Below, one piece after another: positions 1 to 64,000 of a stretch of 64,000 nucleotides of DNA (the first letter of the stretch is position 1; every line of letters starts with the position of its first letter). Origin of the DNA: Bacteroidales bacterium. Its GTDB lineage: Bacteria; Bacteroidota; Bacteroidia; Bacteroidales; Paludibacteraceae. The stretch lies in the NCBI GenBank assembly GCA_012837935.1, contig DUQG01000045.1, forward strand, positions 42,989-106,988. The letters are read 5' to 3'. Position numbers and translations under genes: made by a program. A model generated the notes under the pieces. That model saw only the letters and a list, made by a program, of their open reading frames with translations. It did no database searches and had not been told where the DNA came from.

Positions 1-52
1 CGGCTGGCAGGCTTTGAGTTGGCAGCTACTTAGTTTTATTCCTTCGGAATAT

Positions 53-72
53 GGCAGACAGGAATGTCTGCC
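53..72. repeat. Perfect 8-bp palindrome with GGAA loop
   Basis: The arms GGCAGACA and TGTCTGCC enclose GGAA. The same architecture with different arms recurs in the prophage at 29865-29884, and a variant at 35436-35455. It lies in the non-coding left edge, before a run of C and a second TGTCTGTCCCC. I read it as a dispersed intergenic hairpin repeat; its function is unknown. Confidence 0.7.
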
Positions 73-99
73 CCCCCTCAAATGTCTGTCCCCTCAAAT

Positions 100-254
100 A
101 AAAAAACCTTTCTCGTTTATGGGAGAAAGGCTCTATGTTTTAGAATACACACATACATTAACTATATAACCGTTCTCACCTTTGATTTTGCACCAAAAGA
201 GTAATGACGAGGACGTTTAAAATAGTGTGTATTGATTTCATGCTTTTTAATTTT
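100..254 (-). ncRNA. Candidate structured RNA, copy A
   Basis: Read leftward, a TATCTTTG -7 box (267-260) has a TTG about 20 nt upstream. About 150 nt downstream is an intrinsic-terminator shape: CCTTTCTC/GAGAAAGG (107-114 and 123-130) followed by a U-run. Copy B at 6205-6355 keeps the same order, the promoter-like box, the terminator and an internal hairpin whose arms differ but still pair. The unit could be a free small RNA or an attenuated 5' leader for a leftward gene beyond the window. The RNA boundaries are estimates from the boxes. I do not recognise a named RNA family. Confidence 0.5.
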
Positions 255-345
255 GCTTGCAAAGATATAGTAAGTTTTTGAATGTGGCAATAGTTTGATA
301 GAAAAAGTTTAAAATAATTACGAATTGCAAGTAAATTCATTGGTT
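107..345. repeat. Diverged direct repeat flanking the adhesin gene (copy A; copy B at 6213-6450)
   Basis: By eye, 107-345 aligns over its whole length with 6213-6450. Shared blocks include CCTTTCTCGTTTA, TATATAACC, GTGTGTA-TGA-TTCAT and GTAAGTTTTT. The two copies bracket the 5.6-kb adhesin gene in the same orientation, as expected if gene and leader were duplicated in tandem. A paralogue may therefore lie just left of the window. Confidence 0.65.
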
Positions 346-421
346 TTTGTTTTTATTCGTAGGAAACGGGCATGTAAATTAAGTAGCTGTTAACCCTAAG
401 TTAACAGCTACTTTTGTTGGA

Positions 422-3400
422 TTATTGTTTGATAAATCTATGTACTGTAGGAGTGTTGTCGGTTCCAATTATTTTTATAAAGTAAGTTCCTGAACTTAAA
501 ACTTCTACATTAAGGGTAGTTGTTCTGTTTTCGGTTTTTGTTGTATTAAGCAAGAGTCCATTAATGCTGTATAGCTCAATAACAACTTCATCGCTATTAT
601 TGCGTTCTATTATTAATGTGTTTTTAACCGGATTAGGATACAGTTGTACAGAGTTTGTTGTCAATTTATCAATTTCGGTCGTGAGTAGACTTATAGGAAT
701 TGTTTGAGCATCATTGTTAACAGTAAACGAACCTGTAAGGTCGGCGTATCCTGATATTGATACTGTATAGTTATAATCACCGTTGGCTAAGTTAATTGTT
801 GCCGTACCTGAAACATCAGTTGTTAATGTATCCTCGTTAATTACAATACTTGCACCTTCAACAGGGTTGTTTTTTGCATCGACAACTGTGAATGTAACGG
901 TATATGTTTGCTGTACGGTAATAGAAGTAGTAACGATTTCGGATACTTCTGAAGCGTAAACCGATTGAACACCTACAGTATGTGTACCGCCGAATATATC
1001 AGGAATTGTGTATTCGGTTGTTGTTACATTTGTAGCTACTTGCACGCCATCAAGATAAATATTATACCCTGTGAGCGTGGCGGATTCACCAACTTTAGCT
1101 CCTCCGATATAGATATCGTCAAGCATAAATATAAACGCATCATCGGATACACAGTTGATAGCCAAGTAAACCTGCTGTCCCGCATAATCGTCTAAGCTAT
1201 AGGTGTGTTGTGTCCATTCGAGGGGAGCTTCAACAAATCTTGAGCCTGTTAAGAAAGTAAAGCTGCCGACATCCGTATTTGTGGTAGAAACGGCTACTTT
1301 GAAACGTTCTAATCCGTTGTCTTCGTCATAAGTTTTTGCCCAGAATGAGAACCGCATTCCGGGAACAACCGTTATTTGGTGCGTAATTAACCAGTCGTTG
1401 TTGGAGCTTCCCAAATTAGGAATTGCAGCAAAGCAAGCTAAATATTTATTCCCGCTGTGTGGGAGTAACTGATTACTTGTTGCGGCAGGTGTGGTAGCCG
1501 ATGGATTAAACACGATATAGGAACCTGTGTATCCTTCGTTCTGGAAATCAAAGGTGCCGGATGAGTATGTTGGTGTATTATCCACGTCAGCCAAAGTATA
1601 GTTGCCGATATTTTCGATGATAAAATCGTCGTAGCTTTCCATATCATCCTCAAAGCTCGGATTCCAAACTACTTTTACTTGATTTCCATTAACCACTTCG
1701 GCTGCTACCTCGAATGGCTTATAAACTTGTGCCTGCAATGTTATATTGATTGGGAGGTCTGCACCCGAAACTACTGCTGTTTCTGACACAGTAGCAAAAT
1801 CAACTTTAGAGATTGTATAAGGGTAGTTGCCGTCTGCAAGCCTAATCGTTGCGACACCCGAAACATTGGTAGTCAAAGATGTTTCGTTTATTGCAATATC
1901 GGCACTTTCAATCGGTTTGTTTTCACTGTCAACAACTGTAAATGTTACGGTGTATCCCAACTCAAAATTAGCTGTAAATGTTACATCGCTATTACCGACA
2001 ACGTAGTTGAATGTTTCAGCTTTTGATACAATTTCGTTGTCGGCATTTGTCCAATTTTTAAGTACATATCCGGTTTTGGGAGTTGCTGTTAATTGAGTTT
2101 CCGTGCCTTCGATATAGCTTCCACCGCCCGTAACGGTTCCGCCAGTATCTGAATTAGCTGCTAAAGTTACCGTGCGTTTTTTGCCGACAACAAACTCATC
2201 AACATATATATTGGTTCCGTAGTCGCTTGTGGCTTGGAGAATTATATAAGAGAAGTTCCCAACAAATCCGGCAGGTACTTCAAAAGCATAATCGTACCAA
2301 CCCATTGCGCTGACTGCAGGAGACAACTCCATATTTCTATGAATAGTGCCTAATTTAGTTGCACCTGTTTTGTTAGGTTTCGTATTGATATATACATCAA
2401 CTTTATCGGCACAGTCGGCATAATTATCGTCTCGATACATCTTAAATCCGACATTGTAAGTCTCACTGCCCATATCTAAACGACGGGAAATAAGCGTGCC
2501 TCGACTGCCTGAACTATTGCTCCAACAATCGTATTTTAACATAGCTTCACCAAACGGGCTGCAAGTAGGATTTACGCCGCTTGCAACTCTTTCCCAAGGC
2601 TCATCATCATCTCCTAAAGTTGACCATCCTGCAGGTGGAAATTCATTGCCGTCGAATGTTTCTTTATATGGAAATGCTGAAATGGTGAAATCAGCACCAA
2701 TACCGGTGATGTTTATACAATGAGTTGTCTCGATGTTATCATTCACTTCTATTGTGGCTGTTTTGTTCCCGATTGTAGTCGGAGTAAAGGCTACACCAAA
2801 ATATTCAACTTCATCGGCACTTAAATTCACCGTGCTTTCAATATTTATCAAAGTAAATTGGTCGGCATCTGTTCCGGTAATTGTAATATCCGAAGGATTG
2901 ATTGTAATTGTTCCGCCACCTGTATTTTGCATAGTGAAAACTTGCAGGGCAGATGATGTTGCAATTTGTGTTGCTGCAAAAGTAAACTCGGTAGGAGTAA
3001 TTTCTAAAACAGGCGGAATAACTTCCAACTGCACTTCAATAGCCATATCTCCGACTACTGTAAATGCTACGTCATTTTTAGGAAGATAACCGGGAGCATT
3101 CACAGAATAGCTGTAGTCGCCGGTAACAGCATATATTACAGCTTTTCCCGAAGAATTGCTTACAGATGTATCAATAACTGTTTCTCCTTGTTTAACGGTT
3201 ACGGTAGCTTCTTTAATGGGATTATTTTCTGTATCAACAACGGTAAAAGTTACAACGGGTAATTTTTCAAAATTACCCGTAAAAGTTACATCGCTGCTAC
3301 CAACAACGTAATTGTATGTTTCTGTTGTGCATACAACTTCGTTATCGGCATTTGTCCAATTTATAAATTTATAGCCCGTATTGGGAGTTGCCGTTAAATT

Positions 3401-6022
3401 AACTTCCGTTCCTGCCAAATAACTTCCTCCGCCTGTAAGTGTGCCGCCTCCGGTTGGATTGGCTATCAATGTTACTGTGTTGGTCTCGCCGATAACAAAC
3501 TCATCAACAAATATATTGTTTCCATACATGCCTGTGGCAACAAGAAAAATATAAGTAGTTGGTTTAGTTACATAATTATATGTGACTGTGGCAGGTATAT
3601 TAAAGGAATAATCATACCAGCCGTCAGCATCGACAGCAGGCTCTAATGTTCTAGGTCTATAAATGGTGCCTATTTTTAGAGCTCCTTTTGAGTTAGATTG
3701 ATAATGGGCATACACATCGACCCTGTCCTTTCTTTGGGAATATGAGAAGTCGCGATACATCTTAAACTTCACGGCATAATTTCCATCGCTCATATCTAAA
3801 CGCCGAGAAGTAAGCGTACCGATACTATATTGACCATAGCTATGGCTATTATATTTTAACATACCTGCTCCAAAAGGTTCACAAGTAGGATTGGTACCGG
3901 TTGTAGCTCTTTCCCATGGATTATCTCCCGAGCTTACCCAACCTAATGGTGGAAACATTTCGTCGTCAAACGATACTATGTATGGAAATTCAGTAACTGT
4001 AAGATCCACTGCACTTCCGGTTACCGATATTTCGTGTATATTTCCAAGATTGTCATTCACTTTTACTGTGGCTGTTTTTTCTCCGGTTGTGGTAGGAGTA
4101 AACATCACGGTAAAGATTGCTGTCTGTCCCGGACCTAAACTCATTGTGTATTCAACATATAAAAAAAACTGGTCGGCATCAGCTCCTGTAATTGTAATAT
4201 CCGAACGATTCATTGAAATTGTTCCTGTTCCAATGTTTTGCATTGTGAAAGTTTGCGGTTCAGATTTTGTTTCAATAGGTCTTTCTGCAAATGTAAAAGA
4301 AGTAGGAGTAATTTCCAGAGTAGGTGGAATACTCTCCATTTCCACATCAACACTCATTTCGCCGTTTATCGAAATCGCTATATCATTCTTAGCTTTATAA
4401 CCAATTTTTTTAACGGAATAGGTATAGTCGCCGGCAGGAACATATATTTCAGCCAGCCCTTCGGAATTGGTTACGGCTGAGTGAACCACGGTTTCTCCTT
4501 GTTTGAAAGTTATTGTAGCACCTTCAAGAGGGGAAGAAGAACCCTGCTCCGTTACGGTAAAGCTGACAGTATTTCTTGGGGTTAAGTCCATTCGCAAACT
4601 TAAACTTCCCCAACCCCGAAACACGTCAAAAGCGGAGGGACTATGCGGATAATTAGCTATACAGAAAAAACCATCGCCATTTTTGTCGTAAGCCATTTGA
4701 ATCCGTTTTTCGGTAGTCTGTTTCACCGCCAAAACATACAATCCGGGTTGAAGCTCTTTGGGACTAACTGCGATATTCATGGTTTGCCCTGCTTGCGATT
4801 GATCGCGGATGTAGGTCTCTGTGGTAAATACGGTTTCTGTAACGTTCATATATGCAGAATTATCCACTTTATACAATGCCAACTGATAGGGAGCCGTAGT
4901 CGCATCGAGTGTATTGGGCCATACGAATTGAACGCCGCTTATGGTCGTTGCGTTTACGATTTGAAAGAGATTGCCGAAAGTCATTATGCTTTCATGTCCA
5001 AATCCTTCTTCTGCAAACACGCCTGTATCTCGAGCGTAAATAAAATCCGTTACCGAAAAATTAAAAACATCGGAATTGTCGGCCGGATCGTAATCTGCGG
5101 CATAGTCGGCAGTATGCGTATAGGTATAATTGCCTGTGGGTAAAGTGGTAGCGTCAAAAGTCGCAGCGGAGGATATTGTTTGCGATGCACCGGCAGATAA
5201 TCCGGCAGATAAAATATCTGTTGAGGTAAAAAGCGTTGTATTGCCGGCGTTTTTGAGTGTTGCAGTTACGTTCACATTTTCGGTAAGTTGTTGCCCTTGG
5301 TTTACAATATTTGTTTTGAGAGTAAAGGCTTTATCTAATTGACTTAAAGGTATCTGCTTATAATCTTTATGCCCTCCTGTAACTTCAAGGTTTGTGGGAG
5401 TCATAGCAAAATCATCTACAATCAGCATAAAAGCGGATCTTGTAATTGCTTGAATAGCCACATAGACCGTCTGACCAATATATTCGCTTAAATCGTAAGC
5501 AAAAGTTTCAACCTTCATGGATGTCGGTCCGACTTTCGAGGCAAGCGTGATGGTAAAATCTTCCTTGTTGTTGCCTGTGGTTGAAAGCAATACATTGAAT
5601 TTGTCCCAACTGCCGGAACTTCCCTGTTTTGCTTTGAATGTGAGGCTACTGCATCCCGCTACAGGATTTAGCGGAGGAGTAATCAGCCAGTCATCGTGTT
5701 CGTGAGAACTACTAGCCTTAATTGCAGCACTTGCATCTCCTGTTATAGGAATATCCGTATATCTCTCCCAAGTTCTGTTCGGACTTCCACCTTCAATAAC
5801 CTTCCATCCGGTGGGAGGAAATACATCTCCTTCAAAACTTTCGTGAAAATACGCTCCAAGTGATGAACTTTTAACTGATTGTTTGGTCTGAAAATCAGAT
5901 TGGTTCGCAGTTCTTTGTTTCTCTGTTTCCTTGCCGGGACGTAATTGTTCAGGAGCTTTCTGTCCCGCCAACCAAGTTGCCGTAAATAACAGCAAAATGA
6001 TTAAATATAAATTTCTTTTCAT
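422..6022 (-). CDS. Giant T9SS-secreted multidomain adhesin-like protein
   Basis: An 1866-aa secreted protein. Residues 1-20 are a signal peptide. Roughly 55-210 is a choice-of-anchor/cleaved-adhesin jelly roll (ESFEGDVFPPTGW, DDWLITPPL), followed by a CARDB-like domain (about 215-325). Two long units then repeat: a carboxypeptidase-regulatory-like domain, an SPD2-like Ig domain (LEITPTxFTFA), another jelly roll (PPxGW) and an InlB-type bacterial repeat (GGGSY...GTE...LTATP). A third jelly roll lies around 1440-1650. The C-terminal 70 residues (LYPNPVKNTLIIE...GTYFIKI) form a type A T9SS sorting domain, which predicts export by T9SS and surface anchoring or release. No catalytic domain is seen, so adhesion or matrix binding is inferred. 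It is transcribed alone, leftward, behind the structured element at 6205-6355. Confidence 0.85.
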   Translation of the reverse strand: MKRNLYLIILLLFTATWLAGQKAPEQLRPGKETEKQRTANQSDFQTKQSVKSSSLGAYFHESFEGDVFPPTGWKVIEGGSPNRTWERYTDIPITGDASAAIKASSSHEHDDWLITPPLNPVAGCSSLTFKAKQGSSGSWDKFNVLLSTTGNNKEDFTITLASKVGPTSMKVETFAYDLSEYIGQTVYVAIQAITRSAFMLIVDDFAMTPTNLEVTGGHKDYKQIPLSQLDKAFTLKTNIVNQGQQLTENVNVTATLKNAGNTTLFTSTDILSAGLSAGASQTISSAATFDATTLPTGNYTYTHTADYAADYDPADNSDVFNFSVTDFIYARDTGVFAEEGFGHESIMTFGNLFQIVNATTISGVQFVWPNTLDATTAPYQLALYKVDNSAYMNVTETVFTTETYIRDQSQAGQTMNIAVSPKELQPGLYVLAVKQTTEKRIQMAYDKNGDGFFCIANYPHSPSAFDVFRGWGSLSLRMDLTPRNTVSFTVTEQGSSSPLEGATITFKQGETVVHSAVTNSEGLAEIYVPAGDYTYSVKKIGYKAKNDIAISINGEMSVDVEMESIPPTLEITPTSFTFAERPIETKSEPQTFTMQNIGTGTISMNRSDITITGADADQFFLYVEYTMSLGPGQTAIFTVMFTPTTTGEKTATVKVNDNLGNIHEISVTGSAVDLTVTEFPYIVSFDDEMFPPLGWVSSGDNPWERATTGTNPTCEPFGAGMLKYNSHSYGQYSIGTLTSRRLDMSDGNYAVKFKMYRDFSYSQRKDRVDVYAHYQSNSKGALKIGTIYRPRTLEPAVDADGWYDYSFNIPATVTYNYVTKPTTYIFLVATGMYGNNIFVDEFVIGETNTVTLIANPTGGGTLTGGGSYLAGTEVNLTATPNTGYKFINWTNADNEVVCTTETYNYVVGSSDVTFTGNFEKLPVVTFTVVDTENNPIKEATVTVKQGETVIDTSVSNSSGKAVIYAVTGDYSYSVNAPGYLPKNDVAFTVVGDMAIEVQLEVIPPVLEITPTEFTFAATQIATSSALQVFTMQNTGGGTITINPSDITITGTDADQFTLINIESTVNLSADEVEYFGVAFTPTTIGNKTATIEVNDNIETTHCINITGIGADFTISAFPYKETFDGNEFPPAGWSTLGDDDEPWERVASGVNPTCSPFGEAMLKYDCWSNSSGSRGTLISRRLDMGSETYNVGFKMYRDDNYADCADKVDVYINTKPNKTGATKLGTIHRNMELSPAVSAMGWYDYAFEVPAGFVGNFSYIILQATSDYGTNIYVDEFVVGKKRTVTLAANSDTGGTVTGGGSYIEGTETQLTATPKTGYVLKNWTNADNEIVSKAETFNYVVGNSDVTFTANFELGYTVTFTVVDSENKPIESADIAINETSLTTNVSGVATIRLADGNYPYTISKVDFATVSETAVVSGADLPINITLQAQVYKPFEVAAEVVNGNQVKVVWNPSFEDDMESYDDFIIENIGNYTLADVDNTPTYSSGTFDFQNEGYTGSYIVFNPSATTPAATSNQLLPHSGNKYLACFAAIPNLGSSNNDWLITHQITVVPGMRFSFWAKTYDEDNGLERFKVAVSTTNTDVGSFTFLTGSRFVEAPLEWTQHTYSLDDYAGQQVYLAINCVSDDAFIFMLDDIYIGGAKVGESATLTGYNIYLDGVQVATNVTTTEYTIPDIFGGTHTVGVQSVYASEVSEIVTTSITVQQTYTVTFTVVDAKNNPVEGASIVINEDTLTTDVSGTATINLANGDYNYTVSISGYADLTGSFTVNNDAQTIPISLLTTEIDKLTTNSVQLYPNPVKNTLIIERNNSDEVVIELYSINGLLLNTTKTENRTTTLNVEVLSSGTYFIKIIGTDNTPTVHRFIKQ

Positions 6023-6204
6023 GATTTTATTGATTAGTTGATTAATTAGCTGAATAGTTAAATTTTAGTATTTTGAGATTGAAATAACCTTTATCTTCTA
6101 TTGCTGTTTGAATTAAGTAGCAGTTACTTGGTGTTGACATACAGGAAACCTGTCCGACTTTCGGTGGAACTTGTCCGACTTTGACGGATGTTTGTTCCCC
6201 TGAA

Positions 6205-6355
6205 ACAAAACCCCTTTCTCGTTTAAATGGGAAAGGCTTTTATACTTTTATAACACACAATAAATTATATAACCATTCATTCTTTTGATTTTCTATCAAA
6301 AGAATAAAGACGATAACGTTTAATATGGTGTGTAGTGAATTCATATTTTTAGTTT
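6205..6355 (-). ncRNA. Candidate structured RNA/leader, copy B
   Basis: Read leftward, TATCTTTA (6369-6362) is followed by an 11-bp hairpin ATTCTTTTGAT/ATCAAAAGAAT and, at 6213-6236, by a terminator-like stem CCTTTCTC/GGGAAAGG with a T-rich tail. This matches copy A at 100-254 in order and spacing. It lies about 190 bp upstream of the adhesin start, so it may be an attenuated leader or an independent small RNA. Confidence 0.5.
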
Positions 6356-6682
6356 TGTTTGTAAAGATACAGTAAGTTTTTAAATATTACAACATGTTTA
6401 ATACAAAATGCTTACATAATTATGATGTAAATAAATTCGTGGTTTTTATGTTATTAGTAGTGGATAAGTTGTTGTAAGGTAGAATGAAACATAAAGTTCG
6501 CATTTTGCCATTTGTGTTTTTAAAACCTTACTTTTATCGTCAATGTTGTGAAGTGAAGAGATTTTTGGTAACTTCAATGTCAGATTTTATAAAACTTTAA
6601 CATTTACTATGTAGCGTTTTGGGATTAAAATCCATCATATATATAGAAGTCATTTTTTATCACACATAAACACACATTAATT

Positions 6683-7027
6683 ATGAGAAAAGGAACGATT
6701 TTATTTACAGTTATTGCTCTGTTTCTGCTGATAGGCGGAGTAGGCTGTGAAAAAGATATCCAGAATGATTGTTACTCAGGAATAATTGTGTCTCTAAATG
6801 AAAGAAATGCTTGCAATGATATTGTGAAAATTGATAAATCTATTGATAATGGACTGTCAGTTGGAACCAATTTAGCATTTTACTCAGGTTTGTTTGATAG
6901 AAAATTAGAAATAGGAGAAACAATCTACTTTAAAGTGCTTAGTTATGAAAAGTGGGTAGGTCCTGCAAATGCATCGTGTTTATGGCCTCATTATGTTGCA
7001 CAAATTGAAGTTTGTCAATCCAAGTAG
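6683..7027 (+). CDS. Small lipoprotein, unknown function
   Basis: A 114-aa protein with a typical lipoprotein signal: basic start, hydrophobic core and the lipobox IGGVGC, then EKD. The mature part is about 90 residues, with Cys residues at CYS, NACND, SCLWP and VCQ that could form disulfides. It resembles small beta-rich Bacteroidales lipoproteins, but I do not recognise a family. It is monocistronic, followed by butyrate kinase after a 100-bp gap containing its own promoter. The 650 bp upstream hold the structured element at 6205-6355 and otherwise nothing I can call. Confidence 0.7.
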   Translation: MRKGTILFTVIALFLLIGGVGCEKDIQNDCYSGIIVSLNERNACNDIVKIDKSIDNGLSVGTNLAFYSGLFDRKLEIGETIYFKVLSYEKWVGPANASCLWPHYVAQIEVCQSK

Positions 7028-7104
7028 CTTAACAGTTACTTCTCTTTTTTCTTTCTATTCTAAAAAACTCTCTTTCCGATAGACTGTTTTTCCTCTAAAA
7101 GATT

Positions 7105-7112
7105 TATCTTTG
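7105..7112 (+). promoter_or_regulatory. Bacteroidota -7 box (TATCTTTG) of butyrate kinase
   Basis: TATCTTTG fits TAnnTTTG and lies 15 nt before the ATG at 7128, so the untranslated leader is very short. This supports the chosen start codon. Confidence 0.65.
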
Positions 7113-7127
7113 TAAAAAACTATTACT

Positions 7128-8192
7128 ATGAACAGAATTCTTGTAATCAATCCCGGCTCTACTTCCACTAAAGTAGCTATTTTTGAAGAAAATACATTGG
7201 TTGATGTTTTTACTATTCGTCATTCTGTAGAAGAGTTGCAGGCTTATCCACGCGTTATTGACCAACTTGATTTTCGCTACGATTTAATTGTAAATCACTT
7301 ACGAGAAAATGCGGTTACTTTTGATTTTTCGATTGTAATGGGACGGGGAGGAATGCTTCCGCCTGTGGTTTCAGGCATTTATGCAGTAAATAAAAAAATG
7401 CTTGACACGCTTCGTCGTGCAGAACGAGGCGAGCATGCCAGTAATTTGGGCGCTTTCTTGGCTGATAGAATTGCTCGGCAAATTCCGGAATGCCGTGCCT
7501 ATATTGCCGACCCTGTAGCAGTAGATGAAATGGATGAAGTGGCACGCATCAGTGGAATGCCAGAAATTCCACGTCAGACTATTTTTCATGCGCTAAATCA
7601 TAAGGCTGTAGGAAGAATGTATGCCACTCAAATAGGCAAACGTTATGAGGAACTAAATTTAGTTATAGCCCATTTAGGTGGCGGGATTACCATTGCTGCT
7701 CATCGAAAAGGACGTGTGGTGGATGTCAATCAAGGACTGGACGGCTATGGTGCTATCATGCCGGAAAGAGCAGGAACCGTGGATGCCGGAAGGCTGGTAA
7801 AACTCTGTTTTTCGGGAAAATACACGCAGGAGGAAATATTAAAGAAACTTGCCGGGAAAGGCGGTCTGATAGCTCATCTTGGTTCCAATAATGTACAAGA
7901 ACTGGAACTAAAAGCCAAAGCAGGTGATAAGCACATTCAACTGATTTTAGATGCGATGGCTTACACAGTCGGCAAAGAGATTGGCGCTATGCTTATGGTG
8001 CTGAAAGGCGATGTAGATAGCGTAATTTTAACGGGTGGTGTGGCTTACAGCGAATATGTGGTTAGCCGAGTAAAAGAAATGGTTGAACCTTATGCAAAGT
8101 TTACTGTGTTGCCCGGTGAAGATGAGATGGCAGCATTGGCTTCAAATGCAGTGAGATTAATAAAAGGCGAAGCGGAAAGTCTTGAGTTTTGA
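7128..8192 (+). CDS. buk: Butyrate kinase
   Basis: A 354-aa ASKHA-fold acid kinase, the usual length for the family. It phosphorylates butyrate or, in reverse, makes ATP from butyryl-phosphate; branched-chain acyl substrates are also possible. The N-terminal phosphate loop NPGSTSTKVAIFE, the mid-protein HLGGGIT motif and the late ILTGG motif are all present, so it looks functional. It starts just after its own -7 box. No phosphotransbutyrylase gene is adjacent, so its partner must be elsewhere. Acetate kinase is less likely given the sequence details. Confidence 0.92.
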   Translation: MNRILVINPGSTSTKVAIFEENTLVDVFTIRHSVEELQAYPRVIDQLDFRYDLIVNHLRENAVTFDFSIVMGRGGMLPPVVSGIYAVNKKMLDTLRRAERGEHASNLGAFLADRIARQIPECRAYIADPVAVDEMDEVARISGMPEIPRQTIFHALNHKAVGRMYATQIGKRYEELNLVIAHLGGGITIAAHRKGRVVDVNQGLDGYGAIMPERAGTVDAGRLVKLCFSGKYTQEEILKKLAGKGGLIAHLGSNNVQELELKAKAGDKHIQLILDAMAYTVGKEIGAMLMVLKGDVDSVILTGGVAYSEYVVSRVKEMVEPYAKFTVLPGEDEMAALASNAVRLIKGEAESLEF

Positions 8193-8387
8193 GTTTTACA
8201 GAACACAAATTGCACAAATTACACGGATTTACACAATTTTTTTATCAGGTTTTCTATGCTTCTAATTCTCTAATCCTTTGTATTACATGTTTTCAAAGGA
8301 TTAGTTTTGAATTATTTGATTTGAATGTTTTGAGAACAAATAAGCTGGTTATTTTATCATTATAACATCAACCAAAAAATCCCCCCT

Positions 8388-8405
8388 TGCGCTGCTCTGA
8401 GCGCA
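8388..8405. repeat. Intergenic hairpin TGCGCT/AGCGCA
   Basis: TGCGCT-gctctg-AGCGCA followed by GTCGAAGGAT lies in the 278-bp gap after butyrate kinase. The gap also holds the phrase ACAAATTGCACAAATTACAC at about 8205, which recurs inverted near 14965-14990. These are dispersed intergenic repeats; no gene is seen here. Confidence 0.5.
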
Positions 8406-8471
8406 GTCGAAGGATAGTATTTAGGCATTAACATTCAAACTACATATTACTAACTACATACTAATAAAACA

Positions 8472-9413
8472 ATGGCAAAATATCCTGAATTTTTAAAACC
8501 TGGTGATGAAATACGTATTATTTCACCTTCCGGAAATATTGAACCTGAATTGATTGACGGTGCAAGGTCGCAAATAGAAGAATGGGGCTACAAACCTATG
8601 GAAGGGATGTTCACACGTAAGGTTTATGGACGATTTTCAGGAAATGAGCAAGAGCGTTTTACCGACTTGCAGCAAGCACTTGATGACCCTAATGTGAAAG
8701 CAATTCTTTGTAGTAGAGGTGGTTATGGTTTAGCGCAGATAATTGATAGAATTGACTTTACGCGTTTCCAAGAAAGTCCGAAATGGGTGATTGGGTTTAG
8801 TGATATTACTATTTTGCATGAGGCATTGCTGAAAAATGGCGTGGTGTCCATTCATAGCGGTATGGCAAAACAGCTGACAGAACAAGCCAATGATGCTCAG
8901 CCAAATGTATTACTGGAAAATATTTTAAAAGGAAAATTTCCCACTTATAAAGTGGTTGCAAATTCTAATAATCGTTTTGGAAAGGCGAAAGGTAGGCTAA
9001 TAGGTGGAAATCTTTCCGTGTTTATGGGAATGCGTGCTACGCCTTTTGATATGCAATACAAAGGCGGTATCCTTTTTATAGAAGATGTGGGCGAAAAACC
9101 GTATCAGATTGACAGAATGATGCAAAACTTGCGTTTAAGCGGTGCTTTGTCCCAGCTTTCGGGATTGATTGTGGGACAATTTACCGAAACAGAAGAAGAC
9201 CCTGATATGCACGCTACGATTTACGAAATTATAGCCAATGCCGTGAAAGATTATTCTTATCCGGTTTGTTTTGATTTCTCTGCCGGACATATTGACGATA
9301 ACTATCCTCTATTGATGGGTGCTGATGTAACGTTGAATGTGGATGAGCAGAGCAGTGAAATAGCATTCCCAATCACATTTTGGCGAAAAGCAAAAGATTT
9401 ATTAAAAAAGTAA
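8472..9413 (+). CDS. LD-carboxypeptidase (peptidase family S66)
   Basis: A 313-aa protein matching muramoyltetrapeptide carboxypeptidases, which trim the terminal D-Ala from murein tetrapeptides during cytoplasmic peptidoglycan recycling. The nucleophile Ser is in IGFSDIT, the catalytic Glu in LFIEDVGEKPYQIDRM and the His in AGHIDDNYPLLMG, so the Ser-Glu-His triad is complete. There is no signal peptide, consistent with a cytoplasmic enzyme. The riboflavin synthase gene follows after 14 bp, so the two are probably co-transcribed. LdcA and microcin-immunity MccF share this fold, but the setting favours a housekeeping role. Confidence 0.88.
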   Translation: MAKYPEFLKPGDEIRIISPSGNIEPELIDGARSQIEEWGYKPMEGMFTRKVYGRFSGNEQERFTDLQQALDDPNVKAILCSRGGYGLAQIIDRIDFTRFQESPKWVIGFSDITILHEALLKNGVVSIHSGMAKQLTEQANDAQPNVLLENILKGKFPTYKVVANSNNRFGKAKGRLIGGNLSVFMGMRATPFDMQYKGGILFIEDVGEKPYQIDRMMQNLRLSGALSQLSGLIVGQFTETEEDPDMHATIYEIIANAVKDYSYPVCFDFSAGHIDDNYPLLMGADVTLNVDEQSSEIAFPITFWRKAKDLLKK

Positions 9414-9427
9414 TAAAATATAATACG

Positions 9428-10033
9428 ATGTTTTCAGGAATAGTAGAAGAAGCTGCAACGGTTGTTGCATTGGAAAAAGATCAGGAAAATCTACATATCA
9501 CAATGACTTGTTCGTTTGTAGATGAATTGAAAGTAGATCAAAGTGTGTCGCATAATGGTGCGTGCTTGACCGTGGTGAAAAAAACAGCCGACACCTACAC
9601 GGTAACTGCCATTAAAGAGACACTGAATTTAACCAATTTGGGAAAATTGAAAGTGGGTGACAAAGTTAACTTAGAGCGAAGCATGCTGATGAATGGTCGA
9701 TTGGACGGACATATTGTGCAAGGTCACGTAGATCAAACAGCCGTTTGTACCGATGTGAAAGAAGCTGACGGAAGTTGGTATTTTACGTTCGAGTACGAGT
9801 TTGATAAAGAGATGGCGCGTAGGGGTTATATGACGGTGGACAAAGGCTCAGTAACCGTAAATGGCGTGAGTTTAACCGTAGTAGAGCCGACTGACAACAC
9901 TTTCAAAGTGGCAATTATCCCATACACCTACGAAGTTACAAATTTTCATCAAATAAAACCGGGAACAACTGTAAATCTCGAATTTGATATTATTGGGAAG
10001 TATATCAGTAGGATGTTGGAGTTTAATAAATAA
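9428..10033 (+). CDS. ribE: Riboflavin synthase alpha subunit
   Basis: A 201-aa protein that dismutates two 6,7-dimethyl-8-ribityllumazines to riboflavin. It shows the two tandem lumazine-binding barrels of the family: MFSGIVEE, NGACLTV and GHIVQGHVD in the first, and NGVSLTVV in the second. I start at 9428 because MFSGIVEE is the invariant N-terminus. The longer ORF start at 9380 would overlap the upstream gene with non-homologous residues. A terminator follows at 10061. The symbol ribC is also used for this gene. Confidence 0.93.
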   Translation: MFSGIVEEAATVVALEKDQENLHITMTCSFVDELKVDQSVSHNGACLTVVKKTADTYTVTAIKETLNLTNLGKLKVGDKVNLERSMLMNGRLDGHIVQGHVDQTAVCTDVKEADGSWYFTFEYEFDKEMARRGYMTVDKGSVTVNGVSLTVVEPTDNTFKVAIIPYTYEVTNFHQIKPGTTVNLEFDIIGKYISRMLEFNK

Positions 10034-10060
10034 TCCACACAATCGTTAGATTTTTTAGAG

Positions 10061-10088
10061 AGAGACATTGGAAGATGTCTCTTTTTTT
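10061..10088 (+). terminator. Intrinsic terminator after riboflavin synthase
   Basis: AGAGACAT and ATGTCTCT form an 8-bp stem with a 6-nt loop, followed by seven T. It lies 28 bp past the ribE stop. Confidence 0.85.
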
Positions 10089-10102
10089 AAGCCCCCATCC
10101 AA

Positions 10103-10122
10103 CTTCCCCTTAAAGGGGGAAG
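10103..10122. repeat. CTTCCCC/GGGGAAG intergenic palindrome
   Basis: A 7-bp stem around TTAAAG, preceded by GCCCCCATCC and followed by GGTTTGGG. Related C-rich/G-rich palindromes are at 29845 and 32726 in the prophage. It is a dispersed repeat of the genome. Confidence 0.55.
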
Positions 10123-10145
10123 GGTTTGGGTTAGTGCAGATAATA

Positions 10146-10637
10146 TCAGTAATTGCTATCTTTTATCTTTGTTCCTTGTTCTCTTTTAGTTTTAAAAGAA
10201 AGAATATGGATGGTTACCCCAATGGCTATAGCTGCCAACAGAGCTTGCAGATACCATCTTTCATTTACAATAAAGAAAATGCTGTATAAGATAAGGAGCC
10301 AAAGCATTGAAATAGAGGCAATTTTTCCTTTAAGCGGAATGGCTTTATTTTCTCTGAAATCCCGAATGTAGTTGCCGAAAACCTTATGATTCATCAGCCA
10401 ATTGTAGAGATGGTCTGAGCTTTTCGCAAACAGTGCAGCCGAGAGCAACAGAAATGGCGTAGTGGGAAGAATAGGCAGAAAAATTCCTATTATTCCCAAC
10501 CCAAAGCTGATACAGCCGAATATGATAAAAAGTGTTTTTTCATTTAAGTTGCAAAGGTAATAAAAATACACGTTGTTTCTTGTCTCTTTTTCTCGTATCT
10601 TTGTGCAAGTTTTGATTTTAGAGAGAAGTTTGCACAT
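10146..10637 (-). CDS. DUF454 (YbaN-like) inner-membrane protein
   Basis: The core resembles the YbaN/DUF454 family: GIIGIFLPILPTTPFLLLSAALFAKSS is diagnostic. An N-terminal hydrophobic hairpin and a C-terminal pair of membrane segments flank a soluble loop (FRENKAIPLKGK). The function of the family is not established. The start is uncertain. The ATG at 10637 adds 22 basic residues and GTG at 10571 is a closer candidate, but a TACCTTTG box at 10559-10552 would put the transcript start downstream of both. The stop and the family call are firm, the start is not. Confidence 0.75.
   Translation of the reverse strand: MCKLLSKIKTCTKIREKETRNNVYFYYLCNLNEKTLFIIFGCISFGLGIIGIFLPILPTTPFLLLSAALFAKSSDHLYNWLMNHKVFGNYIRDFRENKAIPLKGKIASISMLWLLILYSIFFIVNERWYLQALLAAIAIGVTIHILSFKTKREQGTKIKDSNY
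10596..10603 (+). promoter_or_regulatory. -7 box TATCTTTG for the ABC-F gene
   Basis: Matches TAnnTTTG and gives a leader of about 110 nt before the ATG at 10724. The leader contains degenerate repeats of GTCTAA (AACGTCTAAGCGTCTA, AATGTCTAACCGTCTA, AAGTCTAACATCTAAA), whose role is unknown. Confidence 0.55.
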
Positions 10638-10723
10638 CTTCCTAAGCGTTGATGCTTAACGTCTAAGCGTCTATCAATCTAATGTCTAACCGTCTATAAG
10701 TCTAACATCTAAAAGTCTAAAAA

Positions 10724-12391
10724 ATGTCTGACGATAAGAAAATTATTTTTTCGATGGTGGGAGTCAGCAAGACCTATCCACCCCAAAAACGAGTTCTAAA
10801 TAATATCTACCTTTCCTTTTTCTACGGTGCGAAAATCGGGATTATCGGGTTAAATGGTTCCGGTAAATCGACTCTGCTTAAAATTATTGCAGGAGTAGAG
10901 AAAAATTATGAGGGAAATGTGGTTTTTTCACCCGGCTATTCCGTGGGATATTTGGAGCAAGAACCGCAATTTGACGATACTAAAACTGTAAAAGAGATTG
11001 TACAGGAAGGTACGCAAGAGGTGGTGGATTTGTTGGCGGAGTTTGATCATATCAATGCGCAATTTGCTGAGCCGGATGCTGATTTTGATAAACTGATAGC
11101 TCGTCAGGGAGAATTGCAAGAACTGCTCGACCATGCCGACGCCTGGAATTTGGATAATAAATTGGAACGTGCAATGGATGCACTTCGTTGTCCGCCGGAA
11201 GATGCATTGGTGAAAAACCTTTCCGGAGGTGAGCGTCGCCGTGTGGCGCTTTGTCGCTTGTTACTTCGTCATCCGGATATTCTGTTGCTGGACGAGCCTA
11301 CCAACCACTTGGATGCTGAATCGGTAGAATGGCTTGAAAACTATCTGCACAACTACGCAGGAACGGTTATTGCCATTACTCACGATCGCTATTTCTTGGA
11401 TAATGTGGCAGGTTGGATTTTGGAATTGGATAGGGGAGAAGGTATTCCTTGGAAAGGAAATTACTCTTCTTGGCTTGAACAAAAAACCACTCGCATGGCA
11501 ATGGAAGAAAAGCAGGCAAGCAAACGTAGAAAAACACTTGAGCGTGAGTTGGAGTGGGTGCGTATGGCACCAAAAGCTCGTCAGGCAAAAGGGAAAGCTC
11601 GTTTGGAGGCTTACGACCGACTGCTTAATGAAGACCAAAAAGAACGTGAAGAGAAACTGGAACTCTTTATTCCTAACGGTCCACGATTGGGAAATAAAGT
11701 GGTGGAAGCCATCGGTGTTTCGAAAGCATTCGGCGATAAATTGCTGTTTGAAGATTTGAACTTTACCTTGCCACCGAACGGAATTGTAGGAATTATCGGT
11801 CCAAACGGTGCCGGAAAAACTACACTTTTCCGTATGATTATGGGACACGAAAAAGCTGATTCCGGAACCTTTGAAGTGGGAGAAACAGTGAAAATTGGTT
11901 ATGTGGACCAAACTCATGTGGATATTGACCCTAAAAAAACAGTTTTCCAAACGGTATCAGGTGGTGCGGAGTTTATTCGTGTAGGTGGTAGAGAGATTAA
12001 TGCGAGAGCTTATTTGGCAAGATTTAACTTTACAGGTGGCGATCAGGAGAAACTTTGCGGTGTGCTTTCCGGTGGTGAAAGAAACCGCTTACACTTGGCA
12101 TTGACCCTAAAATCAGAAGCTAACGTGCTGCTGCTCGACGAGCCGACCAACGATATTGACGTAAACACATTGCGTGCTTTAGAGGAAGGTTTGGAGAATT
12201 TTGCCGGATGTGCTGTGGTAATTAGTCACGACCGCTGGTTCCTGGACAGAATTTGTACGCATATCATCGCTTTTGAAGGTGATTCGCAGGTTTATGTCTT
12301 TAACGGCAACTACTCAGAGTACGAAGAAAATAAAAAAATGCGTCTAGGTGATGTTGAGCCGAAGCGAATTAGATATAAGAAGTTGATGTAA
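10724..12391 (+). CDS. ettA: ABC-F ATPase, EttA type (translational throttle)
   Basis: A 555-aa duplicated ATPase without membrane segments. Domain 1 (about 6-260) has Walker A GLNGSGKST, signature LSGGERRRVAL and Walker B ILLLDEPTNHLD. Domain 2 (about 325-555) has GPNGAGKT, LSGGERNRLHLA and VLLLDEPTNDID. The start KIIFSMVGVSKTYPPQKRVL and the linker with ERELEWVRMAPKARQAK are EttA-like. EttA binds the ribosomal E site and gates the first elongation steps according to the ADP/ATP ratio. The length matches the family, and both ATPase sites look intact. It is probably monocistronic. Confidence 0.93.
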   Translation: MSDDKKIIFSMVGVSKTYPPQKRVLNNIYLSFFYGAKIGIIGLNGSGKSTLLKIIAGVEKNYEGNVVFSPGYSVGYLEQEPQFDDTKTVKEIVQEGTQEVVDLLAEFDHINAQFAEPDADFDKLIARQGELQELLDHADAWNLDNKLERAMDALRCPPEDALVKNLSGGERRRVALCRLLLRHPDILLLDEPTNHLDAESVEWLENYLHNYAGTVIAITHDRYFLDNVAGWILELDRGEGIPWKGNYSSWLEQKTTRMAMEEKQASKRRKTLERELEWVRMAPKARQAKGKARLEAYDRLLNEDQKEREEKLELFIPNGPRLGNKVVEAIGVSKAFGDKLLFEDLNFTLPPNGIVGIIGPNGAGKTTLFRMIMGHEKADSGTFEVGETVKIGYVDQTHVDIDPKKTVFQTVSGGAEFIRVGGREINARAYLARFNFTGGDQEKLCGVLSGGERNRLHLALTLKSEANVLLLDEPTNDIDVNTLRALEEGLENFAGCAVVISHDRWFLDRICTHIIAFEGDSQVYVFNGNYSEYEENKKMRLGDVEPKRIRYKKLM

Positions 12392-12521
12392 AGCTCCCTA
12401 AATCACTCGAAGGGGACTTTTGGAAGTTGGAAGCACGAAGTATTATAAGTGCTATGATGTGAGGTGCTTATTTTGAACATAAATTACACAGATTTCATGA
12501 ATTAATACAAATTTAGTTGGG

Positions 12522-12544
12522 TTCGTCGGCTTCTAGCCGACGAA
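12522..12544. repeat. 10-bp perfect hairpin between convergent genes
   Basis: TTCGTCGGCT-tct-AGCCGACGAA, between the 3' ends of the convergent ABC-F and PorT-like genes. There is no clear T-run, so it resembles a dispersed hairpin repeat rather than a standard terminator, although it may stop transcription in both directions. Confidence 0.55.
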
Positions 12545-12578
12545 TGTCGTATTATGAGGTCTTTAAATGATTTAAGAT

Positions 12579-13274
12579 TTATTCAAAATGAAAAGTCAGT
12601 GTTACCATTCTTGTGGTGAGTCTGTTGATAGATTCGGTATGTTGAATGGTCTGTGGATTGAGCAGTGCGCCTGCATCGCGTTGGTTGAGTGGTGTAAGCA
12701 TATTATTAAATCCGAAAGCAAACTTTATTTCCGGTGCAAGTTTGAAAAAAGAGAAATAAATATTGGTTCCAATTCCGGCTTCTACCAGCACGTCAAAAGG
12801 TTTTAGCAAAACGGTTTTTTCTTTATTCCTTCCCCAATCCATCCAAAATCCTGCACCACCAATTATGTAAGGACGAAAATTACCTGTTCGCACCGAACTG
12901 TATTTAAGATAAAAAGGAATGTACATTGGCACAGAGAGTAGGTCTGCTTTGCTTTCGTCCGTATAATTCAAAATTCGCTGATTAAGCATTAGGGTAGGAG
13001 TGATGCGGAAATTCAGATTTTTGCTTAATCTGAAGTCGCTGATGGCACCTACTGAAAATCCGGGAATAAGGCTGCTTACATTTACATTATTCTCATAGCT
13101 TGTTGGGATTACTGCGAAATCCATAAAATTCACCCCCAACGAAAATCCGAAATGTACAGGTTTGTCATCTGCAAAGGGTAAATTACCTTGGGCGAATGAT
13201 TTATTCAGCGGTGCTAAAAGTATAAAAACAAGTAGAAAAATATATTTGAAAGAATGTTTTTGCATAAAACTCAA
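12579..13274 (-). CDS. porT: PorT-like outer-membrane beta-barrel (T9SS component)
   Basis: A 231-aa protein with a signal peptide ending at KSFAQ. It is followed by alternating beta strands and ends in an aromatic-rich strand (VTLTFHFE) typical of outer-membrane barrels. HFGFSLGVNFMDF near the N-terminus and the length agree with PorT/SprT proteins, which are needed for type IX secretion. At least three other proteins in the window carry T9SS sorting domains, so a working system is expected. The family match is from memory of the motif. A generic porin-family outer-membrane protein is the alternative. Confidence 0.7.
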   Translation of the reverse strand: MSFMQKHSFKYIFLLVFILLAPLNKSFAQGNLPFADDKPVHFGFSLGVNFMDFAVIPTSYENNVNVSSLIPGFSVGAISDFRLSKNLNFRITPTLMLNQRILNYTDESKADLLSVPMYIPFYLKYSSVRTGNFRPYIIGGAGFWMDWGRNKEKTVLLKPFDVLVEAGIGTNIYFSFFKLAPEIKFAFGFNNMLTPLNQRDAGALLNPQTIQHTESINRLTTRMVTLTFHFE

Positions 13275-13319
13275 GTTTTAATGGAAAACGAGAAAATAGG
13301 GATTTTAGTATAAAAGATA

Positions 13320-13721
13320 TTCCATGCTACCTTAATGTTTCCAGCGATTTTATTGCTTTTGAACAGAAATGGGGCGATAAATATCCTTATGCCATTCGCT
13401 CATGGCGAATGAATTGGGATGAGTTAACAGCGTTTTTTGACTTTCCTGTAGAAATCAGAAAGATAATTTACACTACCAATCTGATTGAAAATCTCAATGG
13501 GAAAATCAGAAAGTACACTAAAAACAAGCTTTCGTTTCCTAATGACGATGCTTTGAAAAAGGCTGTATATCTAGTTGTTTCTGAAATTGAAAAGAAATGG
13601 AATCAACCAATTTGGAACTGGGGCTTGATTTTTAACCAGTTTCTTACTATTTTTGAAGATAGAATGCAAATCTAAAAAACAACCGGTTTTTCATTTACAC
13701 AAAAATAGTGGATAGTCCCTG
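13320..13721 (+). mobile_element. IS256-family insertion sequence remnant (3' end)
   Basis: Only the C-terminal part of a Mutator-type transposase remains. The frame runs from about 13325 through KYPYAIRSWRMNWDELTAFFDFPVEIRKIIYTTNLIENLNGKIRKY to the stop at 13675. The last 45 bp contain the sequence ACACAAAAATAGTGGATAGTCCC, which fits the terminal repeat of Bacteroidota IS256 elements. The N-terminal and central catalytic parts are missing, so it is inactive. The 5' break lies just beyond the PorT-like start codon. Confidence 0.85.
13325..13675 (+). pseudogene. Truncated IS256-family transposase
   Basis: About 115 residues of transposase C-terminus. The ORF track starts at the internal ATG 13409, but homologous residues (FEQKWGDKYPYAIRSWR) continue in frame upstream of it, so it is a 5'-truncated gene, not a small intact one. 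The family's late motif TTNLIENLNGKIRK is clear. There is no start codon or promoter for it. Confidence 0.85.
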
Positions 13722-13999
13722 ACAACCCGATATTCTTAATATGATTATCTGCATTTGTTCCTATTGAAAGAACTTTGTTGTTTAAGATAGGGATTAACCG
13801 CTCTCAGCCGGTTTATCCCGTTGTTTAATGATGTAGAAACACAACAAACATACAAGCTATCGTGGATTTAGCCGTTGGTTGCTGTGTTGATAATAAAAAT
13901 TTTCCTGTTTAGGAAGGTTTGCGGATAATCATTTTTCTTAATTAACTCAACAGCAACACTTTAAGCATTTTACACCAAGCTTATCTGCATATAAGATTT
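13722..13999. other. Non-coding stretch after the IS256 remnant
   Basis: No ORF worth calling. It holds an imperfect hairpin GATTAACCG-ctctcagc-CGGTTTATC (about 13793-13819) and the partial inverted phrases AACAAAC and TGTTTAGGAA. I see no tRNA and no CRISPR repeat. Confidence 0.5.
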
Positions 14000-14623
14000 T
14001 CATCCCCAAAACGTACTTACAAGCCCCACTGCCCCGATTACAGCAATTATCGAGCCTGTGATTCTATTAATCAGCTTCAAGCCACGTACATTAAACCGAT
14101 GTCTAAACTTACTGGCAAAAGTCGTCAAGACCGTCCACCAAGCAGTAGCTCCAAGCAAAATAGAAAAAAGTCCAAATATATGCATACCAATTGAAGCTTC
14201 GGAAGGTATAAACTCAAGTTTGGCAAAAAGTGCTATAAGTACAAAAAGAATCAATGGGTTGGATAATGTAAGTCCAAAGGAAGTAATAAAGTCACTAAAA
14301 ACAGAACCATTCTCTCGCTTTTCCTTTATTTTTGGTTGTGCTACGGGGTTGCTTTTGTAAATCCACCAACCAAATAATATAATTATCACGCTACCAACTA
14401 TCTGAATAACAAATCTATGTTGCTCAACAACATCAAGTACAAAACTTAGGAAAAACAACGTAATAATGGCATATACAATATCCGAAGTTGTTGCGCCAAG
14501 CCCCGTAAACATGCCGTGCTTCTGCCCACGATTAAGTGTGCGCTGTATGCATAGCATCCCGATAGGTCCCAATGGCACCGAAACACTCAGACCGATAATA
14601 ATTCCTTTTATAAATATATCCAA
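14000..14623 (-). CDS. LysE-family amino-acid exporter
   Basis: A 207-aa integral membrane protein with about six hydrophobic segments. The N-terminal signature GLSVSVPLGPIGMLCIQRTLNRG is the LysE/RhtB family hallmark. These transporters export amino acids or similar small solutes by proton antiport. The substrate cannot be told from sequence. It is monocistronic; the 380 bp upstream contain the large hairpin at 14748-14800. Confidence 0.88.
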   Translation of the reverse strand: MDIFIKGIIIGLSVSVPLGPIGMLCIQRTLNRGQKHGMFTGLGATTSDIVYAIITLFFLSFVLDVVEQHRFVIQIVGSVIIILFGWWIYKSNPVAQPKIKEKRENGSVFSDFITSFGLTLSNPLILFVLIALFAKLEFIPSEASIGMHIFGLFSILLGATAWWTVLTTFASKFRHRFNVRGLKLINRITGSIIAVIGAVGLVSTFWG

Positions 14624-14747
14624 AACGCTTTTATTTGTAATTAATTAAGAGAGAACTCATCTTTACTTTAAAAACTTCCACCGAATATAGGATATTTTAC
14701 ATAACAGTACTAACGTCTAAAAAAAACAAAGAAAACCATTAAGATTT

Positions 14748-14800
14748 TTAAGAAGTTAAGAAACATTAAGACACTCTTAATGAAAACCTTAACTTCTTAA
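14748..14800. repeat. Large two-tier hairpin repeat
   Basis: The outer arms TTAAGAAGTTAAG and CTTAACTTCTTAA are perfect (13 bp). Inside, CATTAAG-acact-CTTAATG makes a second 7-bp stem. The phrases CATTAAG and AAGTTAAG repeat around it. This is an AT-rich intergenic repeat between two leftward genes. Nothing else is seen in 14624-15006 except the inverted copy of the ACAAATTGCACAAATTACAC repeat. Confidence 0.7.
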
Positions 14801-15006
14801 TGTTAGAGAACAAAAAACTCTATTTCCATCAGAATGGACAATGGTCGCTCGAACTTATTCGCTTGTTTTACAAGAATTGTTTTTACGTAAAAAGTACGAT
14901 TGTCATTTAATCATATTCGTTTTCGAGGACAAATGAAAATTTGTGCCCCGACAATTATCGGGATTGTGTAATTTGTGCAATTTGTGTTCTATAAATAAAA
15001 CTCAAT

Positions 15007-16329
15007 CTACAATAAATTGCTTGCAAGTTCCGACAAGTAGCTTCTCTCGCCTTTCACCAGATTAACATGAGCAAAAATATCTTGTCCTCGCATTCGATCA
15101 ATCATATAAACTAAACCGTTTGAGTGCATATCCAGATAAGGTGAATCGATTTGCTGAATATCACCTGTAAACACCACTTTCGTCCCTTCCCCTGCACGAG
15201 TAATAATGGTTTTTACCTCATGGGGTGTGAGATTTTGCGCCTCATCCACAATGAAAAAAGTCTCACTCAAACTTCTTCCTCTGATATACGCCAATGCCTC
15301 AATCACCAATCGCTCCTCACGTTGCATTTCTTCCAGTTGCTTCATCTCTTTGCCTTGATAAGAAAAACTGCTTTTTATCACATTCAGATTATCAAAAAGT
15401 GGCTGCATATAAGGTGCTATTTTATGCTGTTCATCACCGGGCAGATAACCTAAATCCCTATTGGAAAGCGCCACAATTGGTCTTGCCAAGAGTATTTGTT
15501 TATAGTTTTCATTTTGTTGTAATGCGGCAGCTAAGGCTATCAGCGTTTTTCCCGTTCCCGATTTTCCGGTCAGTGCCACCAATTTCACATCGTCGTCCAG
15601 CAACACATTCATGGCAAAAGCTTGCTCTGCATTGCGAGGCTCAATTCCAAAACTGCGCCTTTTCTCAATTTTTATCACACTTTCCGACTGCGGATGATAC
15701 CTTGCCAATACACTTGAGCGATTGCTCTTCAGCACAAAACAATCTTGCGGCGACACATCCGACTTAAAATCGAACTCGTCCAACGGTATTCCACCTTCAG
15801 TATAGAGCCTGTCAATCAATTCCGGCGACACATTATCATAGGTTTCGTGATTTTTCTCAAAAACATTGATGTCCGTAACCTTGTCATTGATATAATCCTC
15901 AGCCAAAATTCCAAGCGCCAAAGCTTTCATCCTTAGATTAATATCTTTGCTCACCAGAATGGTTTTGGTTGTTTTGCTTTTCTGACCAATGTTATAGGTA
16001 TCTGCAAGAATACGGTGGTCGCAAGTTTTTTCCGGAAAAATATTAGAAATTACTTCCGGGTAGGAATTTCCTGCCACAATAAATAATTTGCCTTTCCCCT
16101 CACCCAGCGGTGCACCTTTTTTGAAAAGATTGTCGTCAGCTATCAAATCCAGTTCTCGAGCGAATTCACGTGCATTGTAGTTTATTTGTTGGTTCCCTTT
16201 TTTGAAATGGTCTAGTTCTTCCAAAACCACTATGGGAATATAGATGTCATTCTCTTCAAAATTGTGTAAACAGTTATAGTCGTGTAAAATGACATTTGTG
16301 TCGAGAACAAAATTTTTCTTACCTTTCAT
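15007..16329 (-). CDS. PhoH-family ATPase with N-terminal PIN domain
   Basis: A 440-aa protein. Residues 1 to about 150 form a PIN-like nuclease domain (FVLDTNVILHD, ILADTYNIG). Residues about 230-440 are the PhoH P-loop ATPase (Walker A LTGKSGTGKT, Walker B TFFIVDEAQNLTPHE, then FTGDIQQIDSPYLD). This PIN-PhoH arrangement is the YlaK/PhoH2 type, thought to couple RNA unwinding and cleavage. All visible catalytic Asp and P-loop residues are present. It is transcribed leftward alone, with an AT-rich upstream region. Confidence 0.92.
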   Translation of the reverse strand: MKGKKNFVLDTNVILHDYNCLHNFEENDIYIPIVVLEELDHFKKGNQQINYNAREFARELDLIADDNLFKKGAPLGEGKGKLFIVAGNSYPEVISNIFPEKTCDHRILADTYNIGQKSKTTKTILVSKDINLRMKALALGILAEDYINDKVTDINVFEKNHETYDNVSPELIDRLYTEGGIPLDEFDFKSDVSPQDCFVLKSNRSSVLARYHPQSESVIKIEKRRSFGIEPRNAEQAFAMNVLLDDDVKLVALTGKSGTGKTLIALAAALQQNENYKQILLARPIVALSNRDLGYLPGDEQHKIAPYMQPLFDNLNVIKSSFSYQGKEMKQLEEMQREERLVIEALAYIRGRSLSETFFIVDEAQNLTPHEVKTIITRAGEGTKVVFTGDIQQIDSPYLDMHSNGLVYMIDRMRGQDIFAHVNLVKGERSYLSELASNLL

Positions 16330-16476
16330 AATTATTCTGTATTAGTTAAGTGTCGCAAGTTTGCTAGTGTTCAAACGGAAATATAGCAGTTTTAGTTTTT
16401 CTTTGGCTATGAAATTCTTGTGAAATTTCTAAAAAAGCTAAATTCTTATTTTTACATTTACAAATATGTATAAAAA

Positions 16477-16501
16477 AACCGACAAAATCACTCTGTCGGT
16501 T
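16477..16501 (-). terminator. Intrinsic terminator of the small T9SS protein gene
   Basis: AACCGACA/TGTCGGTT encloses an AAATCACTC loop, and on the minus strand it is followed by TTTTTTTA. It lies 22 bp past the stop of the gene at 16524-16871. Confidence 0.8.
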
Positions 16502-16523
16502 TAAATATCTAACATCAGAAATC

Positions 16524-16871
16524 TTACAAAATTATTTTCTGCATATATTTTCCCGCTCGAATAATGTAGATTCCTTTGCTTAAATTCAGCGTTTCAGCCA
16601 CGCCTTTATATACATAGCTATGTACTTTAGCACCCAAAATACTGTAAATATCTATCTGCGTCCCGGTTTCTATATTTTTAGCCGTTAAGTTTTTTCCATT
16701 CAAAGAAAATTTCGGCGTTTCTTCATTATCCGAGACCGTCAAAGTACTCTGTGTTAAGTTTACTTCAACTGTTTTTTTCGGAAACAATTCTATCGCTGAT
16801 TTCTGAGCACTCACACCCAAAATTCCACAAAGTACAAATGCTAATATGAGAGTAAATTTATTCATAGGCAC
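16524..16871 (-). CDS. Small secreted protein with T9SS sorting domain
   Basis: A 115-aa protein with a signal peptide (MNKFTLILAFVLCGILGVSAQ) and little besides a T9SS type A-like C-terminal domain (SLNGKNLTAKN...IDIYSILGAKVHSY...LNLSKGIYIIRAGKYMQKIIL). The first Met at 16871 may be replaced by the one two codons later. Its small size means it offers almost no cargo beyond the sorting domain. It could be a remnant or a small surface protein. The terminator is at 16477-16501. Confidence 0.75.
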   Translation of the reverse strand: MPMNKFTLILAFVLCGILGVSAQKSAIELFPKKTVEVNLTQSTLTVSDNEETPKFSLNGKNLTAKNIETGTQIDIYSILGAKVHSYVYKGVAETLNLSKGIYIIRAGKYMQKIIL

Positions 16872-17066
16872 GGTATTTTATATTATACTTTGTACTATTA
16901 TCTACAAAGATAATGCAAAATTACAAAAAAACACTCAAATAACTATTATTTTTTCTTGTTAACACGATTTTTATTCAATTTTTCAGACATTTTAGTCTAA
17001 AAAAGGACATTTTTCAGTTCCGAAAACTTCCGGTTACAAAACTATTAATATTCTAATAAAAAAATG

Positions 17067-17074
17067 TATCTTTG
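17067..17074 (+). promoter_or_regulatory. -7 box TATCTTTG of glycogen synthase
   Basis: A perfect TAnnTTTG. Transcription would start at about 17080, which excludes the earlier ORF start at 17080 and supports ATG 17107. Confidence 0.65.
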
Positions 17075-17106
17075 CACTTTTGCAAAAAAATAATAAAACT
17101 TTTAGT

Positions 17107-18759
17107 ATGAGTACAAAACAAACCCCAGAATATATTTTTGAAACGAGTTGGGAAGTGTGTAATATGGTTGGCGGCATCTATACGGTGCTTTCCACCCGTG
17201 CAAGAACATTGGTTAAAGAATACAAAGACAAACTGGTATTTGTGGGACCTGATGTGTGGAAAGAGTAGGAATCACCCTATTTTGAAAACGAGGAATCCCT
17301 ACTTGCTGATTGGAAAACACATTTTAAGCAGGAGACTGGCTTGGATATTCGTGTAGGACGCTGGAAAATCCCGGGCAAGCCACTAACCGTTTTAGTGAAT
17401 TTCTATCCATTATTTGAGAAGAAAAATGAAATTTATGCCAAAGTTTGGGAAGATTACGGTGTGGATTCACTGCACGCTTATGGCGACTACGATGAGTCTT
17501 CCATGTTTGGACATGCTACCGGCTTGGTGATGGAAAGTTACTATCATTTCCACAAATTAAGCAACAAAAACAAGGTTGTAGCTCATTTCAACGAATGGAT
17601 GACCACTTTTGGCGCATTCCACATCCAAAAAAACATTCCTGAAATTGCAACCCTCTTTACCACCCACGCTACATCAATCGGTCGTTCTATTGCCGGAAAT
17701 CACAAACCACTCTACGACTATCTAAGCGAATACAGCGGCGACCAAATGGCTTTTGAACTAAATATGGTTTCAAAACATTCAACCGAAAAAAAAGCTGCTC
17801 ATGCTGTGGACTGTTTTACTACCGTAAGTGATATTACTGCGCTTGAATGCAAGCAACTTTTAGAGAAAAAACCGCATATTGTTACACCTAATGGTTTTGA
17901 AGATGATTTTGTGCCAAAAGGAAAAACGTTCACACAAAAACGTAACACTGCTCGTGCTAAATTAAAAGAAATAGCTCAAACACTCTTTGGATATGAGCTG
18001 AAAGAAGATACCATCTTTGTAAGTACAGCCGGAAGATACGAGTATAAAAACAAAGGACTGGATGTCTTCATTGAATCGCTGAAACGCCTTTCGATGAAAC
18101 CGGATTTGAAGCGTGAAGTAGTCGCATTTATCATGGTTCCGGCACATATTAAAGGTGTGCGGCATGATTTGGCTGAAAAACTGGCAAATCCCAATGCACA
18201 TATGGATTACTGGAATAAACATACTACACACGAACTGCATAACTATCAAAATGACAACATAATTCAAGCGTTTCAGTGGTTTCATTTCCAAAATCTGCAA
18301 AATGAAAAAGTAAAAATTATCTTTGTTCCTTCTTACCTGAACGGAAACGACGGAATTTTCAACCTTTCTTATTGGGATTTACTTATTGGAATGGATGCTA
18401 CCATATTCCCATCGTACTACGAACCGTGGGGCTACACGCCGCTTGAAAGCGTAGCATTTTCTATTCCTACCATTACCACCTGCTTGTCAGGTTACGGTCA
18501 GTGGGTAAAAGCTATTTTTGAAAAAACAAACGGCACTAAAGTGGTTCATCGTTCCGACTATAATTATTCGGAAGTCTTAGATGATATTGCAACTTATCTT
18601 TTCGATTTTATCAAAAAGAATGAAACGGAGGTAAAACAAGTCAGAAAAGAGGCATTAGATATTTCTAAAAAAGCACTTTGGGAAAACTTTATCAATTACT
18701 ATTACGATGCTTACGATATTGCACTGAAAAACATGAATAAACGAGTAAAAAACAAATAG
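17107..18759 (+). pseudogene. Glycogen synthase (GT3-like) interrupted by an amber codon
   Basis: The reading frame encodes a 550-residue glycogen synthase except for TAG at 17266-17268 (codon 54), in GPDVWKE-stop-ESPYFENEE. Homology continues in the same frame on both sides. FETSWEVCNMVGGIYTVLSTRA at the start and the later TTHATSIGRS and FPSYYEPWGYTPLESVAF motifs are typical of the eukaryote-like GT3 synthases of Bacteroidota, which extend glycogen from nucleotide-glucose. It lies upstream of alpha-glucan phosphorylase, giving a synthesis/degradation pair. Explanations are a nonsense mutation, a base error, or readthrough. TAG is a normal terminal stop here, including this gene's own. Confidence 0.85.
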
Positions 18760-18848
18760 ATTTTTACTACAAAAGCACATAGAATACGTTTGAAATTTAA
18801 ATTGCTCTTATTTTGGTGTCAATCCATTGATTTTAAGAAAAAAAATGT

Positions 18849-18856
18849 TATTTTTG
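18849..18856 (+). promoter_or_regulatory. Putative -7 box of glgP
   Basis: TATTTTTG fits TAnnTTTG, 70 nt before the ATG at 18927, so the phosphorylase gene probably has its own promoter. Confidence 0.4.
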
Positions 18857-18926
18857 TGCGAAAATATGTTTTATAACATATATTTTGATTAAATCAAGGT
18901 GAAATTTAATTATTTTTTATACTAAT

Positions 18927-21488
18927 ATGAAACTAAATTCAAAGAAAACTAATGAACCTAATTGGAGGGAAATCACCGTAAAATCTAACTTGCCGGATAG
19001 TCTGAGCAAGCTGGAAGAATTATCTCAAAACATCTGGTGGTCTTGGAACAGTGAGGCAAAGAAATTATTTCGTGAAATAGATAGACCTACATGGATAGCT
19101 GCTGAATCAAATCCGGTTCAGCTTTTGAACCTACTAAGCTACGATAAGCTAGTTGCACTTGGCAAGGATGCAGAATTTATTAAGAAAGTAGATAAAGTTT
19201 ATGATGAGTTCACAGCGTACATAAATGAACCACATGATGATACTCGTCCATCAGTAGCTTACTTCAGCATGGAATATGGCTTGACGGAAATCTTGAAAAT
19301 CTATTCCGGTGGTCTGGGTGTTTTGGCAGGTGACTATCTAAAAGAAGCTAGTGACAGTAATGTAAACATGACGGCTATTGGTTTCTTGTATCGTTATGGA
19401 TATTTCAAACAGGCCTTGTCAACTGAAGGACAGCAAATTTCTGTTTACGAACCACAAAACTTTAACATTTTGCCATTAGAGCAAGTAGTTGATGATAACA
19501 ACCAACCATTAGTTATTGAAGTTCCTTATCCTGGACGTACAGTTTATGCACATCTTTGGCGAGTGGACGTAGGTCGTGTAAAACTATATCTACTTGATAC
19601 AGACCTAGATTCAAATAGCGAAGAAGACCGCTCAATTACTCACCAACTTTATGGTGGTGACTGGGACAACCGCTTGAAACAAGAAATTATGCTTGGTATC
19701 GGTGGTATGTTGGCACTGAAAAAACTAGGTATCAAAAAACAAATTTACCACTGCAACGAAGGTCACGCAGCATTGATTAATGTACAACGTTTGATTGACT
19801 TGATTAACGAAGAAAGCCTAAGCTTCAACGAAGCATTGGAAGTAGTTCGTGCAAACTCACTTTATACTGTACACACACCGGTTCCTGCCGGACACGATAG
19901 TTTTGACGAAGGACTTTTCAGAAAATATATGAGCGAATATCCTGCACAACTGAAAATCAGTTGGCAAGACTTTATGGATATGGGACGTACCAATCCGGGC
20001 TCTGATGAGAAGTTTAACATGAGTACTTTTGCTTGTAATACTGCACAAGAAGTGAACGGCGTAAGCTGGTTACACGGTGAAGTTTCTAAGAAAATGTTCG
20101 CACCTATCTGGCCGGGTTATTTCCCTGAAGAATCTCACGTAAGCTACGTAACCAACGGTGTTCACTTACCTACTTGGACTTCTTCAAAATGGAAAGGTCT
20201 TTACGAGAAATACTTTACAAAAGCATTCTACAACGACCAATCCAACTTGGAAATTTGGGATAACATCTACCAAGTGCCGGATCATGAAATTTGGAATATC
20301 CGTTGTGGTTTGAAACATCATTTAGTAGATTATATTCGTGGTCAGTTCCGCGATAACTGGATGAAAAATCAAGGTGACCCATCAAGAATTGTTTCTATTC
20401 TTGAGTCTATCAATCCGGATGCACTGATTATCGGATTTGGTCGTCGTTTTGCAACTTATAAACGTGCTCACTTGCTATTTAGCGACCTTGAGCGCTTAGC
20501 AAAAATCGTAAACAATCCAGACAAACCGGTTCAATTCCTTTATACAGGAAAAGCTCACCCCGCAGATGGTGCTGGTCAAGGATTGATTAAGAGAATTATT
20601 GAAATTTCACGCATGCCTGAATTCTTAGGAAAAGTTATCTTCCTTGAAAACTACGATATGCGCTTAGCGAAACGCTTGATTTCAGGTGTTGATGTTTGGT
20701 TAAATACTCCTACTCGTCCGCAAGAAGCTTCGGGTACTTCCGGTGAAAAAGCTGCTATGAACGGTGTACTTAACTTCTCTGTTCTAGACGGATGGTGGTA
20801 CGAAGGTTATAAAGAAAACGCAGGTTGGGCTTTGACCGACAAGCGTACTTTCAAAAACCAAGAATATCAAGACCAATTAGATGCTGTAACTATCTACAAC
20901 ACGCTTGAAAATGAGATTATCCCATTGTATTTTGCTAAAAACACAAAAGGATTCTCACCAGAATGGATACAGTTTATCAAAAATTCAATCGCGAAAATCA
21001 CTCCAACTTACACTACAAAACGTATGATGGATGATTACTTCGATCGTTTCTATAACAAACAAGCTAAACGTTCCGGTCTGCTTAATGCTAAAAACTACGA
21101 AAAAGCAAAAGAATTAGCAGCTTGGAAAGAAACAATGTCTGCCGGTTGGGACAGCATTGAAACTGTAGCTGTAGAACTTCCTGAAAAGTTTACTCTAAGC
21201 CCACAAGCAGGTGAAGAGTATGATATCAACGTAGTAGTTGATGTGAAAAGCGATGCTTTGAAAGGAATTGGTGTAGAGTTAGTTGCAATTCATACTGACC
21301 AAAACAACCAAGATAAAATTCGCAGCGTAAATGAGCTGACACTTGTAAAAACTGTTGGTACAAAACTATATTTCAATATCAACTACAAAATGGACAACGC
21401 CGGAGCTTACAAATACGGATTCCGCATGTATCCTAAAAATGAGCTTCTGCCTCATCGTCAGGATTTCTGCTATGTACGTTGGTTGTAG
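18927..21488 (+). CDS. glgP: Alpha-glucan (glycogen) phosphorylase, GT35
   Basis: An 853-aa enzyme releasing glucose-1-phosphate from glycogen or maltodextrin. The N-terminal region [18 protein letters not shown] and [27 protein letters not shown] mark the shorter bacterial/archaeal alpha-glucan phosphorylase subfamily. The PLP-binding region [14 protein letters not shown] contains the lysine expected to carry the cofactor, and the active-site segment [14 protein letters not shown] is intact. A C-terminal extension of about 90 residues looks like a beta-sandwich. It follows glycogen synthase by 167 bp and is closed by a strong terminator. The gene is unusually rich in frequent codons, suggesting high expression. 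Confidence 0.93.
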
Positions 21489-21505
21489 TAATCACACATC
21501 TTACT

Positions 21506-21541
21506 AAAAAAAGCCTGTAAACTTGATTTACAGGCTTTTTT
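21506..21541. terminator. Bidirectional intrinsic terminator
   Basis: AAAAAAGCCTGTAAA-cttga-TTTACAGGCTTTTTT lies between the convergent glgP and sulfatase genes and works in both directions. Confidence 0.9.
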
Positions 21542-21555
21542 CAATTTTCAGTCGA

Positions 21556-23847
21556 TCATTTCACTATCAGCTTAATGCTTTGATTGGCTGTTTTCACGAT
21601 ATAAACTCCCGGATTTTGCTTTGCTCCCGATTGTTTTTCCTGCCCTTGTAGATTAAAAACCTTGAAAGGAATATTTGCTTTTATAATTCCGTCTTCAACC
21701 CAAATTTTCTCATTTCCTGAAACAATATTTCGTGTACTTGAATAATTGTTGGTATTACCAATAACCCGATAGGCTGCAAACTGATTACCTACGTCAGTTG
21801 GTGCATCAATCCACAAGTGAACTTTATTTAACTCAATTCGAGTATTCAAACAAATACGCTGATTATTGTTTTTAACACTCGGTTCACCCAACGATTTAAT
21901 CTGTTTGTAGCCATCAACAGCAGAGTTCAAAAAAGTCCAAGAACTATTCGGAACTATCGAAGTATAAACGGAAGATAAAGTTTCATCGGCATCACTTCTG
22001 CCAACAATGTAATTTTCGCCTTTTACTTTGGATTTTATAACAAAATGATTGGGGTTGTCGCTCAAAACTTCCATTCTAAAAAACAAATTATCGGCTTCTT
22101 TACCTACTTCTACCAAGTCACGGGTATAATTGACTTTTTCGCCATCCACTTTCAAGAAACTCATATTGGCTCTGTTGTCGTGTATCATAAACCAAACTGG
22201 TTTTTCAGCGGTACTCATTACAAAACTTTCAGGGTTAATTGCTGTAAGCGACATATTCACCCCTTTGGCTTTCTCTGCATTTAGCAAACTTTTCAATTCC
22301 TCCATTTTTTGAAAATTAACGGATGCTAAATTCTCTGTTTCTCTGATGTCGGCTGAAATATTGAACAACTGGTCGTAATTTCTATACCCTGATGGAACAT
22401 TTTCTGCCCAGGCAATGGTTTGCGGACCGTTGTTCGGCTCAATGTATTTCCAGTCTCGGGTGTAAATTGCCAGACAAGAACCGGAATGCTGGATAATATA
22501 ATCGCGTCCTTCATCATCGTTTCCAAGCCAAGCTTCCAGTTGATTTTGGCTGTCGGCAGATGCTTTGCCTTCGGTATCTACTCCAATTAAAGCAGCAAAT
22601 GTATTCAGCAAATCCACCTGACTAACCAATGCATTGGAAACCCTCCCTGCTACCCTACCCTGCCAGTTAAGAACACAGGGAATAGCCGTTCCACCTTGGT
22701 TTATACTGTATTTAGTTCCAGCAAATGGTCCCGAAGGTTTATGTTTTACAGTATTTCCATCCTCATCGGTTTCAGAATAAGTATTTACTAAATCTGTGGA
22801 TTGATCTTGATATCCATCTCCCAAAATAGCCCCATTATCACTTGTAACAATTATCAAAGTATTCTCTCGTAAATTCAGTTCATCCAGTTTTGCCACTACT
22901 TGCCCCACAGCATCATCAAATTCCACAATAGCATCACCTCGCGGTCCAAGTTTCGATTTACCCACAAATCTCGGGTGCGGCGCACGCGGTACGTGAGCAT
23001 CATTAGTTCCCATGTAAAGAAAAAAGGGTTTATCCTGATTTCTCTCAATAAACTCCACAGCGTGAACTACTATACTGTCGCTTATATTCTCATCTATCCA
23101 ACGAGCAGACTTTCCACCTTTCATAAAGCCAATTCTGGAAATACCGTTCACAATGGTGCCATCGTGTCCATGTTGATACATCATTTTCAGCATTTCGGGA
23201 TTTGAAGCTCCGGTTGGTTCACCGGCAAAATTCGATGAATAGCTAACTTGAATAGGGTCTGAGGGATCCAACCCAACAACTTCCTGATTTTCAATAAAAA
23301 CACAGGGTACGCGGTCGGCTGTTGCAGCCATTATGTAAGAGTAATCGAAGCCAATATCAGTAGGTCCCTGATCAATTTTTCCATTCCAATTCTGTTTTCC
23401 TGCCACTGCACCTAATCCTAAGTGCCATTTACCGACAGCTGCTGTGGTATAACCGGCTTCCTTAAACATTTTAGGCATCGTGTAGCGAATGGGGTTAATA
23501 ATTATAGCCGCATCACCGTTTGAAACTGAAGTGCCGATTCTACGCCAGTTATATTCGCCTGTTAATAAAGAATACCTGGAAGGTGTGCTGGTAGAAGCTG
23601 CTGCATGTGCATGGCGAAAATTAATTCCTGTTTCGGCTAGTTTATCAATGTTTGGTGTATTAATACCTACAGCGCCGTTGCACGAAAAATCGCCATAGCC
23701 AATATCATCAGCCATAATAATCACAACATTCGGCTGTGTTGTATTTTGCACTTTTTGCGAATGCTTATCCGGCTCAGCACCAAATGCCGATGCCACCAAG
23801 CCTCCACCTAAAATGCCTGATACAGTAAGAAATAAAGATTGTTTCAT
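21556..23847 (-). CDS. Secreted Ser-type sulfatase with T9SS sorting domain
   Basis: A 763-aa protein with a signal sequence, then an alkaline-phosphatase-fold sulfatase (about 38-510). Metal ligands are visible in VVIIMADDIGYGDF, and the maturation motif is STPSR (…ASTSTPSRYSLLTGEYNWR). The formylglycine precursor is therefore Ser, which needs an anaerobic radical-SAM maturase. KWHLG and TSDNGA are further family motifs. Residues about 530-690 look like an RICIN/beta-trefoil-like or other beta domain. The C-terminus (VFNLQGQEK...NPGVYIVKTANQSIKLIV) is a T9SS sorting domain. The substrate is probably a sulfated glycan, but this is inferred only. No maturase gene is adjacent. Confidence 0.88.
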   Translation of the reverse strand: MKQSLFLTVSGILGGGLVASAFGAEPDKHSQKVQNTTQPNVVIIMADDIGYGDFSCNGAVGINTPNIDKLAETGINFRHAHAAASTSTPSRYSLLTGEYNWRRIGTSVSNGDAAIIINPIRYTMPKMFKEAGYTTAAVGKWHLGLGAVAGKQNWNGKIDQGPTDIGFDYSYIMAATADRVPCVFIENQEVVGLDPSDPIQVSYSSNFAGEPTGASNPEMLKMMYQHGHDGTIVNGISRIGFMKGGKSARWIDENISDSIVVHAVEFIERNQDKPFFLYMGTNDAHVPRAPHPRFVGKSKLGPRGDAIVEFDDAVGQVVAKLDELNLRENTLIIVTSDNGAILGDGYQDQSTDLVNTYSETDEDGNTVKHKPSGPFAGTKYSINQGGTAIPCVLNWQGRVAGRVSNALVSQVDLLNTFAALIGVDTEGKASADSQNQLEAWLGNDDEGRDYIIQHSGSCLAIYTRDWKYIEPNNGPQTIAWAENVPSGYRNYDQLFNISADIRETENLASVNFQKMEELKSLLNAEKAKGVNMSLTAINPESFVMSTAEKPVWFMIHDNRANMSFLKVDGEKVNYTRDLVEVGKEADNLFFRMEVLSDNPNHFVIKSKVKGENYIVGRSDADETLSSVYTSIVPNSSWTFLNSAVDGYKQIKSLGEPSVKNNNQRICLNTRIELNKVHLWIDAPTDVGNQFAAYRVIGNTNNYSSTRNIVSGNEKIWVEDGIIKANIPFKVFNLQGQEKQSGAKQNPGVYIVKTANQSIKLIVK

Positions 23848-23884
23848 GGTTTATAATTTTAGAACTTAAGTATTTTGTTTTTTA

Positions 23885-24916
23885 TCATTTTATCCCTCTC
23901 TCATTCAGTGCTCTTTGATACTTAGCGGCGTTTTTTTGATGCTCTGCCCAGCTTGTTGCAAAATTGTGTTCACCGTTAAAAGTCTCTTTAGCACACATAT
24001 AAATATAATCGTTCTTGTCGTAATTAAGCACTGCATCCAGTCCGGCAATAGATGGAATGCGAATAGGTCCCGGCGGCAATCCTGTGTTTTTGTAGGTGTT
24101 ATAAGGCGAATCTGAACGAGTATGAACACTCAACACTCTGCGAATACTAAAATCGCCTAAGCCAAAAATCACAGTCGGATCTGCTTGCAAGGGCATATTT
24201 TTTCTTAATCGATTAATATATAATCCTGCTACAATCGGCTTTTCTGCTTTGGTGTTTGTTTCTGCATCCACGATGGAAGCCAATGTGCTTACTTCCTCTT
24301 GTGTCAGCGGAATTGCAGCCGCTTTCTGCTTTCGTTCCTTAGTCCAAAATCGCTGATATTCTTTGTTCATCCTTTCAAACAACTTCTCTGCACTGATATT
24401 CCAAAAAACCTCGTAGGTGTCCGGTAAAAAAAGCGATACGGAAGTGTAGGGATTTAATCCATATTGCTCTAGAAATGCGGTGTCATTTAGCAAGTTTAAT
24501 ATCGTTACCGAATCGGGCATCAACTGCCGAGAAAGTCGTCCGGCAAGCTGCTCTTTGGTTCGAATATTATTAAAAGTCAGTTTTACAGGTGTTTGATTGC
24601 CATTTCTGAGCATCCGCACCAAATCCAAATTATTCATTCCATCCGTAATCCGATAACGACCTGAGCGTACAGAGTTAAATTTCAACAATTTAGACGTTAG
24701 CTTAAATGTGCTGATATTTTTAATTTGAACATCTTCGGAAATTTGAGTTATAAACTCTTCCATATCGGTATTTTCATATACCAACAGGAATTCCTCTCCT
24801 TTTTCTGATTGAACAGTTACATTAGGCAGCAAAAAAAGTGCAGCAATAACACCTCCACCTACAGCGCCAAGTGCAAAAGCAATTGAAAATATAATTATTA
24901 GCTTTTTTCTTTTCAT
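23885..24916 (-). CDS. mltG: Endolytic murein transglycosylase MltG
   Basis: A 343-aa YceG-family protein with one N-terminal membrane anchor (IIIFSIAFALGAVGGGVIAALFLL), a LysM-like region and the catalytic domain. The active-site Glu lies in TLASIVDAETN, where the canonical motif is a SIIEKE-type segment; here the stretch reads SIVDAETN, so the Glu is retained one step away. LQADPTVIFGLG and SPYNTYKNTGLPPGPI are family signatures. MltG cleaves nascent glycan strands and sets their length. Two operator-like repeats lie upstream. Confidence 0.88.
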   Translation of the reverse strand: MKRKKLIIIFSIAFALGAVGGGVIAALFLLPNVTVQSEKGEEFLLVYENTDMEEFITQISEDVQIKNISTFKLTSKLLKFNSVRSGRYRITDGMNNLDLVRMLRNGNQTPVKLTFNNIRTKEQLAGRLSRQLMPDSVTILNLLNDTAFLEQYGLNPYTSVSLFLPDTYEVFWNISAEKLFERMNKEYQRFWTKERKQKAAAIPLTQEEVSTLASIVDAETNTKAEKPIVAGLYINRLRKNMPLQADPTVIFGLGDFSIRRVLSVHTRSDSPYNTYKNTGLPPGPIRIPSIAGLDAVLNYDKNDYIYMCAKETFNGEHNFATSWAEHQKNAAKYQRALNERGIK

Positions 24917-24959
24917 ACGATTATTTTGATTTTTTACATTTCGGTGTATGTAACCTTAG

Positions 24960-25008
24960 ATGATTAAAATAATCATTTACAAGGGTGTTTAATGATTATT
25001 TTAATCAT
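24960..25008. promoter_or_regulatory. Pair of operator-like inverted repeats
   Basis: ATGATTAAAATAATCA (24960-24975) and its exact reverse complement TGATTATTTTAATCAT (24993-25008) are 17 bp apart. Each arm is itself nearly a palindrome, TGATTA-N3-TAATCA. The layout suggests two binding sites for a dimeric regulator 45-90 bp upstream of mltG, or a single large hairpin. The regulator is unknown. Confidence 0.6.
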
Positions 25009-25189
25009 GTCGGTTTCATAAAATATAAAAATTGGTTTTTAATCCCCTTTTTTAGCAATTCGCTTACTTTCAAACAGTTTTATCGAAAAACCGAATATAA
25101 AGCTCACAAACAAAAATGGAACCACAAATATATAAAATATATTTTGAAAGTTTCAGCCGAAAAGGTTTTGCCAATTAAAAAAACCTTAG

Positions 25190-25197
25190 TATATTTG
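25190..25197 (+). promoter_or_regulatory. Promoter of tRNA-Ser (TATATTTG)
   Basis: The -7 box TATATTTG with TTTTG at 25166-25170, about 20 nt upstream, fits the Bacteroidota promoter. The tRNA starts 36 nt further on. Confidence 0.7.
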
Positions 25198-25232
25198 CAC
25201 CTGCAAATTTGAAGGCTAATTATGCACACAAA

Positions 25233-25319
<87 letters not shown>

Positions 25320-25325
25320 CAACGC

Positions 25326-25354
25326 AAAAAGGGACTAAAAAAGTCCCTTTTTTT
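25326..25354 (+). terminator. Terminator of tRNA-Ser
   Basis: AAAAAGGGACT-aaaaa-AGTCCCTTTTTTT begins 7 nt after the tRNA. It is symmetric and may also work leftward. Confidence 0.88.
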
Positions 25355-25870
25355 GTTTTAAATTTCTACCATACCATACCTATCTTAACCAAACAACGCT
25401 TTTCTAATTGATTAAATGATTATTCATATTTGTTCCTAAATTATATTGAGATGTTTTTGTATATGTTTTCCCATAGGGTATATACTGCGCTCGTGCTGCT
25501 GTTTTATTGTCATTCCCCTAAGGGGAAAAGTTTACCTTGTTACCTATGTTTCTATTGATATACATCTCCTACGGAGAATCCTATAATAGGAATGGTTACA
25601 GATAACCATATTGATTTAGAATTAACAATTTGAGATGTTGCGTGCTTGTTCCGGGATACAAAATAAGCTCATTTCGATTTTTAAAAATCAATGTGAAAGA
25701 TTTATTTAGACATATTATTAAAAATTGTAAGATATTTTACTATATTTGTAATTATTTATTATAAAAAACTATCATCTCAAACTCCAAAAACTTCCTAATC
25801 ACTCTATCAAGCAGTTTTTATGTTGTTTGATATAAAAATTTTATGTTGTTTGATATAAAAATATTTGTTT
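25355..25870. other. Gene-free stretch with a perfect 23-bp tandem repeat
   Basis: No ORF is supported. The notable content is two exact head-to-tail copies of a 23-bp unit containing ATGTTGTTTGATATAA at 25816-25861, directly before the start of the interrupted vWA gene, plus small palindromes TTCCCC-TAA-GGGGAA and ATCCTAT/ATAGGAAT. The tandem repeat could be part of that gene's promoter region. Confidence 0.6.
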
Positions 25871-26041
25871 ATGAAAAAAATTCTATTTCTATTATTTGTA
25901 CTGATCTCGTTTTTTTCTTATTCAGTAGTCAAAGCACAACAGAAGACCATCTATATCACATTGGATGTTTCTAGTAGTATGGGGCAAAAAACAAAACGCA
26001 CAAACGCAAAGCGCACAACTAACACAATAACAAACAGTTAG
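25871..26041 (+). pseudogene. Start of a secreted vWA-domain protein, cut by the prophage
   Basis: The ORF opens with a signal peptide (MKKILFLLFVLISFFSYSVVKAQ), then KTIYITLDVSSSMG, which is the first strand and DxSxS metal site of a von Willebrand A domain. After GQ the protein turns into a repetitive basic sequence and stops at 26039-26041. The switch coincides with the only TG dinucleotide close by (25980) and with the A-rich repeats expected of a Mu-type end. The natural reading is that the prophage entered this gene. I do not find the rest of the gene inside the window. Confidence 0.6.
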
Positions 26042-26200
26042 CGAAAACGCAGAAAAAACGAAAAGTACATTTGCTTTAATTTATCTTTAATTTATGGGGC
26101 TGGAAGGTTGATTTACTTTAATTTTGGTTTAACAATCACTTAAATACCCTTTAATTACTGCCTAAAAACGCCACGAAACGCCACAGAACAACGGAAACAG
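25982..26200. repeat. Left-end A-rich repeats, candidate MuA binding sites
   Basis: The first 100 bp repeat variants of CAAAACGCAC, GCAAAGCGCAC, GCGAAAACGCAG and AACGAAAAGTAC, resembling the RCGAAAA core of Mu end sites. They are followed by four copies of CTTTAATTT/A. Near the right end, GTACTTTTTGTTTTTGCG reads as the inverse of GCAGAAAAAACGAAAAGTAC. The binding role is inferred. Confidence 0.4.
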
Positions 26201-26233
26201 CCGCTACGCAGCTATGAACTACATTAACAAAAT

Positions 26234-26257
26234 AGCCCCAAAACGGGGCTTTTTTTA
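26234..26257 (+). terminator. Terminator shielding the prophage left end
   Basis: AGCCCC-aaaac-GGGGCT followed by TTTTTT points rightward. It would stop host transcripts entering the repressor region. The same hairpin type closes the early operon at 37768. Confidence 0.8.
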
Positions 26258-26527
26258 TGTCTGCCGATGGAGCGATTTTAGTGTAAAAAAATGCTTATGG
26301 ATGCCCAAATGGTTACCCAAATGGTTACCCAAAAAACGATAAAAAACACCAACTGACTAACTACATAAGTGCAAAAATATAGTTAAAAACACGTTAAAAA
26401 CGGCGATAACTACCCCCATAAGTACATAAAAAAGCGAGTTAAAAACGATATAAATAGCTGAAAAATAGCATTATAACGTTATTTAGCCCGCTAAAATTGC
26501 TTGTCTCTCTGTTACACCGATTAAAAA
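26258..26527. other. Gene-free stretch with short repeats left of the repressor
   Basis: No ORF. It contains two copies of CCCAAATGGTTA in tandem (about 26305-26330) and GTTAAAAAC/GTTAAAAACG repeated three times around 26375-26445. These could be protein-binding sites of the phage end; nothing firmer can be said. Confidence 0.45.
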
Positions 26528-27196
26528 TTACTCCAATCTTATCACTCCAACCACAAGTGCAATACCGGTTATTTCTTCTAATGGAATAGAAAATGGCGGG
26601 TAGTCCTTATTGTCTGAAATTGCTAAAATAGAATCTCCGCCGTTTTCTTTAATCCGCTTAACTATTAATCCCTGCTCTCTGGTTGCGATAACATGTACCC
26701 TATTCCACTGAATAAACTGACTCTCCTTGATAATTTTACACGCAATAACATCTCCGCTGTTATACTTAGGATACATGGATGACCCGGCAACTTCAATCAT
26801 AAAATCAATTTTCCTGTCCTTAAACTTAGGGACAACATAGTAAGCCTTCACATCGGTAGCTTCAATCTTAAAATCGGCAGAACCAAATCCGGCAGCTACG
26901 CTTAAAGATACAAAAGGAATTGTATTAACTCCATCAGTAGGGTCAATTTTAGTTGCTTCCGGTTGTTCATTTTTAAACATTGATCCACTACCAGTTAAAA
27001 GCCATTCAGGAGAAATATCAGGAAAGTAGGATAATATATTAGCATACTTATCAGTACTTATTTCCCTTGGCTTGTCTAAAAAACCCTTTGAGACACCCAA
27101 ATCTTTACAAAATTTATATTTTGTAATATCCTTATTATCAATAACTTTTAAAATTCTTTCCGTAATTGACAAATTTTTATCACAATTTATTTGCAT
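26528..27196 (-). CDS. Phage repressor, HTH plus S24 (LexA-like) protease
   Basis: Starting at the first ATG (27196; the ORF-track start 27235 is a TTG), a 222-aa protein. An N-terminal helix-turn-helix (ITKYKFCKDLGVSKGFLDKP) is followed by an S24 domain with the cleavage site AAG|F in SVAAGFGS, nucleophile Ser in GSSMYPKY and Lys in LIVKRIKENGG. This is a CI-type repressor that should self-cleave after RecA activation, unlike the non-cleaved Mu c protein. It is divergent from the early operon. The rightward promoter box (27215) lies just upstream of its start, which allows mutual control. Confidence 0.88.
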   Translation of the reverse strand: MQINCDKNLSITERILKVIDNKDITKYKFCKDLGVSKGFLDKPREISTDKYANILSYFPDISPEWLLTGSGSMFKNEQPEATKIDPTDGVNTIPFVSLSVAAGFGSADFKIEATDVKAYYVVPKFKDRKIDFMIEVAGSSMYPKYNSGDVIACKIIKESQFIQWNRVHVIATREQGLIVKRIKENGGDSILAISDNKDYPPFSIPLEEITGIALVVGVIRLE

Positions 27197-27222
27197 AATA
27201 GGATAATTTATTGGTATATTTG
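27190..27222 (+). promoter_or_regulatory. Early rightward phage promoter
   Basis: TTTG (27190-27193), 21 nt, then TATATTTG (27215-27222): a textbook Bacteroidota promoter reading into the early genes. It overlaps the 5' end of the leftward repressor gene, as expected of a repressor-controlled switch. Confidence 0.75.
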
Positions 27223-27286
27223 CAGTGTCTTTCAAATTGAAATGACGCTATAAAGGTCGGAATAATTTTTAATAAAACAATGAAAT

Positions 27287-27475
27287 ATGAGAAAATTTAT
27301 AAAAATGCCTCACGGGAAGTCGCAGGAACTTGAAAAACTATTCGGATGTTCCGCACCGATAGTTAGAGAGGCACTGAATTACAAAGTAAAAAAAGAACCG
27401 GAAGCCATAAAACTTGCACGAAAAATACGAAAAGCTGCCTTAGAAATGGGCGGGATTGAGTTTGAAAAGAAATAA
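27287..27475 (+). CDS. Small basic early protein, Cro/Ner-like candidate
   Basis: A 62-aa, Lys/Arg-rich protein and the first gene after the early promoter, where Mu-like phages keep ner or cro. The stretch ELEKLFGCSAPIVREALNYK can be read as a helix-turn-helix (LEKLFG-CSAP-IVREALN). I infer a second repressor of the early region. The sequence is too short to assign a family with certainty. Confidence 0.6.
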   Translation: MRKFIKMPHGKSQELEKLFGCSAPIVREALNYKVKKEPEAIKLARKIRKAALEMGGIEFEKK

Positions 27476-27497
27476 TAACCAATAAAATCACACGGAT

Positions 27498-27773
27498 ATG
27501 AATAAACCAAAGTACATCAGAATTTTAGAGCACCTTCATTACGGCGATAATATCCGTATTGGGGGAGCATTCATGATTTTAGACACCACAGCGGAAGGTT
27601 TGAATAAAGCGGAAGCGGATGTGATAAAAATGTATGATGATAGAAATGCTCATGACGGCGGCTTTATAAAAACTGCTGAAAAATATTACAGGCGAGTAGC
27701 AATCGTAGATGCGGATACACTTGAAGTCTTACGTCTAATTTACCCTAAAAATGAAAACATTAAACAGTATTAA
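27498..27773 (+). CDS. Hypothetical early phage protein
   Basis: A 91-aa soluble protein of no family I know. It contains alternating charged and hydrophobic stretches (IRILEHLHYGDNIRIGGAFMIL, RRVAIVDADTLEVLRLIYP) suggesting a small alpha/beta fold. It begins with the shared phage leader CACACGGATATG. Its end overlaps the start of the small membrane ORF at 27751 by 23 bp, so the two are translated from one message. Confidence 0.6.
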   Translation: MNKPKYIRILEHLHYGDNIRIGGAFMILDTTAEGLNKAEADVIKMYDDRNAHDGGFIKTAEKYYRRVAIVDADTLEVLRLIYPKNENIKQY

Positions 27774-27909
27774 AACAGGACTTATCTGCACGGCATCGTT
27801 TATAACGATTGCGTGCTTGATAGGCTATTTGTTTGTAGGTGCATGGTACTTGCTCCTAATTGCGATTTTTTCATGTGTATTAGGATTGACACTCAAAGAA
27901 GATGAGTAA
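27751..27909 (+). CDS. Small two-helix membrane protein
   Basis: Not in the ORF track (52 aa). It reads MKTLNSIKTGLICTASFITI... and is largely two hydrophobic segments (GLICTASFITIACLIGYLFVG and WYLLLIAIFSCVLGLT) ending in KEDE. It overlaps the preceding gene by 23 bp and ends 20 bp before MuA. The location in the early region suggests a superinfection-exclusion or other membrane function, but that is a guess. Confidence 0.55.
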   Translation: MKTLNSIKTGLICTASFITIACLIGYLFVGAWYLLLIAIFSCVLGLTLKEDE

Positions 27910-27929
27910 AAATTAAAAAGGAAATTAAA

Positions 27930-29951
27930 ATGGTAGAATATTATAATAACACATTAGTAGTGGAAGCAAGTTGGCTTGTGGACAATGAAATAATGTCTGA
28001 AAGTCAGTACCGACATGCAACCACACGTAAACAAGTTCAAGTTGTACGGCGGGGATGCCTGAACACTCCGGCTCTTGTTGCTTATGATAGTATGCCTGAC
28101 CGTTTTAAGCGGAAAGTGGTAGAGGTTATCGGTAAAAGTCCGTATGAGGTTATAAAGACCAACTACCTGCAAGAACTTATTGAAGATAGAGCGGATATTT
28201 CGGAGTTTTTTGAAAACTACAAACTGACAAATGGCCGATATATCCCGAAAAACACACGCCACGAGTACTATATCAATGCGATAGTATTGGAGGCAGTACA
28301 TATCATGCTGACCGATAAACGTGCAAGACGTTCGGCACTTGGACATAAAACCACAAAGATATGGGAAAAGATAGCTGAGGCAGTTATGGAACTTGACCGG
28401 ATACGTTTCCCGCACTCATTACCGTCCAATCCGAGACGATTGGAAGATAGATACAAACGGTACCGGAAAGAAGGTGCAGTGAGTTTGATACATAAAAATT
28501 TCACAAATAAAAATGCCGCTTCTGTGGATAGCGAAGTAAAAGAGAGCGTATTGGTAGAAATATTAGCCGCACCAAGTAACCTTGACAATGCACAGGTGGC
28601 TAAATTTTACAATATGGTGGCTGAAAAAGCCGGATGGAAAACAATTACTACCGGAACGGTGGCTAATTTCCGTGAAAAGCACGAAACAATGATATATCCG
28701 GGCAGACGTGGCTCAGTGGCATTTATGAATAAAAAGACAATGCAGGTTAAGCGTTCTGCCCCGAGTGCTCCGCTATACTACTGGACGCTTGACGGTTGGG
28801 ATGTGGAGCTTATGTATCAAAAACACGAAGGCAACCGCACAACCTATCATCACAGACCAACGGTTGTGATAGTATTGGATGCTTTTAATAAATACCCGAT
28901 TGGCTATGCCGTAGGAGATAGAGAAAATCCACAATTAATTCAGATGGCGCTACGCAATGCAGCGAAACATACTGAGGAACTATTCGGCAAAATGTATCGG
29001 ACGCACCAAATTCAGAGCGACCGCTACGCTATCAGCATGATGACACCATTCTACGAAACGCTTGCGGATAAAGTAACTCCGGCACGTGCGAAAAATGCAA
29101 AGGCTAAGATTATCGAACCGTATTTCGGGCACTTGAACAAAACCTATTGTCAAATACAACCAAACTGGAGCGGTTTCGGGATTACTTCAGATGCTGAAAA
29201 ACAACCAAACAGCGAGTTTCTTAATACATATAAAAAGAATTTCCCTGACTTTGATGGTGTATGCAAGCAGGTTGAGTTGATTGTATAGGCAGAGCGTATA
29301 CAAAAGGTTGAGCGACTAATGGAAGCTTGGAATGCAATGGCGGAAGATGACAAAATAGAACTTACCTACCAAAATTATTTATTACAGTTTGGCTCGACTA
29401 CCGGACGACCGATTTTAATGCAACACAACGGACTACTTCCAACAATTGAGGGTGTAAAAAGGACGTATGACTGTTTTGATGTGAATTTTCGCAAGCATAG
29501 CTCTGTAAAATGGAATGTGATGTATGACCCGGACGATATGAGCCGTGCGCTGGCGGTTAATGAGGAGCAAACGCTCCAATTCCTACTCGAAGAGAAATAT
29601 GTCCAACCAATGGCATTAAAAGACAGGAAAGAGGGCGACAGCGAGCAACTGCAACGAGTGAGAGAATTTAACCGGGAACTTATACAAGAAGTAACGGAAT
29701 TTAGAGCCGAAACCGCTGAACAAAGCAGAGGCATATTGGAAATGGTACCGGAACTGGAAACGCTGAAAAAGCTGGCGATAACCGACAGCAAAGGTCAGCA
29801 TAAGAATGAGAGAAACAAGGCTCGGTTAGCCCCACCCCAGCCCTCCCCTCACTGGGAGGGTGATGTCGGACAGGAATGTCCGACCCCCGTAAGAGTGGTT
29901 AATCAAGTGCAGGCTGAAATAACGGAAACATCGTATTTGGATAAATTATAA
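27930..29951 (+). pseudogene. MuA-type DDE transposase interrupted by an amber codon
   Basis: The frame spans 673 residues with a TAG at 29286-29288 (codon 453), between KQVELIV and AERIQKVERLM. Before it lie the N-terminal binding region and the DDE core: Asp in YYWTLDGWDVE, Asp in HQIQSDRY and Glu in KAKIIEPYFGHLN. After it comes the Mu C-terminal beta-barrel and domain III, where MuA normally contacts MuB. The core triad is upstream of the stop, so a truncated 452-aa product would keep the catalytic residues but lose assembly functions. Residues near the C-terminus (APPQPSPHWEGDVGQECPTP) are encoded by dispersed palindromes. The leader before the start lacks the common early motif. Confidence 0.88.
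29865..29884. repeat. Palindrome GTCGGACA-GGAA-TGTCCGAC inside MuA
   Basis: A perfect 8-bp stem with a GGAA loop, next to CCTCCC-ctcact-GGGAGG (about 29843-29860). Both sit in frame in the extreme 3' end of the transposase gene. The first has the architecture of the palindrome at 53-72. Confidence 0.7.
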
Positions 29952-29977
29952 AATAAATCAATTAAAAACACACGGAA

Positions 29978-30226
29978 ATGAAAAAACACAACTGTATCTC
30001 TGAAATCAGAGAAAATATTAAGAAAATGGAACCAAATGTTGCATACGTTCGATTTGATTTAGCTGATGTTCATAGCGACGACTGCAATGTTTTGATGACA
30101 GGTCAAAGAATTGACGTAGGAATTAAGAAAAAAAAGCGTAATGGCGAGGAAAAAATCGTAAATGAGAAATCATTTGTAGCACATAATTATTGTCCATTTT
30201 GTGGAAAAAAATATACATCATTTTAA
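29978..30226 (+). CDS. Small phage protein with zinc-ribbon-like end
   Basis: An 82-aa protein ending in HNYCPFCGKKYTSF, a CxxC knuckle. Further cysteines at NCIS and DDCN are less regularly spaced. A basic stretch KKKKRNGEE precedes it. It begins with the shared leader CACACGGAAATG, between MuA and MuB. A nucleic-acid or metal-binding helper is plausible; no family is recognised. Confidence 0.6.
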   Translation: MKKHNCISEIRENIKKMEPNVAYVRFDLADVHSDDCNVLMTGQRIDVGIKKKKRNGEEKIVNEKSFVAHNYCPFCGKKYTSF

Positions 30227-30268
30227 TATATCGGACGGGAATGTTTAATCCCCTAAAATCACACGGAT

Positions 30269-31141
30269 ATGGTACTAACAGACAATGTAAAAAAGGAAAT
30301 CGTAGATAAGCTGATTGCTTATTGCGACAGGTACGAAAGCCAAAACAAAGCGGCTAACACGCTTAAAGGCGTGAGTTCGGCAACCATTAGCCAAATGATA
30401 AACGGCAAGTGGAAACTGATTGCCGAGAATATGTGGCGAAACGTAGCAAGTCAAATCGGATGGCGGGAGCATGAGTGGAACTCAGCAGTAACATCTAATT
30501 TGAGAGAACTAAACAGTTTCTACACAACGGCACAAGAGCAAAGTATGGTGCTGGCTATCACAGCCGAAGCCGGAACCGGTAAAACATGGGGTGCACGTGA
30601 GTATTGCTCCAACAACCGGAGTGCCTACCTTATTCAATGTAACGAGTTTTGGAGCAAAAAGACTTTCCTTGCGGAGTTGAGCCGAGTGGTAGGAATAGAC
30701 AATAGAGACCTTACCATGGGCGAAATGATGCAGGATATTGTATGGCAACTAAAAAGTGATAACAAGCCTATCATCATTCTTGATGAGGCTGATAAACTGA
30801 GCGATGGTATCCTTTATTTTTTCATTACGCTGTACAACTATCTGGAAGACCAATGTGCATTGGTACTGCAAGCGACTGACTATCTCGAACAACGGATGAA
30901 ATCCGGATTGCGGAAAAACGCAAAAGGTTTCCCTGAAATATGGAGCCGTGTAGGCAGGAAATGTATCAAATTAGATGGCGTAAGTGCGGACGATATTCGG
31001 AATATTTGCCTTGCTAACGGCTTAACAGATGAACGAGATATTGAAGTTGTGGTAAATGACAGCGAGGGCGATTTTAGACGTGTAAAACGGAAAATACAGG
31101 CGATTAGAAATAAGCGGCAAGCAGTAAGCAGCAAGCAGTAA
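30269..31141 (+). CDS. MuB-like transposition ATPase
   Basis: A 290-aa AAA+ protein with an N-terminal helix-turn-helix (QNKAANTLKGVSSATISQMINGKW), Walker A ITAEAGTGKTWGAREY, Walker B IIILDEADKL and a sensor region. MuB binds target DNA non-specifically, stimulates MuA and imposes target immunity. It lies one gene after MuA, begins with CACACGGATATG and is of the length seen in Mu-like phages. The last residues (KRQAVSSKQ) are encoded by two copies of GCAAGCAGTAA, a short tandem repeat that supplies the stop codon. Confidence 0.88.
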   Translation: MVLTDNVKKEIVDKLIAYCDRYESQNKAANTLKGVSSATISQMINGKWKLIAENMWRNVASQIGWREHEWNSAVTSNLRELNSFYTTAQEQSMVLAITAEAGTGKTWGAREYCSNNRSAYLIQCNEFWSKKTFLAELSRVVGIDNRDLTMGEMMQDIVWQLKSDNKPIIILDEADKLSDGILYFFITLYNYLEDQCALVLQATDYLEQRMKSGLRKNAKGFPEIWSRVGRKCIKLDGVSADDIRNICLANGLTDERDIEVVVNDSEGDFRRVKRKIQAIRNKRQAVSSKQ

Positions 31142-31146
31142 GTATT

Positions 31147-31527
31147 ATGAAAATAAGAATTATCTCCGGTCGACTTGGTATGTCAGGAACTAACATTCAA
31201 TTTCAAAACGAAGACTTCTTTACTCTGAAAGTTGGCGATATGGTAAGAAAAATTGGCGATGGAAGAGAACACGGATTAAAGCGAACTGATGAGTTTGTAG
31301 AGCCGATAGAATATGTGGGTTCAATTATATGTCAATTTTCAGAAAAGGAAAAAATGTATGCGTTTAGATTGCCGCAAATAATCAACAATGAAAACTTGTA
31401 CCTTTTATATGGGAAAACCGACAGTGAAGTTTTTACAGAGAGTATTTATTCCCCAAAAGGAAAGAAATCATACGTGCGGTTTTATGAACCAAATTTTGTG
31501 AAATTGAGTGATAGCAACAACAATTAA
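31147..31527 (+). CDS. Hypothetical early phage protein
   Basis: A 126-aa protein starting 5 bp after MuB. It is mostly beta-rich (MKIRIISGRLGMSGTNIQFQNEDFFTLKVGDMVRKIGDGRE...) with no catalytic motif that I recognise. The position between MuB and the RecA-like ATPase suggests an early role. No homologue family comes to mind. Confidence 0.55.
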   Translation: MKIRIISGRLGMSGTNIQFQNEDFFTLKVGDMVRKIGDGREHGLKRTDEFVEPIEYVGSIICQFSEKEKMYAFRLPQIINNENLYLLYGKTDSEVFTESIYSPKGKKSYVRFYEPNFVKLSDSNNN

Positions 31528-31583
31528 AGAATGTTTAACTGGTATTTGAAAGGTAATAAATCCCCAATATTGGGGCGATAATT

Positions 31584-32189
31584 ATGCGGATAAAGCGAGC
31601 GTTAACGGTCAATGAGATTAGGAATTTTAAGCCGGTAGAACTTGAATTTGAGGGAAAGTGGAAGGATAGCATCGGTACACCGGAACTAACAGGCACGTGG
31701 CTTATTTGGGGCAATTCTGCCAACGGTAAAACTCGCTTTGCACTGCAACTGGCTAAGTATTTAAGTAGTTTTCGCCGTGTGGCTTACAACTCTTTGGAGG
31801 AAGGGCTTAGTAAGTCTATGAAGGAGGCGATATTAGACACCGGAATAGGTAAAAACTTTGTCCTTCTGGATAAAGAGCCGATTGAACAACTGAAAGTGCG
31901 ACTTCGTAAACGGAAAAGTCCGGATATTATTTTTATTGACAGTCTCCAATACACCGGATTAACCTACGCCGAATATAAACGGCTACGGGATGAGTTCCCA
32001 AATAAGCTCTTTATTTTCATTAGCCACGCAGAAGGTAACGAACCGAGGGGAAATGTAGCCCGCTCAATCAAGTATGATGCTTTTGTGAAAATACCGGTAA
32101 TCGGTTATGCGGCTTACCCACAGAGCCGATATGGAGGAGGCGAAAAGTATGTGATATGGCAGTGGGGATATGATAAATTTAATGTATAG
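31584..32189 (+). CDS. RecA/AAA-25-like P-loop ATPase
   Basis: A 201-aa ATPase. Walker A is WGNSANGKTRFAL, Walker B IIFIDSLQYTG, and FIFISHAEG resembles the sensor/switch strand of RepA/RecA-like ATPases. It is shorter than DnaB-type helicases, with only the core fold. In Bacteroidota Mu-like phages such ATPases accompany MuA and MuB; the role in replication or packaging is not known to me. It starts 57 bp after the previous gene. Confidence 0.7.
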   Translation: MRIKRALTVNEIRNFKPVELEFEGKWKDSIGTPELTGTWLIWGNSANGKTRFALQLAKYLSSFRRVAYNSLEEGLSKSMKEAILDTGIGKNFVLLDKEPIEQLKVRLRKRKSPDIIFIDSLQYTGLTYAEYKRLRDEFPNKLFIFISHAEGNEPRGNVARSIKYDAFVKIPVIGYAAYPQSRYGGGEKYVIWQWGYDKFNV

Positions 32190-32263
32190 CCCCAATCCCC
32201 TACGGGACTTTCCCCACAAGTGAAAGGGATAAGAAAAAATAATTTATTTAAAACAACACGGAT

Positions 32264-32713
32264 ATGGCAATAACATTAATGGAACAGGAACAAAAGAGGC
32301 TTCTAAAAAAATTCCACACGCTGCTGGGAAAAGCGGGTTTAGGTGCGGACGAAAAAGAGGCAATCCTTGCCGGATACGGCGTGGAGAGTAGCAAGGAACT
32401 GACGGCTTATGAACTGTTGGAGGCTTGCAATCAATTAGACAAAATGAGTAATCCGAAAGCGGCAGAAATGGACAAATGGCGTAAGCGTGTGATAGCTTCA
32501 ATATTTAGTTATTTCGGTGCATTGGGGCTGCAATCGGATATGAACCGAGTAAAAGGCACGGCGGCTCGTGCGGCACGTGCAGAAACATTTAACGATATTC
32601 CACTGGAACAGCTTAGAACTCTTTACTCCGCTTTTAGCAAAAAAGCCAAAACAGTAGAGCATGTGGATATAGTAACAGAGGATATTATCAATGAACTAAA
32701 ACTACTTAACTAA
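32264..32713 (+). CDS. GemA/Gp16-like regulator (DUF1018 candidate)
   Basis: A 149-aa helical protein. The C-terminal part (TFNDIPLEQLRTLYSAFSKK) and the position between MuB and Gam fit the GemA (Mu gp16) family, which modulates host gene expression and supercoiling in Mu. The N-terminus (QEQKRLLKKFHTLLGKAGL) also resembles those proteins. It starts with ACACGGATATG. The assignment depends partly on location. Confidence 0.6.
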   Translation: MAITLMEQEQKRLLKKFHTLLGKAGLGADEKEAILAGYGVESSKELTAYELLEACNQLDKMSNPKAAEMDKWRKRVIASIFSYFGALGLQSDMNRVKGTAARAARAETFNDIPLEQLRTLYSAFSKKAKTVEHVDIVTEDIINELKLLN

Positions 32714-32775
32714 AGCCCCCCTCCGGCTCCCCCCGCAAGGGGGAGAGAAATGGGTGAGGTAAAAAACTAATAAAC

Positions 32776-32979
32776 ATGATTTTTTGGAATGAACGGACAA
32801 AAGAACTCGACCGGCAAATAAAAGCTGCCGGGATTGTAACACCAAAACGAGTGAAAAAGAATACTTGGTATCGCAACTTTTTAGCTGCGATGATATGGTA
32901 CGGTCGGTTTATGAGCAACCCGAAAAATGTAGAACTGATAATGAGAATGAAACTTATTAATAACAATTTTAATTTTTAA
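32776..32979 (+). CDS. Small basic phage protein
   Basis: A 67-aa protein rich in Lys, Arg and aromatic residues (MIFWNERTKELDRQIKAAGIV...). No family. It lies in the early operon, 4 bp before Gam. The 62 bp in front carry a C-rich/G-rich palindrome (CTCCCCC-CGCAA-GGGGGAG, about 32731-32749). Confidence 0.5.
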   Translation: MIFWNERTKELDRQIKAAGIVTPKRVKKNTWYRNFLAAMIWYGRFMSNPKNVELIMRMKLINNNFNF

Positions 32980-32983
32980 TCAC

Positions 32984-33505
32984 ATGGCAAAAAGAACAAA
33001 AAAAATCGTCCACACGGGCGTAACAAGTGAACAAATGGAGCAGGCATTTAGCGACTATGCTATTGCCGATGCAAGAGCGGCAAAGATAAACGCCGGAATT
33101 GATGAACAAATGACTAAAATCCGTGAGAAATGGGCGGATGAGTTGGCAAAGCTGACGGAACGAAAAGAGAAAGCCTTTGACATCATGCAAACCTGGGCGA
33201 TGGAAAATCGGGACGAGGTTTTTGCGAAACGGAAAAGCTACGAAAGTACACACGGAACTATCGGTTTCCGCACCGGAACCCCGAAACTGAAAACACTACG
33301 AGGCTTTACTTGGGCTTCTGTAACTAATCTACTAAAAGAGTTTCTACCGAGCTACGTCCGAATTTCAGAGGAACCTGCAAAAGACAAACTGCTTGCAGAT
33401 AGAGACGTTCCCGAAACGGCAGAACTGTTTGAAAAATGCGGTTTCAGCGTGGTACAAGATGAGACGTTTTATGTGGAACCGAAAAAAGAAGAAAATTCTA
33501 ATTAA
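32984..33505 (+). CDS. gam: Gam-like host-nuclease inhibitor
   Basis: A 173-aa protein of the Mu Gam/Ku-like family. Its long N-terminal helix (SEQMEQAFSDYAIADARAAKINAGIDEQMTKIREKWADELAKL) and central GTIGFRTGTPKLKTLRGFTWASV match Gam, which binds DNA ends and blocks RecBCD-type exonucleases. Length and location fit Mu. Confidence 0.82.
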   Translation: MAKRTKKIVHTGVTSEQMEQAFSDYAIADARAAKINAGIDEQMTKIREKWADELAKLTERKEKAFDIMQTWAMENRDEVFAKRKSYESTHGTIGFRTGTPKLKTLRGFTWASVTNLLKEFLPSYVRISEEPAKDKLLADRDVPETAELFEKCGFSVVQDETFYVEPKKEENSN

Positions 33506-33688
33506 AAGCTGAATAGCTTACTCTCCATCGCTCGCTTGGCTGCGAGTGGTGGAACATAAACCGCTACCGATGGCGTTCGGTGCGGCGGGCAGATGCAAAC
33601 GGGAAGGTATCTGCCCGGGACTGATTTTTTATTAACACAGGGGATACGACAGGCGGGAGTGCCTATCCCCATTAAAACACACACGGAT
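33506..33688. repeat. Hairpin cluster before the recombinase
   Basis: Two palindromes sit in this 183-bp gap: GGGCAGAT...ATCTGCCC (33587-33594 and 33609-33616, loop containing GGGAA) and GGGGATA-cgac-AGGC-gggagt-GCC-TATCCCC (33640-33670). Directly after the second comes the shared leader and ATG. No gene is credible here; the ORF-track start at 33593 falls inside the first hairpin. Confidence 0.6.
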
Positions 33689-34639
33689 ATGGTATATGGA
33701 TACGTACGGGTAAGTACAGATACACAGGATGTGGAAGCTCAGAAAATAGGAATTGAAGAAAAAGCAAAAATTTTGAATTTATCTATTGATAGATGGATAG
33801 AAGATGACGGTGTAAGCGGCACTACTGAATTTCAAAAGAGAAAATTAGGAAAATTGATGAAAATTCTAAAAGAAGGAGATGTCATAATTGCTTCTGAAAT
33901 AAGTCGTTTTGCCCGTAAACTTTTTCTTTTATTTGAGTTTTTGGGATTTATTACCAATAAAAAAGTGGAATTGTGGACTGTAAAAGACAATTACCATTTA
34001 GACGGTTCCTTACAAAGTACTATTATGGCATTTGCTTTTGGTATAGCTGCACAAATAGAGCGAGATATGATATCGCAACGAACAAAAGAAGGATTGCAAC
34101 GAAGACGAATGGACGGCGTTATTCTCGGTCGCCCAATTGGAGGAAAAAACAAACCCTCAAAGAGAATTGAAGCAAAAATTCCGCTTATTGAAAAATATGC
34201 GAAAATGGGTTTGTCCTATTCCACTATTGCAAGATTAACGAAACTGCATAGACTTACTGTTGCTAATTATTGTAAAGAGAATGGATTTACCGAGCAGTCA
34301 GAGAGATATAAAAATTCAACAAAGCATATTCAAAAGAGAGCTGAAGAAAGGAAGTTGTCCAAATCATTGAAACTATCAGCTATTAATATTACACCGGAAT
34401 ATTTAATAGATGAGTTTAAAAACAATTTTTATAATATCAGCAACTTGGCAAAATCCATAGAAATACCTGTTGGACAGTTAATGGGGATGATAAAAACGTA
34501 TGGTCTTGAAGAAGAATTGGCAAGGCTACAAGCAGAAGCACGTGAAAAAAACCCATCACTTTCTGCCCAAGGTAGAAAGTTAGGACTTTCTGACACCAGA
34601 GATGTTAGGCGTTATATCAACAATCATAAAAACCAATGA
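33689..34639 (+). CDS. Serine recombinase, Mpi-like DNA invertase
   Basis: A 316-aa small-serine recombinase. The catalytic Ser is in GYVRVSTDTQDVEAQK, the conserved Arg cluster in ISRFARKLFLL and AQIERDMISQRTKEGLQRR. The DNA-binding part is longer than in Gin or Hin: a helix-turn-helix (GLSYSTIARLTKLHRLTVANYC) is followed by about 100 residues with a second possible HTH. The resemblance is to the master DNA invertase (Mpi) type of Bacteroides, which flips many promoters. I start at 33689 because the CACACGGATATG leader fits and the earlier ORF start lies in a hairpin. It overlaps the HNH gene by 4 bp. Confidence 0.82.
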   Translation: MVYGYVRVSTDTQDVEAQKIGIEEKAKILNLSIDRWIEDDGVSGTTEFQKRKLGKLMKILKEGDVIIASEISRFARKLFLLFEFLGFITNKKVELWTVKDNYHLDGSLQSTIMAFAFGIAAQIERDMISQRTKEGLQRRRMDGVILGRPIGGKNKPSKRIEAKIPLIEKYAKMGLSYSTIARLTKLHRLTVANYCKENGFTEQSERYKNSTKHIQKRAEERKLSKSLKLSAINITPEYLIDEFKNNFYNISNLAKSIEIPVGQLMGMIKTYGLEEELARLQAEAREKNPSLSAQGRKLGLSDTRDVRRYINNHKNQ

Positions 34640-35445
34640 AACGATTTTGGACACCGGAGGAGATTGAACTCTTAAAAGAAAAGTACCCGATATCTACTCC
34701 GGCAGAATTACAAGCACTTTTCCCGAATAGAACATATTCAGCAATAAAAGGGAAAGTAAAGGCACTGAAACTATTGAAAGCAAAACAGCGTTTTCGATTT
34801 TCGCCTTCACAGATTAAATACCTTAAACAGAATTACTCGAATACACTTAATCGGGATTTGGCGGATTACTTTAGATGTGAAATAGGTACGATAGAGAATA
34901 AAGCTTTTGAACTTGGATTAAAAAAAAACCGAAGTTTTATAGCTGAAATTGCTCGTAAAAATATGGCATGTCCACATCATCCCGGTCGTAAGAGTTGGAT
35001 AAAAAAGGGTACTGTCCCGCCAAATAAAGGGAAAAAGCAAATCGAGTACATGACACCGGAAGCAATAGAACGTACCAAGGCAACACGTTTCAAAAAGGGG
35101 CAACGAGTATGGAACCATAAGCCAGTTGGGTATGAGAGGGTTAATACATCCGGTTATACAGAAGTAAAAACAGCCGAACCTAATAAATTTGAGTTGAAAC
35201 ATCGGGTTATCTGGCGACAGCATTATGGTAAAATCCCCAGAGGGCATAATGTTCAGTTCCGGGATGGAAACCCACAGAATTTTAATATTGAGAACCTTTA
35301 TTTGATAAGTCGCAGCGAGCAGCTAAGTAAAGAAAATAGCATACATGCCCGCTACCCAAAAGATGTGCAGTTGGCAATTCAAATGAAAGGAGCATTGAAT
35401 AGGTATATAAATAAAATAAAGAATAACAACGATTCAGCGGTTTAG
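34636..35445 (+). CDS. HNH endonuclease with N-terminal SANT/HTH-like region
   Basis: A 269-aa protein. Residues 1-90 contain two repeats like Myb/SANT or GcrA-type HTH units (FWTPEEIELLKEKYPISTPAELQALFPNRTYSAIKGKVKAL). Residues about 180-235 are a free-standing HNH nuclease (ELKHRVIWRQHYGKIPRGHNVQFRDGNPQNFNIENLYLI). This is the pattern of homing-type endonucleases of phages. It starts in the ATGA overlap with the recombinase. Its stop codon is embedded in the hairpin 35436-35455. Confidence 0.82.
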   Translation: MKRFWTPEEIELLKEKYPISTPAELQALFPNRTYSAIKGKVKALKLLKAKQRFRFSPSQIKYLKQNYSNTLNRDLADYFRCEIGTIENKAFELGLKKNRSFIAEIARKNMACPHHPGRKSWIKKGTVPPNKGKKQIEYMTPEAIERTKATRFKKGQRVWNHKPVGYERVNTSGYTEVKTAEPNKFELKHRVIWRQHYGKIPRGHNVQFRDGNPQNFNIENLYLISRSEQLSKENSIHARYPKDVQLAIQMKGALNRYINKIKNNNDSAV

Positions 35446-35455
35446 GAAAACCGCT
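35436..35455. repeat. Hairpin AGCGGTTT-AGGA-AAACCGCT
   Basis: A perfect 8-bp stem with an AGGA loop, followed by GTCCC, AAAACACACGGA and ATG 35475. It belongs to the same hairpin-plus-leader module as 33640-33691. Confidence 0.65.
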
Positions 35456-35474
35456 GTCCCTAAAACACACGGAA

Positions 35475-35831
35475 ATGAATAGAAAAGTAAACACAGGCAT
35501 CACTATGACGGACATACGTCATGAAGCGTTTGATGCCATTCAAAAGTTAAAAAGCGGCGAAATGGATGTAAAAACAGCCGCTGAAATCCGCAATTTGTGC
35601 GGTGTAGTAATTGACGTTGCCAAAACGCAAGTGGAATTTATGAAAGCCATCCCTAATGCAGTGAGAGAGCAAATGAAGCCGGAAGAGGTTAAAGCTATTG
35701 CGGGTACGCTGCGAGACCGAGATGCAGAGTTTGACGAAGTAATGTACGAGGTAGAAACTTCACAAGGTATTAAAACGTACGGACGAAAAGAAGTACCCAT
35801 AGAGCCAAGAGAAAGGAGCATAGGAGCATGA
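35475..35831 (+). CDS. Hypothetical phage protein
   Basis: A 118-aa acidic helical protein (TDIRHEAFDAIQKLKSGEMDVKTAAEIRNLCGVVIDVAKTQVEFMK). Helix-rich, with a pattern seen in short phage-encoded regulatory or helper proteins. It is the sixth gene with the CACACGGAAATG leader. It overlaps the ASCH gene by 4 bp. No family assigned. Confidence 0.55.
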   Translation: MNRKVNTGITMTDIRHEAFDAIQKLKSGEMDVKTAAEIRNLCGVVIDVAKTQVEFMKAIPNAVREQMKPEEVKAIAGTLRDRDAEFDEVMYEVETSQGIKTYGRKEVPIEPRERSIGA

Positions 35832-36223
35832 TACTATCATTTAAAGAGCAATTCAAAGAGCCGATATTGAGTGGCAGAAAAATTCACACTATCAGAAACG
35901 TAGGACGATGGCGTGTAGGTGCAGCTATTCAGTTTGCTACGGGAGTGCGAACAAAGAATTACGAGCAGTTCCATTCGGGAACTTGTAAGGGTGTACAAGA
36001 TATTGAGATAAAGTACACCGATATGCGTGGAGCCGTGGAAATTTATATCGACGGCAAACACTACGGAACTTGGCACAGATTTATTCCTGAAAAGTCGGTT
36101 AATGTTGCTGTTATTACTACTCTGGCAATTAACGAAGGTTTTGATGGCGTTAAAGAGTTTTTAGAATGGTTTAACCGAGATTATAAAGGCGATTTAGTTC
36201 ACTGGACGGACTTTAAATACTGA
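35828..36223 (+). CDS. ASCH/PUA-like domain protein
   Basis: A 131-aa protein. The N-terminal FKEQFKEPILSGRKIHTIRN...RWRVG matches the ASCH fold (ILxGRKxxTIR), which includes small amidohydrolases acting on modified cytidine and RNA-binding proteins. It is coupled to the preceding gene. A role in nucleotide or RNA metabolism is inferred. Confidence 0.65.
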   Translation: MILSFKEQFKEPILSGRKIHTIRNVGRWRVGAAIQFATGVRTKNYEQFHSGTCKGVQDIEIKYTDMRGAVEIYIDGKHYGTWHRFIPEKSVNVAVITTLAINEGFDGVKEFLEWFNRDYKGDLVHWTDFKY

Positions 36224-36227
36224 CACA

Positions 36228-36533
36228 ATGATAAGCGAAGTAAGTATAATAACCGGAGTACCGGAACTGGTTATTTTAGAAAGTAGGAAAAACCCTATTT
36301 GTGAAATACGTCAGCTATATTGGAAGCTGATGCGTGAACACGGTTATTTTTATCAAGAAATTGCACGGTTATCCGGCAAACGAAACCATGCTACTATTAT
36401 TCTCGGCATTCGACATATAGATGGGATTATTAAAACAGACAAACAAATGGCTCAACTTTGGGAGCAAATAAAAAAAATCGAAAATGGAAGAAAAATTAAA
36501 TGCTTTGACAAAAGACAATGTGAAAAAATTTGA
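36228..36533 (+). CDS. DnaA domain-IV-like protein
   Basis: A 101-aa protein with a C-terminal DnaA-like HTH: ICEIRQLYWKLMREHGYFYQEIARLSGKRNHATIILGIRHIDGIIKTD. The GKRNHATIILG part corresponds to the DnaA-box recognition loop (HTTVLHA). No ATPase part. A DnaA-box-binding decoy or a replication regulator is plausible. It overlaps the next ORF by 50 bp. Confidence 0.7.
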   Translation: MISEVSIITGVPELVILESRKNPICEIRQLYWKLMREHGYFYQEIARLSGKRNHATIILGIRHIDGIIKTDKQMAQLWEQIKKIENGRKIKCFDKRQCEKI

Positions 36534-36669
36534 AGATTTAGCACGACCGATGATGAAATATTTGTGTGAAAATTATCATCCACATGTTACTGTAATAATT
36601 ACACCTACAAACGCAGAACTATTAGAAGGAAAAATGTCAACAGGGGAAATATTAGATTATGTTGATTAA
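36484..36669 (+). CDS. Small phage protein overlapping DnaA-C gene
   Basis: A 61-aa acidic protein (KFEDLARPMMKYLCENYHPHVTVIITPTNAELLEGKMSTGEILDYVD) in the other frame of the preceding gene's 3' end. The C-terminal sequence and the following gene's proximity suggest it is real. It resembles small conserved phage proteins with a bipartite fold. No function is known to me. Confidence 0.5.
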   Translation: MEEKLNALTKDNVKKFEDLARPMMKYLCENYHPHVTVIITPTNAELLEGKMSTGEILDYVD

Positions 36670-36682
36670 AAAGATAAATTCT

Positions 36683-37066
36683 ATGATAATAGCAGTAGAT
36701 TTTGACGGTACGATAGTAGAGAATAGATATCCCGAAATTGGCGAGTTTCGACCGGGAGCGGTGGAGGCTCTGCGTAAATTGAAACGGGATGGATACCAAC
36801 TTATCTTGTGGACTTGCCGCACAGGTCTGGAACTGGCAAGAGCAGTGGCTGTATGTGCCGAGGCGGGTATAAGGTTTGATGCCATCAATGCGAACCTGCG
36901 TAGTGAAGTGGTAAAGTACGGGAGCGACAGCCGAAAGATTAATGCCGATATCTACGTGGATGACCGCGGATTGTCTAAGCTGCCGGATTGGAGCAATATT
37001 TATACGGAAATACGAGAAAAACTTCCGCTGTATCCTGATGTTGTGATAAATGAAGGTTATTTATAA
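36683..37066 (+). CDS. HAD-superfamily phosphatase-like protein
   Basis: A 127-aa protein with the HAD motif I at the very start (MIIAVDFDGTIVEN), then motif II/III-like GYQLILWTCR and DIYVDDRG. It is much shorter than typical HAD enzymes and lacks a cap. I begin at 36683 because the ORF-track start adds nine non-homologous residues. It may be a small nucleotide or phosphopeptide phosphatase. Confidence 0.72.
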   Translation: MIIAVDFDGTIVENRYPEIGEFRPGAVEALRKLKRDGYQLILWTCRTGLELARAVAVCAEAGIRFDAINANLRSEVVKYGSDSRKINADIYVDDRGLSKLPDWSNIYTEIREKLPLYPDVVINEGYL

Positions 37067-37078
37067 TTAATTTAATTT

Positions 37079-37100
37079 CAGAGGGTTTGGAAATCCTCTG
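37079..37100. repeat. Hairpin CAGAGG...CCTCTG with GGAA near the loop
   Basis: CAGAGG-gtttggaaat-CCTCTG followed by TCCCG and ATG 37108, resembling the hairpins at 33640 and 35436. It falls in the ORF-track extension of the next gene and argues for the shorter start. Confidence 0.55.
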
Positions 37101-37107
37101 TCCCGAT

Positions 37108-37329
37108 ATGAACGAAAACACCCGAAAGAAGGCTATTCTTGTACAGGAGATGCTGGACAAGTACTATGAACCTGAGCGGCAGGACAGATGCAAGCTGTGG
37201 GTGTACCGGAACTATATACGAAAAGCAATACCAATGAGTGAGCGAACATTTTGGCGCTATTGCGCTCGAGATGTGGAAAATAATAAAAAAGTAGAGGAGA
37301 ATAAAGACCAATTGAAATTGTGGGATTAA
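37108..37329 (+). CDS. Small helical phage protein, putative DNA-binding
   Basis: A 73-aa protein (MNENTRKKAILVQEMLDKYYEPERQDRCKLWVYRNYIRKAIPMSERTFWRYCARD). Basic, with a helical C-terminal part containing MSERTFWRYC, which resembles a recognition helix. It lies just before a new promoter, where Mu-like phages have a middle/late activator, but no family is recognised and the role is inferred from position. Confidence 0.55.
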   Translation: MNENTRKKAILVQEMLDKYYEPERQDRCKLWVYRNYIRKAIPMSERTFWRYCARDVENNKKVEENKDQLKLWD

Positions 37330-37339
37330 TAAAAATATG

Positions 37340-37347
37340 TAACTTTG
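37340..37347 (+). promoter_or_regulatory. -7 box TAACTTTG before the last early genes
   Basis: Matches TAnnTTTG and gives a transcript start near 37354, before ATG 37375. It excludes the TTG start of the ORF track. Confidence 0.5.
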
Positions 37348-37374
37348 AGCAAAATTATTAAACAAGAAAATAAA

Positions 37375-37602
37375 ATGGAAATAAGTTTTGGAGAAAAGTT
37401 TTATTTATCTACAGATGGATACTATTTCATGTATAGACACGATAAGAATGATTTCAGTATAGTAAGAGCTTCATTATATAATTTAAAAAATGAAAAAATA
37501 GATGACGTTAGAGTATCAGCTGGATATGGTATCTCAGAGTTAAGTCATACTGACCTGATTAATCATTTTGAGGCAAGACTATTTCTCGGAATTATAAAAT
37601 AA
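37375..37602 (+). CDS. Hypothetical phage protein
   Basis: A 75-aa protein (MEISFGEKFYLSTDGYYFMYRHDKNDFSIVRASLYNLKNEKIDDVRVSAGYG). Tyr/Phe-rich beta pattern. No family. It follows its own promoter box and precedes a tiny membrane protein. AT-rich compared with its neighbours, which suggests a recent acquisition. Confidence 0.5.
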   Translation: MEISFGEKFYLSTDGYYFMYRHDKNDFSIVRASLYNLKNEKIDDVRVSAGYGISELSHTDLINHFEARLFLGIIK

Positions 37603-37623
37603 TTAATTAAAAAACAAAATATT

Positions 37624-37779
37624 ATGGTAACACAAGATGAAAGTTATTTGATGCTTGTCGCGTTGATTAGCGTGGTGCTTTTGATAGTGTTTTTTGTAAA
37701 GCTGTTTGAGATAGCGAAAACGCTAAAAGAAATTAGAGATAGGATGCCCGATAAAAAGGATAATAAAAAAGCCCCGTAA
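37624..37779 (+). CDS. Small single-span membrane protein
   Basis: Below the ORF-track cut-off (51 aa). MVTQDESYLMLVALISVVLLIVFFVKLFEIAKTLKEIRDRMPDKK has one membrane span then a basic coiled tail. Its stop codon lies inside the terminator hairpin. A holin or membrane-anchoring role is possible. It is the last rightward early gene. Confidence 0.55.
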   Translation: MVTQDESYLMLVALISVVLLIVFFVKLFEIAKTLKEIRDRMPDKKDNKKAP

Positions 37780-37796
37780 TCGGGGCTTTTTTTATG
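37768..37796. terminator. Bidirectional terminator separating early and late blocks
   Basis: AAAAAAGCCCCG-taat-CGGGGCTTTTTTT. It ends the rightward early operon and the leftward late operon, whose last gene stops at 37792, overlapping the T-run. Confidence 0.9.
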
Positions 37797-38055
37797 CTGC
37801 AATAGCCAGTCCTATTGCTACAAGTGCTGCTGCTACGACTGTGGCAAGGGCAATGGCAATAACGTTCCACCAGTCGAAGGGTCGGTAATCGCCTTCGGGT
37901 GTGATGGTTTTGTAACGTTCTATGCCTTCCACGGCTAAAGCTCCGGGAATGCCTGTAACTAATCCTGCCACAGGGTGCATAAGTAGCGATATTGCTACGA
38001 TGATGACAAATACGATAAGCATTGTCATTTTTCTTTGTTTTAGTTGTTTAATCAT
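37792..38055 (-). CDS. Small membrane protein of the late operon
   Basis: An 87-aa protein with two hydrophobic stretches (MLIVFVIIVAISLLM and VIAIALATVVAAALVAIGLAIAA). It is the last gene of the leftward late operon, after the large tail protein. Candidate holin or tail-associated membrane factor; no family is recognised. Confidence 0.6.
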   Translation of the reverse strand: MIKQLKQRKMTMLIVFVIIVAISLLMHPVAGLVTGIPGALAVEGIERYKTITPEGDYRPFDWWNVIAIALATVVAAALVAIGLAIAA

Positions 38056-38075
38056 ATCAAAAAAGTTTTAAGTGG

Positions 38076-41000
38076 TTATTGTTTTATTCCGTTGATATAT
38101 ACTCCGTTGTTATTTATTTCGATGGAGTAATTACCGTTTTTGCTTGTGAGTTTCATATTTCCTTTTGCCTGCAGGAAGTAGTCAGATGCGTTTTGGCGAA
38201 CGTATAAATATTCGTCTGCAGCTCCTACGCATAATAGTCCATCGGAGCGGAGATATACCCGCTGTAGCGCTTCTTTTTTCATGGCTGCGTTTTCCATATC
38301 TATACTCATCCCAATGCTTATATTTCCGTGCGTAGCGTAAGAGTAGTAGTCGTCTGTATCTCTCCCTGGCGCATAAGTTAATCGGGTGATGCCTTCTATC
38401 TGATATGTTCCTGCCGGTAGTTGTTCATTTACGTGCAACCATTTGCCGGTTGTATTAGGAGCCTGTGTGTCAATATCCCAACTGTCAATTACGACTGCTC
38501 CTGACGTTTTATTTTTCAGCCTGAGAGTTATGGTTCTGGTTTCATGCTCCGAAGGTGCTGTAACGCTTGCATACACATTAAACCAAACGTGTGCAGCAGC
38601 ATTGAGAGTAAATTCCTTTAATACCGAGCGTTCCGTGTAGTTAGGCGTATCAAGCGGGTTGTTTTGTGTAGCACCGATGAGGTTTGGAAATGTCGCACCG
38701 GAATATTGGTCTATCTGTTTGGTGTAACTCTCATAAAACGAGTTAACGATAGCTTGTGCGGCGAAGTTTCCAAGATAATCGGGCAGATTGCCGATAGGCT
38801 CGTTAAGGATAGAAATTTCTTTACCTTCAAGGATATTTGATAATTCTATTTTTCCATCATCAAAAACTTTGAACGGTGCTTTATCCATATCCTGAACTGG
38901 CGAACCTGCCCAGAACCGGATAGGATTGGAATTAAGTCCGTTCATACCGGCGGTTACTTTGCCGTTTTCATTTTTCACGCCCATCACATTGCCGAGTACC
39001 AGTCCGCCATTGATTTCAGTGCTTCCGGCTATTGCTCGTTCCAGATATGGGTGGTTTCGATATGCTGTTGGTTTGGTTCCCTGCTCCAGTTGAATGTTGG
39101 TTATATATACAGCTTTAACTCGTGATGAATAAAAAACAAAGTTGCTGTGGTGTGTAGGTGTAAATGGTATTATGTATCTCGTCCATATATTAGAGAGCAT
39201 TTGATTATAATAAGTCCCCTCATGTCCGCAGGAAATCTCGCCACCTGCAGGGTCGTCAATCCTTGCCCAAAATGATAGCACGTAAGGCTTGTTAAGTTCC
39301 AGTTGGTTGGTATCTACAAAATTTTGCCACACGCCTTGGTGCTGTCCGTTTGCCTTTAACCTCAACGCGGAAAATGCACCGGACGGCAAGTTGGTGTAAA
39401 CAATACTTAATTCCGGCGGTGTTTGACTTGGACTGTAATTTATGTTCCACTCATTCAGTTCTGCCGAGAAATTGCCGTTGCGGATAAGGTTAACGCCACC
39501 GATGCTAAGTTCTTTCCATTCGGCAATATTTTCCAGCCCGGACGAACCTGCACCAAAAATTATTTTTCCGGCTATTATACCATTCAGAAGGTCAAAGTAA
39601 GTATTGCCGTCCTGCGCAATAATTTTATCCGTAGTTATTCGTCCCGGTAAGACTTCGGTATATCCATAGACCGGAGCAAAAGAACGGTCGCCGCTATGTT
39701 CGCTGTTAAGTATGCCGATAAGGAAATGGTAATATCCAGTTTCGCCTTCCATAGCAATAGCCGTTTCAGAAAGTTTATAAGTTCCTGCCGTACTCGTTTT
39801 ACTACATCTTAAATAGAGATAAAATGCCGTTTGAGTATCGGTTAAAGCGGGCGATGTATAGCCGGAAATATCCCAAAATTTGTAGGTTTGCGGTCTGTCG
39901 CCTGTGGAAATTTCAGTAACACCCAAGGTCATGTGCTGAATAATTCCTGCGGCTGCCGTGAGCTTTTTTGTGGCGGTGCTAAATGTTATATTATGATCCA
40001 CCCGCACCGGATTGGTTTTACTGTTTACAAAACGGAACTGCAAACTTTCATCTCCGGCAATTAACTGCATTGTTCTTACGGTTAGCGGATTAACGGAACC
40101 GGCAAAGTTAAGCAGTGAATTTTCCAGCATTTCCTGTGTTTCTTTCGTATCGCGCCACTGGCGCTGTGCAAATCGGATTACATCCTTGCGATTTTTCTCA
40201 ACTATTACCTCGTCGGCTTCCAGCTTTGCCAGACCGGATGCAAAAGAGCCGGACACCGATGCGTTGCTTAGTGTTATTTCCGGTTTATGCGGACTATTTA
40301 CATAGTCTTTTACCGAAACAATGCGAATAACTTCTCCGTTAGGAAGAAATTGCGGATCGGAAAAAAGCACATGTCCTCCCGGGACAACTTTACCTCCAAT
40401 ATCTAACCAGCGAGATTTTGACCAAATACCATCCAACGCTCCGGTAAATTGAAACTTATTTGTTTCCTCCTCTGCAAAGAATTTAACGGCTTCCAGGAAC
40501 ATATCCCACGATGCTCCCGACTTGTCGCTGTCGTTTTGGATGTAAGCCTGTGGCATTCGGATATTAAAAACGGCGTATTTATCTCCAACACCAGGAACGT
40601 ATGCGCCGCCCGGCATAATCATTCCGTCCTGCTCCTGCGGTACGATTTTAAAACGGCGCTCGGCGTGGATATATCCGGTTAAGTCATCCTCCGATTGTTC
40701 AATATCAAACTCGCGCCCAGCCAATATGCCGGACTGAAAAACAATAGTCGCTTTTTTGCCCGCAATGCGGCAGTCGCGATAGTTAAGCGATGTCGGTATG
40801 CTGCTATCTTTTATATCATAGAGGTTTTTAGAAGCGTCCACCGTTATCACTTGGCTCACCGTTCCTACTCGTTTCGGATAGATATCGGAACCATCGTAGC
40901 TGCCCTCGCCTACGTTAGTGTTGCCGTCGCGTGTGATGCTCATACCTTCTGCATCGGTACGGTAGGTTTTACCCTCATACACCAGCGTGCCCAATTTTGG

Positions 41001-41693
41001 CAATAAGAGCGTAAGACTGCCGTAAGATGAAAAGTCTATATTTCGCTCACCACCTTGCACGTATAATCTGCCGATTGGTATTTTGTCGCCGTCGTTTATC
41101 CTTCCGGTTCCTGACTTAAAGCCATTCCCTTTTCCGTAACTAAGCGCCAGCGGCTCATCCTTGAATTTTTCAACTTTCCGCAGGTGAATAGTTTTACCGG
41201 CTATTTCCCACTCGGTACTAAACTCATGAGCCAGTCGGCTTAGTACATCGAAACAACTCTCGTGATTAAATGAAATAAGTTTATCCGGTGCATCGACACA
41301 CTCGCCAACCGTCCAACCACTATCGTGTACATTCATGTTTAGAACGATGCGTGTAACGAAGTCCACAGGTTTAGCAGTGAGTGGAAATTTCAGCCGATAA
41401 GGGATAGCAGCCGTATCTTTGAATTTGAACCGCTTTAGTAATTCACGATTGCCGTGGAGCGTAAGGGTATATTCAAAGTTTCGGGTGTTATGCTTTTTAA
41501 AATTTTCAGGATAAAATAGTGTATATCGCTGTCCTTCAAAATCCACATACGAGCCGAGCGGTATAGTTACACTTTCGGGAGCAGAAAAATAGAGTGTCAG
41601 GCTATCATCGCTCATAATAGAGCGATAACGAACTGAGCGGTCATCTACTTGTATATCGCAGAGAAGTGTGTTTTGAGGGTTGAATATTTTCAT
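38076..41693 (-). CDS. Large tail-tip/fibre protein
   Basis: A 1205-aa virion protein. The N-terminal 450 residues (CDIQVDDRSVRYRSIMSDDSLTLYF, then PYRLKFPLTAKPVDFVTRIVLNMN) have the look of a siphovirus tail-hub/Tal-type structural protein. The middle contains a galactose-binding-like beta-sandwich (NLIRNGNFSAELNEWNI...PYVLSFWARIDD), a common carbohydrate-binding module in fibres. The C-terminus (YLRSDGLLCVGAADEYLYVRQNASDYFLQAKGNMKLTSKNGNYSIEINNNGVYINGIKQ) is a repetitive beta domain suited to trimeric tips. Host-receptor binding is inferred. It lies with the portal on the minus strand rather than with the other tail genes. Confidence 0.75.
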   Translation of the reverse strand: MKIFNPQNTLLCDIQVDDRSVRYRSIMSDDSLTLYFSAPESVTIPLGSYVDFEGQRYTLFYPENFKKHNTRNFEYTLTLHGNRELLKRFKFKDTAAIPYRLKFPLTAKPVDFVTRIVLNMNVHDSGWTVGECVDAPDKLISFNHESCFDVLSRLAHEFSTEWEIAGKTIHLRKVEKFKDEPLALSYGKGNGFKSGTGRINDGDKIPIGRLYVQGGERNIDFSSYGSLTLLLPKLGTLVYEGKTYRTDAEGMSITRDGNTNVGEGSYDGSDIYPKRVGTVSQVITVDASKNLYDIKDSSIPTSLNYRDCRIAGKKATIVFQSGILAGREFDIEQSEDDLTGYIHAERRFKIVPQEQDGMIMPGGAYVPGVGDKYAVFNIRMPQAYIQNDSDKSGASWDMFLEAVKFFAEEETNKFQFTGALDGIWSKSRWLDIGGKVVPGGHVLFSDPQFLPNGEVIRIVSVKDYVNSPHKPEITLSNASVSGSFASGLAKLEADEVIVEKNRKDVIRFAQRQWRDTKETQEMLENSLLNFAGSVNPLTVRTMQLIAGDESLQFRFVNSKTNPVRVDHNITFSTATKKLTAAAGIIQHMTLGVTEISTGDRPQTYKFWDISGYTSPALTDTQTAFYLYLRCSKTSTAGTYKLSETAIAMEGETGYYHFLIGILNSEHSGDRSFAPVYGYTEVLPGRITTDKIIAQDGNTYFDLLNGIIAGKIIFGAGSSGLENIAEWKELSIGGVNLIRNGNFSAELNEWNINYSPSQTPPELSIVYTNLPSGAFSALRLKANGQHQGVWQNFVDTNQLELNKPYVLSFWARIDDPAGGEISCGHEGTYYNQMLSNIWTRYIIPFTPTHHSNFVFYSSRVKAVYITNIQLEQGTKPTAYRNHPYLERAIAGSTEINGGLVLGNVMGVKNENGKVTAGMNGLNSNPIRFWAGSPVQDMDKAPFKVFDDGKIELSNILEGKEISILNEPIGNLPDYLGNFAAQAIVNSFYESYTKQIDQYSGATFPNLIGATQNNPLDTPNYTERSVLKEFTLNAAAHVWFNVYASVTAPSEHETRTITLRLKNKTSGAVVIDSWDIDTQAPNTTGKWLHVNEQLPAGTYQIEGITRLTYAPGRDTDDYYSYATHGNISIGMSIDMENAAMKKEALQRVYLRSDGLLCVGAADEYLYVRQNASDYFLQAKGNMKLTSKNGNYSIEINNNGVYINGIKQ

Positions 41694-41728
41694 TTTTTTA
41701 CAAATTTATTTTATACGAATTACGCGAA

Positions 41729-42229
41729 TTACGACTGTTTTATTATTTCAATAAAGCGTTTGCGAATATTATCTTGTATTTTATTTATCAATATAACAGA
41801 TTTGCCGACAAACGGTCTGGGTTTCATTATAAATGATTTTTTACCGTATATTTTAGCCGGTAGCCCAAATTGGTGTACTGCTGCATAGGATTTGTCGTTG
41901 GTTATTTTTGCACCGTCCTGTGTACGAACATAGCTGAAAGCATTAGCCAACTCTCGAGTTTCTCCAGATAATATCTTGGCGGTAGTGCGGGCTTGTGAAA
42001 ATTTTCCTGTTTGTCCGCTGTGTCCGTACCAAGGGGTTTCCGGCTTGCGGCGTTCTACCTCTGACCATTTCTCCAACTTTTCGTCAGTAAACCCTTCATC
42101 CAAAAACGACTGTTTAAAGTGATTAATAGCCTCAACCCCTAACATATCTTTTATTTCCTTGCCTGTAACGTAATCGTTTAATTCTTTCATTTTTTGAGGA
42201 AATTGTTTGGCAAATTGGGATAAATCCAT
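41729..42229 (-). CDS. Virion morphogenesis protein (Mu gpG-like)
   Basis: A 166-aa protein (DLSQFAKQFPQKMKELNDYVTGKEIKDMLGVEAINHFKQSF). The C-terminal GLPAKIYGKKSFIMKPRPFVGKS is the Mu gpG/phage virion morphogenesis pattern. In Mu this protein acts in tail or head-tail assembly. It lies between the portal fusion and the fibre gene, transcribed leftward. Confidence 0.78.
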   Translation of the reverse strand: MDLSQFAKQFPQKMKELNDYVTGKEIKDMLGVEAINHFKQSFLDEGFTDEKLEKWSEVERRKPETPWYGHSGQTGKFSQARTTAKILSGETRELANAFSYVRTQDGAKITNDKSYAAVHQFGLPAKIYGKKSFIMKPRPFVGKSVILINKIQDNIRKRFIEIIKQS

Positions 42230-42300
42230 ATGTCAGAACTATTTTTTGTGATTTGTGAAAAATTTAAATGATATTTGAACAATAATTGAAAATAAAGTGT

Positions 42301-42390
42301 TATATTTGCAGAAAGAAATTAGGAACTTCTCTGCTTCGGCACAGTAGTACCACTTATTCGCCCCGGGCATTTTTGTTCGGGGCGTCTCAT
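42301..42390 (+). ncRNA. Candidate antisense-strand small RNA
   Basis: In the 162-bp gap of the leftward operon, a rightward promoter (TTTG 42274-42277, 23 nt, TATATTTG 42301-42308) is followed by about 75 nt ending in CGCCCCG...CGGGGCG (42359-42384) and a T-rich tail. The transcript is antisense to the operon message. Its segment GGAACTTCTCTGCTTCGG can pair partly (AAGTTCC, CCGAAG) with the hairpin loop of the element at 60115. The promoter and pairing are only inferred. Confidence 0.4.
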
Positions 42391-42391
42391 T

Positions 42392-45010
42392 TTAAAAGTT
42401 TTGATAAATAGCATCTTCACGTCCCGTAAAATAGAAAAATACTTTTATTTCTTTTTTTAATAGTTTTAGTAGTTCATTATAAACTTCTTGAGTTTCATTT
42501 TCAAATTCTACATAAAAAGTATTAATTCCCTTTTTATTAACATCTTCCAATATATATCTTGCTATATTGTTATGCCCTTTTGTCTTTTTAAAGTCAGATA
42601 AAATTTGATTTACAAGTGCATCTGGGGAGGGGATACGGGGAGGTTCATATAACATCTCTACTGTAAAACCGTGCCGGGATAAAACTTGTGCAATTGCTTT
42701 TTCTTTCTTAAACTTCTCACGTTCTTGTTTATTAATTTCTGAAAAAGCTAAACGTTTTTTATGTATGGCTAAATATCCCCCGTTTTCGTCATTAAAATAT
42801 ATTTTTTCCCACTCTTCGCCCAACGCTTCATATTTTTTGCGATTTTCATTTATCCGTATAAGGTTTTCCGAATAAGCTCTCGCTAACTCACAAGTTTTAC
42901 ACTCCGGAATAATTGGCGGATTTTCTTTGTCGCTTAAATCAAACTTTAACCGAGAACCATATAATCTACGCTTACAGGTGTCAAAATAAGGACAAACATC
43001 CTTGATATATGGATGCTCTTTCAGGTTAAATGGCTCGGCGGTTTTGCCCGGATTGTTTTTGAAAACAGGGTTAACCAAGTCGGATGGCGGAACTGCTGTT
43101 ACATCTTTATCTGTTGGACGCACCGAGCAGGCACAGTTCCAATCGCTTGGAGGCATGTAGAAATCCCACCATGGATGCTCAATAGGTAGAATGGTTCCTA
43201 CATATTCCAGATGCTCCTCTCTCTGATGTGAAGCAGTGCTTTCTATATATTCTAAGTTTGGATAAAGGTGTTTAGTCTCAAGTGCCTTGCGATAGTTAAC
43301 TGCAGAGCGAGCCGCACGTACCGCTGTATTATATTCGGTCTGTAGCCAGTTAATATTATAGTCTTTTGAAACTTGAAGTGCCAATTTTTTGAACTCCCGA
43401 AATGAGCGGAGATTCCCGTCTTCGTCGTATAACAAATTGACTATTTCCTCCGTCTGCCGATGGTTTTTAAAAGCAGCAAACACAGCTGTATTATGCCTAA
43501 ATTCATTGATAAACTCCTCGTTTTTCTTTCCAAATTCCATCTTGCTGAAAACAGAGTTTATCCCTTGTTGAAGTGCTTTGTTTGAAATTTCAAAAAGTGG
43601 TTTAGAAACAATAGGTTGCTTTTTACCTCTTTTCCCATTATTGTACACCTCATCTAAGGCTTCTTGTAGAAGTTTTTCAAGGTCAATGATATATTTATCC
43701 GAAAGGGTAAGTTTACCCGTAATACTGTCTATTAATCTGGTTGCGAAGTTCCTTTGATCGCCCCGCTCCTTCGTCGGGGCGTATGCGAAAAAACGGCTAA
43801 AGAGCTTTCTTTTTTTGGGCGGATCATCCTGTTCCTGTTTTGGTTCCGTTTGAGCCGGCTCTTTTTGACTTGGCACAATAGTCGCCTGCGTGTTCTGCCG
43901 TCTGGCAATGATTTCGCCTTTTTTCGGCATAGGAATACTATATTTGTCATGCAGATAGGATGCAGGAATTTCGATAATATTTGAGAGTTCTACAATTTCG
44001 GATACTTCTAAACTTTCAGCAGCTTCCGGAAATATGAATTTACCGTCTTTAACCGGGAAGCCGCGCTTTTCCAGTACAGGGACAATCATTTGGTTTAATA
44101 TGCGTTGGATAAAGCGCATATCAGCTTTGTTTTTACCTTCTTCTACTTCCTTATGGACTTCGCCCAGTGAGCGTGCACCTTTTTCGCCTTGCACGGTTGT
44201 AAGTGTTTGCCCGAGTATGGTAATAAGCATCTCCTCATTACAGGCACGGCGGAAATCATCATAAGCTGCACCGGAACTTCCGGAACCGGTGTTGTTGGTA
44301 GTTTCCACTTCGCTTTCTTTCGGGATTACTACCCAAGGTGCAGAGCCGGATTTTTCAAGTGCCTCTTCCAGCAACCTCCTGCTCTCGGGGTCATAGCTTG
44401 AATATTTACCCACACGTTGGGGCATCCCGAAAATTTCCAACCATTGCGCATAGTCCCCAAAGCCGCCGCGTTTCCAAATAACAAAAGGAGCGGATTTTAA
44501 GAATAGCCCGTAATCTCTTTTTTTGCCGATAACAAGAATATTGTCGTCGCCCTCGTAAGATATACCGACTTCGTCGGTATCATTTATAAGGATAGTTTGG
44601 TTGTACAGATTAATATGCTTTTTCGGAATTTCGTACACGCTCAGTTTTCCGTCCGAAAAATTAAATTCAATACCTGTACGTCCCCAAAACCTAACGTCCA
44701 TTAGCAGGCGGAGCATTTCCTCGAACTCCAGCGTATCAATCAGGTCAGTTATTTCCGGTACGTCCTCGCCATTAGCATTTTGGAAAGTGAGCTCTGCGTT
44801 GGCAATAGCATCTTTCCGTTTGTCGACTGCGTCAGCAAGTAGCCCGTCAATCAATAAGTCATCAAAAAGGTCGTAGAGCCGTTTCATACGTCCGCTGTCT
44901 GCCGACTGCATAGCGTTGCGCCATTCGCCAACGTCTGAGGTTTTACGCTGTGGCGAACGGATTACTATCTGATTAATAACGAGCTTGTCGTCTGTTTTTT
45001 TCTTTGCCAT
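42392..45010 (-). CDS. Portal (DUF935) - MuF head protein - nuclease-like toxin fusion
   Basis: An 872-aa fusion. About 1-430 is the Mu gp29-type portal (LVINQIVIRSPQRKTSDVGEWRNAMQSADSG...ILGQTLTTVQGEKGARSLGEVH). About 520-700 is MuF/gp30 (WWDFYMPPSDWNCACSVRPTDKDV). About 710-872 has a C-terminal domain with GGYLAIHKKRL...QVLSRHGFTVEMLYEPPRIPSPDALV, the pattern of BECR-type RNase toxins fused to MuF (related to CDI tRNases). The start is at 45010, just after the upstream stop (45012); the ORF-track start adds 12 residues. The portal rings the capsid vertex, so the C-terminal domain would be packaged and could enter the host with DNA. No immunity gene is visible downstream. Confidence 0.85.
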   Translation of the reverse strand: MAKKKTDDKLVINQIVIRSPQRKTSDVGEWRNAMQSADSGRMKRLYDLFDDLLIDGLLADAVDKRKDAIANAELTFQNANGEDVPEITDLIDTLEFEEMLRLLMDVRFWGRTGIEFNFSDGKLSVYEIPKKHINLYNQTILINDTDEVGISYEGDDNILVIGKKRDYGLFLKSAPFVIWKRGGFGDYAQWLEIFGMPQRVGKYSSYDPESRRLLEEALEKSGSAPWVVIPKESEVETTNNTGSGSSGAAYDDFRRACNEEMLITILGQTLTTVQGEKGARSLGEVHKEVEEGKNKADMRFIQRILNQMIVPVLEKRGFPVKDGKFIFPEAAESLEVSEIVELSNIIEIPASYLHDKYSIPMPKKGEIIARRQNTQATIVPSQKEPAQTEPKQEQDDPPKKRKLFSRFFAYAPTKERGDQRNFATRLIDSITGKLTLSDKYIIDLEKLLQEALDEVYNNGKRGKKQPIVSKPLFEISNKALQQGINSVFSKMEFGKKNEEFINEFRHNTAVFAAFKNHRQTEEIVNLLYDEDGNLRSFREFKKLALQVSKDYNINWLQTEYNTAVRAARSAVNYRKALETKHLYPNLEYIESTASHQREEHLEYVGTILPIEHPWWDFYMPPSDWNCACSVRPTDKDVTAVPPSDLVNPVFKNNPGKTAEPFNLKEHPYIKDVCPYFDTCKRRLYGSRLKFDLSDKENPPIIPECKTCELARAYSENLIRINENRKKYEALGEEWEKIYFNDENGGYLAIHKKRLAFSEINKQEREKFKKEKAIAQVLSRHGFTVEMLYEPPRIPSPDALVNQILSDFKKTKGHNNIARYILEDVNKKGINTFYVEFENETQEVYNELLKLLKKEIKVFFYFTGREDAIYQNF

Positions 45011-45011
45011 A

Positions 45012-45428
45012 TTAAAAATGTTGATTACGTTTCGGGTTACTTCCAAATTTAATTACTCCGGCTGTTTGGGTTCCGGTGTCATCTTTTGCTACCGGAAGAT
45101 CGGGAGAAATATCGCCTTTTTGCACCGCTTTGAGCCAAGCTACAGCACGGTCGTAACGATGCTGGCGAAGTTCTAAACTAATTCCGGCGTTTGACAGATT
45201 AATAAAATGCCAAACGGCAATATCTTTTACAAAAATCAAAAGCAGCGGGCTCCGGTCGCTGCCTGTAGCTGAAAAAATGGTGTCGCGGTCGTAAGCTGCC
45301 AGATAGCCTTTAGCTTCTGCAACGGCTCCATCAATAGCAGCTGTCAGAATAGCATCGTCGCCACCGGTGATTGCTTCAAGATTCTCGGCATAGAGATGCG
45401 TGGTTAATTCTTCTGTGGTTAAGAACAT
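45012..45428 (-). CDS. DUF1320 (Mu gp36-like) head-tail protein
   Basis: A 138-aa protein (MFLTTEELTTHLYAENLEAITGGDDAILTAAIDGAVAEAKGYLAAYDRDTIF). It matches the DUF1320 head-completion family, with gp36 of Mu as the reference. It lies directly upstream of the portal in the same orientation. Confidence 0.85.
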   Translation of the reverse strand: MFLTTEELTTHLYAENLEAITGGDDAILTAAIDGAVAEAKGYLAAYDRDTIFSATGSDRSPLLLIFVKDIAVWHFINLSNAGISLELRQHRYDRAVAWLKAVQKGDISPDLPVAKDDTGTQTAGVIKFGSNPKRNQHF

Positions 45429-45706
45429 GGCTTACCTCCTTTCTTTGCACCGGTATCGTAAAAGCAAATTTTATCGAAGTCCTTGCCACATTTTTTATCG
45501 AACCTAAGTAAACCGAAATGTTGTTTTTCTCGAATGTCTTTGCGTGTCCACACATGATATCTATTTCCAAAAAAGAAAACCCGATATCGCTTTCCGTTTT
45601 TCTTGTGAAGCTTGTCCGCTTTTTTAATGGCTTTTTGCAGTTGCGAGTCGCGCCCTTGAAACCGGATGCGTAATTTTTTGAAGTAGTTAATTACTGTTTG
45701 AAGCAT
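45419..45706 (-). CDS. Hypothetical phage protein
   Basis: A 95-aa, strongly basic protein (ITVNYFKKLRIRFQGRDSQLQKAIKKADKLHKKNGKRYRVFFFGNRYHVWTRKDIREKQHFG). It starts right after the terminase stop and overlaps DUF1320 by 10 bp. No family is known to me. A DNA-binding role in packaging is possible. Confidence 0.55.
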   Translation of the reverse strand: MLQTVINYFKKLRIRFQGRDSQLQKAIKKADKLHKKNGKRYRVFFFGNRYHVWTRKDIREKQHFGLLRFDKKCGKDFDKICFYDTGAKKGGKPCS

Positions 45707-45708
45707 AG

Positions 45709-47247
45709 TTAAAACCTTTTTTTATTAATGGCTCTGCGACCAATTGTGTAGCTATCGCCGGAGAGCGTTGTCATTTTCTGATTAATAATCCATATTCCAC
45801 CCTCCACGGCGTCGGGCCCATCGGCGGGTGCTTTCATTCCGGGACTAAACATTTTGAACTGTTCCACAAGTCGCTTCATGTGCGGGTTGTCTTTTTCTCG
45901 GATATTGAAAACAAGCCGATTGGTACGCACCAGCGGCTCTAAATTCCCCTCAATACGAGAGAACTTATCCGGCTTTTTCCGCTCGTCCGGTAAAATGCCA
46001 AGATGGTAGTTATTTTCAATGCCTTTTTTATAAAAAAGCGGCATAAAAACCTGTTGAAAGAATGGGTCTTGCAGAGAGTTATTCTCAATGTAGTTGTAGA
46101 TTTGTGTCCGCTCATTAACGTAGCTATCCGCGGCATAAAACCAGTCCACAAACTCGTCGTTGGTTACGCGGTCGAGAAATCCGGTTATCACATAAAAGCG
46201 GTTATCGTAATAGCCTAAAAGCCAAAGCGCTTTGGTGGAGTTTTTACGGTCGTTCACGTTATTGCTTGGACTCGGGTCGGCATATGCCAGTACAAATCGG
46301 AATTTTTGGAGCGGCGGCACTTCGCCAAAGGTAAGCTCATCGAAAACCGCACCTTCAATCAGCGGGTTGTTCATATACTCTTTTTGAAATGAGCGGTACC
46401 CCATAAAGCTTTCCATCTCTTCCACTTCCGCCTTTGTCCATTTCTCTTTCCAAGTTACATTGCCGTCTTTGTCGTAGATATTAACTTGTGAAACTTCCAC
46501 GCCTTCAGTTTCGCACATTCGCGCCAAAACGCTGTCCTTGCCTATCAAGTTACCTACCATGATAAAACGCCCACGTCCGCCGTCTAAAGTACCGAATAGA
46601 GCCTCTTTTACCCAGTCAGTAAGTTTACTAACCCTGGCTGAATTAAGTGTTAGTTCGTCATCGTCCAAGTCGTCAATAACAATGTAATCCGGTCGTTTGT
46701 CCCTGTATCGAAGTCCGCGAGGCGACTGTCCACGACCAAGCGCAAAGAAGGCACAACCGTCTTGAGTTACGAAATTGCCCTCTGCCCAGTGTCCGGAGTT
46801 ATATTGCTCGCCAAAGTCGTGGATGTAGCGTTGGTTATATTGCAACTCGCTCTGTAAGTCTGAAAGTAGTGTAAAAGCATTGTCCTGACTTTTGCCTACG
46901 ATAACCATCACATTGATTTCACGCACCTTCTGACACTTGAGCCATAATGGTATAAAAACGTCCATGTGTGTAGATTTGGCGTGAGCACGTGCCCATTTGA
47001 AAACGGCTTTGATGTTTTTATTTTTCAAAATTTTGTTTGCCGCATCAATTTGGAATTGTCCGGATTTACATTTGGCAAAATGCGGGAAATAATATTCTAC
47101 AAAAAAGGCATAGTCTGACCTTGCCCGAGATATACGCGCCAGTTGGTTGGCTTTCGTTTCGGTATGATCAACGGTGGTTTGCTGCCGAACGTCTTCATTG
47201 TGCAGATTCCACCTCTCTAATGCCTCTTTGATATTCCTTTGTGCCAT
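45709..47247 (-). CDS. Terminase large subunit (Mu gp28-like)
   Basis: A 512-aa ATPase-nuclease. The ATPase part has VFKWARAHAKSTH as a Walker A-like segment and DYIVIDDLDDDELTL as Walker B. The nuclease part has Asp residues at LAYADPSPSN and DGPDAVEGGIW. I start at 47247 (ATG with AAGGAG about 9 nt upstream); the ORF-track start is 11 codons earlier. Packages DNA into capsids by a headful mechanism, as in Mu. Confidence 0.88.
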   Translation of the reverse strand: MAQRNIKEALERWNLHNEDVRQQTTVDHTETKANQLARISRARSDYAFFVEYYFPHFAKCKSGQFQIDAANKILKNKNIKAVFKWARAHAKSTHMDVFIPLWLKCQKVREINVMVIVGKSQDNAFTLLSDLQSELQYNQRYIHDFGEQYNSGHWAEGNFVTQDGCAFFALGRGQSPRGLRYRDKRPDYIVIDDLDDDELTLNSARVSKLTDWVKEALFGTLDGGRGRFIMVGNLIGKDSVLARMCETEGVEVSQVNIYDKDGNVTWKEKWTKAEVEEMESFMGYRSFQKEYMNNPLIEGAVFDELTFGEVPPLQKFRFVLAYADPSPSNNVNDRKNSTKALWLLGYYDNRFYVITGFLDRVTNDEFVDWFYAADSYVNERTQIYNYIENNSLQDPFFQQVFMPLFYKKGIENNYHLGILPDERKKPDKFSRIEGNLEPLVRTNRLVFNIREKDNPHMKRLVEQFKMFSPGMKAPADGPDAVEGGIWIINQKMTTLSGDSYTIGRRAINKKRF

Positions 47248-47354
47248 TGTAATGCTCCTTCCACTCGCAGACTTTCTCATTTAACCTATTGCTGCTTGTT
47301 GCGTTTATTCGCTGCGCAAATCTGTTTAGTTGTGTGATACTTGTTGCCATGTTA

Positions 47355-47831
47355 TTACATTTTAGTGAGATGCTCAGTGATATACATATCCTGATATTTA
47401 TTAATCGCTCGGATTAGTTCGGGGGTAACTTCCGGGTCAAAGGTAGCACGGTGTTGTATCCATTTTGAGAAAGCCATAAATACATCAATTGTAGTTACTA
47501 TGTTGGCTTTTTTATCCAATTTCTCAATAGCGGATGCAAATTTGGAAAGTTTGTCCGGTAGTGTGCTTATCATATCAATATCGTCGCTCTCGTACACTTG
47601 GTCAAGAATTTTATTAAGCGCTGCCAGCGATTTATTGATTAGCTCCGGGCGCGTAATGTTAATACCCGCGCGACGTGCTGCCCAACCCTCGATTTCCACC
47701 CATCTGGAAATAGTCTGCTCGCTCACACCTACCTTTTCGGCGATTACTTTTTGTATGTCGCCATTCATATAGTACATGCGTGCAAGCTCCTTTTTTTGCT
47801 CTAACTCTTTTTTTGTAGCTCGTTTTGCCAT
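47355..47831 (-). CDS. Terminase small subunit-like (DUF1804)
   Basis: A 158-aa protein with an N-terminal HTH (ARMYYMNGDIQKVIAEKVGVSEQTISRWVEIEGWAARR) and a helical C-terminal part. This is the Mu gp27/DUF1804 type, which acts as small terminase in front of the large subunit. It is the first gene of the leftward late operon. Confidence 0.8.
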   Translation of the reverse strand: MAKRATKKELEQKKELARMYYMNGDIQKVIAEKVGVSEQTISRWVEIEGWAARRAGINITRPELINKSLAALNKILDQVYESDDIDMISTLPDKLSKFASAIEKLDKKANIVTTIDVFMAFSKWIQHRATFDPEVTPELIRAINKYQDMYITEHLTKM

Positions 47832-47902
47832 TCTTGTTAAAATTAGAAATAAGTTTTACTTCATTATTTTATTGCAAAATTGAGTTTTTTAGCCTTGCGG
47901 TA

Positions 47903-47935
47903 AAAATAGATGTGCCATTTTGTCATATCTATTTT
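47903..47935. promoter_or_regulatory. Inverted repeat in the divergent late control region
   Basis: AAAATAGAT (47903-47911) and ATCTATTTT (47927-47935) are perfect 9-bp arms with 15 bp between. They lie midway between the leftward terminase operon and the rightward protease gene, the place for a late activator site serving both. A second hairpin GCGG-GGCttaGCC-aCCGC (about 47981-47999) is in the leader of the protease gene. Confidence 0.5.
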
Positions 47936-48022
47936 GGCGTCTGTTTGGAATAATGGAATTTTGCGTAACGAAAAATAAAAAGCGGGGCTTAGCCACCGCA
48001 CAAAACAGAAAAAACAAATTGA

Positions 48023-48988
48023 ATGAGTAAACCGACAACATTTATACTTTCAGACGAAAGCTTAAATACCTACGGCTTTCGCTTATTAACCAGTGGCGCT
48101 GACTTGGAGCAGTTCAAACGCAATCCGGTTATGTTTTACAACCATAACGACATGGATATGCCAATCGGTAGGTGGGAAAATATCCGGATAGAAAACGGAC
48201 AAATCCTTGCTGACGCTGTTTTCGATAAAGAGGATAATTTTGCCGGTAAAATAGCCGGTAAGGTAGAGCGCGGATTTTTGCGAGCTGCATCTGTGGGCTT
48301 ACGAGTGATAGAAACTTCGGATGATCCGAAATACTTACTTCAAGGGCAAAAGCTACCGACAGCTACGCGCTGGACACTACGCGAGGCAAGCGTGGTAACT
48401 ATCGGCTCAAATCATAACGCGCTGCGCTTATACGATGCGAATGATAAGCTACTGACTGACGAACAAATTTTAAAATTATTTGATAACATGGGGGCTTCCG
48501 AGCCGCCGCAAAACCAAAGCAAAAAGATGAACAATGAAATTTTAACCCTGCTTGACCTGGCAGAAGGCAGTACGGAGGCGCAAGTTCTTTCGGCTATTCA
48601 GAAATTGAAAGACGAAAACAAGCAACTCAGAGATGCTGCGTCCGAGCGTGAAAAAGCGGACAAAGAGGCTCGAAAACTCGAAGCCGAAAAACTGGTGGAC
48701 GAAGCCATTAAAGACGGCAGACTGAACGCAGACGGCAAACAAGATATGTTGTCGCTGTTTGATGCGAATTTTGAGACAGCTAAAAAAACACTGGCTGCTA
48801 TCCCTGTACGTAAAAGCGTAAAAGAGCAAATTGAAACGCAAAATCAACCAAAAGAACTGGACGAATTGGCAAAACTTAGTTGGGACGAACTGGACAAAGC
48901 CGGTAAGCTGGCTGAGCTGAAGGAAAATCATCACGATATCTACGTGGAGAAATTCGAGGCAAAATTCGGCAAAAAACCGGAAAAATAA
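48023..48988 (+). CDS. Prohead protease fused to scaffold
   Basis: A 321-aa protein. Residues 1-155 resemble HK97-family (U35) prohead protease: PVMFYNHN with the catalytic His, then RAASVGLRV with the Ser, and REASVVTIGSNHNA. The rest is a charged coiled-coil scaffold (LKDENKQLRDAASEREKADKEARKLEAEKLV) ending in a helical tail. This is the same protease-scaffold layout as Mu I/Z. First gene of the rightward late operon. Confidence 0.85.
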   Translation: MSKPTTFILSDESLNTYGFRLLTSGADLEQFKRNPVMFYNHNDMDMPIGRWENIRIENGQILADAVFDKEDNFAGKIAGKVERGFLRAASVGLRVIETSDDPKYLLQGQKLPTATRWTLREASVVTIGSNHNALRLYDANDKLLTDEQILKLFDNMGASEPPQNQSKKMNNEILTLLDLAEGSTEAQVLSAIQKLKDENKQLRDAASEREKADKEARKLEAEKLVDEAIKDGRLNADGKQDMLSLFDANFETAKKTLAAIPVRKSVKEQIETQNQPKELDELAKLSWDELDKAGKLAELKENHHDIYVEKFEAKFGKKPEK

Positions 48989-49055
48989 AGGCGTTACATT
49001 CGTCTGTATAATTGAAAATAAACTAAATTTTTAACAAGAAAATAATTTTTAAGGT

Positions 49056-50099
49056 ATGAAAAAGATTGTAGCATTAATGTTTAACCTGATAATTGGGTTT
49101 GTACTGGCTTTTTTTATGGGAGGCGGATTATATGCCGCCGTAGGAATTGGCGGTGGTCTGTCGCTGCTGCCTAAAATGCACGATGGATTGGGTATGGCTA
49201 TCCAAAAAGAAATTTGGATGAACTCTATCGTGGAGGGTCTATTTGCTGATAACACTTTTCTTAGTAAAGCATTTAACGCCGATGAGTTTGTCAATCAAGG
49301 TAAAACCGTTCATATTCAGAATGCGGGAGTGGCGAGTAAGGTAGAAAAGAACCGCACCCAATTCCCGGCGACGGTAAAACAGAGGACGGATATTGATTTG
49401 ACCTTTAATTTGGATAATTACTCAACTGACCCGATTAAGATTGACCTTGCTGAAACCGTGGAACTCTCTTACAACAAACGAGAGAGCGTATTAAAACAGG
49501 ATAAAACTGTGCTTCACGAAGCTATTTCGGAAGGAATTTTATATGAATGGTTCCCTGCAATTGCTAACGCCATCCGCACTACCGGAGGCGCCGTATTAGC
49601 ACACACGCCAAGTGCCACTGGTAATCGAAAAGCATTTACCAAAGCTGACGTAAAAGCCGCTATGACTAAATTTAACAAAGATAATGTACCCGCAACAGGT
49701 CGTTATATGCTGATTGACGCAGATATGTACGACCAGTTAATTGACAGTTTGACTGATAAGGAAGCAACCGCATTTCACGCTGCCGCTGATATTAAAAACG
49801 GCATCGTAGGAAGGCTATTCAGCTTTGATATTATGATGCGTTCACGTGTGGGAGTTTACACTACCAGTGGATCTAAAAAACTGTGGTCAACTACAGGAGC
49901 GGCAACCGACAACGCAGCCGGATTGGCTTGGCATGAGGACTCTGTTTGCCGTGCATTAGGAGAAGTTATTGCTCGTGAAGCACTAAACGATCCAACCTAT
50001 TACGGTGATATTTATTCATTTGAAGTACGTGCCGGAGGACGTGCAATGCGTAACGACGTGAAAGGTCTGTTGGCAATCGTGCAAGATGCCGCAGCATAG
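49056..50099 (+). CDS. Major capsid protein with hydrophobic N-terminus
   Basis: A 347-aa capsid protein. Residues 3-37 are strongly hydrophobic (VALMFNLIIGFVLAFFMGGGLYAAVG), like a transmembrane or signal segment, which is unusual. The remainder (IWMNSIVEGLFADNTFLSKAFNADEFVNQGKTVHIQNAG...GRLFSFDIMMRSRVGVY) fits phage capsid proteins of Mu-like phages of Bacteroidota. Position after the protease-scaffold supports this. The N-terminal part could be a delta domain removed by the protease. Confidence 0.85.
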   Translation: MKKIVALMFNLIIGFVLAFFMGGGLYAAVGIGGGLSLLPKMHDGLGMAIQKEIWMNSIVEGLFADNTFLSKAFNADEFVNQGKTVHIQNAGVASKVEKNRTQFPATVKQRTDIDLTFNLDNYSTDPIKIDLAETVELSYNKRESVLKQDKTVLHEAISEGILYEWFPAIANAIRTTGGAVLAHTPSATGNRKAFTKADVKAAMTKFNKDNVPATGRYMLIDADMYDQLIDSLTDKEATAFHAAADIKNGIVGRLFSFDIMMRSRVGVYTTSGSKKLWSTTGAATDNAAGLAWHEDSVCRALGEVIAREALNDPTYYGDIYSFEVRAGGRAMRNDVKGLLAIVQDAAA

Positions 50100-50141
50100 G
50101 AGATACCATTTTTTCTGATTACATAAAACCCGTGTGAAGAA

Positions 50142-50195
50142 AAGAGCCGCCAATGATGCGGAGATGAAAGCCCATTAAAGGGCGGCTCTTATTTA
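50142..50195 (+). terminator. Terminator-like hairpin with competing inner stems
   Basis: AAGAGCCGCC and GGCGGCTCTT form a perfect 10-bp stem (50142-50151, 50181-50190) before ATTTATTTT. The 29-nt loop contains GCGG and GCCC, which can pair with stem strands in alternative ways. It lies between capsid and amidase genes and may adjust downstream expression. Confidence 0.65.
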
Positions 50196-50225
50196 TTTTA
50201 GATTTACGAATTTAGAATTACGATT

Positions 50226-50702
50226 ATGGCAAAGACAACCACTACACAAAGAGTTCCGATACAGTACTTAGTAATCCACTGCACCGATACACCGGAAGGA
50301 CGTCATATCACTTCGGACGATATTCGCCGTTGGCACTTGAAAGAACGCGGATGGAAGCAGGTAGGCTATACCGATATGATACACTTGGATGGTACGGTGG
50401 AGCGATTGGTAGAAAATAACGATGACGCTTATGTGGACGGTTGGGAAGTAACCAACGGCGTACGTGGGTACAATCGTCATAGTCGTCACGTGGTATATGT
50501 AGGCGGAAAAGCTCGTAACGGGATCGCTTATAAAGATACTCGTACACCAGAGCAAATTAAAGCTCTAACAAAAATTTGTAAAGAATTTGCTGAAATCGCT
50601 CCGAATGCTAAAATAGTTGGACACCGAGATTTGAATAAAGCAAAAGATTGTCCATGTTTTGACGTGAAAGCCTTTGTAAAAGAAATCGGAATAAAACAAT
50701 AA
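50226..50702 (+). CDS. N-acetylmuramoyl-L-alanine amidase (endolysin)
   Basis: A 158-aa Amidase_2/PGRP-type protein. Zinc ligands are seen at YLVIHCTDT (His), RHVVYVGG (His in this stretch: NRHSRHVV) and HRDLNKAKDCPCF (His/Cys). It has no signal peptide, so it needs a holin. It heads the lysis set: amidase, TM/coiled-coil protein, lipoprotein-TM protein. Confidence 0.88.
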   Translation: MAKTTTTQRVPIQYLVIHCTDTPEGRHITSDDIRRWHLKERGWKQVGYTDMIHLDGTVERLVENNDDAYVDGWEVTNGVRGYNRHSRHVVYVGGKARNGIAYKDTRTPEQIKALTKICKEFAEIAPNAKIVGHRDLNKAKDCPCFDVKAFVKEIGIKQ

Positions 50703-50706
50703 AGAC

Positions 50707-51117
50707 ATGCCGATGTTGGAAATTATATCACTAATACTTAATCTACTACTTGGTACCGGACTGGTTATTCAGTTCTTGACCATCCGCTCTATCCGAAAAG
50801 AAGCGGGTGCCAAGGCAGACATTGCCGTAGCACAAGCAGGTAAAGGTAAGATTGAATTGGTTGACAATACGGTTACAACCATGGTGGAAACTGTGAATAA
50901 ATTACTTGAACAAAACCAAAAGTTGATTGAAAATTACGCTATATCAAGCGAAGATAATCAGCGACTTAGGCAAGAAAAAAGAGATTTAGAGCAAAAGTTT
51001 TCAGCTCTGGAAAAAAAGGTAAATCGTATGATCCAAACCAATCTGAAAGTGATTAAAGTCCTTGAACAAATGGGCGTGGATGAGGAAGTAATAAAACCAC
51101 TTAGGGAGCAAGAATAA
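50707..51117 (+). CDS. Membrane-anchored coiled-coil lysis protein
   Basis: A 136-aa protein with one N-terminal membrane span (IISLILNLLLGTGLVIQFLTI) and a long coiled coil (NKLLEQNQKLIENYAISSEDNQRLRQEKRDLEQKFSALEKKVNRMIQTN). That shape fits an inner-membrane spanin subunit or holin/antiholin. It overlaps the next gene in ATGA fashion. No family match. Confidence 0.6.
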   Translation: MPMLEIISLILNLLLGTGLVIQFLTIRSIRKEAGAKADIAVAQAGKGKIELVDNTVTTMVETVNKLLEQNQKLIENYAISSEDNQRLRQEKRDLEQKFSALEKKVNRMIQTNLKVIKVLEQMGVDEEVIKPLREQE

Positions 51118-51584
51118 TGAAAAAGATACTTTTTTTATTTACTCTATCGGTATTGTTTATTTCTTGTAAATCCAAACAGCCACTTACAGTGGTTCCAATC
51201 CACACCGAAACTCGTGTGATAGAGCGATTGGTTGAGGTGCAAATTCCACCGGATAGTGCTTGGCTTACGGCTTACTTGGAGTGCGACAGCACCAATAAAG
51301 TAATCTTGCGAGGACTTAACGAGCGGAAAAGCCCTGGCGTGTTCTCTGACTTGAAACTGAAAAACGGTATTTTCAATTACCGATTAAAAACGCAACCGAA
51401 CCCGGTCCAAGTAGAAATGAAAGACAGCCTTGTTTACAAGGAAATTCCCATTACGGTGGAAGTGCCGAAAGTGGAATATCGACAAACCGGTTGGCAAAAA
51501 TTTACTTCAAAAGTTGGAACCATAACCCTTATATTGCTGCTCCTTATCGGAGTATGGAAATTAATAAAACTCAAATTAAAATAA
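51117..51584 (+). CDS. Candidate unimolecular spanin: lipoprotein plus C-terminal membrane span
   Basis: A 155-aa protein with a lipobox (LSVLFISC, then KSKQP) and, at the other end, a transmembrane span (VGTITLILLLLIGVWKLIKLKLK). The periplasmic middle is 110 residues. This topology, lipid-anchored in the outer membrane and spanned through the inner membrane, defines u-spanins such as T1 gp11. It overlaps the coiled-coil gene by one base. The role is inferred from shape and place. Confidence 0.65.
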   Translation: MKKILFLFTLSVLFISCKSKQPLTVVPIHTETRVIERLVEVQIPPDSAWLTAYLECDSTNKVILRGLNERKSPGVFSDLKLKNGIFNYRLKTQPNPVQVEMKDSLVYKEIPITVEVPKVEYRQTGWQKFTSKVGTITLILLLLIGVWKLIKLKLK

Positions 51585-51613
51585 CGCTTAAACACTATTA
51601 AAAATTCAAAAAT

Positions 51614-52147
51614 ATGACAACATTATTAAAAGCACGTGTAGCAGGAATTGACTTTGCAGATGTGATAACTAACGCTGGCGGATTAGCATCTGCAAGCTGG
51701 GAAGCACAGCCGCTAACGCTTCGCGATGACGAGGTGTCAATTGTGGAAGGCGACCCCACAGAAGAGGAAACTTTCTCACACGAAAATGACGCACCGGAAG
51801 ATTACGATATTACAGGTACCGGAGTTACGGCAGTAGGTAGCTTTATTAAAGTTACACTTGACCAGATGGCATCCTTGCTTGGCGGTTCCGTGAGCGGTGC
51901 AAGTCCAAACGGTATCTATGCTAATAAAGCTAAGAAAAGCCTAATAACTAAGGCTGTGCGTTTTCGCTTGAAAAAAGGCGGTGCAATCGTTATACCCAAA
52001 GCCAGCGGATATGTACTATTTAATGGCAATTTAGGGAATGACGGATTAGTCAAGCTTCCTTTCAAATTCAAAGCATTGGCACAAAGCACCTATAAGGTGG
52101 ACGGTGAGGAAGTGGACTTTGTAATCCAAGAAACCGCAACTGCATAA
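51614..52147 (+). CDS. Major tail tube protein candidate
   Basis: A 177-aa beta-rich protein (LKARVAGIDFADVITNAGGLASASWEAQPLTLRDDEVSIVEGDPTEEETFSHENDAPEDYDITGTG) lying immediately before the tail chaperones, which is the position of the tail tube gene in siphoviruses. No motif is available beyond the beta pattern. The alternative is a minor tail protein. Confidence 0.65.
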   Translation: MTTLLKARVAGIDFADVITNAGGLASASWEAQPLTLRDDEVSIVEGDPTEEETFSHENDAPEDYDITGTGVTAVGSFIKVTLDQMASLLGGSVSGASPNGIYANKAKKSLITKAVRFRLKKGGAIVIPKASGYVLFNGNLGNDGLVKLPFKFKALAQSTYKVDGEEVDFVIQETATA

Positions 52148-52151
52148 AACT

Positions 52152-52607
52152 ATGACCGACAGCGAAACCAAACTGGCAGCTGCTAACTTACTATTACAAC
52201 GGGGCGTCAGATTTCGGGTTGACGCCCCGTTTTTCATCCGACTTCTGCAACATGACTTCATAGAGATAAAGCCGTTATATGCCGGAACTATTGTAGAACT
52301 ATCCCGCATCGTGCTGGAGGACGGATTGGAAAATCTAACACGGCAGCAAGCTAACGAAAAGATAAGCAGCGTTTGCCGACTGATAGCAACCGCTATGCTG
52401 AACGGGAAAAAGAAGCTGAAAAAGGTTGACAGATTAGCCAAGAGGCTTGAAAAACGGATACCGGCTTACTCGCTTTTTGAGATTTATATACACATAAACA
52501 ATGTAAATCAGCAAGTGGATTTTTCGATTATTACCGACTATTTCTCTCGACAGATGAACCTGATGATGACGAGGAAATTACCGGGGCAAAATCAAAAAGG
52601 GAGTTAA
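52152..52607 (+). CDS. Tail assembly chaperone, G-type
   Basis: A 151-aa helical protein between tail tube and tape measure. ELSRIVLEDGLENLTRQQANEKI and its location fit a G-like tail-assembly chaperone. The frame ends at 52605-52607, but the -1 frame is open from 52481 to 52816, with no start codon in that overlap. This is the usual G/GT arrangement. Confidence 0.65.
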   Translation: MTDSETKLAAANLLLQRGVRFRVDAPFFIRLLQHDFIEIKPLYAGTIVELSRIVLEDGLENLTRQQANEKISSVCRLIATAMLNGKKKLKKVDRLAKRLEKRIPAYSLFEIYIHINNVNQQVDFSIITDYFSRQMNLMMTRKLPGQNQKGS

Positions 52608-52816
52608 AAGGCTACACCGATGGTCTCCATAGCCCTTTTGGACTTTTCGGACAACTAAAAGAAAAACGAGGTATTACACACGAGGAGCTTCTTTGGGGGC
52701 AACCGTGGATAATGTTCCTGCTGGAACTACAAGACACACCACGCTACGTAAGTGGCGAACCTCCTGCACCGGTGGCAGAAAGTGCGGAAGATGTAAAACG
52801 AATATTGGGAAGATAA
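52481..52816 (+). CDS. T-part of tail chaperone, probably made by -1 frameshift
   Basis: An open frame of about 112 codons without a start codon in the -1 frame relative to the G gene. After the G stop it encodes GYTDGLHSPFGLFGQLKEKRGITHEELLWGQPWIMFLLELQDTP...AESAEDVKRILGR and stops right before the tape-measure ATG. The part before GYTDG reads DEPDDDEEITGAKSKRELK, acidic and protein-like, so the slip may be anywhere in the overlap. The homopolymer C-AAAAA-GGG (52593-52601) is the obvious candidate. The translated protein is below the ORF-track cut-off. Confidence 0.6.
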   Translation, partial: DLYTHKQCKSASGFFDYYRLFLSTDEPDDDEEITGAKSKRELKGYTDGLHSPFGLFGQLKEKRGITHEELLWGQPWIMFLLELQDTPRYVSGEPPAPVAESAEDVKRILGR

Positions 52817-52817
52817 G

Positions 52818-55800
52818 ATGGAACCGGTTGAAATAGACATAAGGATGAAACAAAACGTGTCGGAAGAGGGCGAAAAAGCTACCGACTCGATAAACAAGAT
52901 GGATGAAGCCGCTCTTCGTGCAGCTACTGACATAAAAGCTAAAATTAAAGAGCAGAAGTCGATTATTAAGCAAATAGAAAGCGACATAGCATATATACAA
53001 AAGCTATACGATCATGCAGTTGCTGGAAAGGCAAAATTGAGTTTAGGTAATGAACTTGAAACTTTGAAGAAAGCATTAGAGGTAGAAAAGAATGCACTTG
53101 TCGAGCTTGAAAGTAAAGTAGAAACGACCGCTCAAAAGCATGCTAAGCTTCGTACAGAGGTGATGGAAGCGAAGGAAGAGGTTTCGCGATTAGAAATGGC
53201 TGGTAAACGTGGTTCGGAAGAGTGGGATATAGCAATAAATAAGCTGGCTAGTTTGAATGATCAAATGCAGGACACCAACCAGATAGCTAAAACCATTGCC
53301 GATGATGAGAGAATTTTTAAATCCGTTGCTTCCGGTGTATCCGGATTAGCGGGAGCTATGAGTGCTGCGGTAGGTGTAGCTTCTCTATTTGGTGCCGAAC
53401 AAGAAGAATTAACAAAAATACAGACCCGTTTACAGTCGGTAATGGCAATTACTATCGGATTACAACAGGTTGCTGAAACACTTAATAAAGACAGTTACTT
53501 CAGGATTGTTTTACTCTCAAAAGCAAAACGGGGTTGGGCCGCCGCACAAGCTTTTCTGAATACACAGTTAGGTATTGGTGTGGGGCTGTCGAAGGCTTTA
53601 ATGTTTTCAGGTGTAGGATTACTTATAGCCGGAATAGGTTCTTTAATTGTCCTGTATCAAAAATGGTCAAAAAAACAGGAGGAAGAGCTAAAGCTTATTC
53701 AGGAGCGACTCCAAGTACAAGCGCAATTAAAAAGAGAAATCGCTGATAGCTACGCATCGGAAGTCTCAAAAATTGAAGCTGCTCGCGCAGCCTTAAATTC
53801 GGAAAATGTAACACGGGAACAAAAACTGGGGATTATAGATAAGTTAAAAAAACAGATACCCGGTTACACGGCGGAGCTCGACACCGAGGGCAGACTAATA
53901 CGAGAAAACACAGAAGCATACAACGACTATCTTGTTTCACTCGAAAAGTCGCTACTATTAAGAGCCGCAGAAAAAGATTTGGAAAAGCTGTTGGCACAAA
54001 AATACCAACTTCAAAAATTTGAAATAAAGGAAGAGCCAAAACCAATATTTAATGGGTATGAAGTTGATTTAACTTCAGGCAATATACCGGAATGGCAAAA
54101 GAATTTCGATAAAGCAGCAAAAGAAGGAATTGCAGAAATCGATAAAGCTATTGAAAGAATAAAAGACTATATTGCTAACAACTCTTTAATTGACATACCC
54201 AAGCCAACAGGAGGGGAACCTCCTTCTACTATCAAAAAAGAATATGACGCCCAAGCCGAACTTGCCAAGCAACTAACTGATTTGCGGAAACGTATCGCTG
54301 AATTGGAAATAGAAACCATGCAGGAGGGTTTTAAAAAGAAAATAGCACAAATCGACCATGAGGAGGAAACCGAGCTAAAACGGATTGAGGATTATCAGAA
54401 AAAATAGTTGAAACCTACAATAAGGATAAAGATGAAAAGAACAAAGTAAAAGATATAAAAGATATTCCCGGTATCAAACCTGAAACGCTTGCGGAAATAG
54501 AAGCAGAAAAAAGCAAAATATCTGCTGTGGCAGAAGAAAAACGCAAACAAGCGACAGTCAACAACGCCAAAGAGATAGCGGAACTGGCTCGGAAGTATGC
54601 AAGTGAACAAGTAAAAATCGAGCATGATTACCAGCAGGATATTGATAAACTGACCGCTGCCGGAAATCTGGAAGCTGCGAATGCGGCAAAAGCTGAACGA
54701 GATAAACGCATTTCGGAACTAACGGCGGAAATGATTGAAAGCAGCTCTATCTACAAGCTGGCAACCGACGAGAAAATACAAGCATCCAAGAAAGCAACCG
54801 AAGAACTGGTGTCCGACATCAAAAAACGGATAGAACTGCTCGTAAAGGAAAACAAACTGACACGTGAAGCAGCAGACCAGATGCTGAAAGATATTGATAA
54901 AACGCAGGTTTCTCGAGAAAACAGCAAAAACGAAAACAATCCTTTCGCTAAACTACTGAGCGGACTAAATAAGTACAAAGGGGCAAAAAAGGAGCTTGAT
55001 GATAAACGAGGCAGCACATCTGCGGAGGACTTGGTAAAGCTGGAAGACACAGCTAACAAGGCGCTAAAATCCACAGCCGAAGCATCCGCCGAAGCATTGA
55101 TGGGCGTGCAGGCTATTCTCGGCTCGGTAGTTGGTGCGCTTGACCAATTGGGTGCGCTAACCGAAGAGGAAAAACAAACCGCCAACGAAGTGATTGGCAT
55201 GGTAGGCGGAGCAGCAGAGCTGGCGCAAGGTATTGCAACCGGTAACCCAATCGGAATTATTACCGGAGCAGTTAATCTACTTTCAAATGCTATTTCTTTT
55301 TTCGACTTTAAAAGCAAAAAAATTGCCAAACAGCAGAAGGAGCACAAAAAAAACTTGGAGGAGCTAAGCAGAGCGTATAACAATCTACAGCGTGAAGTTG
55401 ATAAGGCTCTCGGTACGGATGTTTACAAAAAACAGAAAGAAGCGATCAATAATCTACAGAAGCAGATAGCCGAAAACGAGCGACTGATTGCACTTGAAAA
55501 TCAGAAAAAGAAAAAGAAACGAGACAAGGAAGCTATTGCCGCATGGAATGCGGAAATTGATGCACTGAAAGGCGAAGTTAACGATACCATTCAGTCCATT
55601 GTCGAGGACTTGGCGCAGACCAACGCCAAAACCTTAGCACAGCAACTGGCGGATGCGCTGGTAGATGCAGCTCGCACCGGAGAAGACGCTTTCACTGCGA
55701 TGGGAGATGTGGTTAATGATGTGCTGCGCAATGCGGTTGTAAATTCACTATCTAAAAAGTTTTTGGAAAAACAGATGGGCGATGCGGTTGAGTACCTTGC

Positions 55801-56209
55801 CGATGCGATGGAAAGTGGTGGTAAGCTGGATGACTACGAAAAGCGCCGATTTGAAGAAATGATTCGCAACGCCGGAAATAATTTCAACACGGCAATGCAA
55901 GCCTACAACGAGCTATTTGCACCGGAAGAAAAAGAGCGTAGTTCCGCTGCCAAAGGAATTGCACAGGCAAGTCAAGACAGCATTGACGAATTAAGCGGTA
56001 CCATTACTTTTATGGCGGGTGAGTTTCGCACTTCCAACGTTCTGGCAGCTGCTCATGCCGAAAGTGCAAAAGATACACAGATTTCTGTACAAGCAATACT
56101 GGCTGTGCTAAATACCATTGCCGAAAATACGGCATACTGTAAAATGTTGGAAGATGTAGCAGAGAGTTTAGATAGAATTAACCGCGACGGCATAAATATT
56201 AAAAAATGA
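52818..56209 (+). CDS. Tape measure protein, frameshifted in this sequence
   Basis: Two ORFs, 52818-54407 (529 aa) and the frame from 54404 to 56209 (601 aa), are in -1 relation. The first ends QKK-stop at CAG-AAAAAA-TAG (54396-54407). In the other frame the protein continues IVETYNKDKDEKNKVKDIKDIPGIKPETL. Joined length is about 1130 aa: coiled coils, hydrophobic segments (VGLLIAGIGSLIVLY; GIATGNPIGIITGAVNLLSNAISFF) and PEPxTL-like linkers, typical of siphovirus tape measures. The extra or missing A could be a sequencing slip, a real mutation or slippage at AAA-TAG. Confidence 0.82.
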
Positions 56210-57045
56210 TAATCGACGGCACAGATATACGGACGCTTGGCATGTTTATCCTTCGGGGTGGCTCGAATGACTTTTTGTCGTTCCCGGAACGTCGGGAACC
56301 CGACACAAACGACTGGGCAGAGTATGACGGGTTGGAGGTGGATTTTGAAGATTTAAGCTACAATCCTAAAAAAATAAGCGTTCAACTGTACATTTCTGCT
56401 CCGGACACTACGACATTTAACCAACGCTTAAATGCTTTTCAAACGCTGAATAATCAGCAGGGATATCGGCAGGTTTTTGTCAAAGAATTTAACCGGACTT
56501 TCTTACTCCGTTATCTTGGTTGTGCAGACTATAAGCACAAAGGCGGGCTGGCAACTTCAGGAAAGAAAAGCGGACGACTCACGGTGGAATATATGATGGA
56601 CAATCCGTTACAACTGTTTTCAACACAGGAAGCACCGGTCGGAAATAAAACGACACATGTTAAGCTTGGCGAACTTGATTTGGGACAATACGGAATTATT
56701 GTAAAAGAGATTTACTCAACAGCACTTAATCCCGGAATGAGAAAGCCGGTACTGGAACGAAGCATAAAAAACATTTCCGGCATATCGGCAGATGTGAGTT
56801 TCGTGCCGAAAAAGCAGGCATTGCAGACTACTATTGACTGCGTGATGATTGCTGACACATTGCAGGACTTTTACACCAACTACAATGCTTTATTTGGCTT
56901 GCTTAATATGCCTGTGCCGATAGCACTTAGCACACATTCGGCGAACTATCAATGTTACTATAAAAGTATGAGCGGATTTACAAAAGAGACCGCATTTTCA
57001 AGAAAAGTACGAGTTTCATTTCAACTAAATTTACAAACAATATAA
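56206..57045 (+). CDS. Distal tail protein (Dit)-like
   Basis: A 279-aa protein (MIIDGTDIRTLGMFILRGGSNDFLSFPERREPDTNDWAEYDGLEVDFE). The duplicated beta structure and position right after the tape measure fit the Dit hub. It overlaps the tape measure stop in ATGA fashion. Confidence 0.68.
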   Translation: MIIDGTDIRTLGMFILRGGSNDFLSFPERREPDTNDWAEYDGLEVDFEDLSYNPKKISVQLYISAPDTTTFNQRLNAFQTLNNQQGYRQVFVKEFNRTFLLRYLGCADYKHKGGLATSGKKSGRLTVEYMMDNPLQLFSTQEAPVGNKTTHVKLGELDLGQYGIIVKEIYSTALNPGMRKPVLERSIKNISGISADVSFVPKKQALQTTIDCVMIADTLQDFYTNYNALFGLLNMPVPIALSTHSANYQCYYKSMSGFTKETAFSRKVRVSFQLNLQTI

Positions 57046-57047
57046 CT

Positions 57048-57572
57048 ATGGCAACAAAAATTAGGATTGGAAATGACTTCACACTATCGTGGAGTATAGT
57101 AAGAAATTCCTTAGCAGAAAACTTGGAGGCAGTATCCAATCTGTCTGTGCAACTACTGCCTTACGGTAAACCAAGCATTCCGATAGCTCCGGAAAATTAC
57201 CGTATTTCCGGAAACAATATCACGATTGACTTTACTGCCAATATGTTTACCGAAACCGGAAGCTACGGAGTGGAACTTTACTACAAAATACCTGACGAAA
57301 CGCTTCTTGACGGAATGCGCGAGTGTACAGTTGATGTAGAGGAAATTATAATTGTAGGAAAATCCGCCAAAGCGGACAAAGTAAGAAATATCGCCGTAAC
57401 CAGTGAAGTGGCAATTGGTTTTAAGGGCGACAAAGGGAAACCCGGCGAGGACGGAAAACCTGTAGTAATGTACTTCGAGGTGGATGATAATATGCACCTT
57501 CAAATGACCTCGACAGAGGACAGTGTAATTGATTTTGAAATTGAAAATAACCGATTAAAATTAGTAGTGTAA
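57048..57572 (+). CDS. Upper fibre/baseplate protein with a collagen-like patch
   Basis: A 174-aa protein with an N-terminal beta region and a short G-x-y run GFKGDKGKPGEDGKPVV, which is collagen-like and typical of trimeric fibres. C-terminal DDNMHLQMTSTEDSVIDFEIENNRLKLVV appears as a tail-fibre tip. Located between Dit and another fibre protein. Attachment role inferred. Confidence 0.6.
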   Translation: MATKIRIGNDFTLSWSIVRNSLAENLEAVSNLSVQLLPYGKPSIPIAPENYRISGNNITIDFTANMFTETGSYGVELYYKIPDETLLDGMRECTVDVEEIIIVGKSAKADKVRNIAVTSEVAIGFKGDKGKPGEDGKPVVMYFEVDDNMHLQMTSTEDSVIDFEIENNRLKLVV

Positions 57573-58159
57573 TGGCAAAAAAAGATTTAGGAAAAATAGC
57601 AATCACTCCGAGAGGTGAGTGGGTGCAAGGTACAGAGTATGAAAGACTCGATGTTGTAAAAGCAAACGGCGGAAGTTATCTATCGTTAGTAGATAATAAT
57701 AGTGCTGAGTTGGCAGATGAGACGGCTTGGATGGTATTAGCTGAAAGAGGATTACAAGGTGGTAAGATGGAATATTCGGATTTGACAGACGAGGATAAAG
57801 ATGACTTGGTAAGTCATACAGAAAAACCACTTATAAATGAAAATCCTATTGAATTACCTTTTAGAGTTGGAACGCGAAATGGTGAAATAGGTCAATTAAA
57901 ATGTCAAGCAATAAGGATTGGTAGTCAATACAATGGCGTATCTGACACCTACAAATTTGAAAGATCTGTACACATTATTACCGTTATTGGTGTTCAGTTT
58001 GATTTAACTGAAGAAATTCCATTTAAATTAATTAACCCTTCAGACGTAATTATTGAAAATGATGAAAATTATAATACTCAAATAAGGCTTGTTAAATATG
58101 TTTCAACATATTTAATTGTTTTCTATGTAGAAACAGGAGATTTTCTTTTGTCATGTTAA
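57572..58159 (+). CDS. Tail fibre/carbohydrate-binding protein
   Basis: A 195-aa protein. Residues 8-55 (ITPRGEWVQGTEYERLDVVKANGGSYLSLVDNNS) look like the carbohydrate-binding modules (CBM5/12-like) found in phage fibres. C-terminal half (NGEIGQLKCQAIRIGSQYNGVSDTYKF...) is a beta domain of unknown type. It shares the last base of the previous ORF (ATG in TAATG) and overlaps the sialyltransferase homologue by 7 bp. Confidence 0.6.
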   Translation: MAKKDLGKIAITPRGEWVQGTEYERLDVVKANGGSYLSLVDNNSAELADETAWMVLAERGLQGGKMEYSDLTDEDKDDLVSHTEKPLINENPIELPFRVGTRNGEIGQLKCQAIRIGSQYNGVSDTYKFERSVHIITVIGVQFDLTEEIPFKLINPSDVIIENDENYNTQIRLVKYVSTYLIVFYVETGDFLLSC

Positions 58160-58773
58160 ACATAGCTATCATCGGCAATGGCTGTAACACTAAAAAGTAC
58201 GGCAGCTTCATTGATAGTTTCGATGAGGTTGTTCGTATTAATGGTGGTGCGATGGAGAGAGCCATTTCAGAAAACAGCGAATATGTCGGAACAAAAACAA
58301 CGCTTGCCGTTTTCAACAATTGGAATTTCAAAACAGATATTCCTACACATCCGGATGTGCTCGAAGCGCATAAGTATGCAATAGAAAATAATATACCGAT
58401 AGCATATTCTCGTAAAAACATCATTATCCGAAAAGGTAATGAACTAAAAAACGGAATACCTATCGAATATCTGGATAAAGTGCCTAAGCAAACAATATTC
58501 GGGATAACTAAGGATTTATATGATTACATAGAACAACTATACGATTACAAGCATCCGACTTCGGGGTTGAAAATTTTGTTTTATTTTCTCAAACAAGGCT
58601 ATAGAGATATTGCATTGTTTAATTTTGGATTTACAGGAGTACATTTTTTTGACAAGAAATGGCATGATGTTATGACCGATAAGCGATTTGAAGCTCATTA
58701 TCACAACGGAAAAATAGAGCGTGATATTATTGAAGATTTACAAAGGAAAGTATTAGTGAAAATTTATGAATAA
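58153..58773 (+). CDS. GT29-like sialyltransferase homologue
   Basis: A 206-aa protein. IAIIGNGCNTKKYG and SFIDSFDEVVRINGG match the long sialyl motif of GT29 (GNGxxL...IDxxDxVxRxN), HPTSGLKILFYFLKQGYRDIALFNFGF matches the short motif, and HYHNGKIERD has the His/Glu pattern of the last one. A sialyltransferase transfers a nonulosonate from the CMP-sugar. The next gene would make the CMP-sugar. No signal or anchor is seen, so a cytoplasmic reaction is expected. The substrate may be the host's surface glycan or a phage protein. It overlaps the previous gene by 7 bp and the next by 8 bp. Confidence 0.75.
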   Translation: MLNIAIIGNGCNTKKYGSFIDSFDEVVRINGGAMERAISENSEYVGTKTTLAVFNNWNFKTDIPTHPDVLEAHKYAIENNIPIAYSRKNIIIRKGNELKNGIPIEYLDKVPKQTIFGITKDLYDYIEQLYDYKHPTSGLKILFYFLKQGYRDIALFNFGFTGVHFFDKKWHDVMTDKRFEAHYHNGKIERDIIEDLQRKVLVKIYE

Positions 58774-59413
58774 CACACTTGTAATTATACCTGCTAAAGT
58801 TCACAGCGAAAGGGTGCTAAATAAGAATATGCGGCATATTGACGGCATTCCACTATTTGTACATTCCATTAATTACGCAAAACAGGAAGGTTTCAAGCAC
58901 ATCGCCGTGAGTAGCGATGGCGAGCATATTTTGAAGATAGCTAAAAGTTTAGGTTGCATTCCGGTTAAAGAAAACGTAAATGAAAGTAAATTGGAGTACT
59001 GTGTTAATCAGGTATTGGCACAAGAAAAAGGCTATAGGTATTTTGCACTTCTACAACCCACATCTCCACTTCGAGAAAAAGACAAACTGAAATCTATGCT
59101 CGCAAGAATGAAAAACGAGGAGTTGGAAACACTTCTTACCTGTCAGCAGATAAAGCCTGTAGCGTGGCTTGACCAGTACTGCTTGTTTGACGTTCAAAAT
59201 AGACCATTAAGTCAGCAAGCTAAAAGTTGGATATATCACTTTGATGGCAATATCTTGTTGCGTAATATTGAAAGTTATAAGAAAGAACAAATACTTATTC
59301 CGCAGGTGTCAGGAATAGAAGTAAATGCGTTTCCATATTACTTGCAAATAGACACCATAGAGGAATTTAATCAGATTAAAATGTATGTTGAAAAAAATAC
59401 TGAAAAAAGATAA
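58766..59413 (+). CDS. CMP-nonulosonic acid cytidylyltransferase (NeuA-like)
   Basis: A 215-aa nucleotidyltransferase. It opens VIIPAKVHSERVLNKNMRHIDGIPLFVHSI, close to the family's IPARxGSKRIxxKN pattern, though GS is replaced by VHS. LLQPTSPLREKDKL is the hallmark of NeuA enzymes, and YYLQIDTIEEFNQI matches the DIDTxEDL segment. It would activate a nonulosonate with CTP. No sialate synthase (NeuB) gene is nearby, so the sugar must come from the host. It overlaps the sialyltransferase homologue by 8 bp. Confidence 0.82.
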   Translation: MNNTLVIIPAKVHSERVLNKNMRHIDGIPLFVHSINYAKQEGFKHIAVSSDGEHILKIAKSLGCIPVKENVNESKLEYCVNQVLAQEKGYRYFALLQPTSPLREKDKLKSMLARMKNEELETLLTCQQIKPVAWLDQYCLFDVQNRPLSQQAKSWIYHFDGNILLRNIESYKKEQILIPQVSGIEVNAFPYYLQIDTIEEFNQIKMYVEKNTEKR

Positions 59414-59621
59414 ACTCCTCCACTTGTCGGCAGGCTTCATGATAGCCTGCCTGACAACCATGTTAACTAAGCACTGGTGGCTTATTTTGCTTATTCCTAC
59501 AATAATTGGTATAGTAAAAGAGCTTGTTTGGGATAAATGGTGGAAACAGGGAACACCGGAATGGTTGGATGCTGTGGCTACGGCTCTCGGTGCTGTGGTG
59601 TGGCTGATATTAAACAGATAA
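59385..59621 (+). CDS. Small two-span membrane protein (holin-like)
   Basis: A 78-aa protein with two hydrophobic spans (LLHLSAGFMIACLTTML and LILLIPTIIGIVKELVWD) and a C-terminal segment (LDAVATALGAVVWLILNR). It has the layout of the small YfiM/DUF2279-like phage proteins. Holin function is possible. It starts inside the NeuA-like gene by 29 bp. Confidence 0.58.
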   Translation: MLKKILKKDKLLHLSAGFMIACLTTMLTKHWWLILLIPTIIGIVKELVWDKWWKQGTPEWLDAVATALGAVVWLILNR

Positions 59622-59623
59622 CA

Positions 59624-60100
59624 ATGAAAGAAATTTATACAGCATTAATAAACAGAATAAAAGAGGAGGTTCCTGCTATTAAATGGATAGACTGGGACAC
59701 AGGACAGTTGGATGGCTACACAATCATAAAAGGAGATGTTCATCGTCCGCCACTTAAGTATCCGGCAGCACTTATCACTATCGGAGTTAATTCCGCTAAA
59801 GATATTGTGGACACAATCCAAGACTGTGTGGTTCATATCAGCATACGCTTAGCGTTTGAACCTATGGAACGGACAAATTCCGAAGCCACGCCGGAAGTGC
59901 GAGACTCGGCGTTACAACCCTACGATGTTATAGATAATCTGTATGCAGCACTACAAGGATATGAAACTGAAAATTTTCACAGCTTATCACGCATGAGCCA
60001 AGGAAAAGAAAACAGCCACAATGGGCTGTTTATCTATCGCATGAATTTTAAAACTGATTTTGAGGATTACGGGGCAGATTCCTCACAAAAGGGAATATAA
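59624..60100 (+). CDS. Tail terminator-like protein
   Basis: A 158-aa protein (MKEIYTALINRIKEEVPAIKWIDWDTGQLDGYTIIKGDVHRPPLKYPAALITIGVNS). This pattern and the C-terminal DFEDYGADSSQ are like phage tail terminator/minor tail proteins. I start at 59624 because ORF residues before it are GC-rich, uninformative and out of place. It is the last structural gene before the structured element. Confidence 0.6.
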   Translation: MKEIYTALINRIKEEVPAIKWIDWDTGQLDGYTIIKGDVHRPPLKYPAALITIGVNSAKDIVDTIQDCVVHISIRLAFEPMERTNSEATPEVRDSALQPYDVIDNLYAALQGYETENFHSLSRMSQGKENSHNGLFIYRMNFKTDFEDYGADSSQKGI

Positions 60101-60114
60101 AAAAGCCCCCGGTC

Positions 60115-60230
60115 ACAGTTGGCTCTCTGACCTTCCAACTGTATAAAATGCGAATAGCCGCATACCCGAAGAGCTTAGTAATAAGTTCCGAGTGGTGCGG
60201 CTATTCGCATTTTAAATAAGTGTCAGAGAG
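60115..60230 (+). ncRNA. Structured RNA element with predicted pseudoknot
   Basis: A stem ACAGTTGG/CCAACTGT (60115-60122, 60135-60142) holds in its loop CTCTCTGAC (60123-60131). This is a perfect complement of GTCAGAGAG (60222-60230). Between lie the 18-bp perfect stem AAAATGCGAATAGCCGCA/TGCGGCTATTCGCATTTT (60145-60162, 60196-60213) and, inside its loop, GAGCTTA-GTAA-TAAGTTC (one G-U). The element is in a 186-bp non-coding gap, 56 nt before the 42-aa ORF that heads the modification operon. It resembles a regulatory RNA or processed leader. Confidence 0.7.
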
Positions 60231-60286
60231 ACAACAAAATTACAAATATAAACCTAAAAACCAAACATTAAATTAAATAATTTATT

Positions 60287-60415
60287 ATGAGCAAATTTAC
60301 TTATAAGGAACAACATGCTGTTATCGTGAAGTGTAGTAACGAGGACGAACAAAGAAAAACTTTTGAAGAGTTAAAGAAAATGGGGTATAAAGATTTAAAA
60401 TTAGTATCAGTATGA
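60287..60415 (+). CDS. 42-aa ORF overlapping the ABC-GNAT gene
   Basis: Not in the ORF track. MSKFTYKEQHAVIVKCSNEDEQRKTFEELKKMGYKDLKLVSV ends at TGA overlapping the ATG of the next gene (ATGA, 60412-60415). It has a single Cys and is not a zinc finger like Mu Com, but it occupies Com's place in front of a Mom-like gene and may couple its translation. The amphipathic pattern FEELKKMGYKDLKLV is sound for a small protein. Confidence 0.6.
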   Translation: MSKFTYKEQHAVIVKCSNEDEQRKTFEELKKMGYKDLKLVSV

Positions 60416-61545
60416 AAATTGAAATCAAGCACGAAACAAAAAACTTCGACAGCTTTCGTGCTAATAAGGTGAAAAGCCTTTTTAATCCTGAGCACGGTAA
60501 CTGGGAACACGTGGCAGACCTGCCTATTGAAAACAACGACTGGAAAATCGGGTTAATAGTTGGCCCGAGTGGCTCTGGTAAAACAAGTATCGGTAATCGT
60601 ATTTTTGGGCGCATCCACGACCTTTATGCTGACTGGGATAGTGACAAGGCTATTGTTGATTGTATCGCACCGGAAAAGACACTAAATGAAGTTACAGCCG
60701 CACTTTCGGCTGTAGGTTTAGGAGATGTTCCCGCGTGGCTACGCCCTTTTAATGTTTTAAGTAACGGTGAGAAGTTCCGGGCAGGACTGGCGCGCTTGGT
60801 AGTTGAGCGTCCGGATAAGGTGGTAGTTGACGAATTTACAAGCGTAATCGACCGACAAATCGCCAAAGTTGGCGCGGCAGCTTTTGCAAAATCATGGAAA
60901 AGAGGATCAGGACAAGTTATTTTGCTATCCTGCCATTACGATATTATTGAGTGGCTCCAGCCTGACTGGATATATGATACAGCGGAGGCACGGTTTAGCC
61001 GTGACTGCCTTCGGCAACGCCCACAACTCGAACTTCAAATTTATCAAGTCAGCGGAAGTGTATTCAGGCATTTTAAGCCGCATTATTATTTAGACTTACC
61101 ACTACCGGTGGCGGGAATGTACTACGTGGGTATTATAGACGGCGAGCCGGTTTGTCACTTGGCAGTGTCGCCACTATTTACCGCTAAGGCGTACAGAGCT
61201 ACCCGACTGGTAGTAATGCCGGAGTGGCAAGGGATAGGCGTTGGCACTAAATTTCTGAATGCCATTTGCCAGTATCACCTTGACGGGTACGGTCGCGGTG
61301 GGTACAAATACCATACGTTTTTCCATACTTCGCACCCACAACTCTGTGGAGCATTACGCCACTCTCGAAAATGGATACAAACAGGTGCACGCCTTTACGG
61401 TGATAATAAAGCCAGAAGCGCCAAATCCCTTAAAAAATCGCATTTGAAAAACGGAATTAAAAACAGATGCTCTACCGGATACGGTGGGCACTTTCGAGCC
61501 GTACAAGCTTTTAAATATATAGGAGAAAACAGCAATGAAAATTAG
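60412..61545 (+). CDS. ABC ATPase fused to a GNAT-type acyltransferase domain
   Basis: A 377-aa fusion. Residues about 1-190 form an ABC ATPase: Walker A IVGPSGSGKTS, signature LSNGEKFRAGLARLV, Walker B KVVVDEFTSVIDRQ, H-loop LLSCHYDI. Residues about 200-350 look like a GNAT acyltransferase: GIIDGEPVCHLAVSPLF, RATRLVVMPEWQGIGVGTKFLNAI with the acyl-CoA pyrophosphate loop Q-G-I-G-V-G. This is the COG2401-like combination seen in archaea and phages, function unknown. Mu Mom is also a GNAT-type DNA modifier. Overlaps its neighbours on both sides. Confidence 0.8.
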   Translation: MKIEIKHETKNFDSFRANKVKSLFNPEHGNWEHVADLPIENNDWKIGLIVGPSGSGKTSIGNRIFGRIHDLYADWDSDKAIVDCIAPEKTLNEVTAALSAVGLGDVPAWLRPFNVLSNGEKFRAGLARLVVERPDKVVVDEFTSVIDRQIAKVGAAAFAKSWKRGSGQVILLSCHYDIIEWLQPDWIYDTAEARFSRDCLRQRPQLELQIYQVSGSVFRHFKPHYYLDLPLPVAGMYYVGIIDGEPVCHLAVSPLFTAKAYRATRLVVMPEWQGIGVGTKFLNAICQYHLDGYGRGGYKYHTFFHTSHPQLCGALRHSRKWIQTGARLYGDNKARSAKSLKKSHLKNGIKNRCSTGYGGHFRAVQAFKYIGENSNEN

Positions 61546-62026
61546 AATTTTAGGAAATAAAGAGACGGAGGCATTTAAGAGGGCTGAGCGGCTTGTTAGG
61601 TCGCTCGCCCATGTGACGGAGTTTGAAGGCGTAGCGGATTTGGCAATTGCGCCGTTATTGACCGAAATATTAACGGTTGAGGAATTACAAGAGCCATGGC
61701 TTGGTACGCTTATTTTTCACCCATCTCCACTCCCATACGGGCGTGGAGCCGCATCAATTAAATGGGCGTACAGGCGTAAGGAACCAATAACAGCGGCGAC
61801 TTGGTTCTGGGCTGATGCTGAGCTTGATACCGGAGCAATCTGCGAGCAGGAGATAATTAAAATAGACTACTCGAAACGCCCGCGTGAGTTCTATGAGGCT
61901 GATATATTGCCAGCTATGGAACGAACGCTTAAACGGTGTTTATTTGCTCTTAAAATGGGGTTTAAAAGAGAGGTGCCACAGGTGGAAGAGTATGCGAGCT
62001 TTGATAGGAAGGAGGGTAAAATATGA
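61535..62026 (+). CDS. Formyltransferase-fold protein
   Basis: A 163-aa protein related to methionyl-tRNA/GAR-type formyltransferases: TLIFHPSPLPYGRGAASIKWAYRRKEPITAATWFWADAELDTGAI contains the HPSxLP and LDTG motifs. The Asn two residues before the catalytic His in FMT is Ile here (LIFHPS), and the tRNA-binding C-domain is missing, so the reaction may differ. It overlaps ABC-GNAT by 11 bp and Dam by 4 bp. Transfer of a one-carbon or acyl group to DNA is suggested by context only. Confidence 0.72.
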   Translation: MKIRILGNKETEAFKRAERLVRSLAHVTEFEGVADLAIAPLLTEILTVEELQEPWLGTLIFHPSPLPYGRGAASIKWAYRRKEPITAATWFWADAELDTGAICEQEIIKIDYSKRPREFYEADILPAMERTLKRCLFALKMGFKREVPQVEEYASFDRKEGKI

Positions 62027-62796
62027 AAACCCCACTTGTCTATTATGGTGGTAAACAAACAATGCTAAAACATATCCTTCCACTCATCCCGGAACATTCG
62101 ATTTATACCGAAGCGTACGCCGGGGGGTGTGCCGTGCTTTTTGCAAAGACGCCGAGCAAAGTAGAAGTTATCAACGATTTGAACGGCGAGCTGATAAACT
62201 TTTATCGCATTTGCCAATTGCAGCCTGAAGCATTGCAACGGGAAATAAAAACATCTCTTCACGCCAGGGAATTGAACGAACACGCTTTGCATATTTACCG
62301 ACATCCGGTATTTTTTAATCCTGTACAAAGAGCGTGGGCGGTGTGGTTTTCCCTTAAAACCAGTTTCTCTGCTCAAATTTCTGGCGGCTTTAGTTATGAC
62401 AGGCATGGAAAGAAACCTACTGCACTCCAAACAGCCGTAAACAGATTTGATGATGCTATAATTGAGCGAGTGAAACAAATTACCATTGAGCAAAACGAAG
62501 CCACGAAAATCATACGGATTTATGACACACCGGATACTTTTCACTTTATAGACCCGCCATATGTGGATTGCAATCAAGGTCATTACAATGGGATGTTCAA
62601 CCATCAGTCGCTTGTAGAGTTGTTGGAGCTATGTAGTAGCTTGCAGGGTAAATTTATGCTGACTATGTATCCTAATGATGTAATCCAATCATTCGCAGAT
62701 AAATATCATTGGACTATTCACGAAGTAAACCGAACCGTTACAGCTGCCAAAACCACACGCAGGAAACAAGTTGAATGGATGGTATGTAATTATTAA
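62023..62796 (+). CDS. D12-class DNA adenine methyltransferase (Dam-like)
   Basis: A 257-aa N6-adenine methylase. It has the AdoMet motif YTEAYAGGCAVLF, the opening LVYYGGKQTMLKHILPLIPEH and the catalytic FIDPPYVDCNQGHY (DPPY). This is the alpha-class (Dam) order. No cognate restriction enzyme is adjacent, so it is an orphan or part of a protection cassette. It overlaps the formyltransferase by 4 bp (ATGA) and is followed by a terminator at 62815. It could methylate phage DNA or prepare adenines for further modification. Confidence 0.88.
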   Translation: MKTPLVYYGGKQTMLKHILPLIPEHSIYTEAYAGGCAVLFAKTPSKVEVINDLNGELINFYRICQLQPEALQREIKTSLHARELNEHALHIYRHPVFFNPVQRAWAVWFSLKTSFSAQISGGFSYDRHGKKPTALQTAVNRFDDAIIERVKQITIEQNEATKIIRIYDTPDTFHFIDPPYVDCNQGHYNGMFNHQSLVELLELCSSLQGKFMLTMYPNDVIQSFADKYHWTIHEVNRTVTAAKTTRRKQVEWMVCNY

Positions 62797-62814
62797 ACAC
62801 TTGAATAAGCAAAT

Positions 62815-62842
62815 AAAAGGCGTACAGAAATGCACGCCTTTT
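62815..62842 (+). terminator. Terminator of the modification operon
   Basis: AAAAGGCGT-acagaaatgc-ACGCCTTTT followed by ATTATCTTT, 18 bp past the Dam stop. Confidence 0.82.
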
Positions 62843-62844
62843 AT

Positions 62845-62852
62845 TATCTTTG
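62845..62852 (+). promoter_or_regulatory. -7 box TATCTTTG before the orphan ORF
   Basis: A perfect TAnnTTTG, about 60 nt before ATG 62915. Its presence right after the terminator suggests an independent transcript for the last gene. Confidence 0.55.
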
Positions 62853-62914
62853 TCCCTGCAAAAAATGTACAATTTGTTTTTAATTTATGTACTTTTTGTT
62901 TTTGCGATTATAAC

Positions 62915-63394
62915 ATGATTGAAGTTTTTTACGAAAGACCAATGCATACGTGTCTTGCAAAAAAGGATTACATGGAGTTACTGGACTATTACAAGGATGC
63001 ATCTTCAGTCAACTTATTGACACCAATCATGTATTTATACATGGGCTTATATTATTATGAGCAAAAAGATTATGTTACAGCTTATTATTATGCCTATAAT
63101 ATTGATTTCCAAAAAATGCCCAAACATCAAGAGTTGGTGATTATTTTTAAGTTGAATTGCATATTTCATTTAATCAAAAACAACAGTCGAAAAGAATATA
63201 GAAAATCCAGGTATTTGTTATTTGACTCGTGGATTATTAGCGACTATATTGAATTTTTGAACATTCCGAGTAAACACATTTACCACTACTATAGTTTAAT
63301 CGATAAAATTCAGGAAGATTTGGAAAAGAACAAAGTTCTTACATATACAGACTATGAGTTGTATGATGTGAGAGAATTGTTGATTGCGGAATAA
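62915..63394 (+). CDS. Orphan AT-rich protein, unknown
   Basis: A 159-aa protein. I start at MIEVFYERPMHTC because the promoter box is at 62845; the ORF-track start (62771) overlaps Dam and the terminator. Tyr- and Leu-rich helices (YMELLDYYKDASSVNLLTPIMYLYMGLYYYEQKDYVTAYYYAYNIDF) recall TPR-like pairs. The base composition is more AT-rich than the phage genes next to it, as in morons. It may be the last prophage gene or a host gene beside the right end. Confidence 0.6.
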   Translation: MIEVFYERPMHTCLAKKDYMELLDYYKDASSVNLLTPIMYLYMGLYYYEQKDYVTAYYYAYNIDFQKMPKHQELVIIFKLNCIFHLIKNNSRKEYRKSRYLLFDSWIISDYIEFLNIPSKHIYHYYSLIDKIQEDLEKNKVLTYTDYELYDVRELLIAE

Positions 63395-63602
63395 TTTATT
63401 TGATTTTCCTGAAAAAGCAAACTGATATGTGGAAAGCTAACTGTTAGTGTTGGTACACAGACCGAGAAAATGAACTAGATGCAATGCGAAAATGGAAGCA
63501 GTGGAATGGTGTGTAAGTTTAATAATTGTTATGACTATAAGCCTGTAAAGCCTAATAAAAAAAGTAGAAACAGTATAATCAACTCAAAACTATGGAAAAA
63601 AC
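63395..63602. other. Junction region between prophage/orphan gene and IS4 element
   Basis: No convincing gene. One frame gives a peptide with two or three Cys (MQCENGSSGMVCKFNNC...) preceded by a TAG. I do not see the continuation of the vWA gene or a clear Mu-type end. Confidence 0.4.
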
Positions 63603-64000
63603 CTAAGTACATGACAAAAATTTATATATGTTGATATTATCTTGAAAGCAAGTGTTTAATAATACGTTTTCTATGTAATTCAGTCCATATTTAAAGAAAC
63701 TTTTTGCTTTTCTACCATTGTTAAGTATTCTGATAGGTTTTATGATTTCATGTAAAAATATTCCTACCAGATATGCCCATGTAAAGGCAATGATTACTAA
63801 TGCAAATAGTTTTTCTATACGGTCTAATTCAGTTAAATGCGTATTCTCAATATTAAACCCGCTTGTTTTCAGAGCCTTAAAAGCAGTTTCAATCTGCCAG
63901 CGTTCTTTGTATATTTTATAGGCTATTTCAGGTTTACAGAATGAAATGATAATCTGTAACTCCGGTTTGCCGTTTTTATCCATTACTTTGCAACCGGAGA
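63603..64000 (-). mobile_element. IS4-family transposase, C-terminal part, runs off the window
   Basis: The frame is open to the window edge, coding for the end of a DDE transposase: KIYKERWQIETAFKALKTSGFNIENTHLTELDRIEKLFALVIIAFTWAYLVGI. The (Y)-RWQIE-x-FK pattern has the catalytic Glu of IS4-type elements. The ATG at 63983 is internal, not the start, because homologous residues continue upstream (SGCKVMDKNGKPEL). The ends of the insertion sequence are not visible. Confidence 0.85.

Follow-up and report, generated by a model that had tools for sequence, protein, structure and literature searches.

A candidate DNA-modification cassette and a divergent structured RNA at the right end of a Mu-like Bacteroidales prophage

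Phage Mu carries at its right end, after the tail genes, a GNAT-fold modifier (Mom, PF25680) with a dedicated regulator ahead of it (Com, PF10122). Cis-antisense RNAs, such as those of plasmid copy control and IS10 RNA-OUT, are short, stable, structured molecules made from the opposite strand of a leader. A fusion of an ABC ATPase with a GNAT acyltransferase was predicted by Iyer et al. to acylate a DNA base (as cited in PMC7824862). Among formyl-transferring enzymes, 10-formyl-tetrahydrofolate dehydrogenase (FDH) hands its formyl group to a phosphopantetheine thiol, and HypX has been proposed to hand it to CoA, giving formyl-CoA (PMC6802093).

The locus described here lies in a 64,000-nucleotide stretch (the window) of contig DUQG01000045.1 from a Bacteroidales bacterium. 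The preliminary description of this DNA placed four tightly overlapping genes at the right end of a Mu-like phage, and both points stand: the same ORFs were recovered, with successive overlaps of ATGA, 11 bp and ATGA by their coordinates, and the prophage contains MuA and MuB with its head and tail genes in the order of the annotated Porphyromonas gingivalis phage008a. In phage008a the cassette is the last item before the right end and stops 168 bp short of the end of the phage record; in the window it too occupies the right end, after the tail genes, as com-mom does in Mu. (Pfam Mu-transpos_C was dropped as a marker of Mu-like phages because its sensitivity was too low.) The prophage and the four genes are:

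25980-62906, plus strand: Mu-like prophage, ends approximate
60287-60415, plus strand: ORF42, 42 aa; phrog_28816
60412-61545, plus strand: ABC-GNAT, an ABC ATPase fused to a GNAT acyltransferase
61535-62026, plus strand: FT, formyltransferase-fold protein of the 10-formyl-THF dehydrogenase hydrolase type
62023-62796, plus strand: Dam/D12 adenine methyltransferase with a DPPY motif, accessory in the cassette

The MuA gene (27930-29951) has an in-frame TAG at 29286-29288, so, barring a sequencing error, the prophage is probably transposition-defective, and the tape-measure ORF shifts frame at a run of six A (54399-54407), whether by programmed frameshift, decay or assembly error. In the tail region (58153-59413) lie a sialyltransferase-like (GT29) gene and a gene resembling pseudaminic acid/CMP-sugar cytidylyltransferases, both unusual for phage tails. 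The prophage seems to be inserted in a von Willebrand A-like host gene, whose interrupted start (..TLDVSSSMG), at 25900-25990, resembles that domain; the ORF past the right end (62915-63394) is probably the other half of the same gene.

A tblastn search with ABC-GNAT matched 78 phage records (including Tenacibaculum phage pT24, the example of an ABC ATPase-GNAT given in PMC7824862), and 160 more loci were taken from viral contigs and genomes, with profiles iterated over their six-frame ORFs. The loci sampled are the closest ABC-GNAT relatives (about 49% identity and up), and the counts that follow describe this subgroup rather than all ABC-GNATs. ORF42 lies immediately 5' of ABC-GNAT in 156 of 163 loci, FT lies immediately 3' of it in all but about 13 of the 141 loci with enough downstream sequence (exceptions to the ORF-based tally were read case by case), and the order ORF42, ABC-GNAT, FT is kept across phyla. 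Dam, which had been taken for a built-in step, is part of the cassette in just two of the loci sampled, the window and L145, and is an occasional add-on outside the conserved core. The protein is a regular member of the Dam/D12 family (MethyltransfD12, E=3e-22; PF02086 with DPPY), and its relatives directly follow the structured RNA described below in other phages.

ABC-GNAT combines an ABC ATPase and a GNAT domain within one protein with motifs intact (Pfam ABC_tran plus GNAT; phrog_11143, E=4e-141), which makes it a member of the ABC ATPase-GNAT family; the CoA motif QxxGxG of the GNAT domain is present in 160 of 167 sequences. The predicted structure of this domain is of good quality (pLDDT 82) and its fold matches are GNATs, with Mom at rank 44 only, so that by fold comparison the domain is no closer to Mom than to other GNATs. 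A Pfam search gave no match to Mom (PF25680) in the window protein, and a match in locus L287. The GNAT does not belong to the Mom family. The likely acyl-type modification of DNA proposed earlier, with adenine as a possible target, agrees with the role that Iyer et al. had already predicted for ABC-GNAT (cited in PMC7824862). The cassette might instead acylate a host protein or nucleotide in the course of host takeover, as GNAT targets are often proteins or small molecules and the best solved-structure matches of the domain are enzymes of that kind. This we hold to be quite improbable: the position and the front ends of the cassette (Com, or the putative sRNA) are the same as for Mom and for DNA methylases, and the ParB-like partners that carry the ORF42 domain adjoin terminase or methylase genes.

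The 163-aa FT protein matches Pfam Formyl_trans_N (E=6e-12), and the profile of its family matches the FDH hydrolase domain at E=2e-35, Met-tRNA formyltransferase at 1e-21 and HypX at 4e-12. H62, S64 and D98 are invariant in the phage family, and the Asn of the amine formyltransferases is absent from all 136 FTs with the motif, leaving the His-x-Ser plus Asp triad without Asn at the N-x-H position, as in a formyltransferase of the FDH-hydrolase type; what had been singled out as an altered catalytic Asn in the window protein is thus a trait of the whole family. The match to the FDH hydrolase domain suggests that FT supplies formyl-CoA to the adjacent CoA-type GNAT, which is the simplest reading. 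Formyl-CoA is not the donor for every ABC-GNAT, since about 12 of the 141 loci lack FT. Within the same module the two enzymes may also act in the reverse order, the GNAT first adding an amino-acyl group of the glycyl-like kind suggested for Mom, and FT then formylating the free amine of that group from 10-formyl-THF. Most known formyltransferase-fold enzymes do formylate amines, and FT has a gene of its own that some loci have lost, as would fit an optional late step; we nevertheless regard this order as unlikely, given that the nearest family is by far the FDH hydrolase, followed by others that include the thiol-acting HypX, and that the Asn of the amine formyltransferases is consistently missing.

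A Com-like nature of the 42-aa ORF is not supported. It is a free-standing version of a domain that other phages carry at the C-terminus of ParB-like proteins: in many loci without Com the domain sits there, and the ParB-ORF42 fusions adjoin terminase or methylase genes. From its occurrence on ParB-like C-termini, ORF42 is probably no Com but a docking or targeting domain that has become detached. Domain and profile searches for Com (PF10122) found none in the window, and it lies directly upstream of the cassette in about 50 of 161 loci, in proteobacterial phages. Pseudomonas phage Komp_PAO1_1 is an example, with Com (L001:4683-4931; PF10122, E=9e-21) directly ahead of the cassette, where the deposited annotation uses another frame and misses it. 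A census of 80 Com loci, many of them closely related and classed by motif so that the numbers are not independent, showed that Com heads N6_N4 methylases in 54, D12 in 13, C5 in 2, ABC-GNAT in 2, Mom in 1, other genes in 5 and a contig end in 3. Com stands ahead of the cassette, of methylases and of Mom, and thus serves these phages as a general front end for modification genes. The com-mom parallel drawn in the preliminary description is partly right. It holds for the right-end position and for the cassette behind a genuine Com in Komp_PAO1_1 and some 50 loci; the window itself has neither Com nor Mom, and a role of its RNA like that of Com's target is not supported.

The cassette loci of Bacteroidota have no Com, and a structured RNA is found there instead. 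The pseudoknot-forming non-coding element reported earlier upstream of ORF42 was recovered, with a folding z-score against shuffled sequence of -9.3 on the plus strand and -7.9 on the minus strand, and its architecture recurs with other sequence in dozens of loci. Its parts, all read on the minus strand, are:

60098-60231, minus strand: putative sRNA gene of about 135 nt, proposed from fold, pseudoknot and promoter box, with transcription inferred
60222-60230, minus strand: 5' arm of the sRNA, pairing with the P1 loop
about 60145-60213, minus strand: long hairpin P2, next after the 5' arm
60115-60142 (loop 60123-60134), minus strand: hairpin P1, forming the pseudoknot through pairing between its loop and the 5' arm
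GGGGGCTTTTTT, minus strand: 3' end of the sRNA, 3' of P1
60235-60242, minus strand: -7 box TAATTTTG of the sRNA promoter (Bacteroidota consensus TAnnTTTG)
60262-60265, minus strand: -33 box TTTG, 19 nt from the -7 box

The order on the minus strand (5' arm, P2, P1, then a G-rich stretch and a U-run) is constant among Bacteroidota loci while the sequence varies. A score of 30 or more for P1 with the pseudoknot was reached by 36 of 40 sequences and by 19 of 200 block shuffles, which keep block composition but not dinucleotides and went through the same optimising search as the real sequences; 37 distinct P1 stems occur, and compensatory changes affect 7 of the 17 pairs of P2. On the RNA strand, TAnnTTTG stands at the 5' end of the sRNA in 58 of 62 distinct loci and at the other end in none of the 62 (3.9% in shuffles), and the -33 box is clear in few relatives. 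No Rfam family matched the element above its gathering threshold.

For this element we favour a minus-strand sRNA of about 135 nt over a pseudoknotted plus-strand leader controlling ORF42 translation. Promoter box, G-rich stretch and U-run all suit the minus strand, and the structure stops about 50-52 nt ahead of the ORF42 start codon; the same divergent placement speaks against the earlier proposal that the RNA controls translation in the manner of Com's target. It is also unlikely, in our estimate, that the element is a mere bidirectional terminator or insulator between the tail operon and a moron gene, devoid of sRNA function. In many loci T-rich sequence comes after P2 on the plus strand, and in 18 of 23 the hairpin there is terminator-like, which would allow part of the element to serve the tail operon; but a terminator has no need of a pseudoknot, the pairing of P1 and of its loop with the 5' arm is kept across the 37 distinct stems, and the promoter box occupies a fixed place on one strand only.

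A covariance model located the RNA ahead of almost every Bacteroidota cassette, also where another gene intervenes, and in none of the 74 other cassette-bearing loci (a second model, R2, was not used, its RNAalifold structure being wrong; P2 is palindromic, and the strand of L168, L170, L173 and L176 was set by hand). The intervening gene encodes an 80-aa HTH protein (L093:5566-5805 and similar) with weak similarity to the Mor/C late activators; in Mu, C activates mom. Of 8 loci that have the HTH gene, 7 carry a plus-strand TAnnTTTG about 33 nt ahead of ORF42; none of the 23 in which RNA and ORF42 are directly adjacent has one between them, and this suggests that cassettes of the direct type are probably transcribed by read-through from the tail operon across the RNA gene.

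Genome searches with strict filters returned hits in 11 of 200 genomes of the family, 15 of 393 of the order and 2 of 395 of the class, and most matches lay in loci without ABC-GNAT (in L201 it is the neighbour). A DNA-modification gene or its remnant adjoins the RNA in 29 of the 33 matches outside the seed set, each of them oriented; beyond the cassette these neighbours are mostly D12/Dam methylases reading away from the RNA (two methylases were checked against Pfam, the other calls being motifs recognised by eye: YYGGK, GQKRRF, DPPY). The exceptions are L172 and L174, in other contexts, L217, at a contig end, and L177, which is probably false and was rejected as a match for want of a pseudoknot. 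L172 and L174 have both promoter box and pseudoknot with no recognised modification gene alongside, L172 adjoining a hybrid two-component-type gene. In L176 a thymidylate-synthase-like gene (1746-2974; PF00303, E=8.5e-19) accompanies a DNA methylase behind the RNA, as also at the right end of L193, and the pair is a possible pyrimidine-hypermodification module.

From this distribution the RNA is best read as a Bacteroidota front end for exchangeable modification genes. A very stable, structured RNA that co-occurs with modification genes of several kinds might also act in trans, for instance as an anti-defence decoy working beside these enzymes rather than on their expression; its constant divergent placement near the first modification gene suggests local control, and a trans-acting role appears improbable. 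Taken together, Com and the RNA suggest that each lineage keeps its own front end at such loci, Com in Proteobacteria and a structured RNA in Bacteroidota, and exchanges the modifying genes that follow.

Gene content, conservation, the Com linkage, RNA structure, the promoter box and the linkage of the RNA to modification genes, all established by sequence analysis, can be joined in one model, to which we give roughly even chances: in a Mu-like Bacteroidota phage, the cassette would be an anti-restriction DNA-modification module at the site where Mu has mom, using a formyl route through FT and GNAT and repressed by the sRNA. FT would transfer formyl from 10-formyl-tetrahydrofolate to a pantetheine thiol, most likely that of CoA, and the GNAT domain would pass the formyl (acyl) group to the exocyclic amine of a DNA base. 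The ABC domain may provide loading or movement on DNA, ORF42 may dock the enzyme (a place that the ParB-ORF42 fusion would fill in other phages), and Dam would contribute ordinary N6-methyladenine. The minus-strand sRNA, made from a host-type promoter and fully complementary to the read-through leader of the late tail operon, would silence the module in the lysogen, and strong late transcription would override it. In this scheme we infer DNA as the target, formyl-CoA, expression of the sRNA and repression by it. The broader proposal, a formyl-based base modification (from formyl-THF through formyl-CoA to the base amine) by FT and ABC-GNAT together with a new RNA family that controls exchangeable modification genes throughout Bacteroidota Mu-like phages as the counterpart of Com in Proteobacteria, is possible but doubtful.

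An orphan, already predicted DNA-acylation enzyme is thereby tied to a likely formyl-donor enzyme and a conserved docking domain, with a concrete mass to seek (+27.995 Da on a nucleoside, for formyl), and the RNA and Com offer search handles for unknown phage DNA modifications. In the open-licence papers that we searched, neither the RNA family nor its link to modification genes nor the FDH type of FT was described.

Set beside the known systems, the window Dam shares PF02086 and DPPY with phage Dam/D12 adenine methylases and shows no notable difference. Like plasmid copy-control RNAs and IS10 RNA-OUT, the putative sRNA is short, stable, structured and opposite to a leader; unlike them it is pseudoknotted, tied to phage modification genes and outside Rfam, its antisense action being putative. 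With com-mom the locus shares the right end after the tail genes and a GNAT-fold modifier with a dedicated regulator ahead, but the window cassette dispenses with Com and Mom and adds an ABC domain and FT, and its RNA is a divergent minus-strand element rather than a translation-inhibition hairpin over the start region. The ABC ATPase-GNAT system of Iyer et al. is alike in protein fusion and predicted role, and the passage on it in PMC7824862 makes no mention of FT, ORF42, Com or sRNA partners. The hydrolase domain of 10-formyl-THF dehydrogenase (ALDH1L1) is the nearest sequence relative of FT, and its catalytic His, Ser and Asp are also invariant in the phage family, with the Asn replaced; in contrast to that domain and to the N-domain of HypX, the phage FT is stand-alone, short and phage-borne, and adjoins an acyltransferase gene.
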